DNA of 64,000 bases from Pseudomonadota bacterium (GTDB lineage Bacteria; Pseudomonadota; Alphaproteobacteria; Puniceispirillales; Marisalimonadaceae). The notes below the pieces were generated by a model. It worked only from the letters and a program-made list of their open reading frames with translations. It did no database searches and had not been told where the DNA came from. The DNA is taken from positions 1 to 64,000 of the forward strand of contig JAQBXK010000008.1 of assembly GCA_027625145.1 (NCBI GenBank), read 5' to 3'. Below are positions 1 to 64,000 of this stretch, one piece after another (the stretch's first letter is position 1; each line of letters opens with the position of its first letter). A program made the position numbers and the translations under genes.

Positions 1-78
1 TTCGTTATTAATAATCTACTATTAATAAAATTAATAATATTCAATTAATGCGAATCGTTAATTTCATTGTATTTATAT

Positions 79-98
79 AAAAAAAGGGGCAAAGCCCC
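79..98 (-). terminator. Intrinsic terminator after rpsT
   Basis: A perfect 5-bp GC stem (GGGGC at 86-90, GCCCC at 94-98) with a 3-nt loop is followed, read on the minus strand, by seven T residues. It lies about 30 bp past the rpsT stop. Stem plus U-tract is the classic Rho-independent layout. It is one of only two clear intrinsic terminators in the window. Confidence 0.85.
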
Positions 99-127
99 AA
101 AATTAGTTTTTATAGTTATTTAAATAA

Positions 128-391
128 CTAAGCTATATTTTTTATTCTAGTTGATAATCTTGATAATTTTCGTGATATTGTATTTTTTTTAAAAACACCC
201 TTAGTAACAGATCTATGCATTTCAGGTTGAGCTACTTTAAATGCATTACTTGCTAGAGTTTTGTCACCATTTTGAATAGCTAGTTCTACCTTTTTAATGA
301 AAGTCCTAACTCTATTTTTTCTAACTTTGTTAACTATCTCCATCCTAGAATTACGCCTTATTCTTTTTTTGGATGAAATATGATTTGCCAT
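128..391 (-). CDS. rpsT: 30S ribosomal protein S20
   Basis: This is an 87-residue, very basic protein that binds 16S rRNA in the small subunit. The N-terminus MANHISSKKRIRRNSR matches the family signature (MANHKSAKKRIRQ type), and the length is normal for S20. An AAAGG Shine-Dalgarno lies just upstream of the ATG. The gene appears monocistronic, with its own promoter-like sequence upstream and a strong terminator downstream. In many Alphaproteobacteria rpsT lies beside dnaA. Bases 1-78 to its left contain no recognisable gene, so whether dnaA follows cannot be told from this window. Confidence 0.97.
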   Translation of the reverse strand: MANHISSKKRIRRNSRMEIVNKVRKNRVRTFIKKVELAIQNGDKTLASNAFKVAQPEMHRSVTKGVFKKNTISRKLSRLSTRIKNIA

Positions 392-425
392 TAAAAAAAC
401 CTTTATGTTAATTTTATTTAATAAG

Positions 426-454
426 CCAATAGATAATTACAGGTTTTATGTCAA
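426..454 (-). promoter_or_regulatory. Candidate sigma-70 promoter of rpsT
   Basis: On the minus strand a perfect -35 hexamer TTGACA (449-454) is followed after 17 nt by TATTGG (426-431) in the -10 position. The spacing is ideal and the -35 perfect, but the -10 is weak (3 of 6). The site lies about 35 bp upstream of the rpsT start codon, in the mutM-rpsT spacer. It is inferred from sequence only. Confidence 0.45.
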
Positions 455-495
455 GTTTTAAATATTCAATTAATTAATTATATATATTAAAAATA

Positions 496-1329
496 TTATT
501 TTTGACATTTATTGCAAAAATAAGTTGATCTGTTACTAATGACTTTAAATTCTATTATATTATTACAATTACTACATTTATTGTTTTTCTTTCCATAAAC
601 TAAAAGATCTTGAACAAAATATCCTAATTTTCCGTTAGGTTGTTTGTGATTTTTAATTGTTGTTCCGCCCTTTTTTATAGATTTCTTAAGAATATCTTTA
701 GTAGCCTTAATTATTAATCTTAAATCATTTGATTTAAGATTATGTACAATTTTATCAGGTCTAATTTTTGCTTTATATAAAATTTCATTTGCATAGATAT
801 TTCCTATTCCAGCAATAATTTTTTGATCTAATAATGCATTTTTAATATTAATTAATTTTTTTTTAAAAATTTGTTGTAAATATTCTACTGTTAAAAATTG
901 ATCAAGAGGTTCAACACCTAGATTTTTTAATAAAAAATGTTTATTAATTTCTGATTTTTTAAATAAATCTATAAATCCAAATCTTCGTGGATCGTTATAT
1001 GTAATAGAATAATATTGGTTATTACCTTCTTCAATTACAATTCTTACATGATCATGTTTTAGAAGGCTAGGAATAGTATTTTGAATTTTGATTTGACCGC
1101 TCATACCTAAATGTATTAATAAAATATTCCCTTTATAAGTTGGTATTAGTATATATTTCCCTCTTCTGAGAGGGGTTTGTAGAATATCATCTTTTAGTTT
1201 TTCTGATAAATCTTTGGGTATTTCCCATCTTAGGTCTTTTCTTAGAACTTCAACACTTTTTACTTTTGAGCTTGTAATAATTTTAGAAAGAGCAATTCTA
1301 ACAGTTTCAACCTCAGGTAATTCTGGCAT
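496..1329 (-). CDS. mutM: Formamidopyrimidine-DNA glycosylase (Fpg/MutM)
   Basis: This bifunctional base-excision repair glycosylase/AP lyase removes 8-oxoguanine and formamidopyrimidines. The N-terminus MPELPEVE supplies the catalytic proline (after Met removal) and glutamate. The lysine of RRGKY at residue 58 is the conserved Lys57 of the mature enzyme. The C-terminus carries the zinc finger CSNC...CNKC with the RSTYFC segment that contacts DNA. At 277 residues it is full length. It is divergent from ubiE across an 85-bp gap and runs toward rpsT. mutM next to ubiE/ubiB is a common alphaproteobacterial arrangement. Confidence 0.97.
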   Translation of the reverse strand: MPELPEVETVRIALSKIITSSKVKSVEVLRKDLRWEIPKDLSEKLKDDILQTPLRRGKYILIPTYKGNILLIHLGMSGQIKIQNTIPSLLKHDHVRIVIEEGNNQYYSITYNDPRRFGFIDLFKKSEINKHFLLKNLGVEPLDQFLTVEYLQQIFKKKLINIKNALLDQKIIAGIGNIYANEILYKAKIRPDKIVHNLKSNDLRLIIKATKDILKKSIKKGGTTIKNHKQPNGKLGYFVQDLLVYGKKNNKCSNCNNIIEFKVISNRSTYFCNKCQK

Positions 1330-1414
1330 TTTTACATTCTTTCTAAATTAAGTATCTTTTATAGTTTATAAAAAAAGTATATTGATTTATTATTGTATAG
1401 GAATTGAGGGTATA

Positions 1415-2155
1415 ATGTCATCTACAGATAACTCTAATATAGATTTTGGTTTTCAAACTGTTAATAAAAAAGAAAAACAAAAGCTAGTAAAAGATGTTTT
1501 TGACTCTGTTGCATTAAAATATGATTTAATGAATGATTTAACTAGTTTTGGTATCCATAGAATCTGGAAAAGCAAACTTATTAATTGGATTTCTCCTCAA
1601 AAAAATCAAAAGCTAGCGGATATTGCTGGCGGCACAGGTGATATAGCTAGAAAATTCATAGAAAACGGTGGAGAATCAGCATATGTAATTGATATCAACT
1701 TTGAAATGATTAGTTCAGGTTTGAAACAAACAAACAAAAATAAAGATATGCACTGGATTGCTGCTAGTGCCGAAAATATTCCAATACCAGATAATAGCTT
1801 TGATAGAGCAACTATTGCTTTTGGCCTTAGAAATATTACAAATAGAGATAAAGCATTAAAAGAAATTTTTCGTATACTTAAGCCAGGCGGTCGTTTTATT
1901 TGCTTAGAATTTAGTAAAGTTGAAAATGATATTCTTAAAAAACTATATGATACTTGGTCATTTAAATTTATGCCTCTTATTGGAGAAAGAATTACTGGCA
2001 ATAAAGAAGCTTACTCATACTTAGTTGAATCCATAAGGATGTTTCCTAAACAAATTGAGCTCTCAGAAATGTTTTCTAAAGCAGGTTTTGCTAGAATAAG
2101 ATATCGAAATTTATCTAATGGGATTGTTGCATTACATTCTGGTTGGAAATTTTAA
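1415..2155 (+). CDS. ubiE: Ubiquinone/menaquinone C-methyltransferase UbiE
   Basis: This SAM-dependent methyltransferase acts in ubiquinone biosynthesis, methylating C-2 of the quinone ring. SAM motif I appears as LADIAGGTGDIA around residues 68-78, and the UbiE signatures (YDLMNDLTSFGIHR near 36-49, RILKPGGRF later) are clear. I start at the ATG at 1415 because GAGGG lies 4-5 nt upstream and the resulting 246 residues fit the family. An upstream in-frame TTG at 1382 would add an unconserved extension. The stop overlaps the next start by one base (TAATG), so translation is probably coupled to ubiB. Confidence 0.95.
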   Translation: MSSTDNSNIDFGFQTVNKKEKQKLVKDVFDSVALKYDLMNDLTSFGIHRIWKSKLINWISPQKNQKLADIAGGTGDIARKFIENGGESAYVIDINFEMISSGLKQTNKNKDMHWIAASAENIPIPDNSFDRATIAFGLRNITNRDKALKEIFRILKPGGRFICLEFSKVENDILKKLYDTWSFKFMPLIGERITGNKEAYSYLVESIRMFPKQIELSEMFSKAGFARIRYRNLSNGIVALHSGWKF

Positions 2156-3603
2156 TGAATATTAAAAATAAATTAAAATCCTCTATATGGAAAACACCTT
2201 TTTTTTTTATGAAAAGCATTTTAGTTTTTATTAAATTAACAAGAGCAGGGGCTTTAATTTTAATTTTAAATATTGAAATTATTCCTAAAAAATTAAAATT
2301 TATACTTAAAATTTTAAATATTTTTATTTATAAAAATCATAATGAAGAAATAGGAAGTAAACTTTTTAAATGTCTTGTAAAATTAGGACCTGGATACATT
2401 AAATTTGGGCAAGCTTTATCCACTAGATCAGATCTTTTAGGGATGGAAGTAACTAAACATTTAAAAAATTTACAAGATAATGTTAAACCCTTTTCTAGCT
2501 TGATAGCAAAAGAAATTATTGAAAATGAAACTAAATTATTAATAAATGATATATTTATATCTTTTAATGAAACACCTATTGCTGCGGCATCAGTTGCTCA
2601 AGTTCATTCAGGTATTCTTATAAATGGTGAAAAAGTAGCTATTAAAATTCTTAGGCCTAAAATTGAACTAATATTATTTAGAGATTTTAAATTTTTTTAT
2701 TGGACTTCAAAATGTATTGAATTTTTAATACCTAAAACTAAAAGATTAAAATTATCACAAACTGTAGAAGTTTTTTCTAATATTTCTTTAAATGAAATAG
2801 ATTTAACAATGGAGGCTTCTGCAGCAGATGAATTAGCAGAAAATTTTAAAAATCATTTGAACTTTAGAGTACCTAAAATTTTTTGGAACTTAACAAGTAA
2901 AAAAATCCTTGTTTTAGAATATATTGAAGGAATAAAGATTGACGATTTACCTGCATTAAAAAAATATAATCTTGATATTAATAAAATTACAAATATTTCT
3001 GCTGAAGTTTTTTTTCTTCAAGTGTTTCGTGATGGTTTTTTTCATGGAGATATGCATCCAGGAAACATTTTTATAGATAAAAAGGGTATGCTTATCCCAA
3101 TAGATTTTGGTATTATGGGAAGATTAAATAGTAAAGACCGTCAATTTCTTGCACTTCTATTAACTTATTTATTAGATAAAAATTTTAAAAAAGTTGTTGA
3201 AATTCATTCTGAAGCTAACATGTTAGGATCAGATGTTTCGCATGAACAATTAGCCCTTGCAATTAGAGCTATATCAACTCCTATTTTAAACAAGCCTATA
3301 GGTGATATTTCTTTAGCTAAATTACTTGGTCAAATTTTAGGCCTTTCTAAATTGTATAATATTGAAATTCAATCTCAATTTTCTTTATTACAAAAAACAA
3401 TGTTAATGGCTGAAGGTACAGCAAGACAACTTAGTCCAGAAACAAATATGTGGGAGTTGTCTAGACCATTAATAAAAAAATGGATTGATGAAACTAATGA
3501 TCCTTTTAATATTTTAGAAGAATGGTTTCATAAAAATAAACTAATATTACTTAAATTACCTGAAATAATACTTAAAATTGAGAAATTAATTAGCAAAAAA
3601 TAA
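2155..3603 (+). CDS. ubiB: ABC1/ADCK-type atypical kinase UbiB
   Basis: This UbiB-family atypical ATPase/kinase is required for aerobic ubiquinone synthesis and is thought to act on the membrane-bound Ubi complex. Visible motifs are the KxGQ motif (IKFGQALSTRSD), the alanine-rich loop AAASVAQVH, the lysine strand VAIKILRP, the catalytic HGDMHPGNI and the metal-binding DFG (PIDFGIMGRL). The start at 2155 overlaps the ubiE stop. The protein is 482 residues and ends in a charged amphipathic helix. I see no C-terminal transmembrane pair like that of E. coli UbiB, although a hydrophobic stretch lies near the N-terminus. Confidence 0.95.
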   Translation: MNIKNKLKSSIWKTPFFFMKSILVFIKLTRAGALILILNIEIIPKKLKFILKILNIFIYKNHNEEIGSKLFKCLVKLGPGYIKFGQALSTRSDLLGMEVTKHLKNLQDNVKPFSSLIAKEIIENETKLLINDIFISFNETPIAAASVAQVHSGILINGEKVAIKILRPKIELILFRDFKFFYWTSKCIEFLIPKTKRLKLSQTVEVFSNISLNEIDLTMEASAADELAENFKNHLNFRVPKIFWNLTSKKILVLEYIEGIKIDDLPALKKYNLDINKITNISAEVFFLQVFRDGFFHGDMHPGNIFIDKKGMLIPIDFGIMGRLNSKDRQFLALLLTYLLDKNFKKVVEIHSEANMLGSDVSHEQLALAIRAISTPILNKPIGDISLAKLLGQILGLSKLYNIEIQSQFSLLQKTMLMAEGTARQLSPETNMWELSRPLIKKWIDETNDPFNILEEWFHKNKLILLKLPEIILKIEKLISKK

Positions 3604-3670
3604 AATAATTCATATTATATTCATAATTTATTCATTATATTAATTTATTATAAATATTTATGAGAAAAAC

Positions 3671-5119
3671 ATGACTTTAGATAATAAAATTTCAAATTTA
3701 ATTTCTCTTCTTGGTGGTACAGGTCAAGTTGCACATCACTTAAACATAAAGTCTTCTGCAATTTCTAATTGGAAAAAATTAAATAAAATACCCAAAAATA
3801 AGTATAATTCGTTAATTGAATTAAGTAACCATTTAAACATTGATATTAATAGTTTTTTAAATACAAATAATTTAAACACTATGAATCTCAATAAAAATAT
3901 TAATGTTCTCCTCATTATATGCGGAGGTATTGCTGCATATAAATCACTTGAAATTATTAGATTAATTAAAAAAACTGAGATAGATCTTGATATTGTAATG
4001 ACCAAAAGCGCTCAGCAATTTATTACCCCTTTACTTGTAACAAGTTTAAATGGGAAAAAATGCTATGTTGAATTATTTTCTGTTGAAGATGAATCTAAAA
4101 TGAATCATATTCATTTAGCAAGAAAGCCAGATGTAATTTTAATATCCCCCGCAACAGCAAACATTATGGCAAAGCTAGCATGTGGCATTGCAGATGATCT
4201 GGCAAGCACACTTTTATTAGCAACTGATTCAAAGATAATACTTGCTCCATCTATGAACCCTATTATGTGGAACAATATAGCTACTCAAGCAAACTATCAA
4301 ACCCTTGTTAATAGAGGGGTACATTTTGTTGATCCTGAAAAAGGTGATATGGCTTGCGGAGAAAGTGGCACAGGACGTTTAGCAGAGCCTAAGCTCATTT
4401 TTAATACACTATTATCTCATTTAAAAAAAAAAAATGTCTTAAATAATAATCTAGATGGTATTTCAGTCATAGTTACAGCAGGTCCCACTATTGAAGATAT
4501 AGATCCAGTTAGATTCGTTAGCAATAAATCTTCTGGAAAACAAGGGTTTTCAATTGCATCAGAATTAGCAGATAGAGGCGCTCTTGTTACATTAATTACT
4601 GGTCCAGTTAGTATTCCCTTACCGAAAGTTAATAAAATAATTCATGTAAAATCGGCTCAAGAAATGTTTGATAAAACTTTTTCTGAATTGCCTACAACTA
4701 TCATTATATGTGCCGCAGCAGTTGCTGATTGGAAATTAATTCCTGAGTTAAATAATTCAATAATAATTGATAATAACAACAAAATTAAAAAATTAAAAAA
4801 TAATAATAGTATTTTGACATTTAAAACCATAGAAAATCCAGATATTCTTGCTTCAGTTGCTCAAACTAAAGAAAGACCAAAACTTGTTATTGGTTTTTCA
4901 GCAGAAACTGAAAATATAATTAATAATGCAAAACAAAAATTAATTTCAAAAAAAATTGATCTTATTATTGCTAATGATGTAAGTGAAAATAAAGTTTTTG
5001 GAAGTGATTATAATAAAGTTTTTTTAATTGATAAAGATAGCTGTGAAGAATGGGATAGCCAAAATAAAAAAAATATTGCTTTTAAGTTAGCTGACAAAAT
5101 TAATAATCTTTTATCTTAA
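3671..5119 (+). CDS. coaBC: CoaBC with N-terminal HTH domain
   Basis: This bifunctional enzyme makes 4'-phosphopantetheine from phosphopantothenate and cysteine for CoA. The CoaC half shows GGIAAYK, NHIHLAR with the catalytic His, SPATANIMAKLACG, PSMNPIMW and MACGESGTGRL. The CoaB half begins near residue 265 with VTAGPTIEDIDPVRFVSN and SSGKQGF. Unusually, residues 1-70 form a Cro/YdaS-like helix-turn-helix (GGTGQVAHHLNIKSSAISNW) joined in frame by an Asn-rich linker. An internal ATG (M71, at 3881) could give a normal CoaBC of about 412 residues but has no visible Shine-Dalgarno. The dut gene that often follows coaBC is absent. Confidence 0.93.
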   Translation: MTLDNKISNLISLLGGTGQVAHHLNIKSSAISNWKKLNKIPKNKYNSLIELSNHLNIDINSFLNTNNLNTMNLNKNINVLLIICGGIAAYKSLEIIRLIKKTEIDLDIVMTKSAQQFITPLLVTSLNGKKCYVELFSVEDESKMNHIHLARKPDVILISPATANIMAKLACGIADDLASTLLLATDSKIILAPSMNPIMWNNIATQANYQTLVNRGVHFVDPEKGDMACGESGTGRLAEPKLIFNTLLSHLKKKNVLNNNLDGISVIVTAGPTIEDIDPVRFVSNKSSGKQGFSIASELADRGALVTLITGPVSIPLPKVNKIIHVKSAQEMFDKTFSELPTTIIICAAAVADWKLIPELNNSIIIDNNNKIKKLKNNNSILTFKTIENPDILASVAQTKERPKLVIGFSAETENIINNAKQKLISKKIDLIIANDVSENKVFGSDYNKVFLIDKDSCEEWDSQNKKNIAFKLADKINNLLS

Positions 5120-5187
5120 ATGAATTAAACGATTTATAATTTTCTTTGTACTCTCAATTAAATTATAATAAAAAGTCTGAGGTAAAA

Positions 5188-5949
5188 ATGTTAAACGATG
5201 ATGATTTAAATAGATATGCCCGGCAAGTTATAATTAACGACTTTGAAGAAGAGGGGCAAGAAAAATTATTAAACTCAAAATGCCTCATTGTAGGGGCTGG
5301 AGGCTTGGGTTGTCCTGTTGCATTATATGCTTCTGCTGCAGGATTTGGAAACATAGAAATATGGGATGATGATATTGTTGAACTAACTAACCTTAATAGG
5401 CAAATAGCCCATGACAATAATAAAATTGGGCTTGAGAAAGCCTACAGTTTAGCTGAAGCCTGTAAAAGGCTTAATCCTAATATTTCAGTTAAACCCAAAA
5501 TAAAAAAATTAGATTCTTTTTCTAACATCAGTAATTTTGATCTTATATTTGACTGTTCTGATAATCCAAAAACTAAATATATGTTAAATTTCTTGTCACA
5601 TAATAATCAAAAAATCTTAGTTTCAGGTTCTGCAACTCAAATGGAAGGCCAATTATCCATATGGAAAAGTGGTATAAATAAAGTTTATCCATGCTATGAA
5701 TGTGTTTTTCCTAAAACTAGTTCTGTCCCTCCTGTAACAAATTGTAGAGAATCAGGAATAATTGGATCCATAACAGGTTTAATTGGAAGTATGCAAGTAA
5801 CTGAAGGAATTCGAGAAATAGCTTTCAAGAAAAACTCTTTAATTTTAGAGAATTCAATGGCTGGATATCTTTTTTTATATGATGGAATAAATCAAAGTTT
5901 AGATAAAATTAAACTCACTAAAAATAATGAATGTCCAATATGCAAATAG
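5188..5949 (+). CDS. ThiF/MoeB-family E1-like adenylyltransferase
   Basis: This ubiquitin-E1-like enzyme adenylates the C-terminus of a small sulfur-carrier protein (ThiS or MoaD type), in thiamine, molybdopterin or tRNA thiolation pathways. It has a nucleotide-binding loop GAGGLGCPVALYASAAG, DDDIVELTNLNRQ, DCSDN, a zinc CxxC pair (CYEC and the terminal CPIC) and a TNCRESG segment with the likely catalytic cysteine. I start at 5188 because TGAGG sits 6 nt upstream, giving 253 residues. An upstream ATG at 5146 lacks support. Which carrier protein it serves cannot be decided, since none is encoded nearby. Confidence 0.9.
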   Translation: MLNDDDLNRYARQVIINDFEEEGQEKLLNSKCLIVGAGGLGCPVALYASAAGFGNIEIWDDDIVELTNLNRQIAHDNNKIGLEKAYSLAEACKRLNPNISVKPKIKKLDSFSNISNFDLIFDCSDNPKTKYMLNFLSHNNQKILVSGSATQMEGQLSIWKSGINKVYPCYECVFPKTSSVPPVTNCRESGIIGSITGLIGSMQVTEGIREIAFKKNSLILENSMAGYLFLYDGINQSLDKIKLTKNNECPICK

Positions 5950-6470
5950 TTAAAAAAATACAAGTTATTATCATTTTATTTTTACTATTAAATTATAACA
6001 TATCCCAATCATTTGGAGCTGACGATTATAAACCTAAAACTGTAATTAATGGAAGTGGTTTAAAAATTCCAAGAATGGTTTCATTAAAAAGTTCACTTGT
6101 ATTTATGAGAACTGGTCCTGGAAAAGAGTATCCTATTAAATTTGATTTTAAAAAAATTAAATATCCATTTAAAATAATTGCTGAGTACAACAATTGGCGT
6201 CAAGTTGAAACCTTCAACAATATTTCAGGTTGGATACATACGCAGATGCTTTCTTCATTAAAAACCGGCTTAATTTTAAAAACGACTTTACTTTATCAAA
6301 GTCCTTTAAAACTTATTAATCCTAAAGCAAAACTTCTTCCTCATTTATTAGTTGAAATTAAAAACTGTAATACTGAATGGTGCAAAGTCGAAATTATTAA
6401 AAATAATACCTATATAGGATGGGTTAAAAAAGATCTTATTTGGGGAGCCACGAAAAATAATATTCAATAA
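5940..6470 (+). CDS. Exported bacterial SH3-domain protein
   Basis: This is a periplasmic or surface SH3-like protein of unknown role. A signal peptide (MQIVKKIQ, then a hydrophobic IIILFLLL core, with likely cleavage near SFG/ADD) precedes an SH3b-like region (SSLVFMRTGPGKEYP around residues 51-65, then NNWRQVETFNNISGWIH). A second SH3-like half follows (LLYQSPLKLINPKAK, WCKVEI, TYIGWVKKDLIWG). The start overlaps the end of the ThiF-like gene. I chose the ATG at 5940 because it opens a cleaner signal peptide than 5931. The family is widespread next to alphaproteobacterial core genes, possibly binding cell-wall material. Confidence 0.85.
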   Translation: MQIVKKIQVIIILFLLLNYNISQSFGADDYKPKTVINGSGLKIPRMVSLKSSLVFMRTGPGKEYPIKFDFKKIKYPFKIIAEYNNWRQVETFNNISGWIHTQMLSSLKTGLILKTTLLYQSPLKLINPKAKLLPHLLVEIKNCNTEWCKVEIIKNNTYIGWVKKDLIWGATKNNIQ

Positions 6471-6549
6471 TTGTTTGATTTAATATATTTTAAAAATAAT
6501 GTATAAAAGATTATGAATATAGATTTGTAATTTTAGAAGGTATTACGCT

Positions 6550-7080
6550 GTGACTTTATTAAAAAATTCATTTACATATAATGAGTTAATTGACTGTGCA
6601 AAAGGTCGTTTAGCGGGATTAGATTTTCCTCGACTTCCTCTCCCTCCAATGCTCATGTTTGATAATATAAGTAACATTAGCGAAACAGGTGGCAAATTTA
6701 ATAAAGGATCAGCACATGCTGAATTTGCAATAAGTCCTGACCAATGGTTTTTTGCATGTCATTTTGAAAATGATCCTGTTATGCCAGGTTGTCTCGGTAT
6801 GGATGCTTTATGGCAATTATTGGGTTTTTGTTTAGGAAATATGGGTGGTAGAGGCAAAGGAAGAGCTATTTCAGTTGGAGAAGTCAAATTTTCTGGTCAA
6901 ATATTGCCTGTTGCAAAAAAAGTTGAATTCATTCTCGATTTTAAACGTGTTATAATGAGAAAGTTAATATTGGGAATTGCGGATGGTAAAGTGTTATGTG
7001 ACAATAAGATTGTTTTTGAAGCGTCTGATATTCGTGTTGGTCTTTTTCAGGATGAACAAAATAATATAAAAACAGGATAA
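6550..7080 (+). CDS. fabA: 3-hydroxydecanoyl-ACP dehydratase/isomerase FabA
   Basis: FabA is the branch-point enzyme of anaerobic-type unsaturated fatty acid synthesis. It dehydrates 3-hydroxydecanoyl-ACP and isomerises trans-2 to cis-3-decenoyl-ACP. The catalytic His71 and Asp85 lie in [20 protein letters not shown], matching E. coli His70 and Asp84. The start is GTG, supported by AGAAGG at 6535-6540 nine bases upstream. The 176-residue length is normal. It is the first gene of fabA-fabB-fabI. The iron regulator irr, often upstream in Alphaproteobacteria, is absent here. Confidence 0.97.
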
Positions 7081-7084
7081 AAAA

Positions 7085-8314
7085 ATGATAAAACTTAACA
7101 GAGTTGTTGTTACTGGAATGGGGATTGTTAGCCCGATAGGTAATAACGTTAATGAAGTAAAAGATTCATTAATTAATACAAAATCTGGAATTGTTCATTC
7201 ACCTATTTATGAAGAAATGGGATTTAGAAGTCAAATTCATGGAACAGTTAAATTAAATTTAGAAGATCATATAGATAAAAAGCAATTACGTTTTATGGGT
7301 GCTGGTGCAGCTTATTCTGTTTTAGCAATGGAACAAGCTATTTTAGATGCTGGACTTACGGCTAATGAAATCTCTACCCCAAGCACAGGCCTTGTTGCAG
7401 GATCTGGAGGACCTAGCACAGCTAATTTACTAAAAGCATTTGATGTTGCGAGAGATAAAGGTCCTAGACGTGTGGGTCCATTTATGGTCCCTAGATGCAT
7501 GAGTTCAACTGTTTCTGCATGTATTGCTACTTTTTTTAAAATTAAAGGAGTGAACTTTTCTATAACATCAGCATGTTCAACGTCTGCGCATTGTATTGGA
7601 ATTGCATCTGATCAAATCAAATATGGAAATCAAAAAATAATGTTTGCTGGTGGCGGAGAAGAACTTGACTGGACTTTATCGGTCCTGTTTGATGCTATGG
7701 GAGCCATGTCCAGTAAATATAATGATACACCTACTTTAGCGTCAAGACCTTATGATTTAAATCGTGACGGATTTGTTATTGCTGGCGGTGGAGGTATGTT
7801 AGTATTAGAAGAGCTTGAACATGCAAAAGCTAGAGGCGCTAAAATATATGGAGAGATTGTTGGCCACTGTGCAAATTCTGATGGACATGATATGGTTGCT
7901 CCAAGTGGAGAAGGCGCTATAAGATGTATGAAACAAGCATTATCTGGAATAGAACAAAAAGTAGATTATATTAACGCACACGGCACAAGTACACCAGTCG
8001 GCGACATGCAAGAACTTGAAGCAGTAAAAGAGGTCTTTAAAGAATATGATAAGTTACCAAAGCTAACTAGCACAAAATCACTTACTGGGCATTCCTTAGG
8101 TGCAACTGGTGTTCACGAAGCTATTTACACTTTAATAATGATGAATAATAATTTTATTTCAGGTTCTGCTAATATATTTGAAAGTGACCCTCATATTGGA
8201 TCAATTGACATACCTAGAAATACGATAAACGATATAAATATTAATCTAGCAATTTCTAATTCATTTGGATTTGGTGGAACTAATGCCACATTGGCTTTTT
8301 CTAAATTTAATTAA
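7085..8314 (+). CDS. fabB: 3-oxoacyl-ACP synthase I FabB
   Basis: This beta-ketoacyl-ACP synthase elongates cis-3-decenoyl-ACP made by FabA. The Cys-His-His triad is visible: Cys164 in [10 protein letters not shown], His299 in [11 protein letters not shown] and His336 in TGHSLGATG, agreeing with E. coli FabB Cys163, His298 and His333. At 409 residues it is full length. It starts 4 bp after fabA stops, so the two are co-transcribed. The C-terminal glycine-rich [12 protein letters not shown] is the usual thiolase-fold signature. Confidence 0.97.
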
Positions 8315-8331
8315 ATATATAAGAGATTATA

Positions 8332-9138
8332 ATGTCATTAATGAATAATAAAAAAGGTGTTATTATGGGCGTTGCTAATGAGCGTTCAATAGCATGGGGA
8401 ATTGCAAAAGAATTAGCTAATCAAGGAGCTGAATTAACTTTTGCATATCAAAACGAAGGTTTTAAGAAAAGATTAATCCCATTAATGGAAAGCATACAAT
8501 CTACTAAATGTTTTGAGTGTGACGCTTCACAATACAATGATCAGCCAAATTCCATAGAAAGCTTATTTAAAGAAATTTCTTATTATTGGGATGAAATTGA
8601 TTTTGTAGTTCATGCTCTTGCATTTTCAGATAAAGAAGAGCTTAAAGGTAAATATATTAACTGCAGTAGAGAAAATTTTCGTAATTCATTAGATATTTCT
8701 GCTTTTAGCTTTACTCGAACAGCAAAAGCTGCTTTCCCGTTAATGTCTAATAAAGGAGGAAGCTTACTTACGCTTTCTTATATAGGCGCTGAGCGAACAA
8801 CTCCTAATTATAATGTTATGGGAGTAGCAAAAGCTGCTTTAGAAGCATCAATTAAATATTTAGCAATGGACTTAGGTAAAAATAATATCAGAGTAAATGG
8901 TATTTCGGCAGGACCGATGAAAACACTCGCAGGATCTGCTATTTCAGGAGCAAGACATGTATTCAGACATTCAGAAAATATTGCTCCTTTAAAGTTCAAC
9001 CCTGAATTAAAAGAAATAGGTGGCTCTGCTCTTTATTTATTATCAGATCTCTCATCTGGAGTTACAGGTAATATTCATCATGTAGATGGAGGGTTACATA
9101 CGGTAGCTATACCTAAACCAAATGATATAAATGAATAA
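8332..9138 (+). CDS. fabI: Enoyl-ACP reductase FabI
   Basis: This NADH-dependent enoyl-ACP reductase completes each fatty acid elongation cycle. The FabI-specific nucleotide loop GVANERSIAWGIAK is near residues 13-26, and the Tyr160-x6-Lys167 catalytic motif lies in YNVMGVAK. The segment SGARHVFRHSENIAPL is the flexible substrate loop. The length is 268 residues. It follows fabB by 17 bp, completing the fabA-fabB-fabI operon. Its 3' end converges on the crotonase gene with only 9 bp between stops and no hairpin. Confidence 0.97.
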   Translation: MSLMNNKKGVIMGVANERSIAWGIAKELANQGAELTFAYQNEGFKKRLIPLMESIQSTKCFECDASQYNDQPNSIESLFKEISYYWDEIDFVVHALAFSDKEELKGKYINCSRENFRNSLDISAFSFTRTAKAAFPLMSNKGGSLLTLSYIGAERTTPNYNVMGVAKAALEASIKYLAMDLGKNNIRVNGISAGPMKTLAGSAISGARHVFRHSENIAPLKFNPELKEIGGSALYLLSDLSSGVTGNIHHVDGGLHTVAIPKPNDINE

Positions 9139-9147
9139 TAAAATTAA

Positions 9148-9939
9148 TTACTTATTCTTCCAAACAGGTTTTCTCTTTTCAGAAAAAGCTTCCATTCCTT
9201 CAATGTGATCATCAAGTGCAAAAGTTGAATAAAACAAAGCTCTTTCAGACCTTATCCCTTCTTCTAAAGTAGTCTCATAAGCAACGTTCACAGCTTGTTT
9301 TGCTAATTTAGCTAATGGCTTAGATTTATTAGCTATTTTTAAAGCTATTTCTTTAAGACATTCATCAAATTCATCGTTACTAAAAACTTTGGCAACTAAA
9401 CCCGATATTTCTGCTTCACTTGCTGTAATCATATCGCCAGTTAATACGGCTAACATAGCTTTTGATTTACCAATTGATCTAGTTAGCCTTTGAGAACCTC
9501 CTGCTCCAGGAATAGCTCCTATATTTATTTCTGGTTGACCAAAACGAGCGTTCTCAGAAGCAACAATAAAATCACACATCATAGCTAACTCGCATCCACC
9601 ACCTAAAGCATAACCCTTAACTCCTGCAATAATTGGAGTTTGAATTTTAGGTATGTCAAGCCATCCATTTTCTATATATCTTGATTCAGAAACAGATGCA
9701 AAATTGTGTTTTACCATTTCTTTTAAATCCGCTCCTGCTGCAAAAGCTTTTTCAGAACCAATCAAAACTATACATCCAATAGAAGGGTCTATATCAAATT
9801 TTTCAGCAGCTTCCTTTATTGCTAATATAAAACCTGCTGATAAAGGGTTAAGCTTATTATCGTGATTTAATTGTACCCAACCTATCCCATTATCTGACCA
9901 AACTTTTATCCATTCTGATTTTACAATTATATTACTCAC
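9148..9939 (-). CDS. Enoyl-CoA hydratase (crotonase)
   Basis: This crotonase-fold hydratase of beta-oxidation or short-chain acyl-CoA metabolism closely resembles mitochondrial ECHS1. GYALGGGCELAMMCD holds the first catalytic Glu and FGQPEINIGAIPGAGG the second (Glu117 and Glu137 from this start), so hydratase activity is likely. I start at the GTG at 9939 because a strong GGGGG (9945-9949) lies 5 nt upstream. An upstream TTG at 9951 overlaps that site. The product is 263 residues. It lies directly downstream of pnp and may be read from the same transcript. Confidence 0.9.
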   Translation of the reverse strand: MSNIIVKSEWIKVWSDNGIGWVQLNHDNKLNPLSAGFILAIKEAAEKFDIDPSIGCIVLIGSEKAFAAGADLKEMVKHNFASVSESRYIENGWLDIPKIQTPIIAGVKGYALGGGCELAMMCDFIVASENARFGQPEINIGAIPGAGGSQRLTRSIGKSKAMLAVLTGDMITASEAEISGLVAKVFSNDEFDECLKEIALKIANKSKPLAKLAKQAVNVAYETTLEEGIRSERALFYSTFALDDHIEGMEAFSEKRKPVWKNK

Positions 9940-9961
9940 GATATCCCCCAATTATTATGAT

Positions 9962-12073
9962 CTACTCTTCTTTTATACTTTCTATATCTTCACCTGTTTC
10001 TTGGTTGACACGTTTCATAGATAACTTAACTTTTCCTCTATCATCAAAGCCTATTACTTTTACTTTAACTTCATCACCTTCTTTACAAATATCAGTTGTT
10101 TTTTCTGTACGTGCATTTTGTAATTCTGAAATATGAACTAATCCATCTTTTGATCCAAGAAAATTAACAAAGGCTCCAAAATCAACAGTTTTTACAACTT
10201 TACCATCATAAATAACTCCTAACTCTGCTTCAGCTACAATATCGTTAATTTTCTTTTGTGCCGCTAAAGAGGACTCTGTATCAGATGCAGCTATTTTAAT
10301 AGTTCCATCATCTTCAATATCAACTTTGGCACCTGTTAATTCACAAATTTCTCTTATCATTTTTCCACCAGGTCCAATAACATCACGAATTTTTTCTACT
10401 TTAATTTTCATTGTGGTTATTTTTGGAGCAGTATCAGCAAGAGCTTCTCTAGAAGATTTAATAGCCTTAGACATCTCGTTTAAAATATGAATACGGCCAT
10501 CTTTTGCTTGTCCTAAGGCAATTTCCATTATTTCTTTTGTAATAGAAGTTATTTTAATATCCATTTGGAGGCTAGTAATTCCGTCTACTGTGCCAGCTAC
10601 TTTAAAATCCATATCACCCAAATGATCTTCGTCACCAAGAATATCTGATAAAACAGAAAAATCATCTTTTTCCTTAATTAGCCCCATTGCAATACCTGCA
10701 ACAGGTTTTTTAATTGGCACACCAGCATCCATTAAGGCTAAGGAAGCTCCACAGACTGTTGCCATTGATGACGAACCATTTGACTCAGTCACTTCAGAAA
10801 CAATTCTTACAGTATATGGAAAATCTTCTGCAACTGGCAGTAATGGATGTAATGCTCTCCATGCCAATTTACCGTGACCAATCTCTCTTCTTCCAGGCGA
10901 CCCTACACGTCCAGCTTCTCCTACTGAATATGGAGGAAAATTATAATGAAGCATAAAATTTTCTCTATACTCTCCATCTAAAGCATCTATAATCTGCTCA
11001 TCCTGCCCTGTACCTAATGTAGCAACTACAAGAGCTTGTGTTTCTCCTCTAGTAAATAAAGCCGATCCATGAGCTCTTGGCAATGTTCCTACTTCTGCTA
11101 CAATTGGCCTAACTGTTGTAGTATCTCTTCCATCAATTCTCTTTTTTGTCTTTAAAATACTACCTCTAACTATTTCAGCTTCAATATTTTTTGTTAATGA
11201 AGATGCAAGCGTCATATTAGGTTTTTCTCCAAGAGATAAGATAATTTCATTTCTTATTTCAGATAACATTTTAGATCTTTTGGACTTATCCATTTCTTTA
11301 TAAGCTTTTTCAAACTTCTTTTGAGAAGGCTTTAAAATTTTTAAATATTCTTTTTGTTCTTTAGGTTCTTCTGCTAAAGGACGAGGTTCTTTAGCCGCAA
11401 CTTCTGCTAATTCTATTATTGCTTTTATTACTGCACCCATTTCTTTATGACCAAAATCAACAGCACCTAACATTATCTCTTCTGACAATTCAGACGCTTC
11501 AGATTCTACCATTAAAACTCCTTTTTTAGTCCCAGCAACAACTAGGTCTAAAGTAGCATTTTTCATTTGTTCTGTAGTAGGGTTTAGAATATATTTTTCT
11601 CCATCCCATCCAACTCTACATGCTCCGATAGGACCCATAAATGGCAATCCGGAAATTGTCAAAGCTGCTGAAGCTCCAATGAGTGAGATAATATCAGGAT
11701 CATTTTCCATATCATGAGCTAAAACAGTTGCAATTATTTGAGTTTCATTTTTATAACTTTTATGAAATAAAGGCCTTATTGGTCTATCAATTAACCTACA
11801 AACTAATGTTTCTTTTTCTGATGGCCTACCTTCTCTCTTAAAAAATCCTCCAGGTATTCTTCCTGCAGCAAAGGCTTTTTCTTGATAATTAACAGTTAAA
11901 GGAAAAAAATCTATTCCAGGTTTAGCAGTTGATGCTCCAACAGCGGTACATAAAACTTGTGTTCCACCATATGTAATCATAACTGCTCCATCAGCCTGAC
12001 GTGCAATTTTTCCCGTTTCTAAAGTTAATAAACGTCCACCCCATGTAATTTCTTTACGATATACTTCAAACAT
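9962..12073 (-). CDS. pnp: Polyribonucleotide nucleotidyltransferase (PNPase)
   Basis: PNPase is a 3'-to-5' phosphorolytic exoribonuclease and a core part of RNA decay. Two RNase PH domains (the second with [14 protein letters not shown] and [13 protein letters not shown]) flank a helical linker. They are followed by a KH domain ([15 protein letters not shown] near residue 560) and an S1 domain ([26 protein letters not shown]). I favour the second of two adjacent ATGs, because AAAGGA is 7 nt from it and [13 protein letters not shown] matches the family start. At 703 residues it is full length. It lies 117 bp after rpsO, the usual rpsO-pnp pairing. Confidence 0.97.
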
Positions 12074-12145
12074 CATTTTATCCTTTACCTACTACACTAA
12101 ATTCTTCTTATTATTATATATTTTTAACATGACTTATTGATAAAA

Positions 12146-12170
12146 ATAACACTGTTATATCTCTAATAAC
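12146..12170 (-). promoter_or_regulatory. Competing short stems in the rpsO-pnp spacer
   Basis: The GTTAT at 12054+100 (12154-12158) can pair with ATAAC at 12166-12170 or with ATAAC at 12146-12150. These two 5-bp stems are mutually exclusive. On the minus strand the second is followed by a short T run. It could be a weak attenuator or processing site for pnp, but such short AT stems also arise by chance in this AT-rich sequence. Confidence 0.2.
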
Positions 12171-12190
12171 CTTCAAAATTATATTAAATT

Positions 12191-12460
12191 TTATCTTCTT
12201 AGTCCTAATTTTTGAATTAGTCCTTGATAACGATCATCATTTTTATTCTTAATATATTGTAATAAATTTCTTCTTTGTCCAACCATACTAAGAAGACCAC
12301 GACGTGATCCAAAATCTTTTTTATGAACTTTAAGATGCTCTGTTAAATTTTTAATTCTCTCTGACAATATCGCGACCTGAACATCTGCTGATCCAGTGTC
12401 TTGTCCACCTTTTCCAAAAGTTTTAATTATTTCAACTGTTTTTTCTTTTTCTATCGACAT
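12191..12460 (-). CDS. rpsO: 30S ribosomal protein S15
   Basis: S15 is a primary 16S rRNA-binding protein of the small-subunit platform. The product is 89 residues, as usual, with the signatures [30 protein letters not shown] and [11 protein letters not shown]. Of two close ATGs I take 12460: GAAGGG lies 7 nt before it but only 1 nt before the upstream ATG, and MSIEKEK matches the family. It sits between truB and pnp, the standard order of this translation/RNA cluster. Confidence 0.97.
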
Positions 12461-12476
12461 CGTCATTCCCTTCTAT

Positions 12477-13415
12477 TTAAAAATTAATTATACGAACAGG
12501 CTTAACTATACCATCATAAATTGTTATAAAAGCTATTAAATCATCATCTTCAGTAGCATAAATTTTTTCGAATTTGTGATAATTTGGATATTTTTTTAAA
12601 AAATGATCTATGCTTTCTAAAGAATTTAAGTCAAGCTTTTGACCTTGTTTTATTCGCCTCGCTTCATAACCGTTTAAAACTAATGCCGGGATGTCGTCTA
12701 GCACAGCCTTAATTGGTAATACTTTATTAAAAACTGAGTGACTATGTATTATTTCTGGAGAAAAATCTATAAAAATCGTATCTTTTTCTTCGAAATTACC
12801 AACAGATAATCTCCTAAGTTCAATTACATGCCCTTTTGTATTCAATCTTTCTGCTAAATCTTTTGCTAAAGATCTTACATATGTCCCTTTTCCACATTTA
12901 ACAATAAATTCTGCAGTATCAACATTAATAATTCTTTTTAATAGTAATTCGTATATTTCTATATCTCTAAATTCATGATTTACTATAATATTTTTTCTAG
13001 CGAGCTTATATGAACGTTGTCCATTAATTTTAATTGCTGAATATGCAGGTGGTTTTTGCTTAATTTTTCCAATAAAACTTGGAATTATAGAATTAATTTG
13101 ATTTATGTTAGGTCTTACTTTTGATGTTTCTAAAATTACTCCTTCTAAATCATCTGTTTCAGTTGTTTCTCCCCATTTAATTGTAAATAAATAAACTTTT
13201 TTCTTATTTTGAATGAATGAAATAGCCTTAGTAGCTTCACCTATAGCTATTGGAAGTATACCTGAGGCCAATGGATCTAATGTGCCTCCATGCCCAACTT
13301 TTTTTATATTTAATATCTTTGAAATCTTGGTGACTGCAAATCGGGATGAAATCCCAACTGGTTTATCTAATACTATCCAACCATTAATTTTTCTGTAATA
13401 ATTAATCTCACCCAT
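12477..13415 (-). CDS. truB: tRNA pseudouridine-55 synthase TruB
   Basis: TruB makes pseudouridine 55 in the T-loop of tRNAs. The catalytic Asp lies in VGHGGTLDPLASGILPIAIGEATK. Other TruB motifs are NGWIVLDKPVGISS at the start, YLFTIKWGETTETDD, KQKPPAYSAIKINGQRSYK and KGTYVRSLAKDL. At 312 residues it is normal. It starts 10 bp after rbfA stops and ends 16 bp before rpsO, inside the rimP-to-pnp operon. Confidence 0.97.
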   Translation of the reverse strand: MGEINYYRKINGWIVLDKPVGISSRFAVTKISKILNIKKVGHGGTLDPLASGILPIAIGEATKAISFIQNKKKVYLFTIKWGETTETDDLEGVILETSKVRPNINQINSIIPSFIGKIKQKPPAYSAIKINGQRSYKLARKNIIVNHEFRDIEIYELLLKRIINVDTAEFIVKCGKGTYVRSLAKDLAERLNTKGHVIELRRLSVGNFEEKDTIFIDFSPEIIHSHSVFNKVLPIKAVLDDIPALVLNGYEARRIKQGQKLDLNSLESIDHFLKKYPNYHKFEKIYATEDDDLIAFITIYDGIVKPVRIINF

Positions 13416-13425
13416 TCATTAGCTA

Positions 13426-13830
13426 CTAGTTATTATTGTTTATTTTTTGAATTATGTTATCTATTTTACTTGCATACTCAAATGTTGTATCAATTACAAA
13501 ATTTAGTCTTGGAATTTGCCTCATTCTTATATCACTTGATATTAATTTTTGAATATATCCTTTTATCCTGTTTAAGCCTTCAAGAACTTCAGTTTTTTGT
13601 TCACCACCTAATGGCATAAAATAGACTTTAGCATGCTTTAGATCAGGGCTTACATCTACTTCTGTTACAGTAATATTTTTACTTTCTAGAATAGGGTCAT
13701 AAAAAGTTTCACGATGTAATGCATTAGAGATTAAATGTCTTAATTCTTCTCCAACTCTTAATTGTCGTTGAGAATGTGTTGTGCTATCCTTTTTTTTTCT
13801 TTTTGTTTTAAAATTAAATTTATTTTCCAT
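13426..13830 (-). CDS. rbfA: Ribosome-binding factor A
   Basis: RbfA is a small KH-fold factor for late maturation of the 30S subunit (16S 5' end). The segments RVGEELRHLISNAL, ITVTEVDVSPDLKHAKVYFMPLG and RMRQIPRLNFVIDTTFEYASKID are typical. The 134-residue length and the position between infB and truB agree. A lysine-rich N-terminal extension (KFNFKTKRKKKD) precedes the fold, as in many alphaproteobacterial homologues. Confidence 0.95.
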   Translation of the reverse strand: MENKFNFKTKRKKKDSTTHSQRQLRVGEELRHLISNALHRETFYDPILESKNITVTEVDVSPDLKHAKVYFMPLGGEQKTEVLEGLNRIKGYIQKLISSDIRMRQIPRLNFVIDTTFEYASKIDNIIQKINNNN

Positions 13831-13837
13831 TACTGAT

Positions 13838-16417
13838 CTAACCTAGCTTTTTATCAATAGAATCCAAACTTCTTGCCACTTCTTTAACTTCAAAGCACTC
13901 CATTATATCACCATCTTGAAGATCATTATAAATTTCAAAACCCATTCCACATTCAGTTCCTTGTCGAACTTCTTTTACCTCATCTTTAAATCTTCTTAGT
14001 GTTTTTAACATACCTTGGTGAACAACAGTATTATCTCTGAGTAGTCTAAAACTACATCCTCTTTTCACAATACCTTCTGTAACAAAACAACCAGCTATTT
14101 TACCAATTTTTGAAACAGAAAACACTTTCCTAATTTCAGCATATCCAATAAATGTCTCTTGAAAATCTGGATCTAAAAGTCCAGTTAAAGCTAATTTAGC
14201 ATCTTCTATTAATTCATATATGATTGAGTGATACCTTATCTCAACACCGTCTCTTCTTGATAGATCTCTGGCTTTAGGAACAGCTCTTACATTAAAAGCA
14301 AAAACAAGAGCAGAAGACGCAGCAGCTAAAGATATATCAGATTCATTTATTGCCCCAACGGCTCCAGTTAACACTTTTATTTTTACTAAAGAATTTCCAA
14401 TTTTTTCTAATGCAACTTTTATAGCTTCTAATGAACCATGAACATCTGTTTTAATAACAACAGGTAATTCAGAAGCTTCACCAGCCTGAATGTCTGCTAA
14501 CATTTGCTCTACCGAACCTCTGGCAGATTGTGTTACCTCTTTTTCTTTAAATTTTCTTGCTCTATACTCAGCTATTTCTCTTGCTTTTCCTTCAGTTTCA
14601 ACTACGTTTGCTAAATCTCCTGCATTTGGAGTTCCAGACAAACCTAGAACTTCAACAGGAAAAGATGGTCCTGCACTCTTAATTCTTTCGCCATTATTAT
14701 TTAACAGAGCTCTAACTTTGCCTGATTCACTTCCTACTACAATTATATCTCCAATATTTAAGGTTCCAGATTTTACTAGTAAAGTTATTACAGAACCTTT
14801 TCCTTTTTCTACTCTAGATTCAATAACAACACCTTCAGCATTAATTGTTGAATCACTTTTAAGTTCCATTAACTCAGCTTGAAGCTCTAGAGCTTCTATT
14901 AAATCATTAAGGCCTTCTTTGTTTTTTGCTGAAACATTTATACATTGGATGTCACCTCCCATCTCTTCAGGCACAAGCTCGTGTTGAAGCAATTCACTGC
15001 GAACCTTATTTGGGTTTGCCTCAGGTTTATCACATTTATTAATAGCAACTATAATTGGACAAGCAGCTGCTTTGGCGTGTTTGATAGCTTCTATAGTTTG
15101 AGTTTTAATCCCATCATCTGCAGCAACAACTAATACTACAATATCAGTGACATTAGCTCCTCTTGCTCTCATTTCTGTAAATGCTTCATGACCTGGCGTA
15201 TCTATAAAAGATATTTTTGATCCAGATTTAGTGGTTATTTGATAAGCACCTATATGTTGTGTAATTCCACCAGCTTCTCCTTCAGCAACTTTTGTTTGCC
15301 TTAATGCATCTAATAAAGAAGTTTTACCGTGATCAACATGTCCCATTATTGTTACAATAGGAGGTCTAACAGTTAAATTTTTAGGATCTTTCACTGAGCT
15401 AATCAAATCTAACTCTATATCGGATTCGGAAACTCTTTTAACCTTATGACCAAATTCAGTTGTTATTAACTCTGCTGTTTCTGTATCTATTACTTCATTT
15501 GCTGTAGCCATAACTCCATTTTTCATTAGCTCTTTAATGACATCAGCTGTTCTCTCTGTCATCCTGTTTGCTAATTCTGAAACAGTTATTCTATCAGGAA
15601 TAATAACTTCCCTAAATTGTTTAACAGCAGGATTATTATCAGCTTGCATTCTAGCTTTTTCTCTTCCTCTTTTAATAGAAGCAAGCGATCTAACCCTTAC
15701 ATTATCTGAATCTAAGGCTCGAGCAATCGTCAATTTTCCTTGTCTTTTTTCATTTAATCCACGTGTCCAAGATGGTTTTTTAGCAACTTCTTTAAAAGCC
15801 TCTTTATCTTGTATATTACTAAAATTTCTTATTTTTGAGTTATTAGATCCGGTTTCATCATCAGATAATTTTTGCCTATCTTTTTCAGCTTGAAAAGCAG
15901 CTTCTTCAGCTAATTTAGCTTCAACTTGAGCTTTCTTCTGTTCAGCCTCAATTTTTTTAATCTCTAAAATTTCGGCTAACTCTACTTCCCTTCTTGCTAA
16001 CAATTGATCTTCAGGAGCTAAGTTAGACGCTGCCACACTTGCTATTTCAGCATTAGCAGCAACACGAGCTTCCTCAGCTTTAGCATGTTCAAGTTTTTTT
16101 ATTGCTAATGTTTCTGCTTCTGCAGCTGTTTTAGCCAAGCCTTCTTGTAGAATTTTACTTCTTGATTGTATTTCTTGTGCACTTAATCCAGAATTATTTT
16201 CTATATTTAGTTTTTCATTACTATTTTTATTTAAAATATAGTTTGCTAGCGGTCTTTTTGTCCGCTTAACTTCGACTTGAACTGTACTTCTACCAGAACG
16301 TGAATTAGTTGTAACTCCTCTAGCAGATTTAGAAGATGTAACAGAGTTATTTAAAGTTAATTTACCACCAAAAGAAAGACTTAATTTTTTTCTTTCTCCG
16401 CTACTTTTTTCATCCAT
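13838..16417 (-). CDS. infB: Translation initiation factor IF-2
   Basis: IF-2 is the GTPase that brings initiator tRNA to the 30S subunit. After a long charged N-terminal region rich in Ala/Glu/Lys (residues about 80-190, likely coiled coil), the GTPase motifs appear: G1 GHVDHGKTSLLD, G3 DTPGHEAF and G4 NKCDKP. Beta-barrel and IF2 C-domains follow. At 859 residues it is within the family's range. It is preceded by nusA at only 34 bp, so the small ylxR gene usually found between them is missing. Confidence 0.97.
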   Translation of the reverse strand: MDEKSSGERKKLSLSFGGKLTLNNSVTSSKSARGVTTNSRSGRSTVQVEVKRTKRPLANYILNKNSNEKLNIENNSGLSAQEIQSRSKILQEGLAKTAAEAETLAIKKLEHAKAEEARVAANAEIASVAASNLAPEDQLLARREVELAEILEIKKIEAEQKKAQVEAKLAEEAAFQAEKDRQKLSDDETGSNNSKIRNFSNIQDKEAFKEVAKKPSWTRGLNEKRQGKLTIARALDSDNVRVRSLASIKRGREKARMQADNNPAVKQFREVIIPDRITVSELANRMTERTADVIKELMKNGVMATANEVIDTETAELITTEFGHKVKRVSESDIELDLISSVKDPKNLTVRPPIVTIMGHVDHGKTSLLDALRQTKVAEGEAGGITQHIGAYQITTKSGSKISFIDTPGHEAFTEMRARGANVTDIVVLVVAADDGIKTQTIEAIKHAKAAACPIIVAINKCDKPEANPNKVRSELLQHELVPEEMGGDIQCINVSAKNKEGLNDLIEALELQAELMELKSDSTINAEGVVIESRVEKGKGSVITLLVKSGTLNIGDIIVVGSESGKVRALLNNNGERIKSAGPSFPVEVLGLSGTPNAGDLANVVETEGKAREIAEYRARKFKEKEVTQSARGSVEQMLADIQAGEASELPVVIKTDVHGSLEAIKVALEKIGNSLVKIKVLTGAVGAINESDISLAAASSALVFAFNVRAVPKARDLSRRDGVEIRYHSIIYELIEDAKLALTGLLDPDFQETFIGYAEIRKVFSVSKIGKIAGCFVTEGIVKRGCSFRLLRDNTVVHQGMLKTLRRFKDEVKEVRQGTECGMGFEIYNDLQDGDIMECFEVKEVARSLDSIDKKLG

Positions 16418-16451
16418 AATACCTATTTCCTTAGTTCATTTTTTTATTAAA

Positions 16452-17972
16452 CTAATTATTCAGATTTTCATCTGAAAACCAATGTTCTCTTGCAGACATA
16501 ATAACAGAACCCGCCATCTCTTCATTAAGAAAAACTTCTTTTCCAAGTATGTTATATAATTCTTCGCTATCTAATTCAGCAAGATCATCAAGTGTTTTAA
16601 TTTTATTTTCTGCTAGGACTAAAATATTTTGTTTACTTAACTTATCAAAATTATATAAATCATCGCTGACTTTTAATTTCTTTAAAGAATTTTCAACCCG
16701 CTCATTTTCTATTTTCATATAGTTTTTTGCTCTTTCACTTAGTTCAGAAGCAATGTCAATGTCGAACCCTTCAATAGCCTCCAACTCATCCAAAGACGCA
16801 TCAGCTATATCTTCAATTGAAACAAAACCTTCTCCAACCATTAGATGAGCAATAACATCATCAATATCTAATGCTTCTATGAATATTTTCGTTCTTATAG
16901 AAAACTCTTCCTGTCTACGATCAGATTCTTCAGCTTCTGTTAAAATATCTACATACCAATTTGTTAATTGAGACGCTAATCTAACATTTTGCCCTCTTCT
17001 ACCTATAGCTAGGGACAACTGGTCATCAGGAACAACTACTTCCATTCTTCCTGCATCCTGATCCATTACAACTTTAGATGGAACAGCAGGAGCTAATGCA
17101 TTAATAACAAAAGTTACTGGATCCTCAGACCAAGGTATAATTTCAATTTTTTCTCCTTGCAACTCTCCAACTACTGCCTGTACTCTAGAACCTCTCATTC
17201 CAACACAAGCACCAACTGGATCAATACTAGGGTCATTTGAAAATGCCGTCATTTTAGCTCTACTTCCCGGCTCTCTTGCAACTCCTTTAATTTCAATAAT
17301 TCCATCATAAATCTCAGGAACTTCCTGGGTAAATAAAGCAGCTAAAAATTCATTACAAGAGCGTGATAAGAATATCTGAGGACCTCTAACTTCTTCTCTT
17401 ACATCTATTATATAAGATCTTAGTCTATCTCCAGGCCTTAACTGTTCTCGGGGAATCATTTGATCTTTTTTAATTGTAGCTTCAGCTCTACCTAAATCTA
17501 TAGTTATAGAATGATTTTCAACTCTTTTAATAGTTCCTATAACAATTTCGCCAATTCTATCTTTATATTCTTGGAATTGTCTTTGTCTTTCTGCCTCTCG
17601 TACTTTTTGAGATATTACTTGCTTAGCTGTTTGTGCAGCTATACGACCAAAGTCAATTTGAGGAAGTGTTTCTTTATAAAAATCACCTATACTCAAGTTA
17701 AGCTTTCTTCTTTCAGATTCCTGGAAAGTCATTTGTATTGCTTCATTATCTATTGCTTCTACCACTTCAGTATATTGAGCAATAACTATCGCACCATTTT
17801 TTCTGTCAATATTTGCACGAATATCTCTATCAATACCATATTTAGATCTTGCTGCCTTCTGAATAGCCTCTTCCATTGCTAAAATAACTTCTTCTTTATC
17901 AATAGACTTTTCTCTAGAAACAGCCTCAGCAACTTGAATTAACTCTAATCTAGGTATGGATTTTAGTTCCAT
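16452..17972 (-). CDS. nusA: Transcription termination/antitermination factor NusA
   Basis: NusA binds RNA polymerase and modulates pausing, termination and antitermination. The N-terminal domain (residues 1-130) is followed by an S1 domain (GEIVIGTIKRVENHSITIDLGRAEATI), KH domains (VGACVGMRGSRVQAVVGEL; SLAIGRRGQNVRLASQLTNW) and C-terminal acidic helix-hairpin repeats (LMVGEGFVSIEDIADASLDE). At 506 residues this is the long alphaproteobacterial form with acidic repeats. It lies 10 bp after rimP. Confidence 0.97.
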   Translation of the reverse strand: MELKSIPRLELIQVAEAVSREKSIDKEEVILAMEEAIQKAARSKYGIDRDIRANIDRKNGAIVIAQYTEVVEAIDNEAIQMTFQESERRKLNLSIGDFYKETLPQIDFGRIAAQTAKQVISQKVREAERQRQFQEYKDRIGEIVIGTIKRVENHSITIDLGRAEATIKKDQMIPREQLRPGDRLRSYIIDVREEVRGPQIFLSRSCNEFLAALFTQEVPEIYDGIIEIKGVAREPGSRAKMTAFSNDPSIDPVGACVGMRGSRVQAVVGELQGEKIEIIPWSEDPVTFVINALAPAVPSKVVMDQDAGRMEVVVPDDQLSLAIGRRGQNVRLASQLTNWYVDILTEAEESDRRQEEFSIRTKIFIEALDIDDVIAHLMVGEGFVSIEDIADASLDELEAIEGFDIDIASELSERAKNYMKIENERVENSLKKLKVSDDLYNFDKLSKQNILVLAENKIKTLDDLAELDSEELYNILGKEVFLNEEMAGSVIMSAREHWFSDENLNN

Positions 17973-17982
17973 TTTTTTTTCC

Positions 17983-18486
17983 TCATATAATTTCTTTATT
18001 CTTTAATTGTGTATTCTTATTTTCAATAGCCCAGTTTAAATCAATATTAGATTTATCAATTTCAGAAAAATTAATTTTCATTTCATTTTCTTCAGTTTCT
18101 AAAACTATCGAACCTTGTTTATCTAAGCCTTTTAAAAATCCCTTATAAGACTTTTTACCCAAATACGTTTCTTTTAAAGTAATCTTTACTTTAGTGTCCT
18201 TAAAATATTTATAATCATCTAATGAAGTCAATGGCCTTGCAAGCCCTCCAGATGACACTTCAAGAGTATATGCTGAAGTAATAGGATCTTCAACATCTAA
18301 GAATGCTGATATCTGCCTACTAAGAAAAGTGCAATCTGCTATATCCATTCCCCTATCACTAATTCTTTCAGCCATAATCTGCAATGTTTTTCTTCCGTTT
18401 ACACTTATTATTTTAACTCTTATTAGATGATAACCAAGATCCTCCAATCTTATTAATAAAATTTCTTTGATATTATCTTCAACCAT
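17983..18486 (-). CDS. rimP: Ribosome maturation factor RimP
   Basis: RimP assists maturation of the 30S subunit. Family signatures seen are LGYHLIRVKII, RTLQIMAER, MDIADCTFLSRQISAFLDVEDPI and YTLEVSSGGLARPL. The 167-residue length is usual. It is first in the rimP-nusA-infB-rbfA-truB-rpsO-pnp string. A terminator hairpin belonging to trmB lies about 25 bp upstream, so this operon should have its own promoter inside the trmB-rimP gap, but I could not define one. Confidence 0.95.
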   Translation of the reverse strand: MVEDNIKEILLIRLEDLGYHLIRVKIISVNGRKTLQIMAERISDRGMDIADCTFLSRQISAFLDVEDPITSAYTLEVSSGGLARPLTSLDDYKYFKDTKVKITLKETYLGKKSYKGFLKGLDKQGSIVLETEENEMKINFSEIDKSNIDLNWAIENKNTQLKNKEII

Positions 18487-18508
18487 AAAAATTTAACTGC
18501 CTTTAAAA

Positions 18509-18536
18509 TAAAAAAGTGAGCCATTAGACTCACTTT
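18509..18536 (-). terminator. Intrinsic terminator after trmB
   Basis: A perfect 8-bp stem (AAAGTGAG at 18513-18520 with CTCACTTT at 18529-18536) has an 8-nt loop. Read on the minus strand it runs into a T tract. It lies about 75 bp beyond the trmB stop and upstream of rimP, so it separates the lnt-metK-trmB transcript from the rimP-nusA operon. Confidence 0.8.
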
Positions 18537-18608
18537 GATTTTATTATAATTTTTTTCTTTGAAAAAATCAATAACTTTGAAATTTCAAATTAAATATTAT
18601 TATAAATT

Positions 18609-19316
18609 TTAAGTTTTTTCAAAAATAAACCAACTTGGAATATTTTCTTTTGCAAATGATTTCTGTTCATATTTAGTAGAAAAACAATCTGCAGGTCTAT
18701 TTTGCCAGTCCGTTATTGTATTTGCTTGCCACAAATAACCTTTATGACTTTGAAATATTTCTAAAATCCAGCTCTTCATTAAGGAATGATCCGTTGCAAG
18801 AGTTATTTTTCCATTAGGCACTAAAATTTTGTATAAATTATCAATAAATATCTCTTGCACTAACCTTCTATTTTTATGCTTAGATTTTGGCCAAGGGTCG
18901 GGGAATAATATTTTAATTTCAGAAACACTCCCTGAAGGAAATAAAGGAATAATTTTTCTAATATCATCAGGCCAAATTTTTATATTCTTAATATCATTTT
19001 TTAATAAAATTTTAATTAATTTTGCATTTGTATTTAAAAATGGATCTGCACCAATATAACATATATCAGGATTATTTATTGCTGAATTAGCTAAATTATC
19101 ACCACCTCCAAACCCAATTTCAAGAATTATCTTTTTGTGATCTATTTCAAATAAACTTTGTGAAATAGAATTATTTTCGTTTTTGAAGAAATCCTCTAAT
19201 TTTATAATATAAAATAAATTTCCCTGCTTAAGAGCTATTTGGCTGGATTCCGATAACTTTCTACCTTTTCTTCTACCATAAAATCTTTGTTCTTTATTAA
19301 CCGTAAGGTTATTCAA
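18609..19316 (-). CDS. trmB: tRNA (guanine-46-N7)-methyltransferase
   Basis: TrmB is a SAM-dependent enzyme that makes m7G46 in the tRNA variable loop. Motifs seen are RRKGRKLSESSQIAL at the start, SAM-binding LEIGFGGGDNL, and the TrmB signature LFPDPWPKSKHKNRRLVQ. It ends with the usual C-terminal CFSTKYEQKS...IPSWFIFE. The length is 235 residues. It starts immediately after the metK stop, without a gap, and is closed by an intrinsic terminator. Confidence 0.96.
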   Translation of the reverse strand: MNNLTVNKEQRFYGRRKGRKLSESSQIALKQGNLFYIIKLEDFFKNENNSISQSLFEIDHKKIILEIGFGGGDNLANSAINNPDICYIGADPFLNTNAKLIKILLKNDIKNIKIWPDDIRKIIPLFPSGSVSEIKILFPDPWPKSKHKNRRLVQEIFIDNLYKILVPNGKITLATDHSLMKSWILEIFQSHKGYLWQANTITDWQNRPADCFSTKYEQKSFAKENIPSWFIFEKT

Positions 19317-20498
19317 CTAAATGCCCGCCTCTTTTTTAATAGCAGGAACTAAATCTAGTTTTTCCCATGTAAATGAACCATTCAAACCTTCATTAGGACT
19401 TCTACCAAAGTGCCCATAAGCTGATGAAGGAACATATATAGGAGCATTTAAATTTAAATGCTTTCTAATTCCTCTTGGAGACATATCAATTAAATTTAAT
19501 AGAATTTTTTCAATTAATGTATCTTTAATTATGCCAGTACCATTAGTATTTACATAAAATGATAGTGGTTTAGCAATACCTATTCCATACGCAACTTGAA
19601 TGGTACACTTGGATGCCAATCCTGCTGCAACAATATTTTTGGCTAAATACCGAGTTAAGTATGCCGCAGATCTATCTACTTTAGTAGGATCTTTTCCTGA
19701 AAAAGCACCTCCTCCATGAGGAGCTGCTCCACCATACGTATCAACTATTATTTTTCTTCCCGTTAAACCAGTATCTCCATCTGGTCCACCTATTTCAAAT
19801 ATACCTGTAGGATTAACATAAAATTCCTCCTCAGGACACATCCAACCTTTAGGTAATACATCTGTTAATACATTTCTAACTAAATTTTTTATTTCGTCTT
19901 GGTCACAATCTTTAATATGTTGTGTAGACACAACTATTGAACTAGCTCCTATAGGTCTACCATCTTGATATTTTAAAGTTATTTGAGATTTACTATCAGG
20001 TAGTAAAATACTATTTTTATTATTATGCCTTAAGTTAGCCATTTCCTTTAAAATTTTATGCGAATAAAATATTGGAGCAGGCATTAGCGCTTCTGTCTCA
20101 TCACATGCATATCCAAACATTAAACCTTGATCGCCTGCGCCTTCATCTTTATTGCCTAATTGATCAACACCCACTGCAATATCTTCAGATTGCTGGTGTA
20201 AATGACATTCAAAATGCATTTTTTCCCAATGGTATCCGTCTTGTTCATATCCAATATCTTTTACAGCTTTTCTAACATGAGCTTCTATTTCATCATTATT
20301 TATATCCATTCCCTCAGGAAGTCTATACTCACCTGCAACAACAGTTCTGTTTGTTGTTACTAACGTTTCACAAGCTACTCTAGCCTGCGGATATTTAGTT
20401 AGCATTAAATCAACAATAGTATCAGAAATTCTATCACAAACCTTATCAGGATGACCTTCTGAAACTGATTCTGATGTAAATAAATAATTATTTTTCAT
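19317..20498 (-). CDS. metK: S-adenosylmethionine synthetase
   Basis: MetK makes SAM from methionine and ATP. It is full length at 393 residues, with [14 protein letters not shown] (ATP-binding His), [29 protein letters not shown] and [19 protein letters not shown]. The start overlaps the lnt stop by one base (TAATG), so translation is coupled. In this lineage metK lies directly between lnt and trmB. The XRE-type regulator often found between lnt and metK is absent, and no SAM riboswitch fits in the spacing. Confidence 0.98.
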
Positions 20499-22033
20499 TA
20501 AATAAACCTTCTCAAATAATTAATTTTATTTATTCTCATATTTATATACAAAACATATAAAATTGAAATTAAAAATATCCAATCTCCATATTTTTTATAT
20601 AATGTACTTTTCAAACTTGATACTAAATATGTAGTTTTTGTATCTTCTTTGTTTAATTTTATTTTTATAATTTCATTACCATATGGAGAAATCAATGCAG
20701 AAATTCCAGTATTTGCCACTCTAACTAATGGCATCCCCAACTCAACAGCTCTAATTTTTGCTAAAGCAAAATGCTGATATGGCCCTATTGTACTCCCAAA
20801 CCAAGCATCGTTTGTAATATTAATTATAAGTCTAGTTTTATTTGATATTCTTTTTCTAACTTCACCTGAAAACAAAACTTCATAACAAATTAATGGTAAA
20901 ACATGCCCTAAATTTGGCAAAGTCATCACGTCATTATTTTTTCCACTTGAAAAATCTGCTTTACTTATAAATTGGGCCATATTTTTAAAAAATAATCTGA
21001 AAGGAATATATTCTCCAAATGGAACCAAGTGAATTTTATTATAAATATATTCTATATTTCCTGATGAATTAATAGAAGCCATAGAATTAAATAAATTTTG
21101 GTCTTTGATATTTAATAAACCAGTAACTAATGAAGTTTTCTTATCTAAACCGGCTGCTTTTATTGTATTTGTCAATAAACTTAAATCCCTAGGTATCAAA
21201 CCTTCAAAACCAGTTTCGGGCCATATTACAATACGAAATTTATTGTTATATTTTTTTGAAGTAAATGTTGACAATTGCACAAGTTTTTTTAGATGACTCT
21301 CTCTCTTTGTTCCATCCCATTTATCTTTTTGTTTTATGTTTGGCTGTACAATTGTAATTAATTGTTTGTCATTTATAATTAATTTTTCTCTATGCTCATA
21401 TCTAGAAAAAGCAGCGTAAAAAATTGAAATTATAGGCAAAAATAATATAAAAAATATTAAATATTTATTGTTCCAATTATAATAAACAATTACCGGTGTT
21501 AAACTTACAATAAAAACTATTAAATTTCCTGTAAAACTTCCTACAAATGAAAAAATTTGAATCGTATATTCATTCGAAGATAATATTATAGATGGCATTA
21601 ACCAAGGAAAACCGGTAAAAATGTTTGCTCTAATATACTCTGCTATGGATAAGGTAATAATTGTTATAAAAATTGAATGCCCTATTCTATTTCCTATATA
21701 TCTAGAAAACCAAAAAGCTAAAGCCCAAAATAACGCCATTACACAAGGAAGTATAATTACAGCCAGAGGCATTAAAAAAACATGATAAGTATTGGAAACC
21801 AAAAAAGCCGAACCAATCCAATGCAATCCAAATAAAAACCAGCCAAGTCCTAAAAACCAGCCAATAAAAAATATTTTTTTTAAGGATTTAATTTTATGAA
21901 CAATATAAATACCTAACCCTAAAGTAAAAATTAATGGAGAGATCGAAAACGGTGTAATAGAAAGAGTTGCCAATCCTCCAATAAAAAAGAGCGTGGCGCA
22001 AAGAAAAAAATTATGATTATAAAGTTTTTCCAT
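20498..22033 (-). CDS. lnt: Apolipoprotein N-acyltransferase
   Basis: This integral membrane enzyme adds the third acyl chain to the N-terminal cysteine of lipoproteins. Several hydrophobic helices fill residues 1-210, followed by a nitrilase-like periplasmic domain. That domain holds the Glu in [10 protein letters not shown], the Lys in [15 protein letters not shown] and the nucleophile Cys in [16 protein letters not shown]-terminal membrane helix lies near residue 490. At 511 residues it is full length. Its presence agrees with several lipobox proteins in the window. Confidence 0.96.
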
Positions 22034-22041
22034 AAATATAA

Positions 22042-22926
22042 CTAAAGTTTTTTTTGATTAATCTTTGATATGTCACTTAAACCTCTAATTCTAACTAGTA
22101 CAATTCTTCTTGGATCTGCATCCAAAATTTCAAATTCAAGGCCAGAAGAAGAATGCCTAACAACTTCCCCTATTACCGGGACTCTGCCTATTATATTTAT
22201 AATAAATCCACCAAGAGTATCAATTTCTTCGTTTAAGTCTTCATTTGTTAAAGAAATTAAAAAATCTTCTATTAATTCTATCGTAATTCTTGCTTCTACA
22301 ATTACAGATCCATCCGGCATTTTTTCAAGTCTACATTCAGTTAAAGAATCATGTTCATCTTCAATTTCACCAACCAATTCTTCAACTAAATCTTCAATAG
22401 TTACAAGGCCGTCAATTCCTCCATATTCGTCAACCACAAGAGCTAGATGACGTCTTTTAATTCTCATCTCATGTAACAAGTCTAATAAACTAATTGAGGG
22501 TGAAACAAATATTGGTTCTTTTAACAATGATTTAATATTCTTTTTTTCTTTTAAATATAAATTTGCTAACACATCCTTTATATGAATAATACCCACAACA
22601 TCATCTAAACTTTCTCCTCTAACAGGAACTCTACTATGATTAGCTTTTATTAACTGTCTTACAATTTCATTAAAATTATCTGACATAGCTACTGAAACTA
22701 TGTTAATTCTGGGTACCATTACATCAGATGCTGTTATACCTCTTAAGCCTGCTAAATTTTTTAATAACTCATTTTCATGACTTAAACTATTTCCTTTTGA
22801 ATCGTCCGCATTAATTCTTCTAGCAACAAACTGTTCTAATTCTTTGTCTACTTGATCAGCTTTTTGAATTTCTTTTTTAAAAAAGAAATTGGGTATTGCA
22901 AAATTGACTAAAGATTTTTTTTTCAC
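22042..22926 (-). CDS. corC: CorC/HlyC-type CBS-domain protein (YbeX)
   Basis: This cytosolic CBS-pair protein lies next to lnt and ybeY in many genomes. In E. coli it is linked to Mg/Co efflux and, as YbeX, to ribosome and RNA metabolism. It has two CBS motifs (VMVPRINIVSVAMSDNFNEI; GIIHIKDVL; IKRRHLALVVDEYGGIDGLVTIEDLVEELVGEI) and a C-terminal CorC/HlyC transporter-associated domain (TLGGFIINIIGRVPVIGE). There is no membrane domain in its 294 residues, typical of the short form. Confidence 0.93.
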   Translation of the reverse strand: MKKKSLVNFAIPNFFFKKEIQKADQVDKELEQFVARRINADDSKGNSLSHENELLKNLAGLRGITASDVMVPRINIVSVAMSDNFNEIVRQLIKANHSRVPVRGESLDDVVGIIHIKDVLANLYLKEKKNIKSLLKEPIFVSPSISLLDLLHEMRIKRRHLALVVDEYGGIDGLVTIEDLVEELVGEIEDEHDSLTECRLEKMPDGSVIVEARITIELIEDFLISLTNEDLNEEIDTLGGFIINIIGRVPVIGEVVRHSSSGLEFEILDADPRRIVLVRIRGLSDISKINQKKL

Positions 22927-22945
22927 TTTTATTCCTGTTTTCTAT

Positions 22946-23494
22946 TTAAGTGTTATCTATATAAGGATCAGAGATTTTTAAATTTTTTAATATTTTTACT
23001 TCTAATGTTTCCATAACTTTTGCTTCACAACTATTTTCATGATCATAACCTAATAAATGTAAAATACCGTGAATAAATAAATGAATTAAGTGATCAATTG
23101 GTATTTTTTTTTCAGAATTTGCTTCTTTAATTAAAGTGTCAGAAGATATAACTATATCACCCAAAAAATTAACAAAATCATCATTATTTAATAAGTTATC
23201 TGTATTTATATTTTGTCCTGAAGGAAATGATAATACATTTGTTGGAAAGTTGATTTTTTTAAATTTTTTGTTTAATTGAGTTATCTTTTTATCTCCTGTA
23301 AATAATATTGAAATAGAAATTTTGTTTCTAAGATTTTTGTTCTTAGTATTCTCAATAATTTGATTTACAATTAAAGTGATTTTTTGTTCAAAAAATTCAT
23401 TAATTATATTTTCCCACCATAAATTCTCTATTATAGCTTCTATAAAATAATTTTCTGTATCCCAAACTTTATATTTTTTCTTTATTGTTGGCAT
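22946..23494 (-). CDS. ybeY: Endoribonuclease YbeY
   Basis: YbeY is a metal-dependent RNase in 16S rRNA 3' maturation and 70S quality control. The three-His zinc motif is seen in HLFIHGILHLLGYDHE (HGxxHLxGxDH). The NVLSFPSG segment is also typical. At 182 residues it is slightly longer than E. coli YbeY, with a lysine-rich N-terminus. It is between phoH and corC in the standard order. Confidence 0.95.
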   Translation of the reverse strand: MPTIKKKYKVWDTENYFIEAIIENLWWENIINEFFEQKITLIVNQIIENTKNKNLRNKISISILFTGDKKITQLNKKFKKINFPTNVLSFPSGQNINTDNLLNNDDFVNFLGDIVISSDTLIKEANSEKKIPIDHLIHLFIHGILHLLGYDHENSCEAKVMETLEVKILKNLKISDPYIDNT

Positions 23495-23516
23495 TTGAAT
23501 ATATTTTGATTAAAAA

Positions 23517-24509
23517 TTAATTTTTATTCTGTTTATTATAAGCTTTTATAATTTCAGCAACGATTGGATGTCTTATAACATCCTCTACTCCTAATTCTAT
23601 AATTTTTATAGCTTTAATATTGTTAAGAATTTCTTGAGCTTGCTTTAGTCCAGACTTTTGTCCAATAGGCAAATCAACTTGACTTAGATCTCCATTTATT
23701 ACCATTCGAGACCCCTCACCAATTCTTGTTAAAACCATTTTCATTTGTGTAGATGTGGTATTTTGAGCTTCATCAACAATTATGAAAGAATTTGTAAACG
23801 TTCTTCCTCTCATAAAAGCTAAAGGCGCAATTTCTATTTCACCAGATTGAATTTTTTTTTCAACTCTATCTGCAGGCATCATTTCATATAATGCATCATA
23901 TATTGGTCTTAAATATGGATCTATTTTTTCTTTCATATCTCCAGGTAGAAAACCCAATCTTTCTCCAGCTTCTACCGCAGGCCTTGTTAAAATTATTTTT
24001 TCTACGAAGCCTTTTTTTAACATCTCAATTCCTTTGGCAACAGCTAAATATGATTTTCCTGTGCCAGCAGGACCAAGACCGAAAACTAATTCAAAATTTT
24101 TTAAAGCTTCAAAATAAGTTTTCTGACCTATACTTTTGGGAACAATTGTTTTTTTCCAAGTTTCAATTTGCAAAGAATTATATTCATTTTTTTTATTAAT
24201 TCTTAATTTATTTATGTTGTGATTTTGAAGCATTCTAAATTGATCTTCAAATTTAGAAAATTCACATACAATATTAATACCTTTTTGATTAGATAAATCG
24301 TTATATATATTTGTTAAAATAATTTTTGCTAATTTTATTTTCTCTATATTTCCAAAAATATTAAATTGATTACCAAATGAATTGATTCTTACTTCTATTA
24401 ATTTTTCTAATTTAGATAAATTAATACTTTGGGTTCCTATAATAAGAGCTATTAGAGAATTGTTTGGAAAATCAATAGTAATTTCTTCTTTATGTTCTTT
24501 CAAATTCAA
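23517..24509 (-). CDS. phoH: PhoH-like ATPase (YbeZ)
   Basis: This P-loop ATPase often partners YbeY in RNA metabolism. Walker A is GLGPAGTGKSYLA. The second motif region is IILTRPAVEAGERLGFLPGDMKEK, Walker B is FIIVDEAQNTT, and RMVINGDLSQVDLP follows. The N-terminal part has a KH-like region. At 330 residues it is normal. It starts 35 bp after miaB. Confidence 0.94.
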   Translation of the reverse strand: MNLKEHKEEITIDFPNNSLIALIIGTQSINLSKLEKLIEVRINSFGNQFNIFGNIEKIKLAKIILTNIYNDLSNQKGINIVCEFSKFEDQFRMLQNHNINKLRINKKNEYNSLQIETWKKTIVPKSIGQKTYFEALKNFELVFGLGPAGTGKSYLAVAKGIEMLKKGFVEKIILTRPAVEAGERLGFLPGDMKEKIDPYLRPIYDALYEMMPADRVEKKIQSGEIEIAPLAFMRGRTFTNSFIIVDEAQNTTSTQMKMVLTRIGEGSRMVINGDLSQVDLPIGQKSGLKQAQEILNNIKAIKIIELGVEDVIRHPIVAEIIKAYNKQNKN

Positions 24510-24544
24510 TATTTTCTTACTTTCAAATATTTTATAACTTTAAT

Positions 24545-25882
24545 TTATACTATAGAACCGCTAATACTATTTTGAAAAGCTTCAGAAACTTTTACATTAA
24601 TAATGGAGCCTATCAAATTTTCTTTTTCATGATTAAAATAAACAGATTGATTGTAAGGAGACCTTCCTAAATATTGATTTACTTTTTTTCCATTTTTTAA
24701 TATCAAAACTTTTATTACAGAATTTATAGATTTTTTATTAAATTCAAATTGTTGTTCTCTTAATATATTTTGTACCTCTTGTAACCTTGAGCTTTTAATT
24801 TGTTCATCAACCTGATTAAAAAATACTGCGGCAGGTGTCCCTGGTCGAACAGAGTATTTAAAGGAATAGGCTTGAGAAAATTTAACCTCTTTAATTATTT
24901 TAATTGTAGCATCATGATCTTTATCTGTTTCTCCAGGAAAACCTATTATAAAATCTCCTGATATTGCAATATTGGGAATATAATTCCTAACTTTTTCTAT
25001 AATCTTCAAATAATGATCTACTTTATGCTTTCTATTCATCAGCTTAAGGATGTTATCTGAACCAGATTGTAAAGGTAAATGAAGATAAGGCATTAATTTT
25101 TCAATATCTCTATGAGCCTCTATTAACTCTAGATCCATATCCAAAGGATGAGATGTTGTATATCTTATAAATTGAAGTTCTTTAATCTTGGCCAGCTCTT
25201 TAATTAAACTTCCTAAACGCCACACTTTACCGTCTTTGCCTTTGGAGCTCCAAGCATTAACATTTTGCCCCAATAAAGTTATTTCTTTTACACCAGCATC
25301 TATTAATTTTTTAGCCTCATCAATTATAGAGTTTGTAGATCTAGAATACTCCGCCCCTCTAGTATAAGGAACAACGCAAAAAGAACAAAACTTGTCACAC
25401 CCTTCCTGAATAGTTAAAAAAGCAGACGGACCTCTTTGTGTAATTTCTGACTTCAATTCATCAAATTTTGGAATAACTGGAAAATCAATGCTAATTAATT
25501 TATTTTTTTCAATAGGGTCAACTTTAGAAATTAATTCGGGCAAGTTTTGATAAGATTGAGGCCCAACAACTATATCTACCCAAGGAGAGCGCTTCATAAT
25601 TTCATCGCCTTCAGCTTGAGCAACGCATCCGGCAACTGCTATAATAGTTTTTTTTCCTGTTTTTTCTTTTCTTAATTTTGCTTGATCTCTAATTCGACCT
25701 AGTTCTGAATAAGTCTTTTCTACAGCCTTTTCACGTATATGACATGTATTAAGTACTATAATATCTGCATCATCACCATCATTATGTAATTCATAACCTA
25801 ATGGTTTTAATAGATCGACCATCTTTTCAGAATCATAGAAATTCATCTGACAGCCATGCGTTTTAATATAGAGCTTTTTCAT
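24545..25882 (-). CDS. miaB: tRNA-2-methylthio-N6-isopentenyladenosine synthase MiaB
   Basis: This radical SAM methylthiotransferase modifies A37 of tRNAs reading U-initial codons. Cysteines for the auxiliary cluster are in KTHGCQMNFYDSEKM, LNTCHIREKA and VAGCVAQAEG. The radical SAM CxxxCxxC is in GCDKFCSFCVVPYTRG, and a TRAM domain closes the C-terminus. At 445 residues it is full length. It stands upstream of phoH as in many Alphaproteobacteria. Confidence 0.97.
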   Translation of the reverse strand: MKKLYIKTHGCQMNFYDSEKMVDLLKPLGYELHNDGDDADIIVLNTCHIREKAVEKTYSELGRIRDQAKLRKEKTGKKTIIAVAGCVAQAEGDEIMKRSPWVDIVVGPQSYQNLPELISKVDPIEKNKLISIDFPVIPKFDELKSEITQRGPSAFLTIQEGCDKFCSFCVVPYTRGAEYSRSTNSIIDEAKKLIDAGVKEITLLGQNVNAWSSKGKDGKVWRLGSLIKELAKIKELQFIRYTTSHPLDMDLELIEAHRDIEKLMPYLHLPLQSGSDNILKLMNRKHKVDHYLKIIEKVRNYIPNIAISGDFIIGFPGETDKDHDATIKIIKEVKFSQAYSFKYSVRPGTPAAVFFNQVDEQIKSSRLQEVQNILREQQFEFNKKSINSVIKVLILKNGKKVNQYLGRSPYNQSVYFNHEKENLIGSIINVKVSEAFQNSISGSIV

Positions 25883-25930
25883 ATAATTAACACTTTACAA
25901 TAATGCCTTCTTTAGTGCCATATATATTGT

Positions 25931-26758
25931 TTATCCTGCAAGCTTTTTTCTTGATAAAGATAAAGAATAAGCTCTATATATTTTTTGCTCTATGTATTTG
26001 CTCAAATCTTTTCTATTAGTAAAGTCTTTTGAATTAACTGGTTCTAAGTATATAATTTTGGCTTGTATTGACTTTAAGTTTTTTAAGATTAATAGATGTT
26101 GAGTTAAAATCATATCACCATACCAAGCTATTATTGGCCTTAACCATCTATTTATTGGTATTCCATTTATTTCAGAATATATGATAACTAATGGTTGAAT
26201 AAAGAAATTTTGATTTTCTACTGCTGAAAAAACGTTAGATTTAAATGATAAAACCCTATTTCCATCAGATGAAGTCGCCTCTGGAAAAATTAGTATTTTT
26301 TCTCTTTCAGACAATAATTTAAAAATTTTATATTTTTGTAATAAACTTTCTGATTTAACCCTTTTAATAAAAATTGTGCCGGCTAATCTTGATAAAAAGC
26401 CAAAAATAGGCCAATTTTTAACTTCTGATTTAGCAACAAATTTTAATGGAAACTGTGAACCTAAAATAGGGATATCTAAATAAGAGATATGATTACTAAC
26501 AAAAAGATTACACCTTTTTGATTTCTCTATATTTCCTTCATATTCAATTTTAATAGATATAAGCCAAACTATCATTCGATAAAAAAGCACAGGTAAAGAA
26601 TTTCTAACAAATGGAAAAATTCTTCCAAAAATAAATGATATTAAAATCATTGGAGCCACTAAAATTAAAAATATAAAAAATTTTGTATTAAATACAATTT
26701 GATCAATTATTGAAGATTGAATAATAAGTCTAAAATTTATATTGTTTTTAGCTATCAT
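25931..26758 (-). CDS. 1-acyl-glycerol-3-phosphate acyltransferase family (PlsC/OlsA-like)
   Basis: This membrane acyltransferase makes phosphatidic acid from lysophosphatidate or, as OlsA, O-acylates lyso-ornithine lipid. A hydrophobic N-terminal helix (about residues 25-60) precedes NHISYLDIPILG (the NHx4D catalytic motif) and FPEATSSDGNRVLSF (the EGTR-type motif, with Glu present). It is 275 residues, starting 11 bp after the OlsB-like gene, which raises the chance of an OlsA role. The sequence alone does not separate PlsC from OlsA. Confidence 0.88.
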   Translation of the reverse strand: MIAKNNINFRLIIQSSIIDQIVFNTKFFIFLILVAPMILISFIFGRIFPFVRNSLPVLFYRMIVWLISIKIEYEGNIEKSKRCNLFVSNHISYLDIPILGSQFPLKFVAKSEVKNWPIFGFLSRLAGTIFIKRVKSESLLQKYKIFKLLSEREKILIFPEATSSDGNRVLSFKSNVFSAVENQNFFIQPLVIIYSEINGIPINRWLRPIIAWYGDMILTQHLLILKNLKSIQAKIIYLEPVNSKDFTNRKDLSKYIEQKIYRAYSLSLSRKKLAG

Positions 26759-26769
26759 GTTGAAGCCTA

Positions 26770-27660
26770 TTAATGTAAAAATTTTTTCTTATATTTATCG
26801 TCTATGTTATCTGTTTTAACCACTACACACAAATCTATTGTATTAAACTCATGATCTACAAAAAAGCTTTCACTGACTTTTCCACCAACCCTTAAATAAC
26901 CTTTAATTAAAGGAGGTAATTTCACAAAAATTCTTATCTCACTCAAATTTTTATTTTCATAATTATCTATTGGATAAATATTATTATCTAAACTTTCTAC
27001 AGACAATTCTTTTGGTAAAGAATGGTTTTGTTTTAGATAAGATAATTGATTAGAAAATTTAATTACATCAGTACCTGGAAAACTTGCACAACCTAATAAA
27101 ATTTTTATATCATACATATTTATGTAATTAGCAATTGCTTTCCACAATAGATTCATTGTAGTTCCATTTCTATAATCTTTATGTACGCATGATCTTCCTA
27201 ACTCAAGTATTTCATTTTTTTTAAATAAATTAACTATATTAGATAAATCAAATTCTGCAGATGTATAAAAACCTCCAAATTGACTAACTTGGTCACCTCT
27301 CATTAATCTATAAGTACCTATTATTTTATTCTTAAAGTTTTTCCTTGTTTTATCTATTACTATTAAGTGATCAGCAAAATTATCAACTTGATCATAATCC
27401 CTTCTGAACATTTTTTTTGATAGAGATGCTATTGCATTTCCTTCTTTATAAAAAACAGAATATCTTAATGATTGCGCATGTTTTATTTCAGAATGTTTTT
27501 CAGCTAATTTTATTATAAAATCACCAACTTCAATTGTTGGAAAAGGTTTTTTAAAATTTTGTCTTAAATAGTAATTTTTATATTTTCTAAATATTAACCA
27601 CAAATTATTGTTTTTAATTTTTTGAAACCATAATCTATTTTCTATTCTTTTTTCTAACAT
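26770..27660 (-). CDS. OlsB-like GNAT N-acyltransferase
   Basis: This COG3176-type protein belongs to the ornithine-acyl-ACP N-acyltransferase/acyl-homoserine-lactone-synthase-like GNAT group. Signature segments are LRYSVFYKEGNA, DYDQVDNFADHLIV, IGTYRLMRGDQ, FYTSAEFDLSN, LELGRSCVHKDYRNG and LLGCASFPGTD. At 296 residues it matches OlsB, which attaches a 3-hydroxyacyl chain to ornithine to form lyso-ornithine lipid. It lies directly upstream of a PlsC/OlsA-type gene, the arrangement of olsBA operons. Function is inferred from the family and the pairing. Confidence 0.8.
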   Translation of the reverse strand: MLEKRIENRLWFQKIKNNNLWLIFRKYKNYYLRQNFKKPFPTIEVGDFIIKLAEKHSEIKHAQSLRYSVFYKEGNAIASLSKKMFRRDYDQVDNFADHLIVIDKTRKNFKNKIIGTYRLMRGDQVSQFGGFYTSAEFDLSNIVNLFKKNEILELGRSCVHKDYRNGTTMNLLWKAIANYINMYDIKILLGCASFPGTDVIKFSNQLSYLKQNHSLPKELSVESLDNNIYPIDNYENKNLSEIRIFVKLPPLIKGYLRVGGKVSESFFVDHEFNTIDLCVVVKTDNIDDKYKKKFLH

Positions 27661-27710
27661 AATTGATCCTCTATCTTTTCCAACTATGTTCTATATTTAT
27701 TGCACATTTA

Positions 27711-28142
27711 TTAAATCTTTAAGCATAGTGTAAGAGCATCAATTCTTGAATTGTCTTTTTGCTTATAATACCTTTTTCTCTCTCCTATTTTATAAAAGCC
27801 ATTTTTAAAATAAAAGTTAATAGCAAAAATATTTTCAACTGAGACTTCTAAAAAAATATAATTTACCTCTAATTTCTTCATTTCATTAATTAAACAAGAT
27901 CCATAACCTTTTCCTTGATAAGCTTTATTTATTCCAATTTTAATGATTTCTATTTCATTTTTAATTTTAAAAAATGACACATAACCAATAATTTGGTTTA
28001 TCTCCATTTTCCAAATTTTAAAACAATCTTGTTTAGTGAAATCGACTAGTTCACTATATGTTATTGGGTCTTGAAAAAGTTCTTTTTCAATTTCTAATAC
28101 TCTTTGAAAATTATTTTCTTTTAAAGGTTGAATTTTTATCAT
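27711..28142 (-). CDS. rimI: GNAT acetyltransferase, RimI-like
   Basis: This small GNAT N-acetyltransferase is probably the S18-alanine acetyltransferase RimI or a close relative. The acetyl-CoA loop is YQGKGYGSCLINEM. The later segment FLEVSVENIFAINFYFKNGFYKIGERKRYY is the RimI-type motif B. At 143 residues it is normal. It starts one base after tsaB ends, and tsaB-rimI pairing is very common, which supports the name. Confidence 0.88.
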   Translation of the reverse strand: MIKIQPLKENNFQRVLEIEKELFQDPITYSELVDFTKQDCFKIWKMEINQIIGYVSFFKIKNEIEIIKIGINKAYQGKGYGSCLINEMKKLEVNYIFLEVSVENIFAINFYFKNGFYKIGERKRYYKQKDNSRIDALTLCLKI

Positions 28143-28143
28143 T

Positions 28144-28869
28144 TTAAATTTTTTTAGCTATCTCTGGCGATCTTACATATAGAGGTTCAATTTTATTATA
28201 AACTATATCTGTATTATTTATGTATTCAAATTTATCGATTGCTAGCTGTGCTAATTTAGCTATCCAAAAAGCATTTGGAACTTGAATTATATTTTCAGAA
28301 ATTTTAATCTTAATAGAATTATTATTGATTAAATATGATTCATAACCAACAGCTAGAACATCTTCATCGATTAGACTATTTTGTATAAAATACTCTTGTA
28401 TGTTTTCTAACTTTAATACTTTAGTTCTGCCCATAGATCGAAAAGGAAATAATAATTTTTTATCCTTTTCTAATTTAAATAACTGTATAAAAACATCTTC
28501 TCTCTTTGTGTCAACTAAAGATATAATATATTTGATGCTCTTTTTTTTGGCCTCTTCTATAACAGACATTCCTAACGCAGCCAAACCATTTACTCCTATT
28601 GTTTTTAAATTTTCGTTGGAAATAATCATTCCTTTCACTACTGCTATTACAGACCTTAGTCCAGTAAAGCCTCCCGGGCCACACCCTACTGCAACATGTG
28701 ATATTTGACTAATAGATATTGAGTTTTCATATAAAAACATTTTTATAGCTGGCACTATAATTTGAGCTAATTCATTTGTTATTTCTATTGATTTATTGCA
28801 AATAATTAAATTATTTTTTAATAAAACCATAGATAATGTTGAAGTACTACCTTCAATTGAAAAAATCAT
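28144..28869 (-). CDS. tsaB: tRNA threonylcarbamoyladenosine synthesis protein TsaB
   Basis: TsaB is the inactive ASKHA-fold partner of TsaD in t6A37 tRNA modification. VAVGCGPGGFTGLRSVIAVVKGM is the family signature, and the start MIFSIEGSTSTLSMVLL has the phosphate-binding strand seen in TsaB. The length is 241 residues. It is followed by rimI and is divergent from the polysaccharide deacetylase across 83 bp. Confidence 0.92.
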   Translation of the reverse strand: MIFSIEGSTSTLSMVLLKNNLIICNKSIEITNELAQIIVPAIKMFLYENSISISQISHVAVGCGPGGFTGLRSVIAVVKGMIISNENLKTIGVNGLAALGMSVIEEAKKKSIKYIISLVDTKREDVFIQLFKLEKDKKLLFPFRSMGRTKVLKLENIQEYFIQNSLIDEDVLAVGYESYLINNNSIKIKISENIIQVPNAFWIAKLAQLAIDKFEYINNTDIVYNKIEPLYVRSPEIAKKI

Positions 28870-28952
28870 AATTTTAACTTTTTTTATTATCTTTAAAAAA
28901 AAAAATGGTTTAAATAAAAGTAATATATTGTTTAACCTAGTTTGAGGCTAAA

Positions 28953-29990
28953 ATGAATTTTTTATATTTTATAGTTATATTTATAAAAATACTATTCATT
29001 ACCAACTCATCTGTCGCTCAAGAGAATATCGTCAAAAATATTAATTCAGCTAATTATGTTTCGGTTATAATGTATCATAGATTTGGAGAAGATAATTATC
29101 CTTCAACAAATATTAAACTAGAACAATTTGAAGAGCATATTAATGAATTATTAAAACCTAAATATCACGTTATTGATATCAATGAAGCAGTAAACGCATT
29201 AAAAAATATTAAACTTGTTCAAGATAGATCAGTTGTTATAACAATTGATGATGCGTATTCTTCGGTTTTTAAATACGCTTGGCCAATTTTTAAAAAAAAT
29301 AAACTTCCATTTACTTTGTTTGTTTCTACTGATGTTATAGATAATAACACACCTGGCTATATGAGTTGGGAACAAATTAGAATTTTAAGAGATAACGGTG
29401 TAACAATTGGACATCATACTAAATCTCATGCTCACATGCACAATTTTAATAAAGATGAAATAAATTATGAATTATCAGAAGCTACTGATAGATTAGTAAA
29501 AGAAATAGGAAGTAAACCGAAAATTTTTGCTTACCCTTATGGAGAATATAACTTAGAAGTTTTAAACGAAGTTAAAAACCATGGGTTTAAAGCAGCGTTT
29601 GCTCAACATTCTGGTGTAGCTCATAAAAGCTTAGGGCTTTATGAATTACCAAGATTTGCTATGAATGAAATTTATGGAAACATGGAAAGATTTAAACTAG
29701 CGGTAAATGGTCTTCCAATGCCTATTAGTGATTTATCTCCTAAGGATCCTGTGATTAAAAAAAATCCTCCATACTATGGGTTCACTTTATCTCCAGACAT
29801 AAAGCCACAAAACACCGTAAGATGTTTCGCTAGCCATTTTCTTAAATCTGAAACTAAAAAATTAGGAAACAAAAGAATTGAAGTCAGATTAGCTCAACCT
29901 TTTAAATCTGGTAGAGGACGAATAAACTGTACAATGGCTGCACAAGATAATAGATGGAGATGGTTAGGTAGACAGTTTATTATTAATTAA
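28953..29990 (+). CDS. Exported polysaccharide deacetylase family protein
   Basis: This NodB-fold deacetylase is exported. Residues 1-22 form a signal peptide with a likely SVAQ cleavage site. NodB motif 1 is VITIDDAYSSV (catalytic and metal Asp), motif 2 is GHHTKSHAHM (the metal His pair) and motif 3 is FAYPYGEYN. A C-terminal region of about 110 residues ending in RWRWLGRQF is not recognised. The substrate is unknown, and peptidoglycan or an exopolysaccharide is plausible. Its 3' end overlaps that of a Bax-like glucosaminidase by 8 bp. Confidence 0.88.
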   Translation: MNFLYFIVIFIKILFITNSSVAQENIVKNINSANYVSVIMYHRFGEDNYPSTNIKLEQFEEHINELLKPKYHVIDINEAVNALKNIKLVQDRSVVITIDDAYSSVFKYAWPIFKKNKLPFTLFVSTDVIDNNTPGYMSWEQIRILRDNGVTIGHHTKSHAHMHNFNKDEINYELSEATDRLVKEIGSKPKIFAYPYGEYNLEVLNEVKNHGFKAAFAQHSGVAHKSLGLYELPRFAMNEIYGNMERFKLAVNGLPMPISDLSPKDPVIKKNPPYYGFTLSPDIKPQNTVRCFASHFLKSETKKLGNKRIEVRLAQPFKSGRGRINCTMAAQDNRWRWLGRQFIIN

Positions 29991-30960
29991 GTTTTTCTAA
30001 TTTAATGTTATCAAAACTATCAAATTTATTATTTTTTATCAAACTAGTTACTTTTAATACATATTCATAACCTATTTCTGCATATTGATCCAAATAATTG
30101 CTAGTATCATAACCTGATAAAACGTTACCTTCTTTGAGGGTTATCATTCTATAATGTCTCATTTTTTTATATGCAGGATGACTATTTAAATTTAACATAT
30201 ATGAATTAACCGAATCTAAAATGTTATCAAAAACCTTCACTGAAAATTTTGCATCTTTATTATCTTTAGGTTTTAAACCTGAATTTTTTTTCCATGTCCA
30301 TTCACCAAATAAAGCATTCCCTTCTTTTACAAATCTTGAAGAACCCCAACCACTTTCTATTGCCGCTTGTGCTAATATCATCGAAATTGGGATAATATTT
30401 ATTTTTTGCAAAAGCTCTTCATTAATTTCATTCATTTGAGATAAAGAAATTTCAAAAAAATTAATAGTTTTAAAATTTTTTATTCTATATTTTTTTGAAT
30501 AATATTGAATTTTTTTAACATTTTTATCCAGAAAAGCAATTTTCATTAGCTCTCTATCTATTAGTATTAATTCATTACCTAAAATTATAACTGGTAACAA
30601 AATACTTATAAACAATTTTTTTTTTGTTGAAGTGTTATATTCATCAATATTTTTAGGAATATAGTCAAGAAAGACTCTAGGCAGAGCAACACTTTTATCT
30701 ATATTGGTATAAATTGTTTTTGACCAAAGTAGAGCAATATTTTTATCAGACATTTGATCTGAAGTTATAGAATATATATCTAATTGCTCTAAATTTTTAC
30801 TAGTTTGAGTATTAAAAAAATCACTTAAGAAACTTAAAGTTTTTGGTAATAATACTTTCCATATACCTAGACCAAAAACAATACAGAAACAAATTATTAT
30901 GCATATATAATATTTATTTTTTAAGTTTCTTGCAATATAGTTTTCAACTGATTTAATCAC
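29983..30960 (-). CDS. Bax-like glucosaminidase-domain protein
   Basis: This is a membrane-anchored peptidoglycan hydrolase candidate. A hydrophobic helix lies at residues 17-36, and the C-terminal half carries a Bax/FlgJ-type glucosaminidase domain. That domain has the catalytic Glu in AQAAIESGWGSSRF, then EGNALFGEWTW and FDNILDSVNSYMLNLNSH. At 325 residues it resembles the Bax family. It converges on the polysaccharide deacetylase with an 8-bp overlap of stops. A role in wall turnover is inferred from the family. Confidence 0.87.
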   Translation of the reverse strand: MIKSVENYIARNLKNKYYICIIICFCIVFGLGIWKVLLPKTLSFLSDFFNTQTSKNLEQLDIYSITSDQMSDKNIALLWSKTIYTNIDKSVALPRVFLDYIPKNIDEYNTSTKKKLFISILLPVIILGNELILIDRELMKIAFLDKNVKKIQYYSKKYRIKNFKTINFFEISLSQMNEINEELLQKINIIPISMILAQAAIESGWGSSRFVKEGNALFGEWTWKKNSGLKPKDNKDAKFSVKVFDNILDSVNSYMLNLNSHPAYKKMRHYRMITLKEGNVLSGYDTSNYLDQYAEIGYEYVLKVTSLIKNNKFDSFDNIKLEKLN

Positions 30961-30986
30961 TTATCTAACTTAAAAAACTATATATA

Positions 30987-31544
30987 TTATAATTCAGCTG
31001 CTTTAACTTCAGTAACTTCTGGAATATAATGCCTTAGCATATTTTCAATCCCCATTTTAAGAGTGGCAGTACTAGATGGACACCCTGCACATGCTCCCTT
31101 CATTTGTAAGGTAACTACTCCATCTTGAAATGAACAAAAAGTAATATCTCCACCATCCATAGCTACAGCAGGCCTAACCCTAGTTTCAAGCAAATCTTTA
31201 ATTTGCTTTATAGTTTCTATATCTTCAACAGCATTTTCTTCCAATTGGTTTGTTTGACTATCATCTAATACTGGAAAACCACTTGCATAATGTTCCATAA
31301 TACCAGTTAAAATTGAGGGCTTCAAATTATTCCAATCAACATCTATGTTCTTAGTAACTGATATAAAATCTGATCCTAAAAAAACTCTGCTAACTCCTTC
31401 TACTTCAAACAATCGAGAAGCAAGAGGTGATATTTTTGAAGCTTCTATATTAGAAAAGTCTTCCGTCCCTTTCACTAAAACATTTTCTCCTGGCATAAAT
31501 TTCAATGTCTCAGGATTTGGTGTGTCTTCAGTTTGAATAAACAT
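30987..31544 (-). CDS. nfuA: NfuA/NifU-type Fe-S scaffold protein
   Basis: This is an iron-sulfur cluster carrier. The N-terminal Nfu_N domain (MFIQTEDTPNPETLKFMPG, residues about 1-87) and the C-terminal NifU domain with the CxxC motif GACAGCPSSTATLK match the mitochondrial NFU1/alphaproteobacterial form. The length is 185 residues. It lies between trpS and the rimI-tsaB region, as is common in this class. It starts about 65 bp after trpS ends, so it may have its own promoter. Confidence 0.95.
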   Translation of the reverse strand: MFIQTEDTPNPETLKFMPGENVLVKGTEDFSNIEASKISPLASRLFEVEGVSRVFLGSDFISVTKNIDVDWNNLKPSILTGIMEHYASGFPVLDDSQTNQLEENAVEDIETIKQIKDLLETRVRPAVAMDGGDITFCSFQDGVVTLQMKGACAGCPSSTATLKMGIENMLRHYIPEVTEVKAAEL

Positions 31545-31608
31545 ATAATACTCCTTCAGCTATTTTAATAACATTATTTAAAGTATAATTCTATAAATTT
31601 TGATTCTA

Positions 31609-32640
31609 TTAAATAAAACCAACTAAGTATTTTACATCTTTTAATACTGGTTCTGCTATTTCTCTTGCTTTTTCGGCACCTGTTTTTAAGATTTTATCAA
31701 TTTCTATAGTATCTTTAAGTAAATATCTCATTTTATTTGAAATTGGACCTAATTTTTCAATAGTTAATTCTATCAATTTTGGTTTAAAATAAGAAAACCC
31801 TTTTCCAGAGAACTCTTCTAATATTTTTTCAACGCTTTGATCAGATAAAGATGAGTATATATTAATAAGATTAAATGCTTCAGGTCTACTTTTTAAATTT
31901 TCAATTGTCTCTGGTAGTGGCTCTGGGTCAGTTTTAGCTTTTTTTATTTTATTAGAAATTTCTTCCTTAGTATCAGTTAAGTTTATTCTAGAAGCATCAG
32001 AAGAATCTGATTTACTCATTTTTTTAGAACCGTCTCTTAAACTCATAACGCGTTTAGCAGGCCCTATAATCTGAGGTTCAGGTAAACAAAAAAAGTCTTT
32101 TTCTTCATCAGTGGTAAACATGCTGTTAAACGATGAAGCTATGTCTCTAGTTAATTCAATATGTTGTTTTTGGTCATCTCCTACAGGAACGTGCGTAGCC
32201 CGATATAACAATATATCAGCGGCCATCAAAACTGGGTAGTTATATAGTCCTATAGTAGCATTTTCTTTATTTTTCCCAGCTTTTTCTTTAAATTGTGTCA
32301 TACGATTCAACCATCCAATTCTACAAACACAATTTAAAATCCAGAATAACTCAGCATGTTCTTTTATAGATGATTGATTAAATAGAATAGATTTGTGTAC
32401 ATCTATTCCTGCTGCAATAATTGCAGCAGCAACTTCATGCGTTGATGCTCTTAATGTTTTTGGATCTTGGGGTACCGTTATTGCATGCATATCCACAATT
32501 GAAAAAATAGACGTTATCTCTTCTTGAAGATTTACCCAATTTTTAATTGCTCCTAAATAGTTTCCTAAATGTAAATTACCTGTAGGTTGTATTCCTGAAA
32601 AAATTCTTTTTGATGGTTGTATTGAATGAAAAATTGTCAT
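31609..32640 (-). CDS. trpS: Tryptophanyl-tRNA synthetase
   Basis: This class I aminoacyl-tRNA synthetase has a HIGH-type motif in [18 protein letters not shown] and KMSKS in [39 protein letters not shown] is the tryptophan-binding region. At 343 residues it is full length. It follows murJ by 6 bp, so the two are co-transcribed from the mutS-glnD-murJ-trpS run. Confidence 0.97.
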
Positions 32641-32646
32641 TGAGTT

Positions 32647-34269
32647 CTATTTTCTTTCTTTGCTTGTAAACACTCTTTTTTTCAATAGATCTCTAGGAAT
32701 ATATCCTAAAACTCCACATGTCAAAAAATAGATTAATAAACCTAAAAAAATTAGAAAGGTTAAAGCAAAAAATTCGTTTATTTCATAAATTCTAAAATAA
32801 TATAAAGATGCTTTCATAATTAAAATCATTAATGAAGAAATCATTATTAATTTTAAAGAAAAAATTAAAATAGAAAATATGCTTATAGATTTTTTATATA
32901 TATTATCTTTATTCAAAGAAATTTTTCTATTTTTTATTAATAATATTATATAAATTAAACAACCTATCCATGACGATAACGAAGTTGCTAAAGCTATGCC
33001 AGCATGAAAAAAGTAGCTCATTAAGGATAATGATAATATTATATTTAAAATTAATAAAACTATACCAATATACATTGGTGTTTTGGTATTTCCTTCTGCC
33101 AAAAAAGCAGGTTGACAAGATTTTAAAATAATAAATGCTGGAATTCCAACAGAATATGCCTTTAATGCTTCAATGGTTGCATTTTTTTCTTTTAGTCCAA
33201 ACTCACCTCTTTCAAAGAGAACGCTAATAATTATATCAGGGAAAAAGAATAAAACAAAAGAAGCTGGAATAGAAAAAAACAACCCTATTTGAAAAGATGT
33301 TAACAATTGATTAGAAAACTGTTTTATATTTTTTGAAGCAATTGATTTAGATAGCGATGTTAACAAAGATGTACTTAAGGCAATGCCTATTATTCCCAAA
33401 GGTAATTGAGCTATTCTATCCGCAAAATAAAGATAGGATACAGATCCAAAACCCAATAAGCTTGCTAAAATTGTATCAACTAGTATATTAATTTGTAAAA
33501 TTCCTCCACCAAAAGCAGCTGGAATAAATTTAATCCAGGTTTTTTTTAAATAAATCTTAATATCAATTTTATTTGGATTGCTTATATTTTTATAATTATC
33601 TTTTTTAGATCGAAAAATTTGAAATTTTTTAATAATTATTATCATAAATATTAATTGTAAAAATCCTGCTAAAACACTAGCTATAGCTAAAGGAAGCGAC
33701 CTTAAATAATCTGTGTCGGATATAAAATAACAACTAATTATTAAACAACCATTTAAAATAATTGGCGTTAATGCAATAGGCCAAAACCTCCCAGAAACAT
33801 TCGTAATAACTCCTAATAATGCGACAACAGATATTAAAGGCATAAAAATTATTGTTATTCTTGATAACAATATTATCTGTGTTATGACAATGTCATTATT
33901 AGCAAACCCTGGAGCTAAAATATAGACGACAAAGGGCATAAATAACTCAAATAATATTAATAATAAACTTAAATAAAAAACAGCTTTAATTACAAAGCTA
34001 ATAAAAAAGTCATTTGCAAATGACTTTCCTTTTTCTTGTATCAATAAAGTATATATTGGTAAAAATGCAGATGTTAATGCTCCTTCTGCAGTTATTCTTC
34101 TAAATAAATTAGGTAGCTTAAATGCAATTAGAAATATATCAGAAAAAATGCCTGCACCTAAAAAAGTAGCTATAAATATATCTCTTATAAATCCAGAAAT
34201 ACGACTTAATAAAGTTATAAAAGCCGTATGCTTAAAACCTTTAATAAAAAATGATGTTTCATTTTTCAT
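32647..34269 (-). CDS. murJ: Lipid II flippase MurJ (MviN)
   Basis: This polytopic MOP-superfamily protein flips lipid II across the inner membrane for peptidoglycan synthesis. It has about 14 hydrophobic segments and typical motifs (SRISGFIRDIFIATFLGAG, LPNLFRRITAEGALTSAFLPIY, FERGEFG). I start at the ATG at 34269 rather than an in-frame TTG at 34281, giving 540 residues. The start lies 8 bp beyond the glnD stop. Confidence 0.95.
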   Translation of the reverse strand: MKNETSFFIKGFKHTAFITLLSRISGFIRDIFIATFLGAGIFSDIFLIAFKLPNLFRRITAEGALTSAFLPIYTLLIQEKGKSFANDFFISFVIKAVFYLSLLLILFELFMPFVVYILAPGFANNDIVITQIILLSRITIIFMPLISVVALLGVITNVSGRFWPIALTPIILNGCLIISCYFISDTDYLRSLPLAIASVLAGFLQLIFMIIIIKKFQIFRSKKDNYKNISNPNKIDIKIYLKKTWIKFIPAAFGGGILQINILVDTILASLLGFGSVSYLYFADRIAQLPLGIIGIALSTSLLTSLSKSIASKNIKQFSNQLLTSFQIGLFFSIPASFVLFFFPDIIISVLFERGEFGLKEKNATIEALKAYSVGIPAFIILKSCQPAFLAEGNTKTPMYIGIVLLILNIILSLSLMSYFFHAGIALATSLSSWIGCLIYIILLIKNRKISLNKDNIYKKSISIFSILIFSLKLIMISSLMILIMKASLYYFRIYEINEFFALTFLIFLGLLIYFLTCGVLGYIPRDLLKKRVFTSKERK

Positions 34270-34277
34270 TATTAATC

Positions 34278-37115
34278 TCAAACTATCATCATTTGATTAG
34301 CGGGATCAGTTTCTTCTAGGTTTTTTAAAATATTCATTTTAACTTTTTCTATAGTTAAATCATCTTCAATTTTTGAACCAAATGCATTCTTAACATAAAA
34401 AATATCAACTACACGATCTCCATAACTAGAAACTGATGCTGTATTAATTTGTAAACCTAAATCAGTTATAATTTTTGTAATTCTATACAAAACGCCTGGA
34501 GCATTTTTACACTTTATCTCTAAAACAGTATAATCATTACTAGTTATATTATCAATTCTAACTCTAGCAGGAGCTTTTATAGCTCTATATCTAATTGGAA
34601 TCTGTGACCATCTTATATTTAAAGCTTCTTCGATATTATAATTACCTTCTAAGCCTCTATGCATTATATTTATTAATTTTGTTTTTAAGTGATTTTCTAT
34701 AATTGGTTCTTTTTTGTTGTTTTGAATAAAGAACGTATCTAATGCATAACCATCAGAACGGGTTATAATCTTAGCATTTACAACATCATAGCCTGAGGAT
34801 GAGATTAAACCAGAAATAAGTGAAAACAGTCCATGATGATCAGGCGCAACAACTATAAGTTCCGATGCTTTCAATTGACTTTCATTAAAAATTTGTACTG
34901 TAAAATTTTTAGATTCTTTTGTCATATTTTCAAAAATTTTAGAATGCTTAATCATAGTTGGTAAATCAAATATTTTCCAATATGTAGAATAAAATTTATT
35001 AGAGTAATCATTAATATTTTTTTGTTTCCAGTTATCTTTAATTAAATATTTTTCTAATAATTCTTTTGATTTTTGAACTTCATCTATAACATTGTTTTGA
35101 TTTTCTCCAGAAACAATAACATTAAGAGTTTTTGTATATAAATCTGAAATTAAAGACCCTTTCCAATCATTCCAAATTTCTGGACCAACACCCTTTATAT
35201 CAGCAACGGTTAGAACAAGTAATAAGCGCAATCTCTCAAGTGACTTAATTTTTTTAGCAAAATCATTAATTGTTTTGATATCATTTAACTCATAACGAAA
35301 TGCTGTCTTGCTCATCAATAAATGATTTAAAACCAGCCATTCTACTGTCTCTGTTTCTTTTTTATTCAGACCTAATCTCGGACATAATTTTGAAGCAATT
35401 AATGATCCATTTTTTGAATGATCTCCTTTTTGACCTTTAGCTATATCGTGTAATAACATACCAACAAATAAAATTTTATATGACTCAATTTCTAAAATAA
35501 CTTTACTTGCTAATGGTGCAAAATTTTTAAAGTTTCCATCTTTCAAAGAATGTAAATTAGAAACAGTAAAAATAGTATGTTCATCCACAGTATAAGAATG
35601 ATACATATCAAATTGCATTAATCCAACAATCTTTTGAAATTCTGGAATAAACCTTCCAAGTACATTAGATTCATTCATTAACCTTATTGTTCTTGAACAA
35701 TCTTTTTCACTTGTCAAAATATCTAAAAACATTTTATTCGCCAAAATATCTTCACGAACTTCAAAATTAATTAACTTTATTAAACTAGTTAAAATTCGAA
35801 GAGTTTTAGGATGAATATCTATATTATTAAAATGAGATATATTAAATAATTTAATAATATTAATTGGGTTTTCAGTAAAAATTTCTTTGTTTTTAACTGA
35901 TAAACGGCCTACTTCAATATTAAAAGGAGGGAATTTTTGTGTCTTTTTAAAGCTTAAAAAGTTTATTCTTAATGGTTTTTTAAAGTTAGTTTCAATTTCA
36001 GCACAAAATATTCTTGTTAAATTGCCTACTATTTTAGTGGCAAGAAAATATCTTTTCATAAATCTTTCAACATCTTTTTGTGTAATTCTATTTTTGAAAT
36101 TCATATTTTTAGAGATATCTAATTGAGCATCCATCGCTAATCTATCATCTTCTCTTGAGGCTCTATAGTGAAGATGGCATCTAACAGAAATTAAAAATCT
36201 TTGAGCATCCGCAAACAAAAATGCTTCTCTTTTTAATAATGCTCCAATATTTATTAATCTTGATACGCTATCTACCTTATATGCAAATTTTGAAATCCAC
36301 ATTAATGTATGAAGATCTCTTAATCCACCTTTTCCATTTTTAACATTTGGCTCGACTACATACCTTGAACTTCCAAAATTTAAATGTCTTAGTTCAGATT
36401 CCTTGAGTTTTGCCTGTACATAATCTAAGGTTTTTGAATTATCAACGTATAAATCAAATTTATCATTTAATAATAAATATACTTCTTCATTACCTATTAT
36501 AAATCTTCTTTCTAATAGAGCTGTAGCAATTGTTATATCTAATTTAGTTTTTTTTATAGAATCCTTAACAGTTCTGGAAGAATGTCCAACTGAATACCCT
36601 AAGTCCCATAATACATAAAGTATTAACTGAATAACGTTTTCAATCTTTTCTAATTCTAATTTATTTAACTTATTTGGTAATAAAAATAATATATCAATAT
36701 CTGAATGAGGAGCTAACTCACCACGACCATAACCTCCTACAGCGATTATAGAAAAGTTATAATTATAATTATTTACTATCTTAAAATAAGATGTCTTAAA
36801 AAGAGTTTTTAAAAGACTATCCATCAAAATAGTATTAAGGCCTAAATTGAGCGGACCGTCTGAATTTTCTAAAAAAACTTTTTTGATTTTTTCTTTTCTA
36901 TCGAAATCTTGTTTCTTTAGTTGTAAAAATAATTTTTTTTTAAATCTTTCTAATTCTATTTCATTAATATCAATTTCTTCAATTTCAAAAATATCTTTAG
37001 CATTTTTTTTAGCATAAAGTATTGGTTCTAAACATTGTAACCATAATGGAATTTCTTTATTTAAGTTTTCTAAATGATTTAACTGAGAAATATTTTTTGA
37101 TTTTTTATTATACAT
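34278..37115 (-). CDS. glnD: [Protein-PII] uridylyltransferase/uridylyl-removing enzyme
   Basis: GlnD senses glutamine and uridylylates or deuridylylates PII proteins to control nitrogen metabolism. The nucleotidyltransferase motif is GGYGRGELAPHSDIDILFL. The HD domain includes HDIAKGQKGDHS, and two C-terminal ACT domains are present (VVAPDHHGLFSLISGLI; EIKCKNAPGVLYRITKII). At 945 residues it is full length, so nitrogen control by PII is retained. Its 5' end overlaps the mutS stop by 8 bp. Confidence 0.96.
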   Translation of the reverse strand: MYNKKSKNISQLNHLENLNKEIPLWLQCLEPILYAKKNAKDIFEIEEIDINEIELERFKKKLFLQLKKQDFDRKEKIKKVFLENSDGPLNLGLNTILMDSLLKTLFKTSYFKIVNNYNYNFSIIAVGGYGRGELAPHSDIDILFLLPNKLNKLELEKIENVIQLILYVLWDLGYSVGHSSRTVKDSIKKTKLDITIATALLERRFIIGNEEVYLLLNDKFDLYVDNSKTLDYVQAKLKESELRHLNFGSSRYVVEPNVKNGKGGLRDLHTLMWISKFAYKVDSVSRLINIGALLKREAFLFADAQRFLISVRCHLHYRASREDDRLAMDAQLDISKNMNFKNRITQKDVERFMKRYFLATKIVGNLTRIFCAEIETNFKKPLRINFLSFKKTQKFPPFNIEVGRLSVKNKEIFTENPINIIKLFNISHFNNIDIHPKTLRILTSLIKLINFEVREDILANKMFLDILTSEKDCSRTIRLMNESNVLGRFIPEFQKIVGLMQFDMYHSYTVDEHTIFTVSNLHSLKDGNFKNFAPLASKVILEIESYKILFVGMLLHDIAKGQKGDHSKNGSLIASKLCPRLGLNKKETETVEWLVLNHLLMSKTAFRYELNDIKTINDFAKKIKSLERLRLLLVLTVADIKGVGPEIWNDWKGSLISDLYTKTLNVIVSGENQNNVIDEVQKSKELLEKYLIKDNWKQKNINDYSNKFYSTYWKIFDLPTMIKHSKIFENMTKESKNFTVQIFNESQLKASELIVVAPDHHGLFSLISGLISSSGYDVVNAKIITRSDGYALDTFFIQNNKKEPIIENHLKTKLINIMHRGLEGNYNIEEALNIRWSQIPIRYRAIKAPARVRIDNITSNDYTVLEIKCKNAPGVLYRITKIITDLGLQINTASVSSYGDRVVDIFYVKNAFGSKIEDDLTIEKVKMNILKNLEETDPANQMMIV

Positions 37116-39744
37116 TTTCTTGTCTTAATAGTTTCATTTTATAAATAATATCTAATGCTTCTCGAGGGCTTATATTGTCAGCGTCTAATGCATCTAATTC
37201 TTTTAAAAAAATTTCATTTTGATTGTTTGATAAAAAATTATCTTTAAATTCTTCTAATTCATTTAATTTTTTTTCACTTTGATTGCTTTCTAGTTTTATT
37301 AGCATTTTATTAGCTTTATTAATAACCTCATTTGGTAACCCTGCTAACTTAGCAACATGAATACCATAAGACTTGTCTGCTTCCCCTTTTTCTATTTTAT
37401 GCATAAATATAATTGTATCTTTCCATTCTTTAATAACCATTTTATGGCAAGATAAATTTTCTAATTTTTCTTTCAAACTTGTTAATTCATGATAATGAGT
37501 TGCAAAAAGAGTTCTAGGTTTAATTTTATTATGTAAGTAATCTAAAACTGACCATGCAATTGCTAAACCATCAAAAGTTGCTGTCCCTCTACCTATTTCA
37601 TCTAAAATAACTAATGATTTTTCTGTTGAAACATTTAAAATTGCGGAAGTTTCTATCATTTCAATCATAAAGGTAGATTGTCCTCTTGCTAAATCGTCTG
37701 AAGCGCCAACTCTAGAGAATATTTTATCAAAAATTCCTATTTTAGCTTTTTTTGCTGGAACATAAAAACCTGCTTGAGCCATAATTGCAATTAATGCATT
37801 TTGTCTTAAATAAGTTGATTTACCAGCCATATTAGGGCCAGTTATTAACCAAATATAATTTTTATTATTTAAAATACAATCATTTGAGATAAATGAGTTT
37901 TCTGATATGGACATTTGATTTTCTACTACAGGATGTCTTCCATCAATAATTTCAAATATTTTATCATTAGATAATTCAGGTCTTATATAGCTTCTAGTTT
38001 TTGCTTGGTTTGCTGCCATAACAGCAATGTCGAGTGATGCAACAGATGCAGTTATATTTAAAATATTATTTCCTATATCAACTATTTGCTTAATAAAAAA
38101 ATTAAATATTTCTAATTCAATTTCAATTGCTTCAAAAGAAGAATTAGCAATTTGGATTTCAATTTCGTTTAATTCAACTGTAGTGAATCTAGAAGTCTGA
38201 GCTGTTGATTGCCTATGAATAAAATGTTCTAAATTTCTTAAAGATGCATCATGCATTGCCCTTACTTCAATATGATAGCCAAGAACTTTATTATGTTTAA
38301 TTTTTAATGAATTAATTTTAGAAATATCAGAATACTTCTTTTGTAACTCAACAATTTGATTGTATTCATTATTTCTTAAGCTTCTTAAATGATCTAATTT
38401 TTCATTGAAACCATCCTTTATAAAGCCTCCCTCTTTAGCTAATAAAGGCACATTAGTTTTAAAAGCGTTTTGAATCTCAAAAAACAAATTATAATCAATA
38501 CTGAAGCTTTGAATTATATTTTTTAATAGAAAAGGCTTTGATTGATATTTGTTAGGTTTAGATAAATCTTTATATATATCATTTATATATAAAAACCCAT
38601 TTGAAATTAAAAGTAAATCTTTAGGCCCCCCTCTACTTGAAGATATTCTTGATAAAGATCTTTCCAAATCAGGTATTTTATTTAAATATGATTTATAATT
38701 TAATGAAGAGTGACTATTTTCAATAAAAAACTCTATTAAATTATAATTTTCATTAATTTTATTAATATCATAAAATGGTTCTAAAATTCTTTGTTTTAAT
38801 AGACGTGCTCCAAAAGGAGTTACTGTTTCGTCTATACATGAGATTAAACTCCCTTCACTATCTCCAGAAAGGTTTTGTACTATTTCTAATGATTTTTGGG
38901 TAAAATAGTCAATTTCTACATAACTATTTTGTGTTTCTGACTTTAATATAGAAAGAATAGGAATTTTTCCACATTGGGTTAAGTTTAAGTATGAAAGAAG
39001 AACACCTGCTGTTATTATTTCACCTTCGTTAAAAATTCCTATCCCATCTATTGAAACAATTGAATAATAGGAACATATTTGTTTAAGTGAAACAGAATAA
39101 TGAAAAAGACTAGAAGGTTGACGTTTTATAATTTTATGCCATTCTTCAGGAATAAAATCTAAATTCATAGCGTCGGATACTAATAGTTCTGAAAAATTCA
39201 TTCTTAATAAAAAATTATTTAAAAGCTGTTTTTGATTAATTTCATTATTTTTGTTATCAAAATTTCTAGATTTAAAATATCCAGTTGATACATCAACCCA
39301 AGAAATTGAAATAGCATTATTTAACTTAATAATTGCTCCTAAAAAATTATTTGCTTTACTCTCTAACAAATTATCTTCTGTAATTGTGCCAGGTGAAATA
39401 ATTCTGACAACTTCTCGTTTTAAAGGCCCTTTTTTCCCATTTGCTTTAGCTTCATTTGGAGTTTCCGTTTGTTCACATACGGCTACATGAAAACCTTTTT
39501 TTATTAGTTTAGGTAGATAATTATCAGCAGAGTGAAATGGGACTCCACACATTGGAATATCTGTTCCATTTGATTTTCCTCTTTTGGTTAAAGTTATATC
39601 CAAAGCTTTTGAAGCTATAATAGCATCTTCAAAAAACAATTCATAAAAATCACCCATACGGTAAAATAATAATACATCTTTATATTTATTTTTAATTGCT
39701 AAGTATTGCTCAATCATTGGAGTGTTTTTGTGATTTAAAATCAA
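37108..39744 (-). CDS. mutS: DNA mismatch repair protein MutS
   Basis: MutS is the mismatch recognition ATPase. The mismatch-binding Phe-x-Glu lies in RMGDFYELFFEDA, the Walker A motif in GPNMAGKSTYLRQ, Walker B in LVILDEIGRGT and the ABC signature-like segment in DLARGQSTFMIEM. I keep the TTG start at 39744: AAAGG lies 7 nt upstream, and the NTPMIEQYLAIK segment near the start is conserved and would be cut by the next ATG. At 878 residues it is full length. It is divergent from maeB, as usual in Alphaproteobacteria. Confidence 0.96.
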   Translation of the reverse strand: MILNHKNTPMIEQYLAIKNKYKDVLLFYRMGDFYELFFEDAIIASKALDITLTKRGKSNGTDIPMCGVPFHSADNYLPKLIKKGFHVAVCEQTETPNEAKANGKKGPLKREVVRIISPGTITEDNLLESKANNFLGAIIKLNNAISISWVDVSTGYFKSRNFDNKNNEINQKQLLNNFLLRMNFSELLVSDAMNLDFIPEEWHKIIKRQPSSLFHYSVSLKQICSYYSIVSIDGIGIFNEGEIITAGVLLSYLNLTQCGKIPILSILKSETQNSYVEIDYFTQKSLEIVQNLSGDSEGSLISCIDETVTPFGARLLKQRILEPFYDINKINENYNLIEFFIENSHSSLNYKSYLNKIPDLERSLSRISSSRGGPKDLLLISNGFLYINDIYKDLSKPNKYQSKPFLLKNIIQSFSIDYNLFFEIQNAFKTNVPLLAKEGGFIKDGFNEKLDHLRSLRNNEYNQIVELQKKYSDISKINSLKIKHNKVLGYHIEVRAMHDASLRNLEHFIHRQSTAQTSRFTTVELNEIEIQIANSSFEAIEIELEIFNFFIKQIVDIGNNILNITASVASLDIAVMAANQAKTRSYIRPELSNDKIFEIIDGRHPVVENQMSISENSFISNDCILNNKNYIWLITGPNMAGKSTYLRQNALIAIMAQAGFYVPAKKAKIGIFDKIFSRVGASDDLARGQSTFMIEMIETSAILNVSTEKSLVILDEIGRGTATFDGLAIAWSVLDYLHNKIKPRTLFATHYHELTSLKEKLENLSCHKMVIKEWKDTIIFMHKIEKGEADKSYGIHVAKLAGLPNEVINKANKMLIKLESNQSEKKLNELEEFKDNFLSNNQNEIFLKELDALDADNISPREALDIIYKMKLLRQENV

Positions 39745-39894
39745 AATATAACCTTTAAATTAACATTTAATTGATATAATGATCAATTATTATTATATAT
39801 ATAAAATATAATAAAGGTATAATATGAATTGATTAGCATTGTTTAAAAAAAATTAAATCAATCTAATAAATTAAAAACTGTTTCTGGGGATAAC

Positions 39895-42183
39895 ATGTCA
39901 AAAAAAGATAAAGATAATTTAGTGATTTCAAACTTAGATAAAGAGGCTCTAGAATATCATAAAAAAGGTCGCCCTGGTAAATTAGAAATTATCCCTACAA
40001 CACCATTAACTAGTTCACATGACTTATCATTAGCATACTCCCCTGGGGTAGCTGCACCATGTTTAGAAATCGAAAAAAATCCAGACACAATTTATGATTA
40101 TACGTCAAAAGGAAACATTGTCGCTGTTATATCTAATGGTACAGCTGTTTTAGGATTAGGTAATATTGGAGCAGCCGCATCAAAACCTGTAATGGAAGGA
40201 AAAGCTGTTTTATTTAAAAAATTTGCTGATATTGATAGCATAGATTTAGAAGTTAATACCGATGATATAGATAGATTTGTTGATGCCGTTTCATTATTAG
40301 AACCAAGTTTTGGAGGAATTAATTTAGAAGACATTAAAGCTCCAGATTGTTTTATTATTGAACAAAGATTAAGAGAAATGATGAATATACCTGTATTCCA
40401 TGATGATCAACATGGTACCGCTATAGTAACAGCTGCTGGAATAATTAATGCTCTACATTTGACCAAAAGAGATATCAAAAACACCAAATTTGTATGCAAC
40501 GGCGCTGGGGCAGCTTCAATAGCATGTGTTGAACTTCTAAAAGCTATGGGGGCTAAAAATCAAAACGTTATTTTAGTTGATAGAGAAGGTGTGATTTATA
40601 AAGGTCGTCAATCTAATATGAATCAATGGAAATCAGGACATACCGTAGACACTAAATGTAGAACTTTAGAAGATGCCCTTAAAGGAGCTGATGTTTTCTT
40701 AGGATTATCCGTTCCTGGTTCGGTTTCTAAAGAAATGGTTTTAAGTATGTCAGAAAAACCTATTATATTTGCTATGGCAAATCCTACGCCAGAAATAATG
40801 CCAGAAGAAATTAAATCCGTTAGAGCTGATGCTATAATTGCTACAGGTAGATCTGATTATCCAAATCAAGTAAATAATGTTTTAGGGTTTCCTTATATAT
40901 TTAGAGGGGCATTAGATGTAAGAGCTTCTACTATTAATGAGGAAATGAAAATTGCTGCTGCAAATGCAATTGCGTCCTTAGCACGAGAAGATGTTCCTGA
41001 TGAAGTTAATGCAGCATATAAAGGCATACAACTTCATTATGGTAATGATTATATTATACCAGCTCCATTCGATCCCAGACTTATATCAACTGTATCATCC
41101 GCTGTAGCAAAAGCTGCTATGGAATCAGGTGTAGCTAGAAAACCTATCGTTGACTTAGAAGCTTACCAAAGAGAATTAGCTAGTCGAATTGATCCTATTG
41201 CATCTATCTTAGAACCACTAAAGGCAAAAATAAAAGGAAAAAAACAGCGAGTAGTATTTGCTGAAGGTGAAGAAGAAAGAACTATAAGAGCTGCTTTATC
41301 TTTTTATAATTCAGGTTTTGGTACTCCCATTTTAATAGGGAGAGAGCACAGAGTCAGAGAAGCGATGGAAAAAGTAAATTTAGAGGGTTTAAGTGAATTA
41401 ATCATTCATAATGCAAGCTTAAGTCAAAATAATGAAATATATATAGATAATCTCTACAAAGAGCTTCATAGAAATGGACATCTAAGAAGAGACTGTCAGA
41501 GATTAATTAATCAAGATAGAAACGTATTTGCTGCCGCTATGGTTTCCGCAGGCGATGCAGATGCAATGATAACTGGAGTAACAAGGCCTTTTGGAAGATG
41601 TTTTGATGATATAACTAAGGTAATACATTCAAAAGATAATAAAAGTTTTTTATCAATGTCTATGATGGTTTCAAAAGAACGAACAGTATTTATTGGAGAT
41701 GTTAATATTCATGACAGACCTTCTCCTGAACAATTAGCTGATATAGCTTCAGGAGTTGCAAACACTGTAAAAAACCTTGGTTATACACCAAGAGTAGCTT
41801 TGTTATCTTTTTCTAACTTTGGAAACCCTGCAAGACCAAGTTCACAAAATATTAGAGAAGCAGTAAATATATTGACCAAAAGAAAAGTGAAATTTGAATT
41901 TGATGGGGAAATGACTGCAGAAGTAGCATTAGATTATGATCTAATGAAACGAAACTATCCTTTTTGTAGATTGTCAGGGCCTGCGAATGTTTTAATAATG
42001 CCTGGCTTATTATCAGCAAATATATCATTTAAATTATTACAAAAAATGGGAGGAGGTTCAGTGTTAGGCCCATTAATGATTGGTGGTGAAAAACCTTTTC
42101 AAATAGTACAGATGGGGTCAACTGTCACTGATATTGTAAACTCTGCTGCTATTGCAGCATATGATTCAATTTATACAAAATAA
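39895..42183 (+). CDS. maeB: NADP-dependent malic enzyme, phosphotransacetylase-fused
   Basis: This enzyme decarboxylates malate to pyruvate with NADP reduction. The malic enzyme domain (residues about 1-430) shows SLAYSPGVAAPCLEI, HDDQHGTAIVTAAGI and VCNGAGAASIACVELL. The C-terminal half (about 440-762) is a phosphotransacetylase-like domain (FAEGEEERTIRAA, DVNIHDRPSPEQLADIA, PGLLSANISFKLLQKMGG), which in this family is regulatory and usually not catalytic. GGGG lies 5 nt before the ATG. It is divergent from mutS across 150 bp. Confidence 0.96.
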   Translation: MSKKDKDNLVISNLDKEALEYHKKGRPGKLEIIPTTPLTSSHDLSLAYSPGVAAPCLEIEKNPDTIYDYTSKGNIVAVISNGTAVLGLGNIGAAASKPVMEGKAVLFKKFADIDSIDLEVNTDDIDRFVDAVSLLEPSFGGINLEDIKAPDCFIIEQRLREMMNIPVFHDDQHGTAIVTAAGIINALHLTKRDIKNTKFVCNGAGAASIACVELLKAMGAKNQNVILVDREGVIYKGRQSNMNQWKSGHTVDTKCRTLEDALKGADVFLGLSVPGSVSKEMVLSMSEKPIIFAMANPTPEIMPEEIKSVRADAIIATGRSDYPNQVNNVLGFPYIFRGALDVRASTINEEMKIAAANAIASLAREDVPDEVNAAYKGIQLHYGNDYIIPAPFDPRLISTVSSAVAKAAMESGVARKPIVDLEAYQRELASRIDPIASILEPLKAKIKGKKQRVVFAEGEEERTIRAALSFYNSGFGTPILIGREHRVREAMEKVNLEGLSELIIHNASLSQNNEIYIDNLYKELHRNGHLRRDCQRLINQDRNVFAAAMVSAGDADAMITGVTRPFGRCFDDITKVIHSKDNKSFLSMSMMVSKERTVFIGDVNIHDRPSPEQLADIASGVANTVKNLGYTPRVALLSFSNFGNPARPSSQNIREAVNILTKRKVKFEFDGEMTAEVALDYDLMKRNYPFCRLSGPANVLIMPGLLSANISFKLLQKMGGGSVLGPLMIGGEKPFQIVQMGSTVTDIVNSAAIAAYDSIYTK

Positions 42184-42188
42184 ATATT

Positions 42189-43169
42189 TTAACTCAAAAG
42201 ATTTTTTAATGAAATTTTGGGCCTTGCTCCATAATAAGTTATAATTTCAGATGCCGCTTTAGTCCCAAGTGATCCGCAATTATCTACAGAAAGAGATTTT
42301 GATAAACCATACAAAAAACCCGCAGCAAACAAATCACCTGCTCCAGTTGTGTCGATAAGGTTTTCTATTTTATTTGCATTAATATTATATTCGAATCTAT
42401 TTTTAAATATAAAAGATCCTTTAGATCCAAGAGTAATTGCTCCAATACTTACAACTTTTTTTAATTTGTTAATACAACTACTTAAATCCATTTGATAAAG
42501 GCTTTTTAATTCTGATTCATTAGCAAATACAATGTCTATAAAATGAGATATTAAAGATAGAAAATCTTTTCTATGTCTTTCAACACAAAATAAATCTGAA
42601 AGACTTAATGCTATTTGGATATTTTTTTCTTTTGCAATTCTACAACAATGATAAATAGCTTTTTTAGCTTCTGGTTGATCAAACAAATATCCTTCTATAT
42701 ATAATATATTGCTATTTATTATTAATTCTTCATTAACACAGTTTATATTAAAATCTGTACTTGCCCCCAAAAATGTACTCATACTTCTTTCAGCATCAGG
42801 TGTGACTAAGATTATACTTTTAGATGTTTTTTCAAATAAATTATTATTTTGTTTTCTTTGAAAAAATATACCCGCTTCATTTATATTTTTTTCAAATAAC
42901 TCTCCAAATTCATCAGAACCTGTCTGACCTAAAAAGCATGCTATTCCTCCAAATGATGAAAATCCAACTGCAGTATTTGCCGCACTTCCTCCAGAAAAAA
43001 TCATTGGATTATCAATAATTTTTAATAAATCATCAGCTTTTTCAGCATCTATTATCTGCATTGCTCCTTTTTCTATTGCAAGTTCTTTTAACATACTATC
43101 TGAAGTTTGAGCTATAATATCAACAATTGCATTACCTATTAAGGCAATATCATAATTTATTTCTGTCAT
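42189..43169 (-). CDS. PfkB-family carbohydrate/nucleoside kinase (adenosine-kinase-like)
   Basis: This ribokinase-fold kinase has the N-terminal PfkB signature region (FSGGSAANTAVGFSSFGG) and the C-terminal anion-hole motif DTTGAGDLFAAGFLYG with the catalytic Asp. At 326 residues it resembles the adenosine kinase branch common near maeB in Alphaproteobacteria, but the substrate cannot be fixed from motifs. It converges on maeB with 5 bp between stops. Confidence 0.88.
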   Translation of the reverse strand: MTEINYDIALIGNAIVDIIAQTSDSMLKELAIEKGAMQIIDAEKADDLLKIIDNPMIFSGGSAANTAVGFSSFGGIACFLGQTGSDEFGELFEKNINEAGIFFQRKQNNNLFEKTSKSIILVTPDAERSMSTFLGASTDFNINCVNEELIINSNILYIEGYLFDQPEAKKAIYHCCRIAKEKNIQIALSLSDLFCVERHRKDFLSLISHFIDIVFANESELKSLYQMDLSSCINKLKKVVSIGAITLGSKGSFIFKNRFEYNINANKIENLIDTTGAGDLFAAGFLYGLSKSLSVDNCGSLGTKAASEIITYYGARPKISLKNLLS

Positions 43170-43232
43170 TTTTTTTCTCTAATTATTTTTTTAAATAGAC
43201 TTACTTTAAAACACTAATTATGAATATCATCT

Positions 43233-43673
43233 ATGAAAAAAATTCTAAAGAAAATTATAATTAATTTATGTGCTTTAGTATTAATTAGTGCTTGCCACAC
43301 TATTGATCATAAAGATCCATTTATTTTGCCTGCTGAAATAAATAAACAAAAAATTAAAAAAAACCCTGAAAAAATAATCGTAAAAAAACAACCTTTGACT
43401 ATTAAAAAAATTAAGAATCTCAATTTTTTATTAAATTTAACTGAAAATCAAATTTATTCTAAAATTGGAAAAGGTGATTTTGTTAAAAAAGAAGGAAAAT
43501 TAAAAAATATACAATATTATTTTTCAAACTGCTTTTTAGATTTGTTTTTGATAAATAATAATGATTATTATTATACAAACTTCATACAAATGAGGTCTTC
43601 AAAACTTTTGGGTTCAATTGATAAAGTTAAGTGTTTAGATGAAATTATAAATAAATTAAAATTAAATGAATAA
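43233..43673 (+). CDS. Small predicted lipoprotein of unknown function
   Basis: This 146-residue protein has a lipoprotein signal: a basic start (MKKILKKII), a hydrophobic core and the lipobox LISAC ending at Cys21. After it comes a Lys/Pro-rich linker (residues about 40-65), then a small domain with the segment LNFLLNLTENQIYSKIGKGD and later FSNCFLDLFLI and VKCLDEII. The pair of later cysteines may form a disulfide. I do not recognise the family. It sits between the divergent kinase gene and convergent dapB, and may be an envelope protein. Confidence 0.75.
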   Translation: MKKILKKIIINLCALVLISACHTIDHKDPFILPAEINKQKIKKNPEKIIVKKQPLTIKKIKNLNFLLNLTENQIYSKIGKGDFVKKEGKLKNIQYYFSNCFLDLFLINNNDYYYTNFIQMRSSKLLGSIDKVKCLDEIINKLKLNE

Positions 43674-43690
43674 ATATAATTTATATAGCT

Positions 43691-44503
43691 CTAACCACCT
43701 AAGTTTAATACATCTGATAAAGAATAAAGACCTGGTTTTGCATCAGATGCCCAATAAGCAGCTCTTAATGCTCCAGAAGCGAAAATAGATCTATCCGTTG
43801 CTTTATGATGCAGTTCAATGCGTTCACCATCATTAGCAAAAATAACGGAATGTTCTCCAACAACATCGCCTCCTCTTAACACAGCAAAACCTATTTCATT
43901 ATGAGTACGTTTACCAACAATTCCATCTCTAGAGACAGCTTTAATATCTGACAAACGTTTTCCTCGAGCTTTTGAAGCTGAATTACCAAGCATCAATGCC
44001 GTGCCTGAAGGGGAATCAATTTTATTTTTATGATGCATTTCAAGAATTTCAATATTCCAATCTAATCCTAATTTTTCAGTTGCATTATAGACCAAATCCG
44101 AAAGTAAAGTTACTCCTACTGAAAAATTGGCAGCATAAACTATTGGTATTTTTTTTGATAAATCTAATAAAGTTTTTTCTTGATCTTCATTTAATCCAGT
44201 AGTTCCAATAACTATTGAGACATCGTTTTCCCATGCCTTTTTTGCGTGATACATTGTTGCTTCAGGTACAGTAAAATCTATTATTACGTTTGAAGAGTAA
44301 AATAGAGACAAAGGATCACTGTTTAGGTTTTTTTCTATTTTCTTTTTACCTACAAGAAGACCTATATCCATTCCTTCTTCGGCCTCACCTGGAAGGCAAG
44401 TCGAGCTTACTAATTTATACTTTGGATTATCAAGAATTAGCCCTAAGAGAGTTTTCCCCATTCGGCCATTTCCTCCTGGGATTGAAACAGAAATATTTTT
44501 CAT
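43691..44503 (-). CDS. dapB: 4-hydroxy-tetrahydrodipicolinate reductase
   Basis: DapB works in the lysine/meso-diaminopimelate pathway and so supplies peptidoglycan. The nucleotide loop is PGGNGRMGKTLLGLI, the catalytic region is EMHHKNKIDSPSGTALMLG and the C-terminal part has VIFANDGERIELHHKATDRSIFASGAL. At 270 residues it is full length. It lies 50 bp downstream of dnaJ, as often in Proteobacteria. Confidence 0.97.
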   Translation of the reverse strand: MKNISVSIPGGNGRMGKTLLGLILDNPKYKLVSSTCLPGEAEEGMDIGLLVGKKKIEKNLNSDPLSLFYSSNVIIDFTVPEATMYHAKKAWENDVSIVIGTTGLNEDQEKTLLDLSKKIPIVYAANFSVGVTLLSDLVYNATEKLGLDWNIEILEMHHKNKIDSPSGTALMLGNSASKARGKRLSDIKAVSRDGIVGKRTHNEIGFAVLRGGDVVGEHSVIFANDGERIELHHKATDRSIFASGALRAAYWASDAKPGLYSLSDVLNLGG

Positions 44504-44553
44504 AATTCACCTAATTTAGTATATTTTATTATCCAATATACATTAAAAAGTAA

Positions 44554-45648
44554 TTACTCAATCATTTTTTTAAATCTCTTTGTTTTAGGGCTTATCTTAT
44601 CAATGCCCAATTCTTTTATTTGTTTAAATAAATCTTCTTGCTTTTTTGAGATTCCTACTGGAGTTTCCACATTAATTTCAACGTATTGATCACCTCTTGA
44701 CCCTCCTCTTAATGCAGGCATTCCTTTGCCTTTCATTCTTAAGCGAGCGCCATTCTGAGTTCCTGCACTCAAATTCATTTTAGCTTTAGAGCCATCCACA
44801 CATGGAACTTGTATAGAGTTACCAAGTACTGCATCAATTAAAGAAACAGGAACTTCAATAAACGTATCCTTACCATCTCTTTGAAAAAAAGAATGTTCTT
44901 TAATGTCTATAAAAATGTATAAATCACCTGCTCCAGATCCTCTTGCTCCAGCTTCTCCTTCACCAGATAGTCTGATACGTGTACCATTATCTACACCAGC
45001 AGGAACATTAACTGATAGTTTTTTAGGTTTGTTTACTCTTCCCTGTCCTTGACAAGGTCTGCATGGATCGCCAATTGTTTCTCCTATACCAGAACAAGCT
45101 GCGCACGTTCTTTCAATAGTGAAAAACCCCTGTTGAGCTCTAACTTTTCCATGACCTCCACATTGATTACATTGCTTAGGTTGAGATCCTTTATTTGCTC
45201 CTGAGCCATTACATGTTTCGCATTTAGAAGGAACGGTTAATGATATTTCTACTTGATCACCAGAATAGGCCTGCTCTAAAGATACTGACAAATCATACCT
45301 AAGATCAGATCCTGTTGATGCTGCTTTTCGTCCTTGTTCACGACCTCCCATACCAAACATATCTTCAAAAATATCTGAAAATCCTCCACCAAATCCTCCA
45401 CCTGAAGAACTTCCAGAAGATCCTTGTGAAAATGCCGCATGACCATATTGATCATAAGCAGCTCTTTTTTGTGAATCTTTTAAAATTTCATATGCTTGTG
45501 CGGTTTCTTTAAAATTATCTTCTGCCTTTTTATCACCAGGGTTTCTATCTGGATGATACTTCATAGCTAATTTACGATATGAAGATTTAATCTCACTATC
45601 TGAAGCTGATTTAGATAAACCAAGAATATCGTAATAATCACGTGCCAT
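44554..45648 (-). CDS. dnaJ: Chaperone protein DnaJ
   Basis: DnaJ is the Hsp40 co-chaperone of DnaK. The J domain (residues 1-70) has the HPD motif in KYHPDRNPGD. A Gly-rich region follows (SGSSSGGGFGGGF), then four CxxCxGxG zinc repeats (CETCNGSG, CNQCGGHG, CAACSGIG, CRPCQGQG) and the C-terminal substrate-binding domain. At 364 residues it is normal. It lies 37 bp after dnaK in the heat-shock operon. Confidence 0.98.
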   Translation of the reverse strand: MARDYYDILGLSKSASDSEIKSSYRKLAMKYHPDRNPGDKKAEDNFKETAQAYEILKDSQKRAAYDQYGHAAFSQGSSGSSSGGGFGGGFSDIFEDMFGMGGREQGRKAASTGSDLRYDLSVSLEQAYSGDQVEISLTVPSKCETCNGSGANKGSQPKQCNQCGGHGKVRAQQGFFTIERTCAACSGIGETIGDPCRPCQGQGRVNKPKKLSVNVPAGVDNGTRIRLSGEGEAGARGSGAGDLYIFIDIKEHSFFQRDGKDTFIEVPVSLIDAVLGNSIQVPCVDGSKAKMNLSAGTQNGARLRMKGKGMPALRGGSRGDQYVEINVETPVGISKKQEDLFKQIKELGIDKISPKTKRFKKMIE

Positions 45649-45685
45649 ATTTATACCTTCAATTCATACAAAGATAAAAAATTAA

Positions 45686-47620
45686 TTAAGAGGCATCTTT
45701 TTTATCTTCTTTATCTTCATTTTCCTTAATTTCTTCGAAATCTGCATCTACAGCGCCTTCTTTATTTTCATTACTAGTCTCAGCGCTATGGTCGCCTTCT
45801 GGATTATCATTTTGATTGTCATTTGCTTTATACGCAGCTTCACCAAGCTTCATCATAACAGCCGATAATGAAGTCGTTTTTTCTTTTATTGAGGAAACAT
45901 CTTCACCTTCAAGAACATCTTTAACTTCTTTAACAGCTAATTCAACTTCATTTTTTAAATCAGGATCAGCTTTATCACCTAAATCAGCCAATGATTTTTC
46001 AGCACCATGCACCATAGATTCGGCTTGATTTCTAGTATCAATAGCTTCTCTTTTTTCTTTATCTGATTCAGCATTATCTTCTGCTTCTTTAACCATTCTT
46101 TCTATTTCACTATCATCTAAACCACCAGATGCTTGAATTGTTATTTTTTGTTCTTTACCTGTTGCTTTGTCTTTAGCGCTAACATTAACAATACCATTTG
46201 CATCAATATCGAAGGTTACTTCAATTTGAGGAATTCCTCTTGCTGCAGAAGCTATTCCTTCAAGGTTAAACTCACCTAACGACTTATTATCAGCCGCCAA
46301 TTCTCTTTCACCCTGAGATACACGAATAGTAACGGCAGATTGATTATCTTCAGCAGTTGAAAATGTTTGAGATTTTTTTGAAGGTATAGTTGTATTTCTA
46401 TCTATTAATCTAGTGAAAACACCCCCCAAAGTCTCTATACCTAAAGAAAGTGGTGTTACATCTAATAATAAAACATCTTTAACATCACCCATTAGGACAC
46501 CAGCCTGAATTGCAGCTCCACAAGCTACTACTTCATCAGGATTAACTCCTCTATGAGGTTCCGTTTTAAAAAATTTAGATACTGCTTCAATAATTTTTGG
46601 CATTCTTGTCATTCCACCAACTAGAATAACTTCGTCAATATCACTTGCATTAACTCCTGCGTCTTTTAAAGCCGCTTTACAAGGCTCAATACTTTTACTG
46701 ATTAAATCATCCACTAAGGCTTCATATTGTGATCTAGTCATTTTAACGTTTAAATGTTTTGGTCCACTTGCATCAGCTGTAATAAAAGGAAGGTTAATAT
46801 CAGTCTGAGCAGCACTTGAAAGCTCAATTTTAGCTTTCTCTGAAGCCTCTTTCATTCTTTGAAGAGCTAGTTTATCAGATCGCAAATCAATACCATTTTC
46901 TTTTTTGAATTGATCTGCTATAAAATTTATAATTTTTTCATCAAAATCTTCACCACCTAAAAAGGTATCTCCATTAGTTGACTTAACTTCAAATACTCCG
47001 TCTCCTACCTCTAATATTGAAACATCAAATGTTCCTCCACCAAGATCATAAACAGCTATAATTCCACTTTCTTTTTTATCTAAACCATAAGCTAAGGCAG
47101 CAGCAGTTGGTTCATTTATTATTCTTAAAACCTCTAATCCTGCAATTTTTCCAGCATCTTTTGTGGCCTGCCTTTGTGCATCATTAAAATAAGCAGGAAC
47201 AGTTATTACCGCCTTATCAACACTTTCACCAAGATAAGCTTCGGCATCTTCCTTTAATTTTCGTAAAATAAAACTAGATACTTCAGAAGGAGCATATTGT
47301 TGGCTATTTGCTTCAACCCAAGCGTCACCATTTTTTGCTGGAACTATTTTAAAAGGTACTAATTTAGAAAATTTAGCAGAGTATTCGTCATCGTGTCTTC
47401 TACCAATTAATCTTTTAATAGCATAAAGAGTATCTTCTGGATTTGTTACTGCCTGTCTCTTAGCAGATTGACCTACCAGTCTTTCATCACCTGAAAACCC
47501 TACCATTGAAGGTGTTGTTCTAGCACCCTCGCTATTTTCAATAATTTTAGGTGTTTTGCCATCCATAATAGCAACACATGAATTAGTTGTTCCTAAGTCA
47601 ATACCAATAACTTTAGCCAT
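45686..47620 (-). CDS. dnaK: Chaperone protein DnaK (Hsp70)
   Basis: DnaK is the ATP-dependent chaperone working with DnaJ and Grp[11 protein letters not shown] opens the ATPase domain, [16 protein letters not shown] and [18 protein letters not shown] are Hsp70 signatures, and the acidic C-terminal tail is present. I start at the ATG at 47620, 8 nt after AGGAG. An adjacent upstream TTG is less likely. The protein is 644 residues. It is preceded by a near-perfect sigma-32 promoter in the grpE-dnaK gap. Confidence 0.98.
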
Positions 47621-47689
47621 CAATTAAACTCCTATAGCTTTTTTTAAAATATTTGAAATAAAAGATTTCTTTTTATAATCAACAACTTT

Positions 47690-47718
47690 TATATGGGGAA
47701 AGATGTTAGATATTCAAG
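47690..47718 (-). promoter_or_regulatory. Sigma-32-type heat-shock promoter of dnaK
   Basis: On the minus strand CTTGAA (47713-47718) is followed after 14 nt by CCCCATATA (47690-47698). This fits the classic sigma-32 (RpoH) consensus CTTGAA-N13-17-CCCCATNTA very closely. It lies about 70 bp upstream of the dnaK ATG, after the grpE stop. It shows that dnaK-dnaJ can be transcribed independently of grpE. The match was judged by eye. Confidence 0.8.
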
Positions 47719-47730
47719 ATTAAAAATTAT

Positions 47731-48372
47731 TTAATTTTTTTCAATAGTATTAATATCTTTTTCATTATCAGCGTTATCTTTTTTTTCTTCAATTTTCTTT
47801 GATACGCCAACCATAGCTGGTCTTACTAATCTATCGTAGAGTAAATAACCTTTTTGAGAAACTTGGACTACTGTACCTGGATCACAGTCACTAGTAGGGA
47901 TCTCAAACATAGCTTGATGAAAATTATAATCAAATTTCTCATCTATTGGATCAATTTGCTTAATGTTATGTTTTTCTAACGTAGTTAAAATTTCTTTTTC
48001 TACAATTTCTAGACCTATAATTAAATTTTTAATTGGTTCAGGTAAATTAGATTTATCTTCAGGAACAGAATCTAGGGCTCTCTTTAAGTTATCAACTGAA
48101 GATACAAGATCTCTTACAAATGTAATATGACTATATTTTTTTGCTTGTTCTACATCTTTGAATGTTCTTTTTCTTAAATTTTCACTGTCTGCTAAAGTTC
48201 TCATCAATTGATCTGTGAGCTCAGCAATTTTTAATTCAAATTCACTTTTCTGATCATCATCTGATAATTCTATTTCTTCTTCAATTTCATCATCAGCTAA
48301 TTGTTGCATTTCTTCTTCATTAGATTTTTCTTCATCATCAATTATTTCTGATGGATCTTTATCATTAGCCAA
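47731..48372 (-). CDS. grpE: GrpE nucleotide exchange factor
   Basis: GrpE releases ADP from DnaK. A long acidic N-terminus (about 45 residues rich in Glu/Asp) is followed by a coiled coil (LKIAELTDQLMRTLADSENLRKRT) and the C-terminal beta domain (DPIDEKFDYNFHQAMFEIPTSD, VVQVSQKGYLLYDRLVRPAMVGVSK). At 213 residues it is normal. It is divergent from rph. The repressor gene hrcA, which usually sits between rph and grpE in Alphaproteobacteria, is missing. Confidence 0.96.
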   Translation of the reverse strand: MANDKDPSEIIDDEEKSNEEEMQQLADDEIEEEIELSDDDQKSEFELKIAELTDQLMRTLADSENLRKRTFKDVEQAKKYSHITFVRDLVSSVDNLKRALDSVPEDKSNLPEPIKNLIIGLEIVEKEILTTLEKHNIKQIDPIDEKFDYNFHQAMFEIPTSDCDPGTVVQVSQKGYLLYDRLVRPAMVGVSKKIEEKKDNADNEKDINTIEKN

Positions 48373-48405
48373 TCGTTTTCTCCTAATAAAATAAACATGA
48401 AAGTG

Positions 48406-48434
48406 AAATAGTTAATCTTCATTTGATTTTCAAG
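48406..48434 (-). promoter_or_regulatory. Sigma-32-like promoter of grpE
   Basis: On the minus strand CTTGAA (48429-48434) is followed after 17 nt by CTATTT (48406-48411), which fits the alphaproteobacterial RpoH -10 (C-pyrimidine-TATnT) moderately well. It is placed about 35 bp upstream of the grpE start codon. The match is weaker than that before dnaK. Confidence 0.5.
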
Positions 48435-48533
48435 AGGTCTATCAATTTAAAAAATTAAAATTAGAATTTTTTTTAGTTTTAAGTTAATAGTTGTTAATTA
48501 TAAATTATTAACTGAATTGATGTGAATAAAGAT

Positions 48534-49259
48534 ATGATCATAAGACATTCTAAAAGAGATAACAACCAATTAAGAGATATTAACCTTCAGACTAAAGTTT
48601 CTCCTTATGCTGAAGGATCATGTTTAACTAAATTTGGTAACACACACGTAATGTGTACTGCTTCAATAGACACAAAGCTACCTCCTTGGTTAAGAAATTC
48701 AGGAAAAGGATGGGTAACCGCTGAATACGGAATGCTTCCTAGATCAACTCACACTAGAATGGATAGAGAAGTGAGTAGAGGAAAAGCCTCTGGTAGAACT
48801 CATGAAATACAAAGATTAATAGGTAGGTCATTAAGATCAATTATAGATTTAAAAAAATTAGGTGAATTTCAAATTAAAATAGATTGCGATGTTATTCAAG
48901 CTGATGGAGGAACAAGAACTGCTTCAATAACAGGTGCTTGGGTAGCGTTGTATGAATCTATTAATTTTTTGTTAAAAAGTGGTAAAATTACAGAAAACCC
49001 TATCTCTGATCAAGTTGCAGCTATCTCATGTGGAATTTGGAAAAATCAAGAAATATTAGATTTAGACTATGAAGAAGATTCAGATGCAGATACTGATGGT
49101 AATTTTGTTTTAACTGAAAAAAATGGTATTGTTGAAATACAAACAACAGCCGAAAAAAATCCCTTTAATAAAGAACAATTTCTGAATCTTTTAAACTTAG
49201 CAGAAATTGGTACAAATCATATTTTTAAAATTCAAAGACAAGCCTTAGGGTTAAATTAA
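48534..49259 (+). CDS. rph: Ribonuclease PH
   Basis: RNase PH is a phosphorolytic exoribonuclease that trims tRNA 3' ends. Signatures are AEGSCLTKFGNTHVMCTAS, GWVTAEYGMLPRSTHTR, IDCDVIQADGGTRTASITGAWVAL and DLDYEEDSDADTDGNFV. I place the start at the ATG at 48534, where RHSKR aligns with the usual N-terminus. The GTG at 48522 is an alternative. It leads a plus-strand operon with rdgB and hemW. Confidence 0.95.
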   Translation: MIIRHSKRDNNQLRDINLQTKVSPYAEGSCLTKFGNTHVMCTASIDTKLPPWLRNSGKGWVTAEYGMLPRSTHTRMDREVSRGKASGRTHEIQRLIGRSLRSIIDLKKLGEFQIKIDCDVIQADGGTRTASITGAWVALYESINFLLKSGKITENPISDQVAAISCGIWKNQEILDLDYEEDSDADTDGNFVLTEKNGIVEIQTTAEKNPFNKEQFLNLLNLAEIGTNHIFKIQRQALGLN

Positions 49260-49265
49260 AATAGT

Positions 49266-49883
49266 ATGAAAACACGAATTTTTAAAGAAAATAAACTTGT
49301 GATAGCAAGTCATAATAAAGGAAAAATTAAAGAGATTAAAGAATTACTAAAGCCACTTAATATTGAAATTGTTTCTGCTTATGAACTTAAAATAGATGAA
49401 CCCATAGAAAATGGTAAAACATTTGAAGAAAATGCTTTAATTAAATCTAGCTTTGTATCAAAAGCAACTGGCTTACCATGTATATCTGATGATAGTGGTA
49501 TATGTTTTAAAGATCTTAATAACGAACCAGGTATATATTCAGCAAGATGGGCGGGAAAAGAAAAAAATTTTGATAAAGCTATGATCAAAATTAATCAAGC
49601 TATTAATAAAACTATTAATCCAAGTAAAAAATGCTTCTTTGTTTGTTCTTTGTCTATTTGTTGGCCTGATGAGTTTAATATAACCGTTTCTGGTTCTGTA
49701 AACGGTCATTTTAGTTGGCCTCCTAAAGGTCAAAATGGCTTTGGTTATGATCCAATTTTTATACCAATTGGATTTGATAAAACATTTGGTGAACTAGATC
49801 CAGAATTTAAACATAGTATTAGCCATAGATTTTTAGCTTTTGAAAAATTAATAAATATTTGTTTTCCTAGTTTGAAACATTGA
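49266..49883 (+). CDS. rdgB: dITP/XTP pyrophosphatase (RdgB/Ham1)
   Basis: This enzyme removes non-canonical purine nucleoside triphosphates from the pool. The family start IASHNKGKIKEIKELL, the catalytic DDSGICFKDLNNEPGIYSARWAG and GQNGFGYDPIFIP are all present. At 205 residues it is typical. It begins 6 bp after rph, and its TGA overlaps the hemW start (TTGA). Confidence 0.96.
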   Translation: MKTRIFKENKLVIASHNKGKIKEIKELLKPLNIEIVSAYELKIDEPIENGKTFEENALIKSSFVSKATGLPCISDDSGICFKDLNNEPGIYSARWAGKEKNFDKAMIKINQAINKTINPSKKCFFVCSLSICWPDEFNITVSGSVNGHFSWPPKGQNGFGYDPIFIPIGFDKTFGELDPEFKHSISHRFLAFEKLINICFPSLKH

Positions 49884-51049
49884 ACTTATCTTATAAAAAT
49901 AACTTAGGATTATACATACATTGGCCTTACTGTGAATCAAAATGTCCATATTGTGATTTCAATTCTCATAAGACTGAAAGTATCAACGAAGAGGATTGGA
50001 TCCAAGCTTACGTAAATCAATTACATACAATGAAAGAAATGCTTTTAAAGTATAATGTAAAATTCAATAAATTAAATACAATTTTTTTTGGTGGAGGTAC
50101 TCCATCTTTAATGCCTCTAAAAGTGATTGAAAAAATACTAAACACAGCAAATAAACTTTTTGACTTTGAAGAAAAAATTGAAATTACCTTAGAGGCAAAC
50201 CCAGGCTCATACGAAAGAGAAAAATTTTTAGATATTAATCAAATGGGTATAAATAGACTCTCATTAGGTGTTCAGTCTTTAAATGATACTAATTTAAATT
50301 TTCTTGGAAGAAAACATAATTATAAAGATGCAATTATTGCTTTAGAACTTGCTAAAAGAACTTTTAGTAACGTTTCAATTGATCTAATATATGGTTTAAA
50401 AAATCAAAAAATTAAAGAATGGGAAATAGAATTAAATTCTATAATAAAAAATTTTCAACCTAATCATATTTCTGTTTACCAACTTACCATTGAAGAAGGT
50501 ACAAAGTTTTATTCAGATTATAAAAAAGGACTATTAAAAATTATTGATGAAGATCTGTCTGCTGATTTCTATGATAACACTAATTCTTTATTAGAAAACT
50601 TTGATTATAAAAGATATGAAGTTTCTAATCACGCCAAAAATAATTTTGAATGTAGTCACAATTTAAATTACTGGAATTCTAATAATTGGATTGGTATAGG
50701 ACCAGGTGCTTATAGTAGGTTGTGGTCATCAAATAACAATAATAAACGATTTGAAATTGAAAATTATAAAAGTCCTAAATCTTGGTTATCCAAAAATATT
50801 CATAACGCAGAATTTAAAAAAATTAGTTTTATAGATAATTCTGAAACTAATATAGATATATTAATTATGGGATTAAGATTAAGTAAAGGAATAAAAATTA
50901 ATAAATTATTAGATAAAAAAATAATAAAAAATGAGAAAATTATAAATTTAATAAATGAAAAAATTATAAATATTAATACAGAAAGAATAAAAGTTAATAA
51001 GAATTATATGATTAAGTTAAATGCAATTCTTCAACAAATAATAAACTAA
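49880..51049 (+). CDS. hemW: HemW-type radical SAM heme chaperone
   Basis: This CPDH-like radical SAM protein was formerly annotated as oxygen-independent coproporphyrinogen oxidase. HemW is now seen as a heme chaperone. The CxxxCxxC cluster motif lies in IHWPYCESKCPYCDFN, followed by FFGGGTPSLM, GINRLSLGVQSLND and SNHAKNNFECSHNLNYW. At 389 residues it is full length. The start is TTG, overlapping the rdgB stop. The rph-rdgB-hemW order is common in Proteobacteria. Its 3' end overlaps that of the next gene. Confidence 0.94.
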   Translation: MNLSYKNNLGLYIHWPYCESKCPYCDFNSHKTESINEEDWIQAYVNQLHTMKEMLLKYNVKFNKLNTIFFGGGTPSLMPLKVIEKILNTANKLFDFEEKIEITLEANPGSYEREKFLDINQMGINRLSLGVQSLNDTNLNFLGRKHNYKDAIIALELAKRTFSNVSIDLIYGLKNQKIKEWEIELNSIIKNFQPNHISVYQLTIEEGTKFYSDYKKGLLKIIDEDLSADFYDNTNSLLENFDYKRYEVSNHAKNNFECSHNLNYWNSNNWIGIGPGAYSRLWSSNNNNKRFEIENYKSPKSWLSKNIHNAEFKKISFIDNSETNIDILIMGLRLSKGIKINKLLDKKIIKNEKIINLINEKIININTERIKVNKNYMIKLNAILQQIIN

Positions 51050-52515
51050 TTAATGTTATTACATTCTTTTATTTTTTTTACTTTTCCTAATTTATTTATT
51101 TCCATTACAGAAATTGGTTTTTGTACATAACCATTTGAACTAAATTTGAAACCCGTTGTCCATCCTTCAGAATTTTGTATTAATTTATTTTCATTTAAAT
51201 AATTAAATGCTATAAGGCTTGAATCAAAACCTATTCGAGAAAAAAAATCTTCGTCATCATTCCATGTTTCTTTCCAAATTAATTTAAAATCTTTTCTGTT
51301 TTTATTTATTAACTTCGGAAACCATGCTCCTTCTATCGAAGGTTCATTTATTATTTCCTTAACATTAAATATTTCTGTACCTAAAATTTGAATGCTTTTT
51401 TCATCTGGATTATAAAAAGCAAGCAAAGGAGAGATTTCTAGAATAAAATTTTTGCTGCCAGCTAACAAAATAGTTAGTGGGTTTTGTGTTTCATTAGATA
51501 CTAAAAAGTTTTTTAATTTAGAAGTAAGTTTAGATTTGTTATTGATTTCTTGATTTGATAATAGAAGTTCTTTAATAAAAATATTATTTTGTGTTTTTAA
51601 ATTATCTTTTGATCTATCTAAAATAATTTTGCCATATAAATTATTTGGAACAATTAAACCATAATTTTTATAACCTTTTTTTAATGCACATGAAATAACG
51701 CTATCTATTTGTTCTTCAGGAGAAAAACCTAATGACCAAATATTTTGTTCTATAAGAGATATATCATTAGTAAAAGTAAGCATTGGGATTGAGTTTTTCT
51801 TAGCGTAAGGTTTTATTTTTAAAACAGCCTCTCTTGTAAAAGGACCTAAAATGATATTGGGTTTAGTTTCATTAAATATTCTTTCTATTTCATTTAATAA
51901 ATAATTTTTACCTGTATCAAAATAGATTACTTTTATTTTATCTGACCCTAATTTTAAAATACTAAGATCTATTGCTTGCCTGATTTTATTTCCAAATTTT
52001 GCATAAGAACCTGTGAATGGTAAAAAAACTAATATATTTTCTACAGAATTTAAAATTGATTCTTTATTTATTTCTAATGAATAATCTATAGAATTATCAA
52101 AAGCATTATTGTCATTAACATTAAAATTTTGATTTTCTAAACTAGTATTACTATTAAGCATTTTAAAAACTGCATTGAGAGCATTTTTGGATTTTTGATT
52201 ATCAGTTTCTTTTCCAATTTCAGAACCTTGCAAAAGTCTTTCAGTACGAAATTCAAAAGTAACATTATTTTGATTTATAATTTTTTTATCGATTTTATCT
52301 AAAGGCTTCAAAATTTTTTGTTGTACTTTACTTATATAAATTTTTCTTTCATTTATTGGTTTAATTGTTTCTTTATTTTTTTTTAAAAGTTGTTTTGATA
52401 TACTATCATCTATAATTATCTTATTATGATTCTTATCAATTGAATTACATGAATTGATATATAAAATAACTCTAAATAAAATTATTAAATTATAATTTTT
52501 TTTAAATTTAAACAT
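51046..52515 (-). CDS. LpoA-like penicillin-binding-protein activator lipoprotein
   Basis: This is a predicted outer-membrane lipoprotein with a periplasmic-binding-protein fold. The N-terminal hydrophobic stretch ends in the lipobox YINSC. After a Lys/Asn-rich region the domain starts near residue 160 (ILVFLPFTGSYAKFGNKIRQAIDLSIL), with later segments NIILGPFTREAVLKIKPYAKKNSIPMLTFTND and WSLGFSPEEQIDSVI. This is the LppC/LpoA family, which stimulates peptidoglycan synthases in E. coli. It is divergent from rsmI, as is usual. Confidence 0.87.
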   Translation of the reverse strand: MFKFKKNYNLIILFRVILYINSCNSIDKNHNKIIIDDSISKQLLKKNKETIKPINERKIYISKVQQKILKPLDKIDKKIINQNNVTFEFRTERLLQGSEIGKETDNQKSKNALNAVFKMLNSNTSLENQNFNVNDNNAFDNSIDYSLEINKESILNSVENILVFLPFTGSYAKFGNKIRQAIDLSILKLGSDKIKVIYFDTGKNYLLNEIERIFNETKPNIILGPFTREAVLKIKPYAKKNSIPMLTFTNDISLIEQNIWSLGFSPEEQIDSVISCALKKGYKNYGLIVPNNLYGKIILDRSKDNLKTQNNIFIKELLLSNQEINNKSKLTSKLKNFLVSNETQNPLTILLAGSKNFILEISPLLAFYNPDEKSIQILGTEIFNVKEIINEPSIEGAWFPKLINKNRKDFKLIWKETWNDDEDFFSRIGFDSSLIAFNYLNENKLIQNSEGWTTGFKFSSNGYVQKPISVMEINKLGKVKKIKECNNIN

Positions 52516-52559
52516 GAATAACCAATTAGTATTTGAATAACTTTAATCAAGGTAATCTA

Positions 52560-53447
52560 TTGGAAAAATTAAGTAAAGAATATCTAAATTTACCAAATCA
52601 AACTGGATGCCTATACATAATTGCAACTCCAATTGGAAATGTTGATGACATAACTTTAAGAGCAATAAAGCTATTAGAAACAGTTGACTTTATTGTGTGT
52701 GAGGATACTAGAAAAACTAGTAAATTATTAGCTAGCTTAAACTTATCAAAGAAAATACTTATTTCTTACAATGACCATAACGCTAAAAAAAAAAGACCTT
52801 ATATTATAAATCAACTTTTACTTAATAAATCCTTTGGTATAGTAAGTGATGCTGGGACGCCTTTAATATCTGACCCTGGTTTTAAACTTGTCCAAGAATG
52901 TTATTTAAATAAAATAAAAGTTACGCACGCACCAGGTCCTTCTTCAATTATAAATGCTATAGTCTTATCTAATCTACCTTCTGATCAATTTTACTTTGGT
53001 GGATTTATTTCTTCCAATAAAATTGGAAAAGAAAAAAAAATTTTACTCTCAAAATATTATCAAATGACCGGAATATGGTTTGATACCTGTAATAGATTAT
53101 TACATACTTTAAAAACTATGTTTAAAATATACGGAAATCGAAACGTTTCTATTATGAGAGAATTAACAAAAACTTATGAAGAAGTAATTTTAAGTGATTT
53201 AGAAAAAATTCAAAGTATTATTACTAATCGTATAGAAAATAATATGCCTCTAAAAGGAGAAATAGTAATAGTAGTTGAAGGTTATAAATTCAATCAAGGT
53301 TTAAATATAGATGAAATTAAAAAGAATATTAATGAAAAACTTATTAATTTTTCTTTAAGAGATACTGTTAATATGGTTGTTTCTGAGACTGGATTATCAA
53401 AAAAAGTTATTTATAATGAGGCAATAAAGTTAAATGATAAAAAATAA
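52560..53447 (+). CDS. rsmI: 16S rRNA (cytidine-1402-2'-O)-methyltransferase RsmI
   Basis: This SPOUT-unrelated SAM enzyme (tetrapyrrole-methylase fold) methylates C1402 of 16S rRNA. Motifs are GCLYIIATPIGNVDDITLRA, DFIVCEDTRKTSKLL, SYNDHNAKKK and IVSDAGTPLISDPGFKLV. I chose the TTG at 52560 because AAGG (52549-52552) lies 7 nt upstream. A TTG at 52533 has no such site. The product is 295 residues. It leads toward a BON lipoprotein and gshB. The YraN gene often found after rsmI is missing. Confidence 0.95.
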   Translation: MEKLSKEYLNLPNQTGCLYIIATPIGNVDDITLRAIKLLETVDFIVCEDTRKTSKLLASLNLSKKILISYNDHNAKKKRPYIINQLLLNKSFGIVSDAGTPLISDPGFKLVQECYLNKIKVTHAPGPSSIINAIVLSNLPSDQFYFGGFISSNKIGKEKKILLSKYYQMTGIWFDTCNRLLHTLKTMFKIYGNRNVSIMRELTKTYEEVILSDLEKIQSIITNRIENNMPLKGEIVIVVEGYKFNQGLNIDEIKKNINEKLINFSLRDTVNMVVSETGLSKKVIYNEAIKLNDKK

Positions 53448-53513
53448 TTTAGAAAATAATAACTTTTTTTAATTTCATAATACATTATAATTAATTTTTA
53501 CTAGGATATTACA

Positions 53514-54089
53514 ATGATAAAATTTTCAATTACCATTCTATTTCTATTCATCTTTCAATCATGTGCTCCGGTAATTGGAGTTCTTGGGGTAACTTCAATA
53601 GGCTCTGCAACAAAAGAAAAAAGTTTAGGCAGTAGTATTAATGATGGAATAATACATACAAAAATTTTAAATAAAATTTACAAATTAAATCCTGTTTTAA
53701 GTGATAACATAAAAGTATCAGTTGATAATGGATCTGTTTTATTAACAGGAAAGATTAAAAAGCCTATAGATAAAATAAAAATAACCCAATTAATTTGGGA
53801 AATAAAAGGTGTAAAAGAAGTTAATAATGAGTTACAAATTACTGATTCCTCAAATATTAAAAATATAGCTAGAGATATTGCATCAGTAGCTGAAATTAGA
53901 GCTAGGATAATAACAGATGAAAGAATTAATAGCTTAAATTTTTCAATAGATGTTGTTAATGATATAGCTTATATTAGTGGTTTCTCAGAAAATAAAGAAG
54001 AAGTGAAATTAGTTACAGATCATGCAACTAAAGCAAGATTTGTGAAAGAAATATTTAATTATATTACTATTAATGATGACAACAGATGA
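53514..54089 (+). CDS. BON-domain lipoprotein (DolP/OsmY-like)
   Basis: This is a predicted outer-membrane lipoprotein with two BON domains. The signal MIKFSITILFLFIFQSC ends in a lipobox Cys17. BON 1 spans about residues 45-105 (ILNKIYKLNPVLSDNIKVSV, VLLTGKIKKP, WEIKGVKEVNNEL) and BON 2 about 115-190 (RIITDERINSLNFSIDVVNDIAYISG). The architecture matches DolP (YraP), an envelope integrity protein. DolP genes often lie near rsmI and yraN. It overlaps gshB by 4 bp (ATGA). Confidence 0.88.
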   Translation: MIKFSITILFLFIFQSCAPVIGVLGVTSIGSATKEKSLGSSINDGIIHTKILNKIYKLNPVLSDNIKVSVDNGSVLLTGKIKKPIDKIKITQLIWEIKGVKEVNNELQITDSSNIKNIARDIASVAEIRARIITDERINSLNFSIDVVNDIAYISGFSENKEEVKLVTDHATKARFVKEIFNYITINDDNR

Positions 54090-55039
54090 AAAAAAAATTA
54101 AAAATTGCTTTTCTAATGGACCCATTAGAAAATTTAGATTTAAAGGGTGATACTACTTTTGCTTTAGCTTACGAAGCTCAAAATAGAAATCATCAAATTA
54201 CTCATTTTAAACCTTCCGATTTAATTCTTAAATCTAATCAAGTTCTAGCTAATATTTGTAAAATTGAACTCTTTTCTAAAGATGGAATAGATAATTTTAA
54301 ATATAGCAATAGAAAATTAGAATTATTATCAAATTTTGATGTTGTAATGATGAGACAAGATCCACCTTTTGATTTATCATATATTACAGCCACTCACATA
54401 CTGGAAAAACTACCAAATAGTACCTTAGTAGTAAACAACCCTTATGAAGTTAGAAACGCTCCTGAAAAAATATTTGTTACAAATTTTTCTGAGCTAATGC
54501 CTAAGACATTAATTTCAAAAGACGTCAGTATTATTAAATCATTTAGGGATGAATTTAATGATATAATAATTAAACCTTTATATGGTAATGGAGGACAAGG
54601 AGTTTTTCATGTCCTTCCGGATGATGAAAATTTTAACTCAATACTAGAAATGTTCTTTAAACTAAGCAATGAACCACTTATGATACAAGAATATGTACCT
54701 GATGTAAGAAATGGTGATAAAAGAATTATTTTGTTAAACGGAGAAAGTGTTGGAGCAATAAATAGAATTCCCTCAAAAGGTGAAAGCAGGTCAAATATGC
54801 ATGTAGGAGGAAAGCCTGAAAAAACAACGTTAACTTCAAGGGATAAACTTATTTGTAAAACAATTTCTCAAGCCTTGAAAGATAAGGGATTAATTTTTGT
54901 TGGAATAGATATAATTGGTAATTATTTAACAGAAATTAATGTTACTTCGCCAACTGGAATAAGAGAAATAAAATCATATGATTCAATAGCTATTGAAGAA
55001 ATGTTTTGGGATTTCATTGAAAAAAAATTAGCTATTTAA
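54086..55039 (+). CDS. gshB: Glutathione synthetase
   Basis: GshB joins gamma-glutamylcysteine and glycine with ATP to form glutathione. The start KIAFLMDPLENLDLKGDTTFAL is family-specific, and the ATP-grasp fold shows IIKPLYGNGGQGVF, IQEYVPDVRNGDKRIILLNGE and the C-terminal FVGIDIIGNYLTEINVTSPTGIREI. The length is 317 residues. It is translationally coupled to the BON lipoprotein and its 3' end overlaps the convergent HIT gene by 12 bp. Confidence 0.97.
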   Translation: MKKKLKIAFLMDPLENLDLKGDTTFALAYEAQNRNHQITHFKPSDLILKSNQVLANICKIELFSKDGIDNFKYSNRKLELLSNFDVVMMRQDPPFDLSYITATHILEKLPNSTLVVNNPYEVRNAPEKIFVTNFSELMPKTLISKDVSIIKSFRDEFNDIIIKPLYGNGGQGVFHVLPDDENFNSILEMFFKLSNEPLMIQEYVPDVRNGDKRIILLNGESVGAINRIPSKGESRSNMHVGGKPEKTTLTSRDKLICKTISQALKDKGLIFVGIDIIGNYLTEINVTSPTGIREIKSYDSIAIEEMFWDFIEKKLAI

Positions 55040-55399
55040 TGTAATCATTCTTCCTAAATTTTTACCCCCTAATAAATGAATATGAAAATGCATAACATCT
55101 TGATTTCCATCTTTTCCAGAATTTGTAATTATTCTAAAACCTTTTTCTGTAATATTTTGTTTTTCAATAAGGTTGTTTACCAATTTCCAAAAATCTAATA
55201 TTTCTTTAGCTGATGCATTTTTATTAAAATCATATATATTTATATAAGGTTTTTTAGGAATAATTAAAATATGAATATGGCTTTGAGGATTAATATCTAG
55301 AAAAGCAAACGCGTTATCATTTTCATCTATTTTTGTACAACTTATTTCTGAGTTTAAAATTTTTGCAAATATATTATTTTGGTCATAATTTTTATTCAT
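55028..55399 (-). CDS. HIT-family nucleotide-binding protein
   Basis: This small histidine-triad protein probably acts as a purine nucleoside phosphoramidase. The HxHxH triad is in DVMHFHIHLLGGKNLG, and the start NIFAKILNSEISCTKIDENDNAFAFLDINPQSHIHILIIPK is typical of HinT. At 123 residues it is normal. It begins inside the end of hisE (8-bp overlap). A HIT gene after hisE is common in Alphaproteobacteria. Confidence 0.93.
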   Translation of the reverse strand: MNKNYDQNNIFAKILNSEISCTKIDENDNAFAFLDINPQSHIHILIIPKKPYINIYDFNKNASAKEILDFWKLVNNLIEKQNITEKGFRIITNSGKDGNQDVMHFHIHLLGGKNLGRMITLNS

Positions 55400-55718
55400 T
55401 TTCTAGGATCCTGCTTTTTTTTTCATCAATACCAGACATTAAAGTTCTTTTAGACAATTCTTCCCAAATCTCGTCAGGTTCCACACCTGAAGAGAGCCAA
55501 CAAACTAATAAATGATAAAGCAAATCAGAGGATTCATTAATAATCCCTGTTTTGTTATTATTAACTAAATCTATTATTAACTCAGATGATTCTTCACCAA
55601 TCTTCTTAGCTAACAAATTAGGATTACTTAGTAATTTTGCAGTATAAGACTTGTGCGTTTCAAAATTTTTTCTTTTCTTTAGATTTTTAAAAAGAGAGTT
55701 TAATATATGCTCTGTCAT
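55392..55718 (-). CDS. hisE: Phosphoribosyl-ATP pyrophosphatase HisE
   Basis: HisE performs the second step of histidine synthesis, cleaving PR-ATP to PR-AMP. The MazG-like fold shows SYTAKLLSNPNLLAKKIGEESSELIID with the metal-binding Glu residues and ESSDLLYHLLVCWLSSGVEPDEIWEEL. It is a stand-alone HisE of 108 residues, so HisI must be encoded elsewhere. It starts 1 bp after hisF stops. Confidence 0.95.
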   Translation of the reverse strand: MTEHILNSLFKNLKKRKNFETHKSYTAKLLSNPNLLAKKIGEESSELIIDLVNNNKTGIINESSDLLYHLLVCWLSSGVEPDEIWEELSKRTLMSGIDEKKSRILENE

Positions 55719-55719
55719 T

Positions 55720-56493
55720 TTAATCCTGACATTTTCTGACTAAGATACCATTTTTTTCCATCTCATCTTTTACAGATTTAATAGAATAAATTCCAAAATG
55801 AAAAATAGAAGCCGCTAACACAGCTGATGCTCCAGATTTTATTACAACTTCAACCATATCTTTAGGACTTCCTGCTCCACCTGATGCAATAACAGGAACA
55901 GAAACATTCTCTGAAATTATTTTGGTAAGTTTTAAGTTATAACCTTTTTTAGTTCCATCAGCACTCATTGAAGTTAATAAAATTTCGCCAGCACCTAAAT
56001 TAACACCTTTTTGTGCCCATAATAATGCATCAATACCAGTTTTATTTCTACCTCCGTGAGTTGTAATCTCATAACCACTATTCATTTTATCATTATTTTC
56101 TGCGTCTATAGCTAAAACAACACATTGATTTCCAAATTTATCTGCTGCTTGTTTTATTAAATCTGGATTTTTTACTGCCGATGAATTAATTGACACTTTG
56201 TCAGCTCCACAATTTAATAAATTTCTAAAATCTTTAATATCATTTACCCCACCACCTACAGTTAATGGTACAAAACATGAATCTGCTGTTTTTGAGATAA
56301 CTTCATAAATAGTTTTTCTTTTGTCATTTGTAGCTGATATATCTAAAAAACATATTTCATCAGCTCCTAAATCACTATATAATTTAGCCTGTTCAACAGG
56401 GTCACCTGCATCTTGTAAATTTACAAAATTTATACCTTTAACTGTTCTTCCATTATGAACATCCAAACAAGCAATAACTCTGGTAGAAAGCAT
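55720..56493 (-). CDS. hisF: Imidazole glycerol phosphate synthase subunit HisF
   Basis: HisF is the cyclase half of the HisF-HisH complex, using ammonia from HisH to form imidazole glycerol phosphate and AICAR. The catalytic Asp residues lie in [13 protein letters not shown] (near residue 11) and [10 protein letters not shown] (near 130). The phosphate sites VTVGGGVND and [11 protein letters not shown] are clear. The length is 257 residues. It is 2 bp from hisA. Confidence 0.97.
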
Positions 56494-56495
56494 AA

Positions 56496-57245
56496 TTATA
56501 ATTCTTTTTTAATTAAATTTAAGGCTTCAGCAAACGTAAATTTCTTATCATAAAGGGCTCTTCCTATAATTACTCCTTCAATTCCATTAGAGAATTCTTT
56601 TCTTAATTGTAAAATTTCATTGAGAGAAAATATTCCTCCAGAAGCAATAACTGGAGATAGGATAGATTTTGCAAAATTTAACGTTTGCTTTAAATTAACA
56701 CCTTTTAAACTGCCATCTCTAGAAATATCTGTATAAATAACAGAATCTATTATATCTGGGTTAAATTTTTTTATTAAATCTACTGCCTTAACCTCAGATT
56801 GAGTTTGCCATCCATGAGAAGCAATCATACCATTTCTAACATCAGTACCTATAACTATTTTTTTAAAATATTTTTTATCTAAATTTATTATTAAATCTGG
56901 GTTTTCTAAAGCTACTGTTCCAAGAATAACTCTATCAATAGAGTTTTGTAACCAGAAGTCCATTTGGCTTAAATCTCTTATGCCACCTCCAATTTGGATT
57001 TTTATCTTGTTCTGCAACTTCTTTAGGATTTTTAATATAGCAGTTTTATTTATATTTTCTCCTCTAACCGCTCCATCAAGATCTACAATATGTAACCACT
57101 CCGCTCCTTGATCTAAAAACCACATTGCTTGATCTAATGGATTATCTCCATAGATAGTTTCTTTGCTCATATCACCAAATAAGAGGCGAACACATTTTCC
57201 ATTTTTAATATCAATCGCTGGATATAACGTAAAATTTTTATTCAT
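56496..57245 (-). CDS. hisA: ProFAR isomerase HisA
   Basis: HisA opens the sugar ring of ProFAR in histidine synthesis. The TIM-barrel catalytic Asp residues are in [14 protein letters not shown] (near residue 11) and [11 protein letters not shown] (near 135), with phosphate loops QIGGGIRDL and [10 protein letters not shown]. The length is 249 residues. It lies between a GNAT gene (1-bp gap) and hisF. Confidence 0.96.
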
Positions 57246-57246
57246 T

Positions 57247-57792
57247 TCATAATTCTTTATAATAATAATGACCAGCTATATAATTTCCATTTACATAAGC
57301 AGATTTTGGGTTAGTGCCACACTTAATAAAACCTGCTTGTTCATATAGTTGTATTGCTCTTAATTGTGTTTCTCTTACTTCTAATGTAATTATCCTAAAA
57401 CCTTCACTTTTAGCTTTTACTCCAGCTTTTTCAAACACTGCTTTTGCTAAACCAAATCCCCTTGCCCAAGGTGCAAAAAAAAATGTACTTAATCCACATG
57501 AATGAGATTGTGCCTCATTATTTCTTGTTGGCTTTATTAATTGAGCTGATCCAGCTATAACACTATCCAATCTCCCAATTATTAACACTCTTTCAGGGAT
57601 AAGTAATACCCCTCGCCAATAATTCTCTAATGTTTTTACAGATGGTGTAGTAATCCAACCAAAACCTCCTCCTGCTGCAATAGCAACATCTGTTGCATCA
57701 CAAAGTTCTTGTAAATCTATTTTATTTAAGGTTGTACAAACTTCTGCTATTACTGTTGGTTTTGCTTTTTTTAATGGTGTTTTATTATCCAT
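57247..57792 (-). CDS. GNAT acetyltransferase inside the his operon
   Basis: This is a 181-residue GNAT-fold protein. The acetyl-CoA loop is in FFFAPWARGFGLAKAVFEK and motif B in IITLEVRETQLRAIQLYEQAGFIKCG. The N-terminal part (AEVCTTLNKIDLQELCDATDVA, FGWITTPSVKTLENYWRGVL) is family-specific. It is wedged between hisH (21 bp) and hisA (1 bp), so it should be co-transcribed with histidine biosynthesis. The substrate is unknown, and a role in histidine synthesis is not implied by sequence. Confidence 0.88.
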   Translation of the reverse strand: MDNKTPLKKAKPTVIAEVCTTLNKIDLQELCDATDVAIAAGGGFGWITTPSVKTLENYWRGVLLIPERVLIIGRLDSVIAGSAQLIKPTRNNEAQSHSCGLSTFFFAPWARGFGLAKAVFEKAGVKAKSEGFRIITLEVRETQLRAIQLYEQAGFIKCGTNPKSAYVNGNYIAGHYYYKEL

Positions 57793-57813
57793 TGTTAACT
57801 CTTTTTCATAAAA

Positions 57814-58473
57814 TTATGGTTTCCATTTTAGCCAATTAGTAATTAGTTTATGACCAGATTTACTGCTTTTTTCAGGATGAAATTGAACTCCCAAATAATT
57901 TTTTTGTCCTACTATTGCAGGTATTTTATGACTATAATATGTATCAGCTAATATTTGATCTTTTTTTAAAGTATTTAAATAATATGAATGTACAAAATAA
58001 AATTGTTCATCATTTAAAATGTTTTCTAGTACTGGATGTTTTTTATTATATATATTTAAATTGTTCCAGCCCATATGTGGAATCTTTAAATTTCTACCTA
58101 AGCTATCTTTACTTAAATAGTTTATTTTTTCTATATTTCCATCAATCCATTCTAAACCTGCTGTTTTCTCTTTTTCAAATCCTTGCTCTGCCATTAATTG
58201 CATTCCAACACAAATTCCAAGAAACGGAATACAATTTACAATAACTTTTTCTACCAACGTATCTATTAATCCTTCTATTTTTAATAAACCTTTTTTACAA
58301 TCAGCATATGCTCCAACTCCTGGTAATACTATATAATCAGCATCTTTAATTAAATTTAAATTATTGCTGACATAAACTTTGAAATTTAAATTATTATTAT
58401 TAATAGATGTCTTAAAAGCATTTTCAACAGATCTTAAGTTACCGGATCCATAATCAATTATTACTAAATTCAT
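57814..58473 (-). CDS. hisH: Imidazole glycerol phosphate synthase glutaminase subunit HisH
   Basis: HisH is a class I glutamine amidotransferase feeding ammonia to HisF. The nucleophile Cys is in PFLGICVGMQLMAEQG and the His-Glu pair in GVQFHPEKSSKSG. The start IIDYGSGNLRSVENAF is the HisH signature. The length is 219 residues. Start and stop are adjacent to hisB (no gap). Confidence 0.97.
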   Translation of the reverse strand: MNLVIIDYGSGNLRSVENAFKTSINNNNLNFKVYVSNNLNLIKDADYIVLPGVGAYADCKKGLLKIEGLIDTLVEKVIVNCIPFLGICVGMQLMAEQGFEKEKTAGLEWIDGNIEKINYLSKDSLGRNLKIPHMGWNNLNIYNKKHPVLENILNDEQFYFVHSYYLNTLKKDQILADTYYSHKIPAIVGQKNYLGVQFHPEKSSKSGHKLITNWLKWKP

Positions 58474-59094
58474 TCAATTACTTCCATTAAGAATTCCTTT
58501 TGTAGAAGGTATGTTTTCTGAATTATTTTCATCTATTTTAACTGCTTCTTTTAGTGAAATCGCCAGTGATTTAAAACATGACTCAATTATATGATGAGTA
58601 TTATTTCCATATAAATTTTCTATATGAAGAGTTATCCCTGCTGATTGTGAAAATGACTGAAAAAATTCTCTAAAAATTTCCGTTTCTATATTATTTATAG
58701 CTGTAGATGGAAGAAAAACCTTCCAAATTAACCATGGACGACCAGAAATGTCTATACAACATCTAGTTAAACATTCGTCCATTGGTAAATAACTATAGCT
58801 GTATCTCTTTATTCCCCTTTTCTCCCCTAAAGCTTTATCTATTGCTTTTCCTAATGCCCAACCTATATCTTCTACTGTGTGATGGGAATCAATGTGAAGA
58901 TCACCTTTACATATTAAATCAACATCAATTAGGCTATGCTTTGATAGTTGCTCTAACATATGATCAAAGAAAGGTAACCCTGTCTTAATATTGTTTTTAC
59001 CATTACCGTCTAAGTTTACTTTAACATTTATCTTTGTTTCATTAGTCTCTCTCTTAAGATCTGAAACCCTATTTTTAATATTTTTAGTTTTCAT
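58474..59094 (-). CDS. hisB: Imidazoleglycerol-phosphate dehydratase HisB
   Basis: HisB dehydrates imidazole glycerol phosphate. The manganese-binding motifs are DSHHTVEDIGWALG and NTHHIIESCFKSLA, and FFDHMLEQLSKHS is typical. At 206 residues this is the single-domain dehydratase, without the phosphatase domain fused in Enterobacteria. It is the first his gene of the run in this window. hisG, hisD, hisC and hisI are not here. Confidence 0.97.
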   Translation of the reverse strand: MKTKNIKNRVSDLKRETNETKINVKVNLDGNGKNNIKTGLPFFDHMLEQLSKHSLIDVDLICKGDLHIDSHHTVEDIGWALGKAIDKALGEKRGIKRYSYSYLPMDECLTRCCIDISGRPWLIWKVFLPSTAINNIETEIFREFFQSFSQSAGITLHIENLYGNNTHHIIESCFKSLAISLKEAVKIDENNSENIPSTKGILNGSN

Positions 59095-59118
59095 TATATT
59101 TCCAATAATTTTATTTTT

Positions 59119-59607
59119 TTATATTGAAGCTTTATTTTTATTTTTAATTCTTATAATTAACGCCCCTTCTCCTCCAAAAGATCTTGGTGCACTTGTGCAA
59201 CTTATTATAAAATTTTTAATTTCATTTTCATTTATCCAAAGAGGAACTTCTTTTTTAAGTAATCCTGTTTTATTCAATCCTTTTCCAGTAATAACTAAAA
59301 GATTTCTTCTTTCATTATTATAAGAATCAATTATATAACTTTTTAATTTACTTTTTGCTTCTAAAAGACTATGCCCATGTAAGTCAATTTGTGAATCTGG
59401 TCCAACTTTACCTTTTTTCATTAGTTTCAAAAATTTATTAAAATTTTTTCTATAAATATATTTTTTATTATCAACTATATTTACTTTTTTATTAGTTTTT
59501 ATTTTTATTTGATCTAATTCTTTTTTTTTTATATTTATAATAGTTTTACTTATATAAGATGTATATTTTTCCCATATTTCTTTATCTTTTTTGGATAAAA
59601 AATCCAT
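59119..59607 (-). CDS. Smr/MutS2-type domain protein
   Basis: This 162-residue protein has a C-terminal Smr domain: QIDLHGHSLLEAKSKLKSYI, the loop LLVITGKGLNKTGLLKKEVPLWI and RSFGGEGALIIRIK. A basic N-terminal part of about 75 residues precedes it. Smr domains are nucleases or nucleic-acid binders, and this short form lies beside secB/timA in many Alphaproteobacteria. The mltA transglycosylase gene that commonly sits between it and the Tim44-like gene is absent. Confidence 0.88.
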   Translation of the reverse strand: MDFLSKKDKEIWEKYTSYISKTIINIKKKELDQIKIKTNKKVNIVDNKKYIYRKNFNKFLKLMKKGKVGPDSQIDLHGHSLLEAKSKLKSYIIDSYNNERRNLLVITGKGLNKTGLLKKEVPLWINENEIKNFIISCTSAPRSFGGEGALIIRIKNKNKASI

Positions 59608-59612
59608 TTGTT

Positions 59613-60248
59613 TTATAAGCTTTTAGTTTCTATTAAAGTATAATTAGGATTGATATCATTTATTTTTCGTTCAAATACCCATATATCTTTAACTAGTATT
59701 TCTTCATTTATATCGCCATCAATTATATTGTCATTTTTATCTTTTAAAGCTTTAATCTGAAATGTTTCAAAAAGGACATTTATTTTAATATTAGCTTTAC
59801 TTATAGTTGCTAAGATTATTTTAATTTTATTAACAGATTTAATATCAATTATTAAAGTTTCTTTTTCTTTATTTCTTTCATTTATAACAATATTAAAGTT
59901 TTTTAATATACTTGGTTTAATAAAACCCTTTACTTTATCAAGATTTCCAAGAACAAATGAATCAAGAACCATTTTGAAAAAAACTTCTGATCCAGATAAA
60001 AATTCTTGTTTATTAAATGATTGGTCAATTTTTTGGATTTTTATTACTTCTTTATCATCTTCATTTTCTTTTGTTTGTTTTGAATCAATGGAAATTACAT
60101 TAGAAATATTATTTGTATTATTATCCTTAGTAACTTTATTTTCATCAAATTCTGATTTAGTACCTAATATATTTTTTAATCTAAAAACAAGAAAAATTGC
60201 AATAATTGCAAATATTAAAATATCTAAATAAGGAAGACTATTTTGCAT
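59613..60248 (-). CDS. Tim44/TimA-like membrane protein
   Basis: This 211-residue protein has an N-terminal membrane segment (YLDILIFAIIAIFLVFRLKNILG), a charged low-complexity linker (residues 40-75) and a Tim44-like domain (FLSGSEVFFKMVLDSFVLGNLDKVKGFIKPSILKNF; later DIWVFERKINDINPNYTLIET). TimA/Tim44-like proteins are alphaproteobacterial relatives of the mitochondrial import factor Tim44, with an incompletely known role at the membrane. It is divergent from secB, the usual arrangement. Confidence 0.9.
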   Translation of the reverse strand: MQNSLPYLDILIFAIIAIFLVFRLKNILGTKSEFDENKVTKDNNTNNISNVISIDSKQTKENEDDKEVIKIQKIDQSFNKQEFLSGSEVFFKMVLDSFVLGNLDKVKGFIKPSILKNFNIVINERNKEKETLIIDIKSVNKIKIILATISKANIKINVLFETFQIKALKDKNDNIIDGDINEEILVKDIWVFERKINDINPNYTLIETKSL

Positions 60249-60373
60249 TTTCTAATTACCTTTTGTAAAAAATTAAATTTAATCAGTTTCTTTAAAAATT
60301 AAAAATAATTATGTATTAAAATTTTTATATATTGTGTAATTTACTATTAATTACTAGTTTTGTAGAGAAAATA

Positions 60374-60802
60374 ATGAATAATGTAAATGAAAATTCAAGA
60401 CCACATTTAAATATTGTTAAACAATATATTAAAGATTTATCATATGAAAATCCTCAAACGTTTGATTTAATTCACTCTCAACACAAACCAAGTGATGTTT
60501 TGCTTAATGTAAATGCATATTTTCAATCTTATTCAAATAATGTCTTCGCTGTTTCATTAAAAATAATATGTCATTTAAGTATAAAAAAAAATAATGTTTT
60601 TCATTTAGAATTGGATTATTGTGGTTTTTTTAAAATTATGGATAAAGAAATCTATAATGAGGACGTTTTAACAAGTGAAGGTGCTAGACTAATTTTCCCT
60701 TTTGCTAAATCAATTATAACTAATATAACTCAAAATGGTGGTTCCATACCGATATTTTTAGATAATATTGATTTTAATATATTACAAAAGGTTAAAAATT
60801 AA
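60374..60802 (+). CDS. secB: Protein-export chaperone SecB
   Basis: SecB holds precursor proteins unfolded for SecA. The segments HLNIVKQYIKDLSYENP, VNAYFQSYSNNVFAVSLKI, FHLELDYCGFFKI and the closing SIPIFLDNIDFNILQK match the family. I start at the ATG at 60374 (GAGA nearby), giving 142 residues. A longer reading from 60332 adds an unconserved extension. Its last bases overlap dnaQ, which is convergent, by 4 bp. Confidence 0.94.
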   Translation: MNNVNENSRPHLNIVKQYIKDLSYENPQTFDLIHSQHKPSDVLLNVNAYFQSYSNNVFAVSLKIICHLSIKKNNVFHLELDYCGFFKIMDKEIYNEDVLTSEGARLIFPFAKSIITNITQNGGSIPIFLDNIDFNILQKVKN

Positions 60803-61515
60803 CTTTCAATTTTATCCCAAATTGAATTAGGTATTTCTTTAATAAACTCTTTATGTTTTTCATAATCAATTTGATTTAAATCTATGTTATTTATATCTTT
60901 CAATAATTTTTTTTCGTAATATTTAATAATATCAATATTTCCATAATCGTCTTTTTCAATTTTGTTTTCTATAATTTTTGTATCTAAAAAACTTAACGAT
61001 GTTTGTTTGCCACCTATTAATTCTAAGTACACTAGAGACAAAAGTTCTGCGTCTTTAAGCGCTCCATGTATTTTTCTATTACTTATATCTATTTCAAACT
61101 TTCTACATAAAGCATCTAAACTTATGGATTGACCTGGAAATTTTTTTCTAGCTAAAATTAATGTGTCTAAAATATTTTCTTCTTTTAATTCTTCTAAATT
61201 ACATCTATGAAGTTCAGAGTTTAAAAATCCCATATCAAATGAAGCATTATGTATAATAATTTTGCTATCTTCTAAAAATTTAACTAATTCTTCTGATATA
61301 TCAGAAAATTTTGGTTTATCAGATAAAAATTCTTGAGAAAGACCATGTACTTTTTCTGCTTTTGGATCAGATTTTTTTTCTGGATTTATATAATAGTGAA
61401 AAAAGTTACCTGTTTTTATGTGATTGTTTAATTCTATGATCCCTATTTCAACTATTCTATCACCATTTTCATGATCTAATCCTGTTGTTTCAGTGTCTAA
61501 TACTAGTTCTCTCAT
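60799..61515 (-). CDS. dnaQ: DNA polymerase III epsilon (proofreading) subunit
   Basis: This 3'-to-5' exonuclease proofreads for the replicative polymerase. ExoI is VLDTETTGLDHENGDRIVEIG (DxE), ExoII is HNASFDMGFLN and ExoIII is HGALKDAELLSLVYLEL. The C-terminal part binds the polymerase subunit. At 238 residues it is normal. Its ATG overlaps the coaE stop by one base. coaE-dnaQ beside hemE is a hallmark of alphaproteobacterial origins. Confidence 0.97.
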   Translation of the reverse strand: MRELVLDTETTGLDHENGDRIVEIGIIELNNHIKTGNFFHYYINPEKKSDPKAEKVHGLSQEFLSDKPKFSDISEELVKFLEDSKIIIHNASFDMGFLNSELHRCNLEELKEENILDTLILARKKFPGQSISLDALCRKFEIDISNRKIHGALKDAELLSLVYLELIGGKQTSLSFLDTKIIENKIEKDDYGNIDIIKYYEKKLLKDINNIDLNQIDYEKHKEFIKEIPNSIWDKIES

Positions 61516-62132
61516 TATTTTTTAATTCTCAATTTTAAGTTAATTAATATTAAATAAAATATAACTGAAAAGAATGTAATAATTTTTCCAAAATCAGTAG
61601 ATATAATTATTGGCTTTTGTTTTCTTTTAAAATAATCTGATAGTTGAGTTTTATTTATTTTATGAAATTTATCTATTGTCATTTCCGCTCTTTTCAACAC
61701 TCTCTTTTTTTGTGTTTTTTGTGAAGCAGAGGCTAATAAAATATAATCGCATATTTGATTTGTTTTTGTTTCATATAACAAAGGTATATCTAAACCAACT
61801 AATCTAAATTTTTCTTTTTTCTTTTCGATTATAAAGTTATCTCTTTTTTTATTTACAATTGGATGAATAATTTTCTCTAGTTTTTCTTTTTCTGTTTTGT
61901 TACTGAATATTATTTTACCTAGTTTTTTTTTATCTATTATTTCTATGTTATTTTGTAAATAAATACACTTTGGCCATTTTCTTTTTATTTTATTTTTTAT
62001 TGATAGATTATTTTCTAATATTTTTTTAACCTCTTCATCTGCATCAAAAATTGGTATTTTACAAAAATTAAGTATTTTGGCAATTGTCGTTTTTCCCATT
62101 CCAATAGAACCAGTTATACCAATTATTAACAT
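61515..62132 (-). CDS. coaE: Dephospho-CoA kinase CoaE
   Basis: CoaE phosphorylates dephospho-CoA, the last step of CoA synthesis. The P-loop is GITGSIGMGKTTIAK, followed by FDADEEVKKIL, HPIVNKKRDNFI and VGLDIPLLYET. At 205 residues it is normal, but the last 25 residues are strongly hydrophobic (IITFFSVIFYLILINLKL) where homologues carry an amphipathic helix. The gene lies next to the putative oriC. Confidence 0.93.
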   Translation of the reverse strand: MLIIGITGSIGMGKTTIAKILNFCKIPIFDADEEVKKILENNLSIKNKIKRKWPKCIYLQNNIEIIDKKKLGKIIFSNKTEKEKLEKIIHPIVNKKRDNFIIEKKKEKFRLVGLDIPLLYETKTNQICDYILLASASQKTQKKRVLKRAEMTIDKFHKINKTQLSDYFKRKQKPIIISTDFGKIITFFSVIFYLILINLKLRIKK

Positions 62133-62427
62133 TTACCCTCTTTTTATTTATAAAATGTTTAAAAGCTGTTTATATCTTTTTAATTTTTTATTTATCATTA
62201 TTTTATTATGATTTATTAACAATTATAATAGTAAATAAATATATGAATAAAATAAAATAAACAATTCATTGATTGTTAATAAGTATAATTTTTTGTATAT
62301 ATCCATTACTGTTTTAATTTTAATATATTGTGAATAATATTGTATTAAATTATTATTCACAATATTATTTATTACTACTTCTACATATACTAATTTTATA
62401 AAAAAAAGTTTAATTAATTGTGAATAA
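62133..62427. other. Putative replication origin (oriC)
   Basis: This 287-bp gene-free stretch between coaE (minus) and hemE (plus) is extremely AT-rich. It holds three perfect TTATNCACA nonamers: 62329-62337 (minus), 62353-62361 (plus) and 62419-62427 (minus, entering hemE). Two one-mismatch copies, TTATTAACA, lie at 62213-62221 (plus) and 62274-62282 (minus). The part at 62161-62330 could serve as an unwinding element. The hemE flank is where origins lie in Caulobacter and relatives, and gene orientation switches here. Function is inferred, not shown. Confidence 0.75.
62325..62365. repeat. Perfect 14-bp inverted repeat holding two DnaA boxes
   Basis: The arm ATATTGTGAATAAT (62325-62338) and its exact reverse complement ATTATTCACAATAT (62352-62365) are separated by 13 bp. 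Each arm contains one perfect DnaA box, in opposite directions. It could be a paired DnaA site or an operator for hemE. It has no T-tract of a terminator. Confidence 0.85.
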
Positions 62428-63451
62428 TAATAAAATACTTAATATTTTTAATAAAGAATCTGTTTCTTCCCCGCCTATTTGGTTTTTAAGACAAGCAGGT
62501 AGACATATTCCCGAATATTTTTCTATTAGAGATCAATCAAAAAACTTTATAAATTTCTGTTTGAACACTGATTTAATTGTTCAAAGCACAAAGTTACCTT
62601 TAAAATATTATAATATTGATGCAGCCATAGTTTTTTCAGATATTCTTATGATACCTTGGGCAATGAACAGAAACGTTAATTTTATAAAAGGTTTAGGTCC
62701 TGTTATGGATCCTATGATACCCAATGAAACTGAAATATTAAGTAATATTGATATTAAAAAATTACTTAAACCCCTTGATCAAGCTTTAAAAATTTTACGA
62801 TCTTCAATCCCTAAACATATTTCATTAATTGGTTTTGCAGGCGCTCCATGGACTTTAGCTTGTTATATGATTGAAGGCAAAAGTACTAAAGACTTTCTTC
62901 TTACTAGAAAAGCTGCGTGGTCATCTAATAATTGGTTTAATAAATTAATTGATACTTTGATAGATTATGTTGTTGATATTTTAGAAATGCAAGCTAATGC
63001 AGGTGCCGATGTATTAATGATATTTGATTCTTGGTCTCATATGATACCCAGCTTTTTTTGGAAAGATTTTGGAATAGATCCTACAAAAAAAATTATTAAT
63101 AATTTAAGAAAAAAAAATATTTTAACACCTATCATAGGTTTTCCTTTTAAAGCAGGGTCTTCCCTTATTAGTTATTCTTATGAATCAGGAGTTGATTGTT
63201 TAGCCCTTGATTGGACAGTTGATTTAAAATGGGCTATTGAAAATATCAATCCAAATATTATAATACAGGGTAATCTTGATCCTGCTTGCTTAATTGATAA
63301 TAATAATAATTTAGATAAAAGTGTTAAATTAATTTTAGATATCATGAAGAATAAACGACATATTTTTAATGTAGGACATGGTTTAACCCCTGAATGCAAA
63401 ATAGAAAATATTAAAAAAGTTATAGATATAGTTAAAAATTATAATAATTGA
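62420..63451 (+). CDS. hemE: Uroporphyrinogen decarboxylase
   Basis: HemE decarboxylates uroporphyrinogen III to coproporphyrinogen III in heme synthesis. Signatures are PPIWFLRQAGRHIPEY, the catalytic Asp in VFSDILMIPWAM, and VGHGLTPEC near the end. At 343 residues it is full length. The start is GTG without a visible Shine-Dalgarno, and the GTG lies inside a DnaA box. No alternative start lies before the essential RQAGR segment. It is followed by hemJ and rho. Confidence 0.96.
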   Translation: MNNNKILNIFNKESVSSPPIWFLRQAGRHIPEYFSIRDQSKNFINFCLNTDLIVQSTKLPLKYYNIDAAIVFSDILMIPWAMNRNVNFIKGLGPVMDPMIPNETEILSNIDIKKLLKPLDQALKILRSSIPKHISLIGFAGAPWTLACYMIEGKSTKDFLLTRKAAWSSNNWFNKLIDTLIDYVVDILEMQANAGADVLMIFDSWSHMIPSFFWKDFGIDPTKKIINNLRKKNILTPIIGFPFKAGSSLISYSYESGVDCLALDWTVDLKWAIENINPNIIIQGNLDPACLIDNNNNLDKSVKLILDIMKNKRHIFNVGHGLTPECKIENIKKVIDIVKNYNN

Positions 63452-63460
63452 GTTTCTTGT

Positions 63461-63904
63461 ATGTATTATGATCTTTTAAAATCATTTCATTTAATTGCCG
63501 TAATTTCATGGATGGTAGGGCTTTTATACCTACCACGTTTGTTTGTTTATCATAATGAAACAAAATTTAAAAGTGAATCTGACATCACTTTTTTATTAAT
63601 GGAGCTTCGTTTAAACAAATTTATTATGACTCCGGCAATGGCTTTAACTTATATTTTTGGTTTTATTTTACTTTATAATCAGAATTATTTCCTTTTTGAA
63701 TACTACTTTATCATTAAACTTGGTTTAGTAATATTATTAACAGCTTTTCATGTTTATTTATCAATGCTTTACATAGACTTTAAAAAAGGTTATAGAAATA
63801 GAGTTACTTTTTTCTATAAAGTAATTAATGAAGTTCCTACTGTTTTAATGATATTCATAGTTATATTGATTATAGTTAAACCTAATTTTTCCCCAAATTT
63901 ATAA
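63461..63904 (+). CDS. hemJ: Protoporphyrinogen oxidase HemJ
   Basis: This small four-helix membrane protein oxidises protoporphyrinogen IX to protoporphyrin IX in many Alphaproteobacteria. The start YYDLLKSFHLIAVISWMVGLLYLPRLFVYH holds the conserved His and the LPRLFVYH motif. Later helices (YYFIIKLGLVILLTAFHVYLSML, VPTVLMIFIVILIIVK) complete the fold. The 147-residue length is typical. It starts 9 bp after hemE, the usual hemE-hemJ-rho order. Confidence 0.93.
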   Translation: MYYDLLKSFHLIAVISWMVGLLYLPRLFVYHNETKFKSESDITFLLMELRLNKFIMTPAMALTYIFGFILLYNQNYFLFEYYFIIKLGLVILLTAFHVYLSMLYIDFKKGYRNRVTFFYKVINEVPTVLMIFIVILIIVKPNFSPNL

Positions 63905-63928
63905 TAATGTTCATTTAAAGAGATTATA

Positions 63929-64000
63929 ATGCACCTCAAAGAGCTAAAAGCTAAAAATCCAGCAGATTTACTTATTTATGCTGAAAGCTTAGACATTGAA
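63929..64000 (+). CDS. rho: Transcription termination factor Rho (5' part)
   Basis: This is the beginning of a gene cut by the window edge. The 24 codons visible start MHLKELKAKNPADLLIYAES and match the Rho N-terminal domain. The ATG lies 24 bp after hemJ. The position after hemE-hemJ is conserved in Alphaproteobacteria. Confidence 0.85.
   Translation, partial: MHLKELKAKNPADLLIYAESLDIE

Follow-up and report, generated by a model that had tools for sequence, protein, structure and literature searches.

The DNA between coaE and hemE at positions 62133-62427 of the window (the whole stretch of 64,000 nucleotides analyzed here) had been proposed, in a first-pass annotation, as the chromosomal replication origin (oriC). 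Is this where replication starts, and how would the sequence serve that role? The closest neighbors of its hemE come from SAR116-cluster alphaproteobacteria (nearest SCGC AAA536-G10 / FRAM18_bin016, 90% identity), and by sequence the genome is assigned to that cluster. Our analysis makes it very probable that 62133-62427 is the oriC of this SAR116-cluster alphaproteobacterium. Most of this marine lineage is uncultured, and knowing where its chromosome starts to replicate helps in estimating growth rates from read depth.

Position of the Probable Origin

The region is flanked by two divergent genes that match the first-pass assignments: coaE, encoding dephospho-CoA kinase (61515-62132, minus strand, PF01121, 1.4e-33), runs leftward and hemE, encoding uroporphyrinogen decarboxylase (URO-D/HemE; 62420-63451, plus strand, PF01208, 9.8e-93), runs rightward from a predicted GTG start at 62420. 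The presence of hemE as the boundary gene is conserved in relatives. The DNA between them, taken as the putative oriC (62133-62419) on its AT content, box enrichment, family alignment, and the skew minimum described below, is 88% AT compared with 72% in the window. The earlier description of the region as very AT-rich was correct, but not that of 62133-62427 as gene-free, as its last nine positions (62419-62427) overlap the start of hemE. No structured RNA or tRNA was found within the window.

The GC skew was computed on the 67-kb contig carrying the window (C1) and on samples from relatives, the source genome being a draft of 2,265,925 bp in 83 unordered contigs. The cumulative minimum of C1 falls at 62,823, as the first-pass annotation had predicted for an origin at this locus. 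A similar picture was obtained in G065, a complete chromosome of the same order (2.75 Mb), where 40 samples of 20 kb, one every 68 kb, placed the minimum in the interval 1.788-1.836 Mb, which brackets hemE at 1.809 Mb. The dnaA gene of this chromosome (1.721 Mb) is situated on the falling arm of the skew. The skew of a 500-kb part of a same-family contig (G038) was noisier: the lowest sample lay near 430 kb, a broad low extended to hemE at 494 kb, and the 1-kb profile had a local minimum at hemE.

In many bacteria, oriC adjoins dnaA. The dnaA-dnaN-recF-gyrB cluster was found intact at the end of another contig of the draft (C77, locus L003, 11865-18248). C77 ends with the same 8 bases with which the window begins, next to rpsT, which suggests that C77 and C1 are neighbors joined at this gene, even if 8 bases alone are weak evidence. 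In the family genomes that carry both genes on one contig (G006, G038, G040, G041, G047, G051, and G052), dnaA and hemE are 61-64 kb apart, in agreement with the earlier expectation that dnaA is not next to the origin and that the window starts near it, about 62 kb away.

With this arrangement, the true origin could be sited at dnaA, by rpsT, the boxes between coaE and hemE then being a DnaA reservoir or regulatory site. The intact gene cluster and the AT-rich DNA upstream of it would fit such a model. However, the 397 bp that precede the organism's own dnaA contain no TTATNMACA site, and the 21 loci tabulated upstream of dnaA in relatives, several of them short stretches, hold two scattered boxes in total. 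When C77 and C1 were joined, the skew minimum remained at 62,823 and did not move to the junction, and the dnaA of G065 is likewise away from the minimum. On boxes and skew, we reject an origin at dnaA as very unlikely.

DnaA Boxes between coaE and hemE

Five DnaA-box-like sites are present in 215 bp (62213-62427), three TTATTCACA and two TTATTAACA. The number and spacing are those given in the first-pass annotation, but all three nonamers that it had written as TTATNCACA are in fact TTATTCACA. In 5000 shuffles of 62133-62428 that kept the dinucleotides, TTATNMACA occurred 0.21 times on average (maximum 4) against the 5 copies observed, and TTATNCACA occurred 0.03 times against 3; none of the shuffles reached five or three, respectively. 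This is the richest 296-bp stretch of the window for boxes, 592 of the 618 other stretches sampled having none. A richer cluster elsewhere, which the first-pass annotation had raised as contrary evidence, was looked for in the whole 2,265,925-bp draft: it holds 45 copies of TTATYCACA, among which no pair within 2 kb was found outside this locus, and hence no richer TTATYCACA cluster.

Several of these sites could be followed through a family alignment of 30 dereplicated sequences. Closest to coaE, a degenerate box (ATATAAACA, 62167-62175, minus strand) occupies an alignment column that is mostly TGTTGATAA in relatives, many of which have TTATYAACA or TTATTCACA at this position. The weak box TTATTAACA at 62213-62221 (plus strand) is retained in the nearest relative only. 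At 62242-62250 (minus strand), the one-mismatch box TTATTCATA stands at a conserved box position, aligning with ACATGTTAATAA / ACATGTGAATAA, and the TTATTAACA box at 62274-62282 (minus strand) is conserved in genera g1 and g3 as TTATTCACA or TTATTAACA. Two conserved TTATTCACA boxes then face each other head-to-head, box E (62329-62337, minus strand; mostly TTATCCACA in relatives) and box F (62353-62361, plus strand). All the conserved boxes point leftward except F, and their order and orientation are kept in the family, with a reduced set in genus g4. By count, box F is present with at most one mismatch in 33 of 40 family loci, and we propose it as the double-stranded anchor of an unwinding module. 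The sequence scan also gave a TTATTCACA overlapping the GTG start codon of hemE (62419-62427, minus strand), where relatives usually retain TGTG and a few the full box; this nonamer is probably accessory. A sixth TTATTAACA was found inside coaE, at 62123-62131.

The overlap of one box with the hemE start and the 15-bp inverted repeat made up by E and F in this genome could be taken to mean that the boxes are sites for DnaA or another regulator at the hemE and coaE promoters, with the E-F palindrome acting as an operator or hairpin. However, relatives do not share the palindrome beyond the boxes themselves, and their E and F sequences frequently have different bases at the N position, which disrupts the stem and leaves the boxes intact. 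The folding of the DNA was unexceptional (z -1.59). A conserved hairpin or palindromic operator was rejected, as the boxes alone are conserved. A CRP/FNR site was also considered, but the 23 bp separating TGTGA from TCACA exceed the spacing of a CRP/FNR dimer site. As regulation at the promoters leaves both the skew minimum and the trio-like element described below unexplained, we give this reading almost no credence compared with an oriC. One further head-to-head pair of the E-F type was found elsewhere in the genome.

A Period-3 Element beside Box F

Starting 13 nt after box F, a period-3 element that the first-pass annotation does not mention reads CTA CTT CTA CAT (62375-62386, plus strand), and the opposite strand is 3'-GAT GAA GAT GTA-5'. 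The B. subtilis origin sequence provided one basis for deciding in which orientation DnaA-trios are to be read. The other was the set of 5'-tailed scaffolds published for that system, which place the trios on the strand opposite TTATCCACA, beyond its 3' end (PMC8287927). Read in this way, the element fits the published trio pattern and is a candidate for DnaA-trios: three or more 3'-NAN-5' trios lie no farther than 16 bp from box F (13 nt, CTA CTT CTA), a rule easily satisfied in AT-rich DNA. The published spacer in the basal unwinding system (BUS) of B. subtilis peaks at 10-13 bp with a limit of 16 (PMC8287927). On its 3' side, the element is followed by an AT-rich stretch (62387-62418), and the same place is AT-rich in relatives; by sequence, this is likely to be the first region to melt. 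Among the papers searched, none had both DnaA-trios and Alphaproteobacteria as terms, and an earlier description is possible.

Accepting the locus as oriC, one could still see the element as part of the hemE leader or as a low-complexity repeat. It is close to the hemE start, and in most relatives the middle base breaks the published rule: three consecutive middle adenines cannot be obtained in any register at 25 of 36 family loci, and in some the element is made of CAA repeats, that is 3'-GTT-5'. On the other hand, 36 of the 40 dereplicated family loci had a run of at least four C at every third base, compared with 0.7% of shuffles, while period-3 runs of G never exceeded three. The distance from box to C run in the family was 10-14 nt. 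These counts are not independent events, because the loci are related. The runs extend beyond the family, with a weaker effect. At the order level outside it, they were found in 60% (6% in shuffles), and other alphaproteobacterial families also have them next to hemE, in many cases with AT-rich DNA after them. Across the class, runs of at least five were found in 50% of 40 hemE upstream regions, some of which may not be origins, compared with 16% of mononucleotide shuffles. With these observations, we consider a leader or simple repeat unlikely, if still a serious contender, and favor a trio-like role for the element. The genome has one further site that combines a box with a C run.

This variation of the triplet repeat among relatives is not expected from the B. 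subtilis model. In B. subtilis, the middle base of the trio contacts Asn187 through its amino group, a thymine at this position slows strand separation and growth, and the guanine contacts Arg202 and Glu228 (PMC10721633). The DnaA encoded on C77 has the helix-turn-helix signature GGKDHTTVIHA, like the B. subtilis protein, and carries Tyr, Ile, Leu, Lys, and Glu at the positions of B. subtilis Asn187, Ile190, Ile193, Arg202, and Glu228. The SAR116 proteins have Tyr (one His) at 187, Lys at 202, and Glu at 228, and Tyr or Phe was found at 187 in 28 of the 29 other alphaproteobacterial DnaA aligned. One alphaproteobacterial DnaA (L273, from G220) keeps Asn at 187, and upstream of its hemE (L223) the box-plus-run scan gave no trio-like run.

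With the guanine kept, the middle base variable, and Tyr at 187, a relaxed middle base would thus be a coherent idea. As a tentative model, one that we hold with less than even confidence, SAR116 origins, and perhaps hemE-type alphaproteobacterial origins generally, could use G-anchored trios (3'-GNN-5', often 3'-GTT-5') and no longer depend on the middle adenine that Asn187 reads in B. subtilis. It is possible, with the same reserve, that this relaxed reading pairs with Tyr or Phe at 187, while the retained Glu228 and a Lys at 202 would serve the guanine. Trio changes that track DnaA changes were not seen within SAR116, where Tyr is near constant, and because of this constancy the link between trio and DnaA rests on the contrast with B. 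subtilis. These loci, in which guanine and three-base spacing are kept and the middle adenine is often absent, offer a natural comparison on how DnaA reads single-stranded origin DNA.

From the location, boxes, skew, and conservation observed here, we infer how binding, melting, and firing might proceed. DnaA, whose gene lies some 62 kb from this locus, would bind the double-stranded boxes, and box F would anchor a filament growing rightward. This filament would grip the lower strand of the period-3 element and open the AT-rich DNA that extends as far as the start of hemE. The helicase would then be loaded at the opened stretch, and two forks would leave.

Comparison with Known Origins

The origins of Caulobacter crescentus (Cori) and Rickettsia prowazekii (hemE/COG1806) also adjoin hemE, are AT-rich, and hold several DnaA boxes (PMC1914354). 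They differ in their left flank, which is COG1806 in these organisms and coaE here, COG1806 being absent from 61515-62419. CtrA sites are a feature of the Caulobacter origin, but no exact TTAA-N7-TTAA was found in 62133-62427 and none was conserved in the family; CtrA control was rejected on these grounds. Because several Rickettsiales origins have few or no CtrA sites (PMC1914354), their absence does not exclude a hemE-type origin. A hemE-side oriC in this genome is ordinary for the class and well supported.

The pattern of box F, 13-nt spacer, and CTA CTT CTA (3'-GAT GAA GAT-5') matches the BUS of B. subtilis oriC (PMC8287927). In contrast to the BUS, the spacer here is AT-only, most relatives keep the trio G and not the middle A, and the DnaA has Tyr and Lys in place of Asn187 and Arg202. 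The locus is very probably a further hemE-type oriC, and the trio variant among its relatives deserves a test. The G065 chromosome (2,753,527 bp), which we take to be that of Candidatus Puniceispirillum marinum, likewise has its skew minimum at hemE, with dnaA 87 kb off, but differs in having few recognizable boxes.

GANTC is the CcrM site of other alphaproteobacteria. The motif is depleted in the window (positions 1-64000), where base composition predicts about 161 copies and 92 are present; the 330 bp upstream of hemE hold none at 40 family loci. The hemE match in G072 (contig C7, about 234530-235504) is split into four overlapping pieces, which suggests a frameshifted gene or assembly errors.
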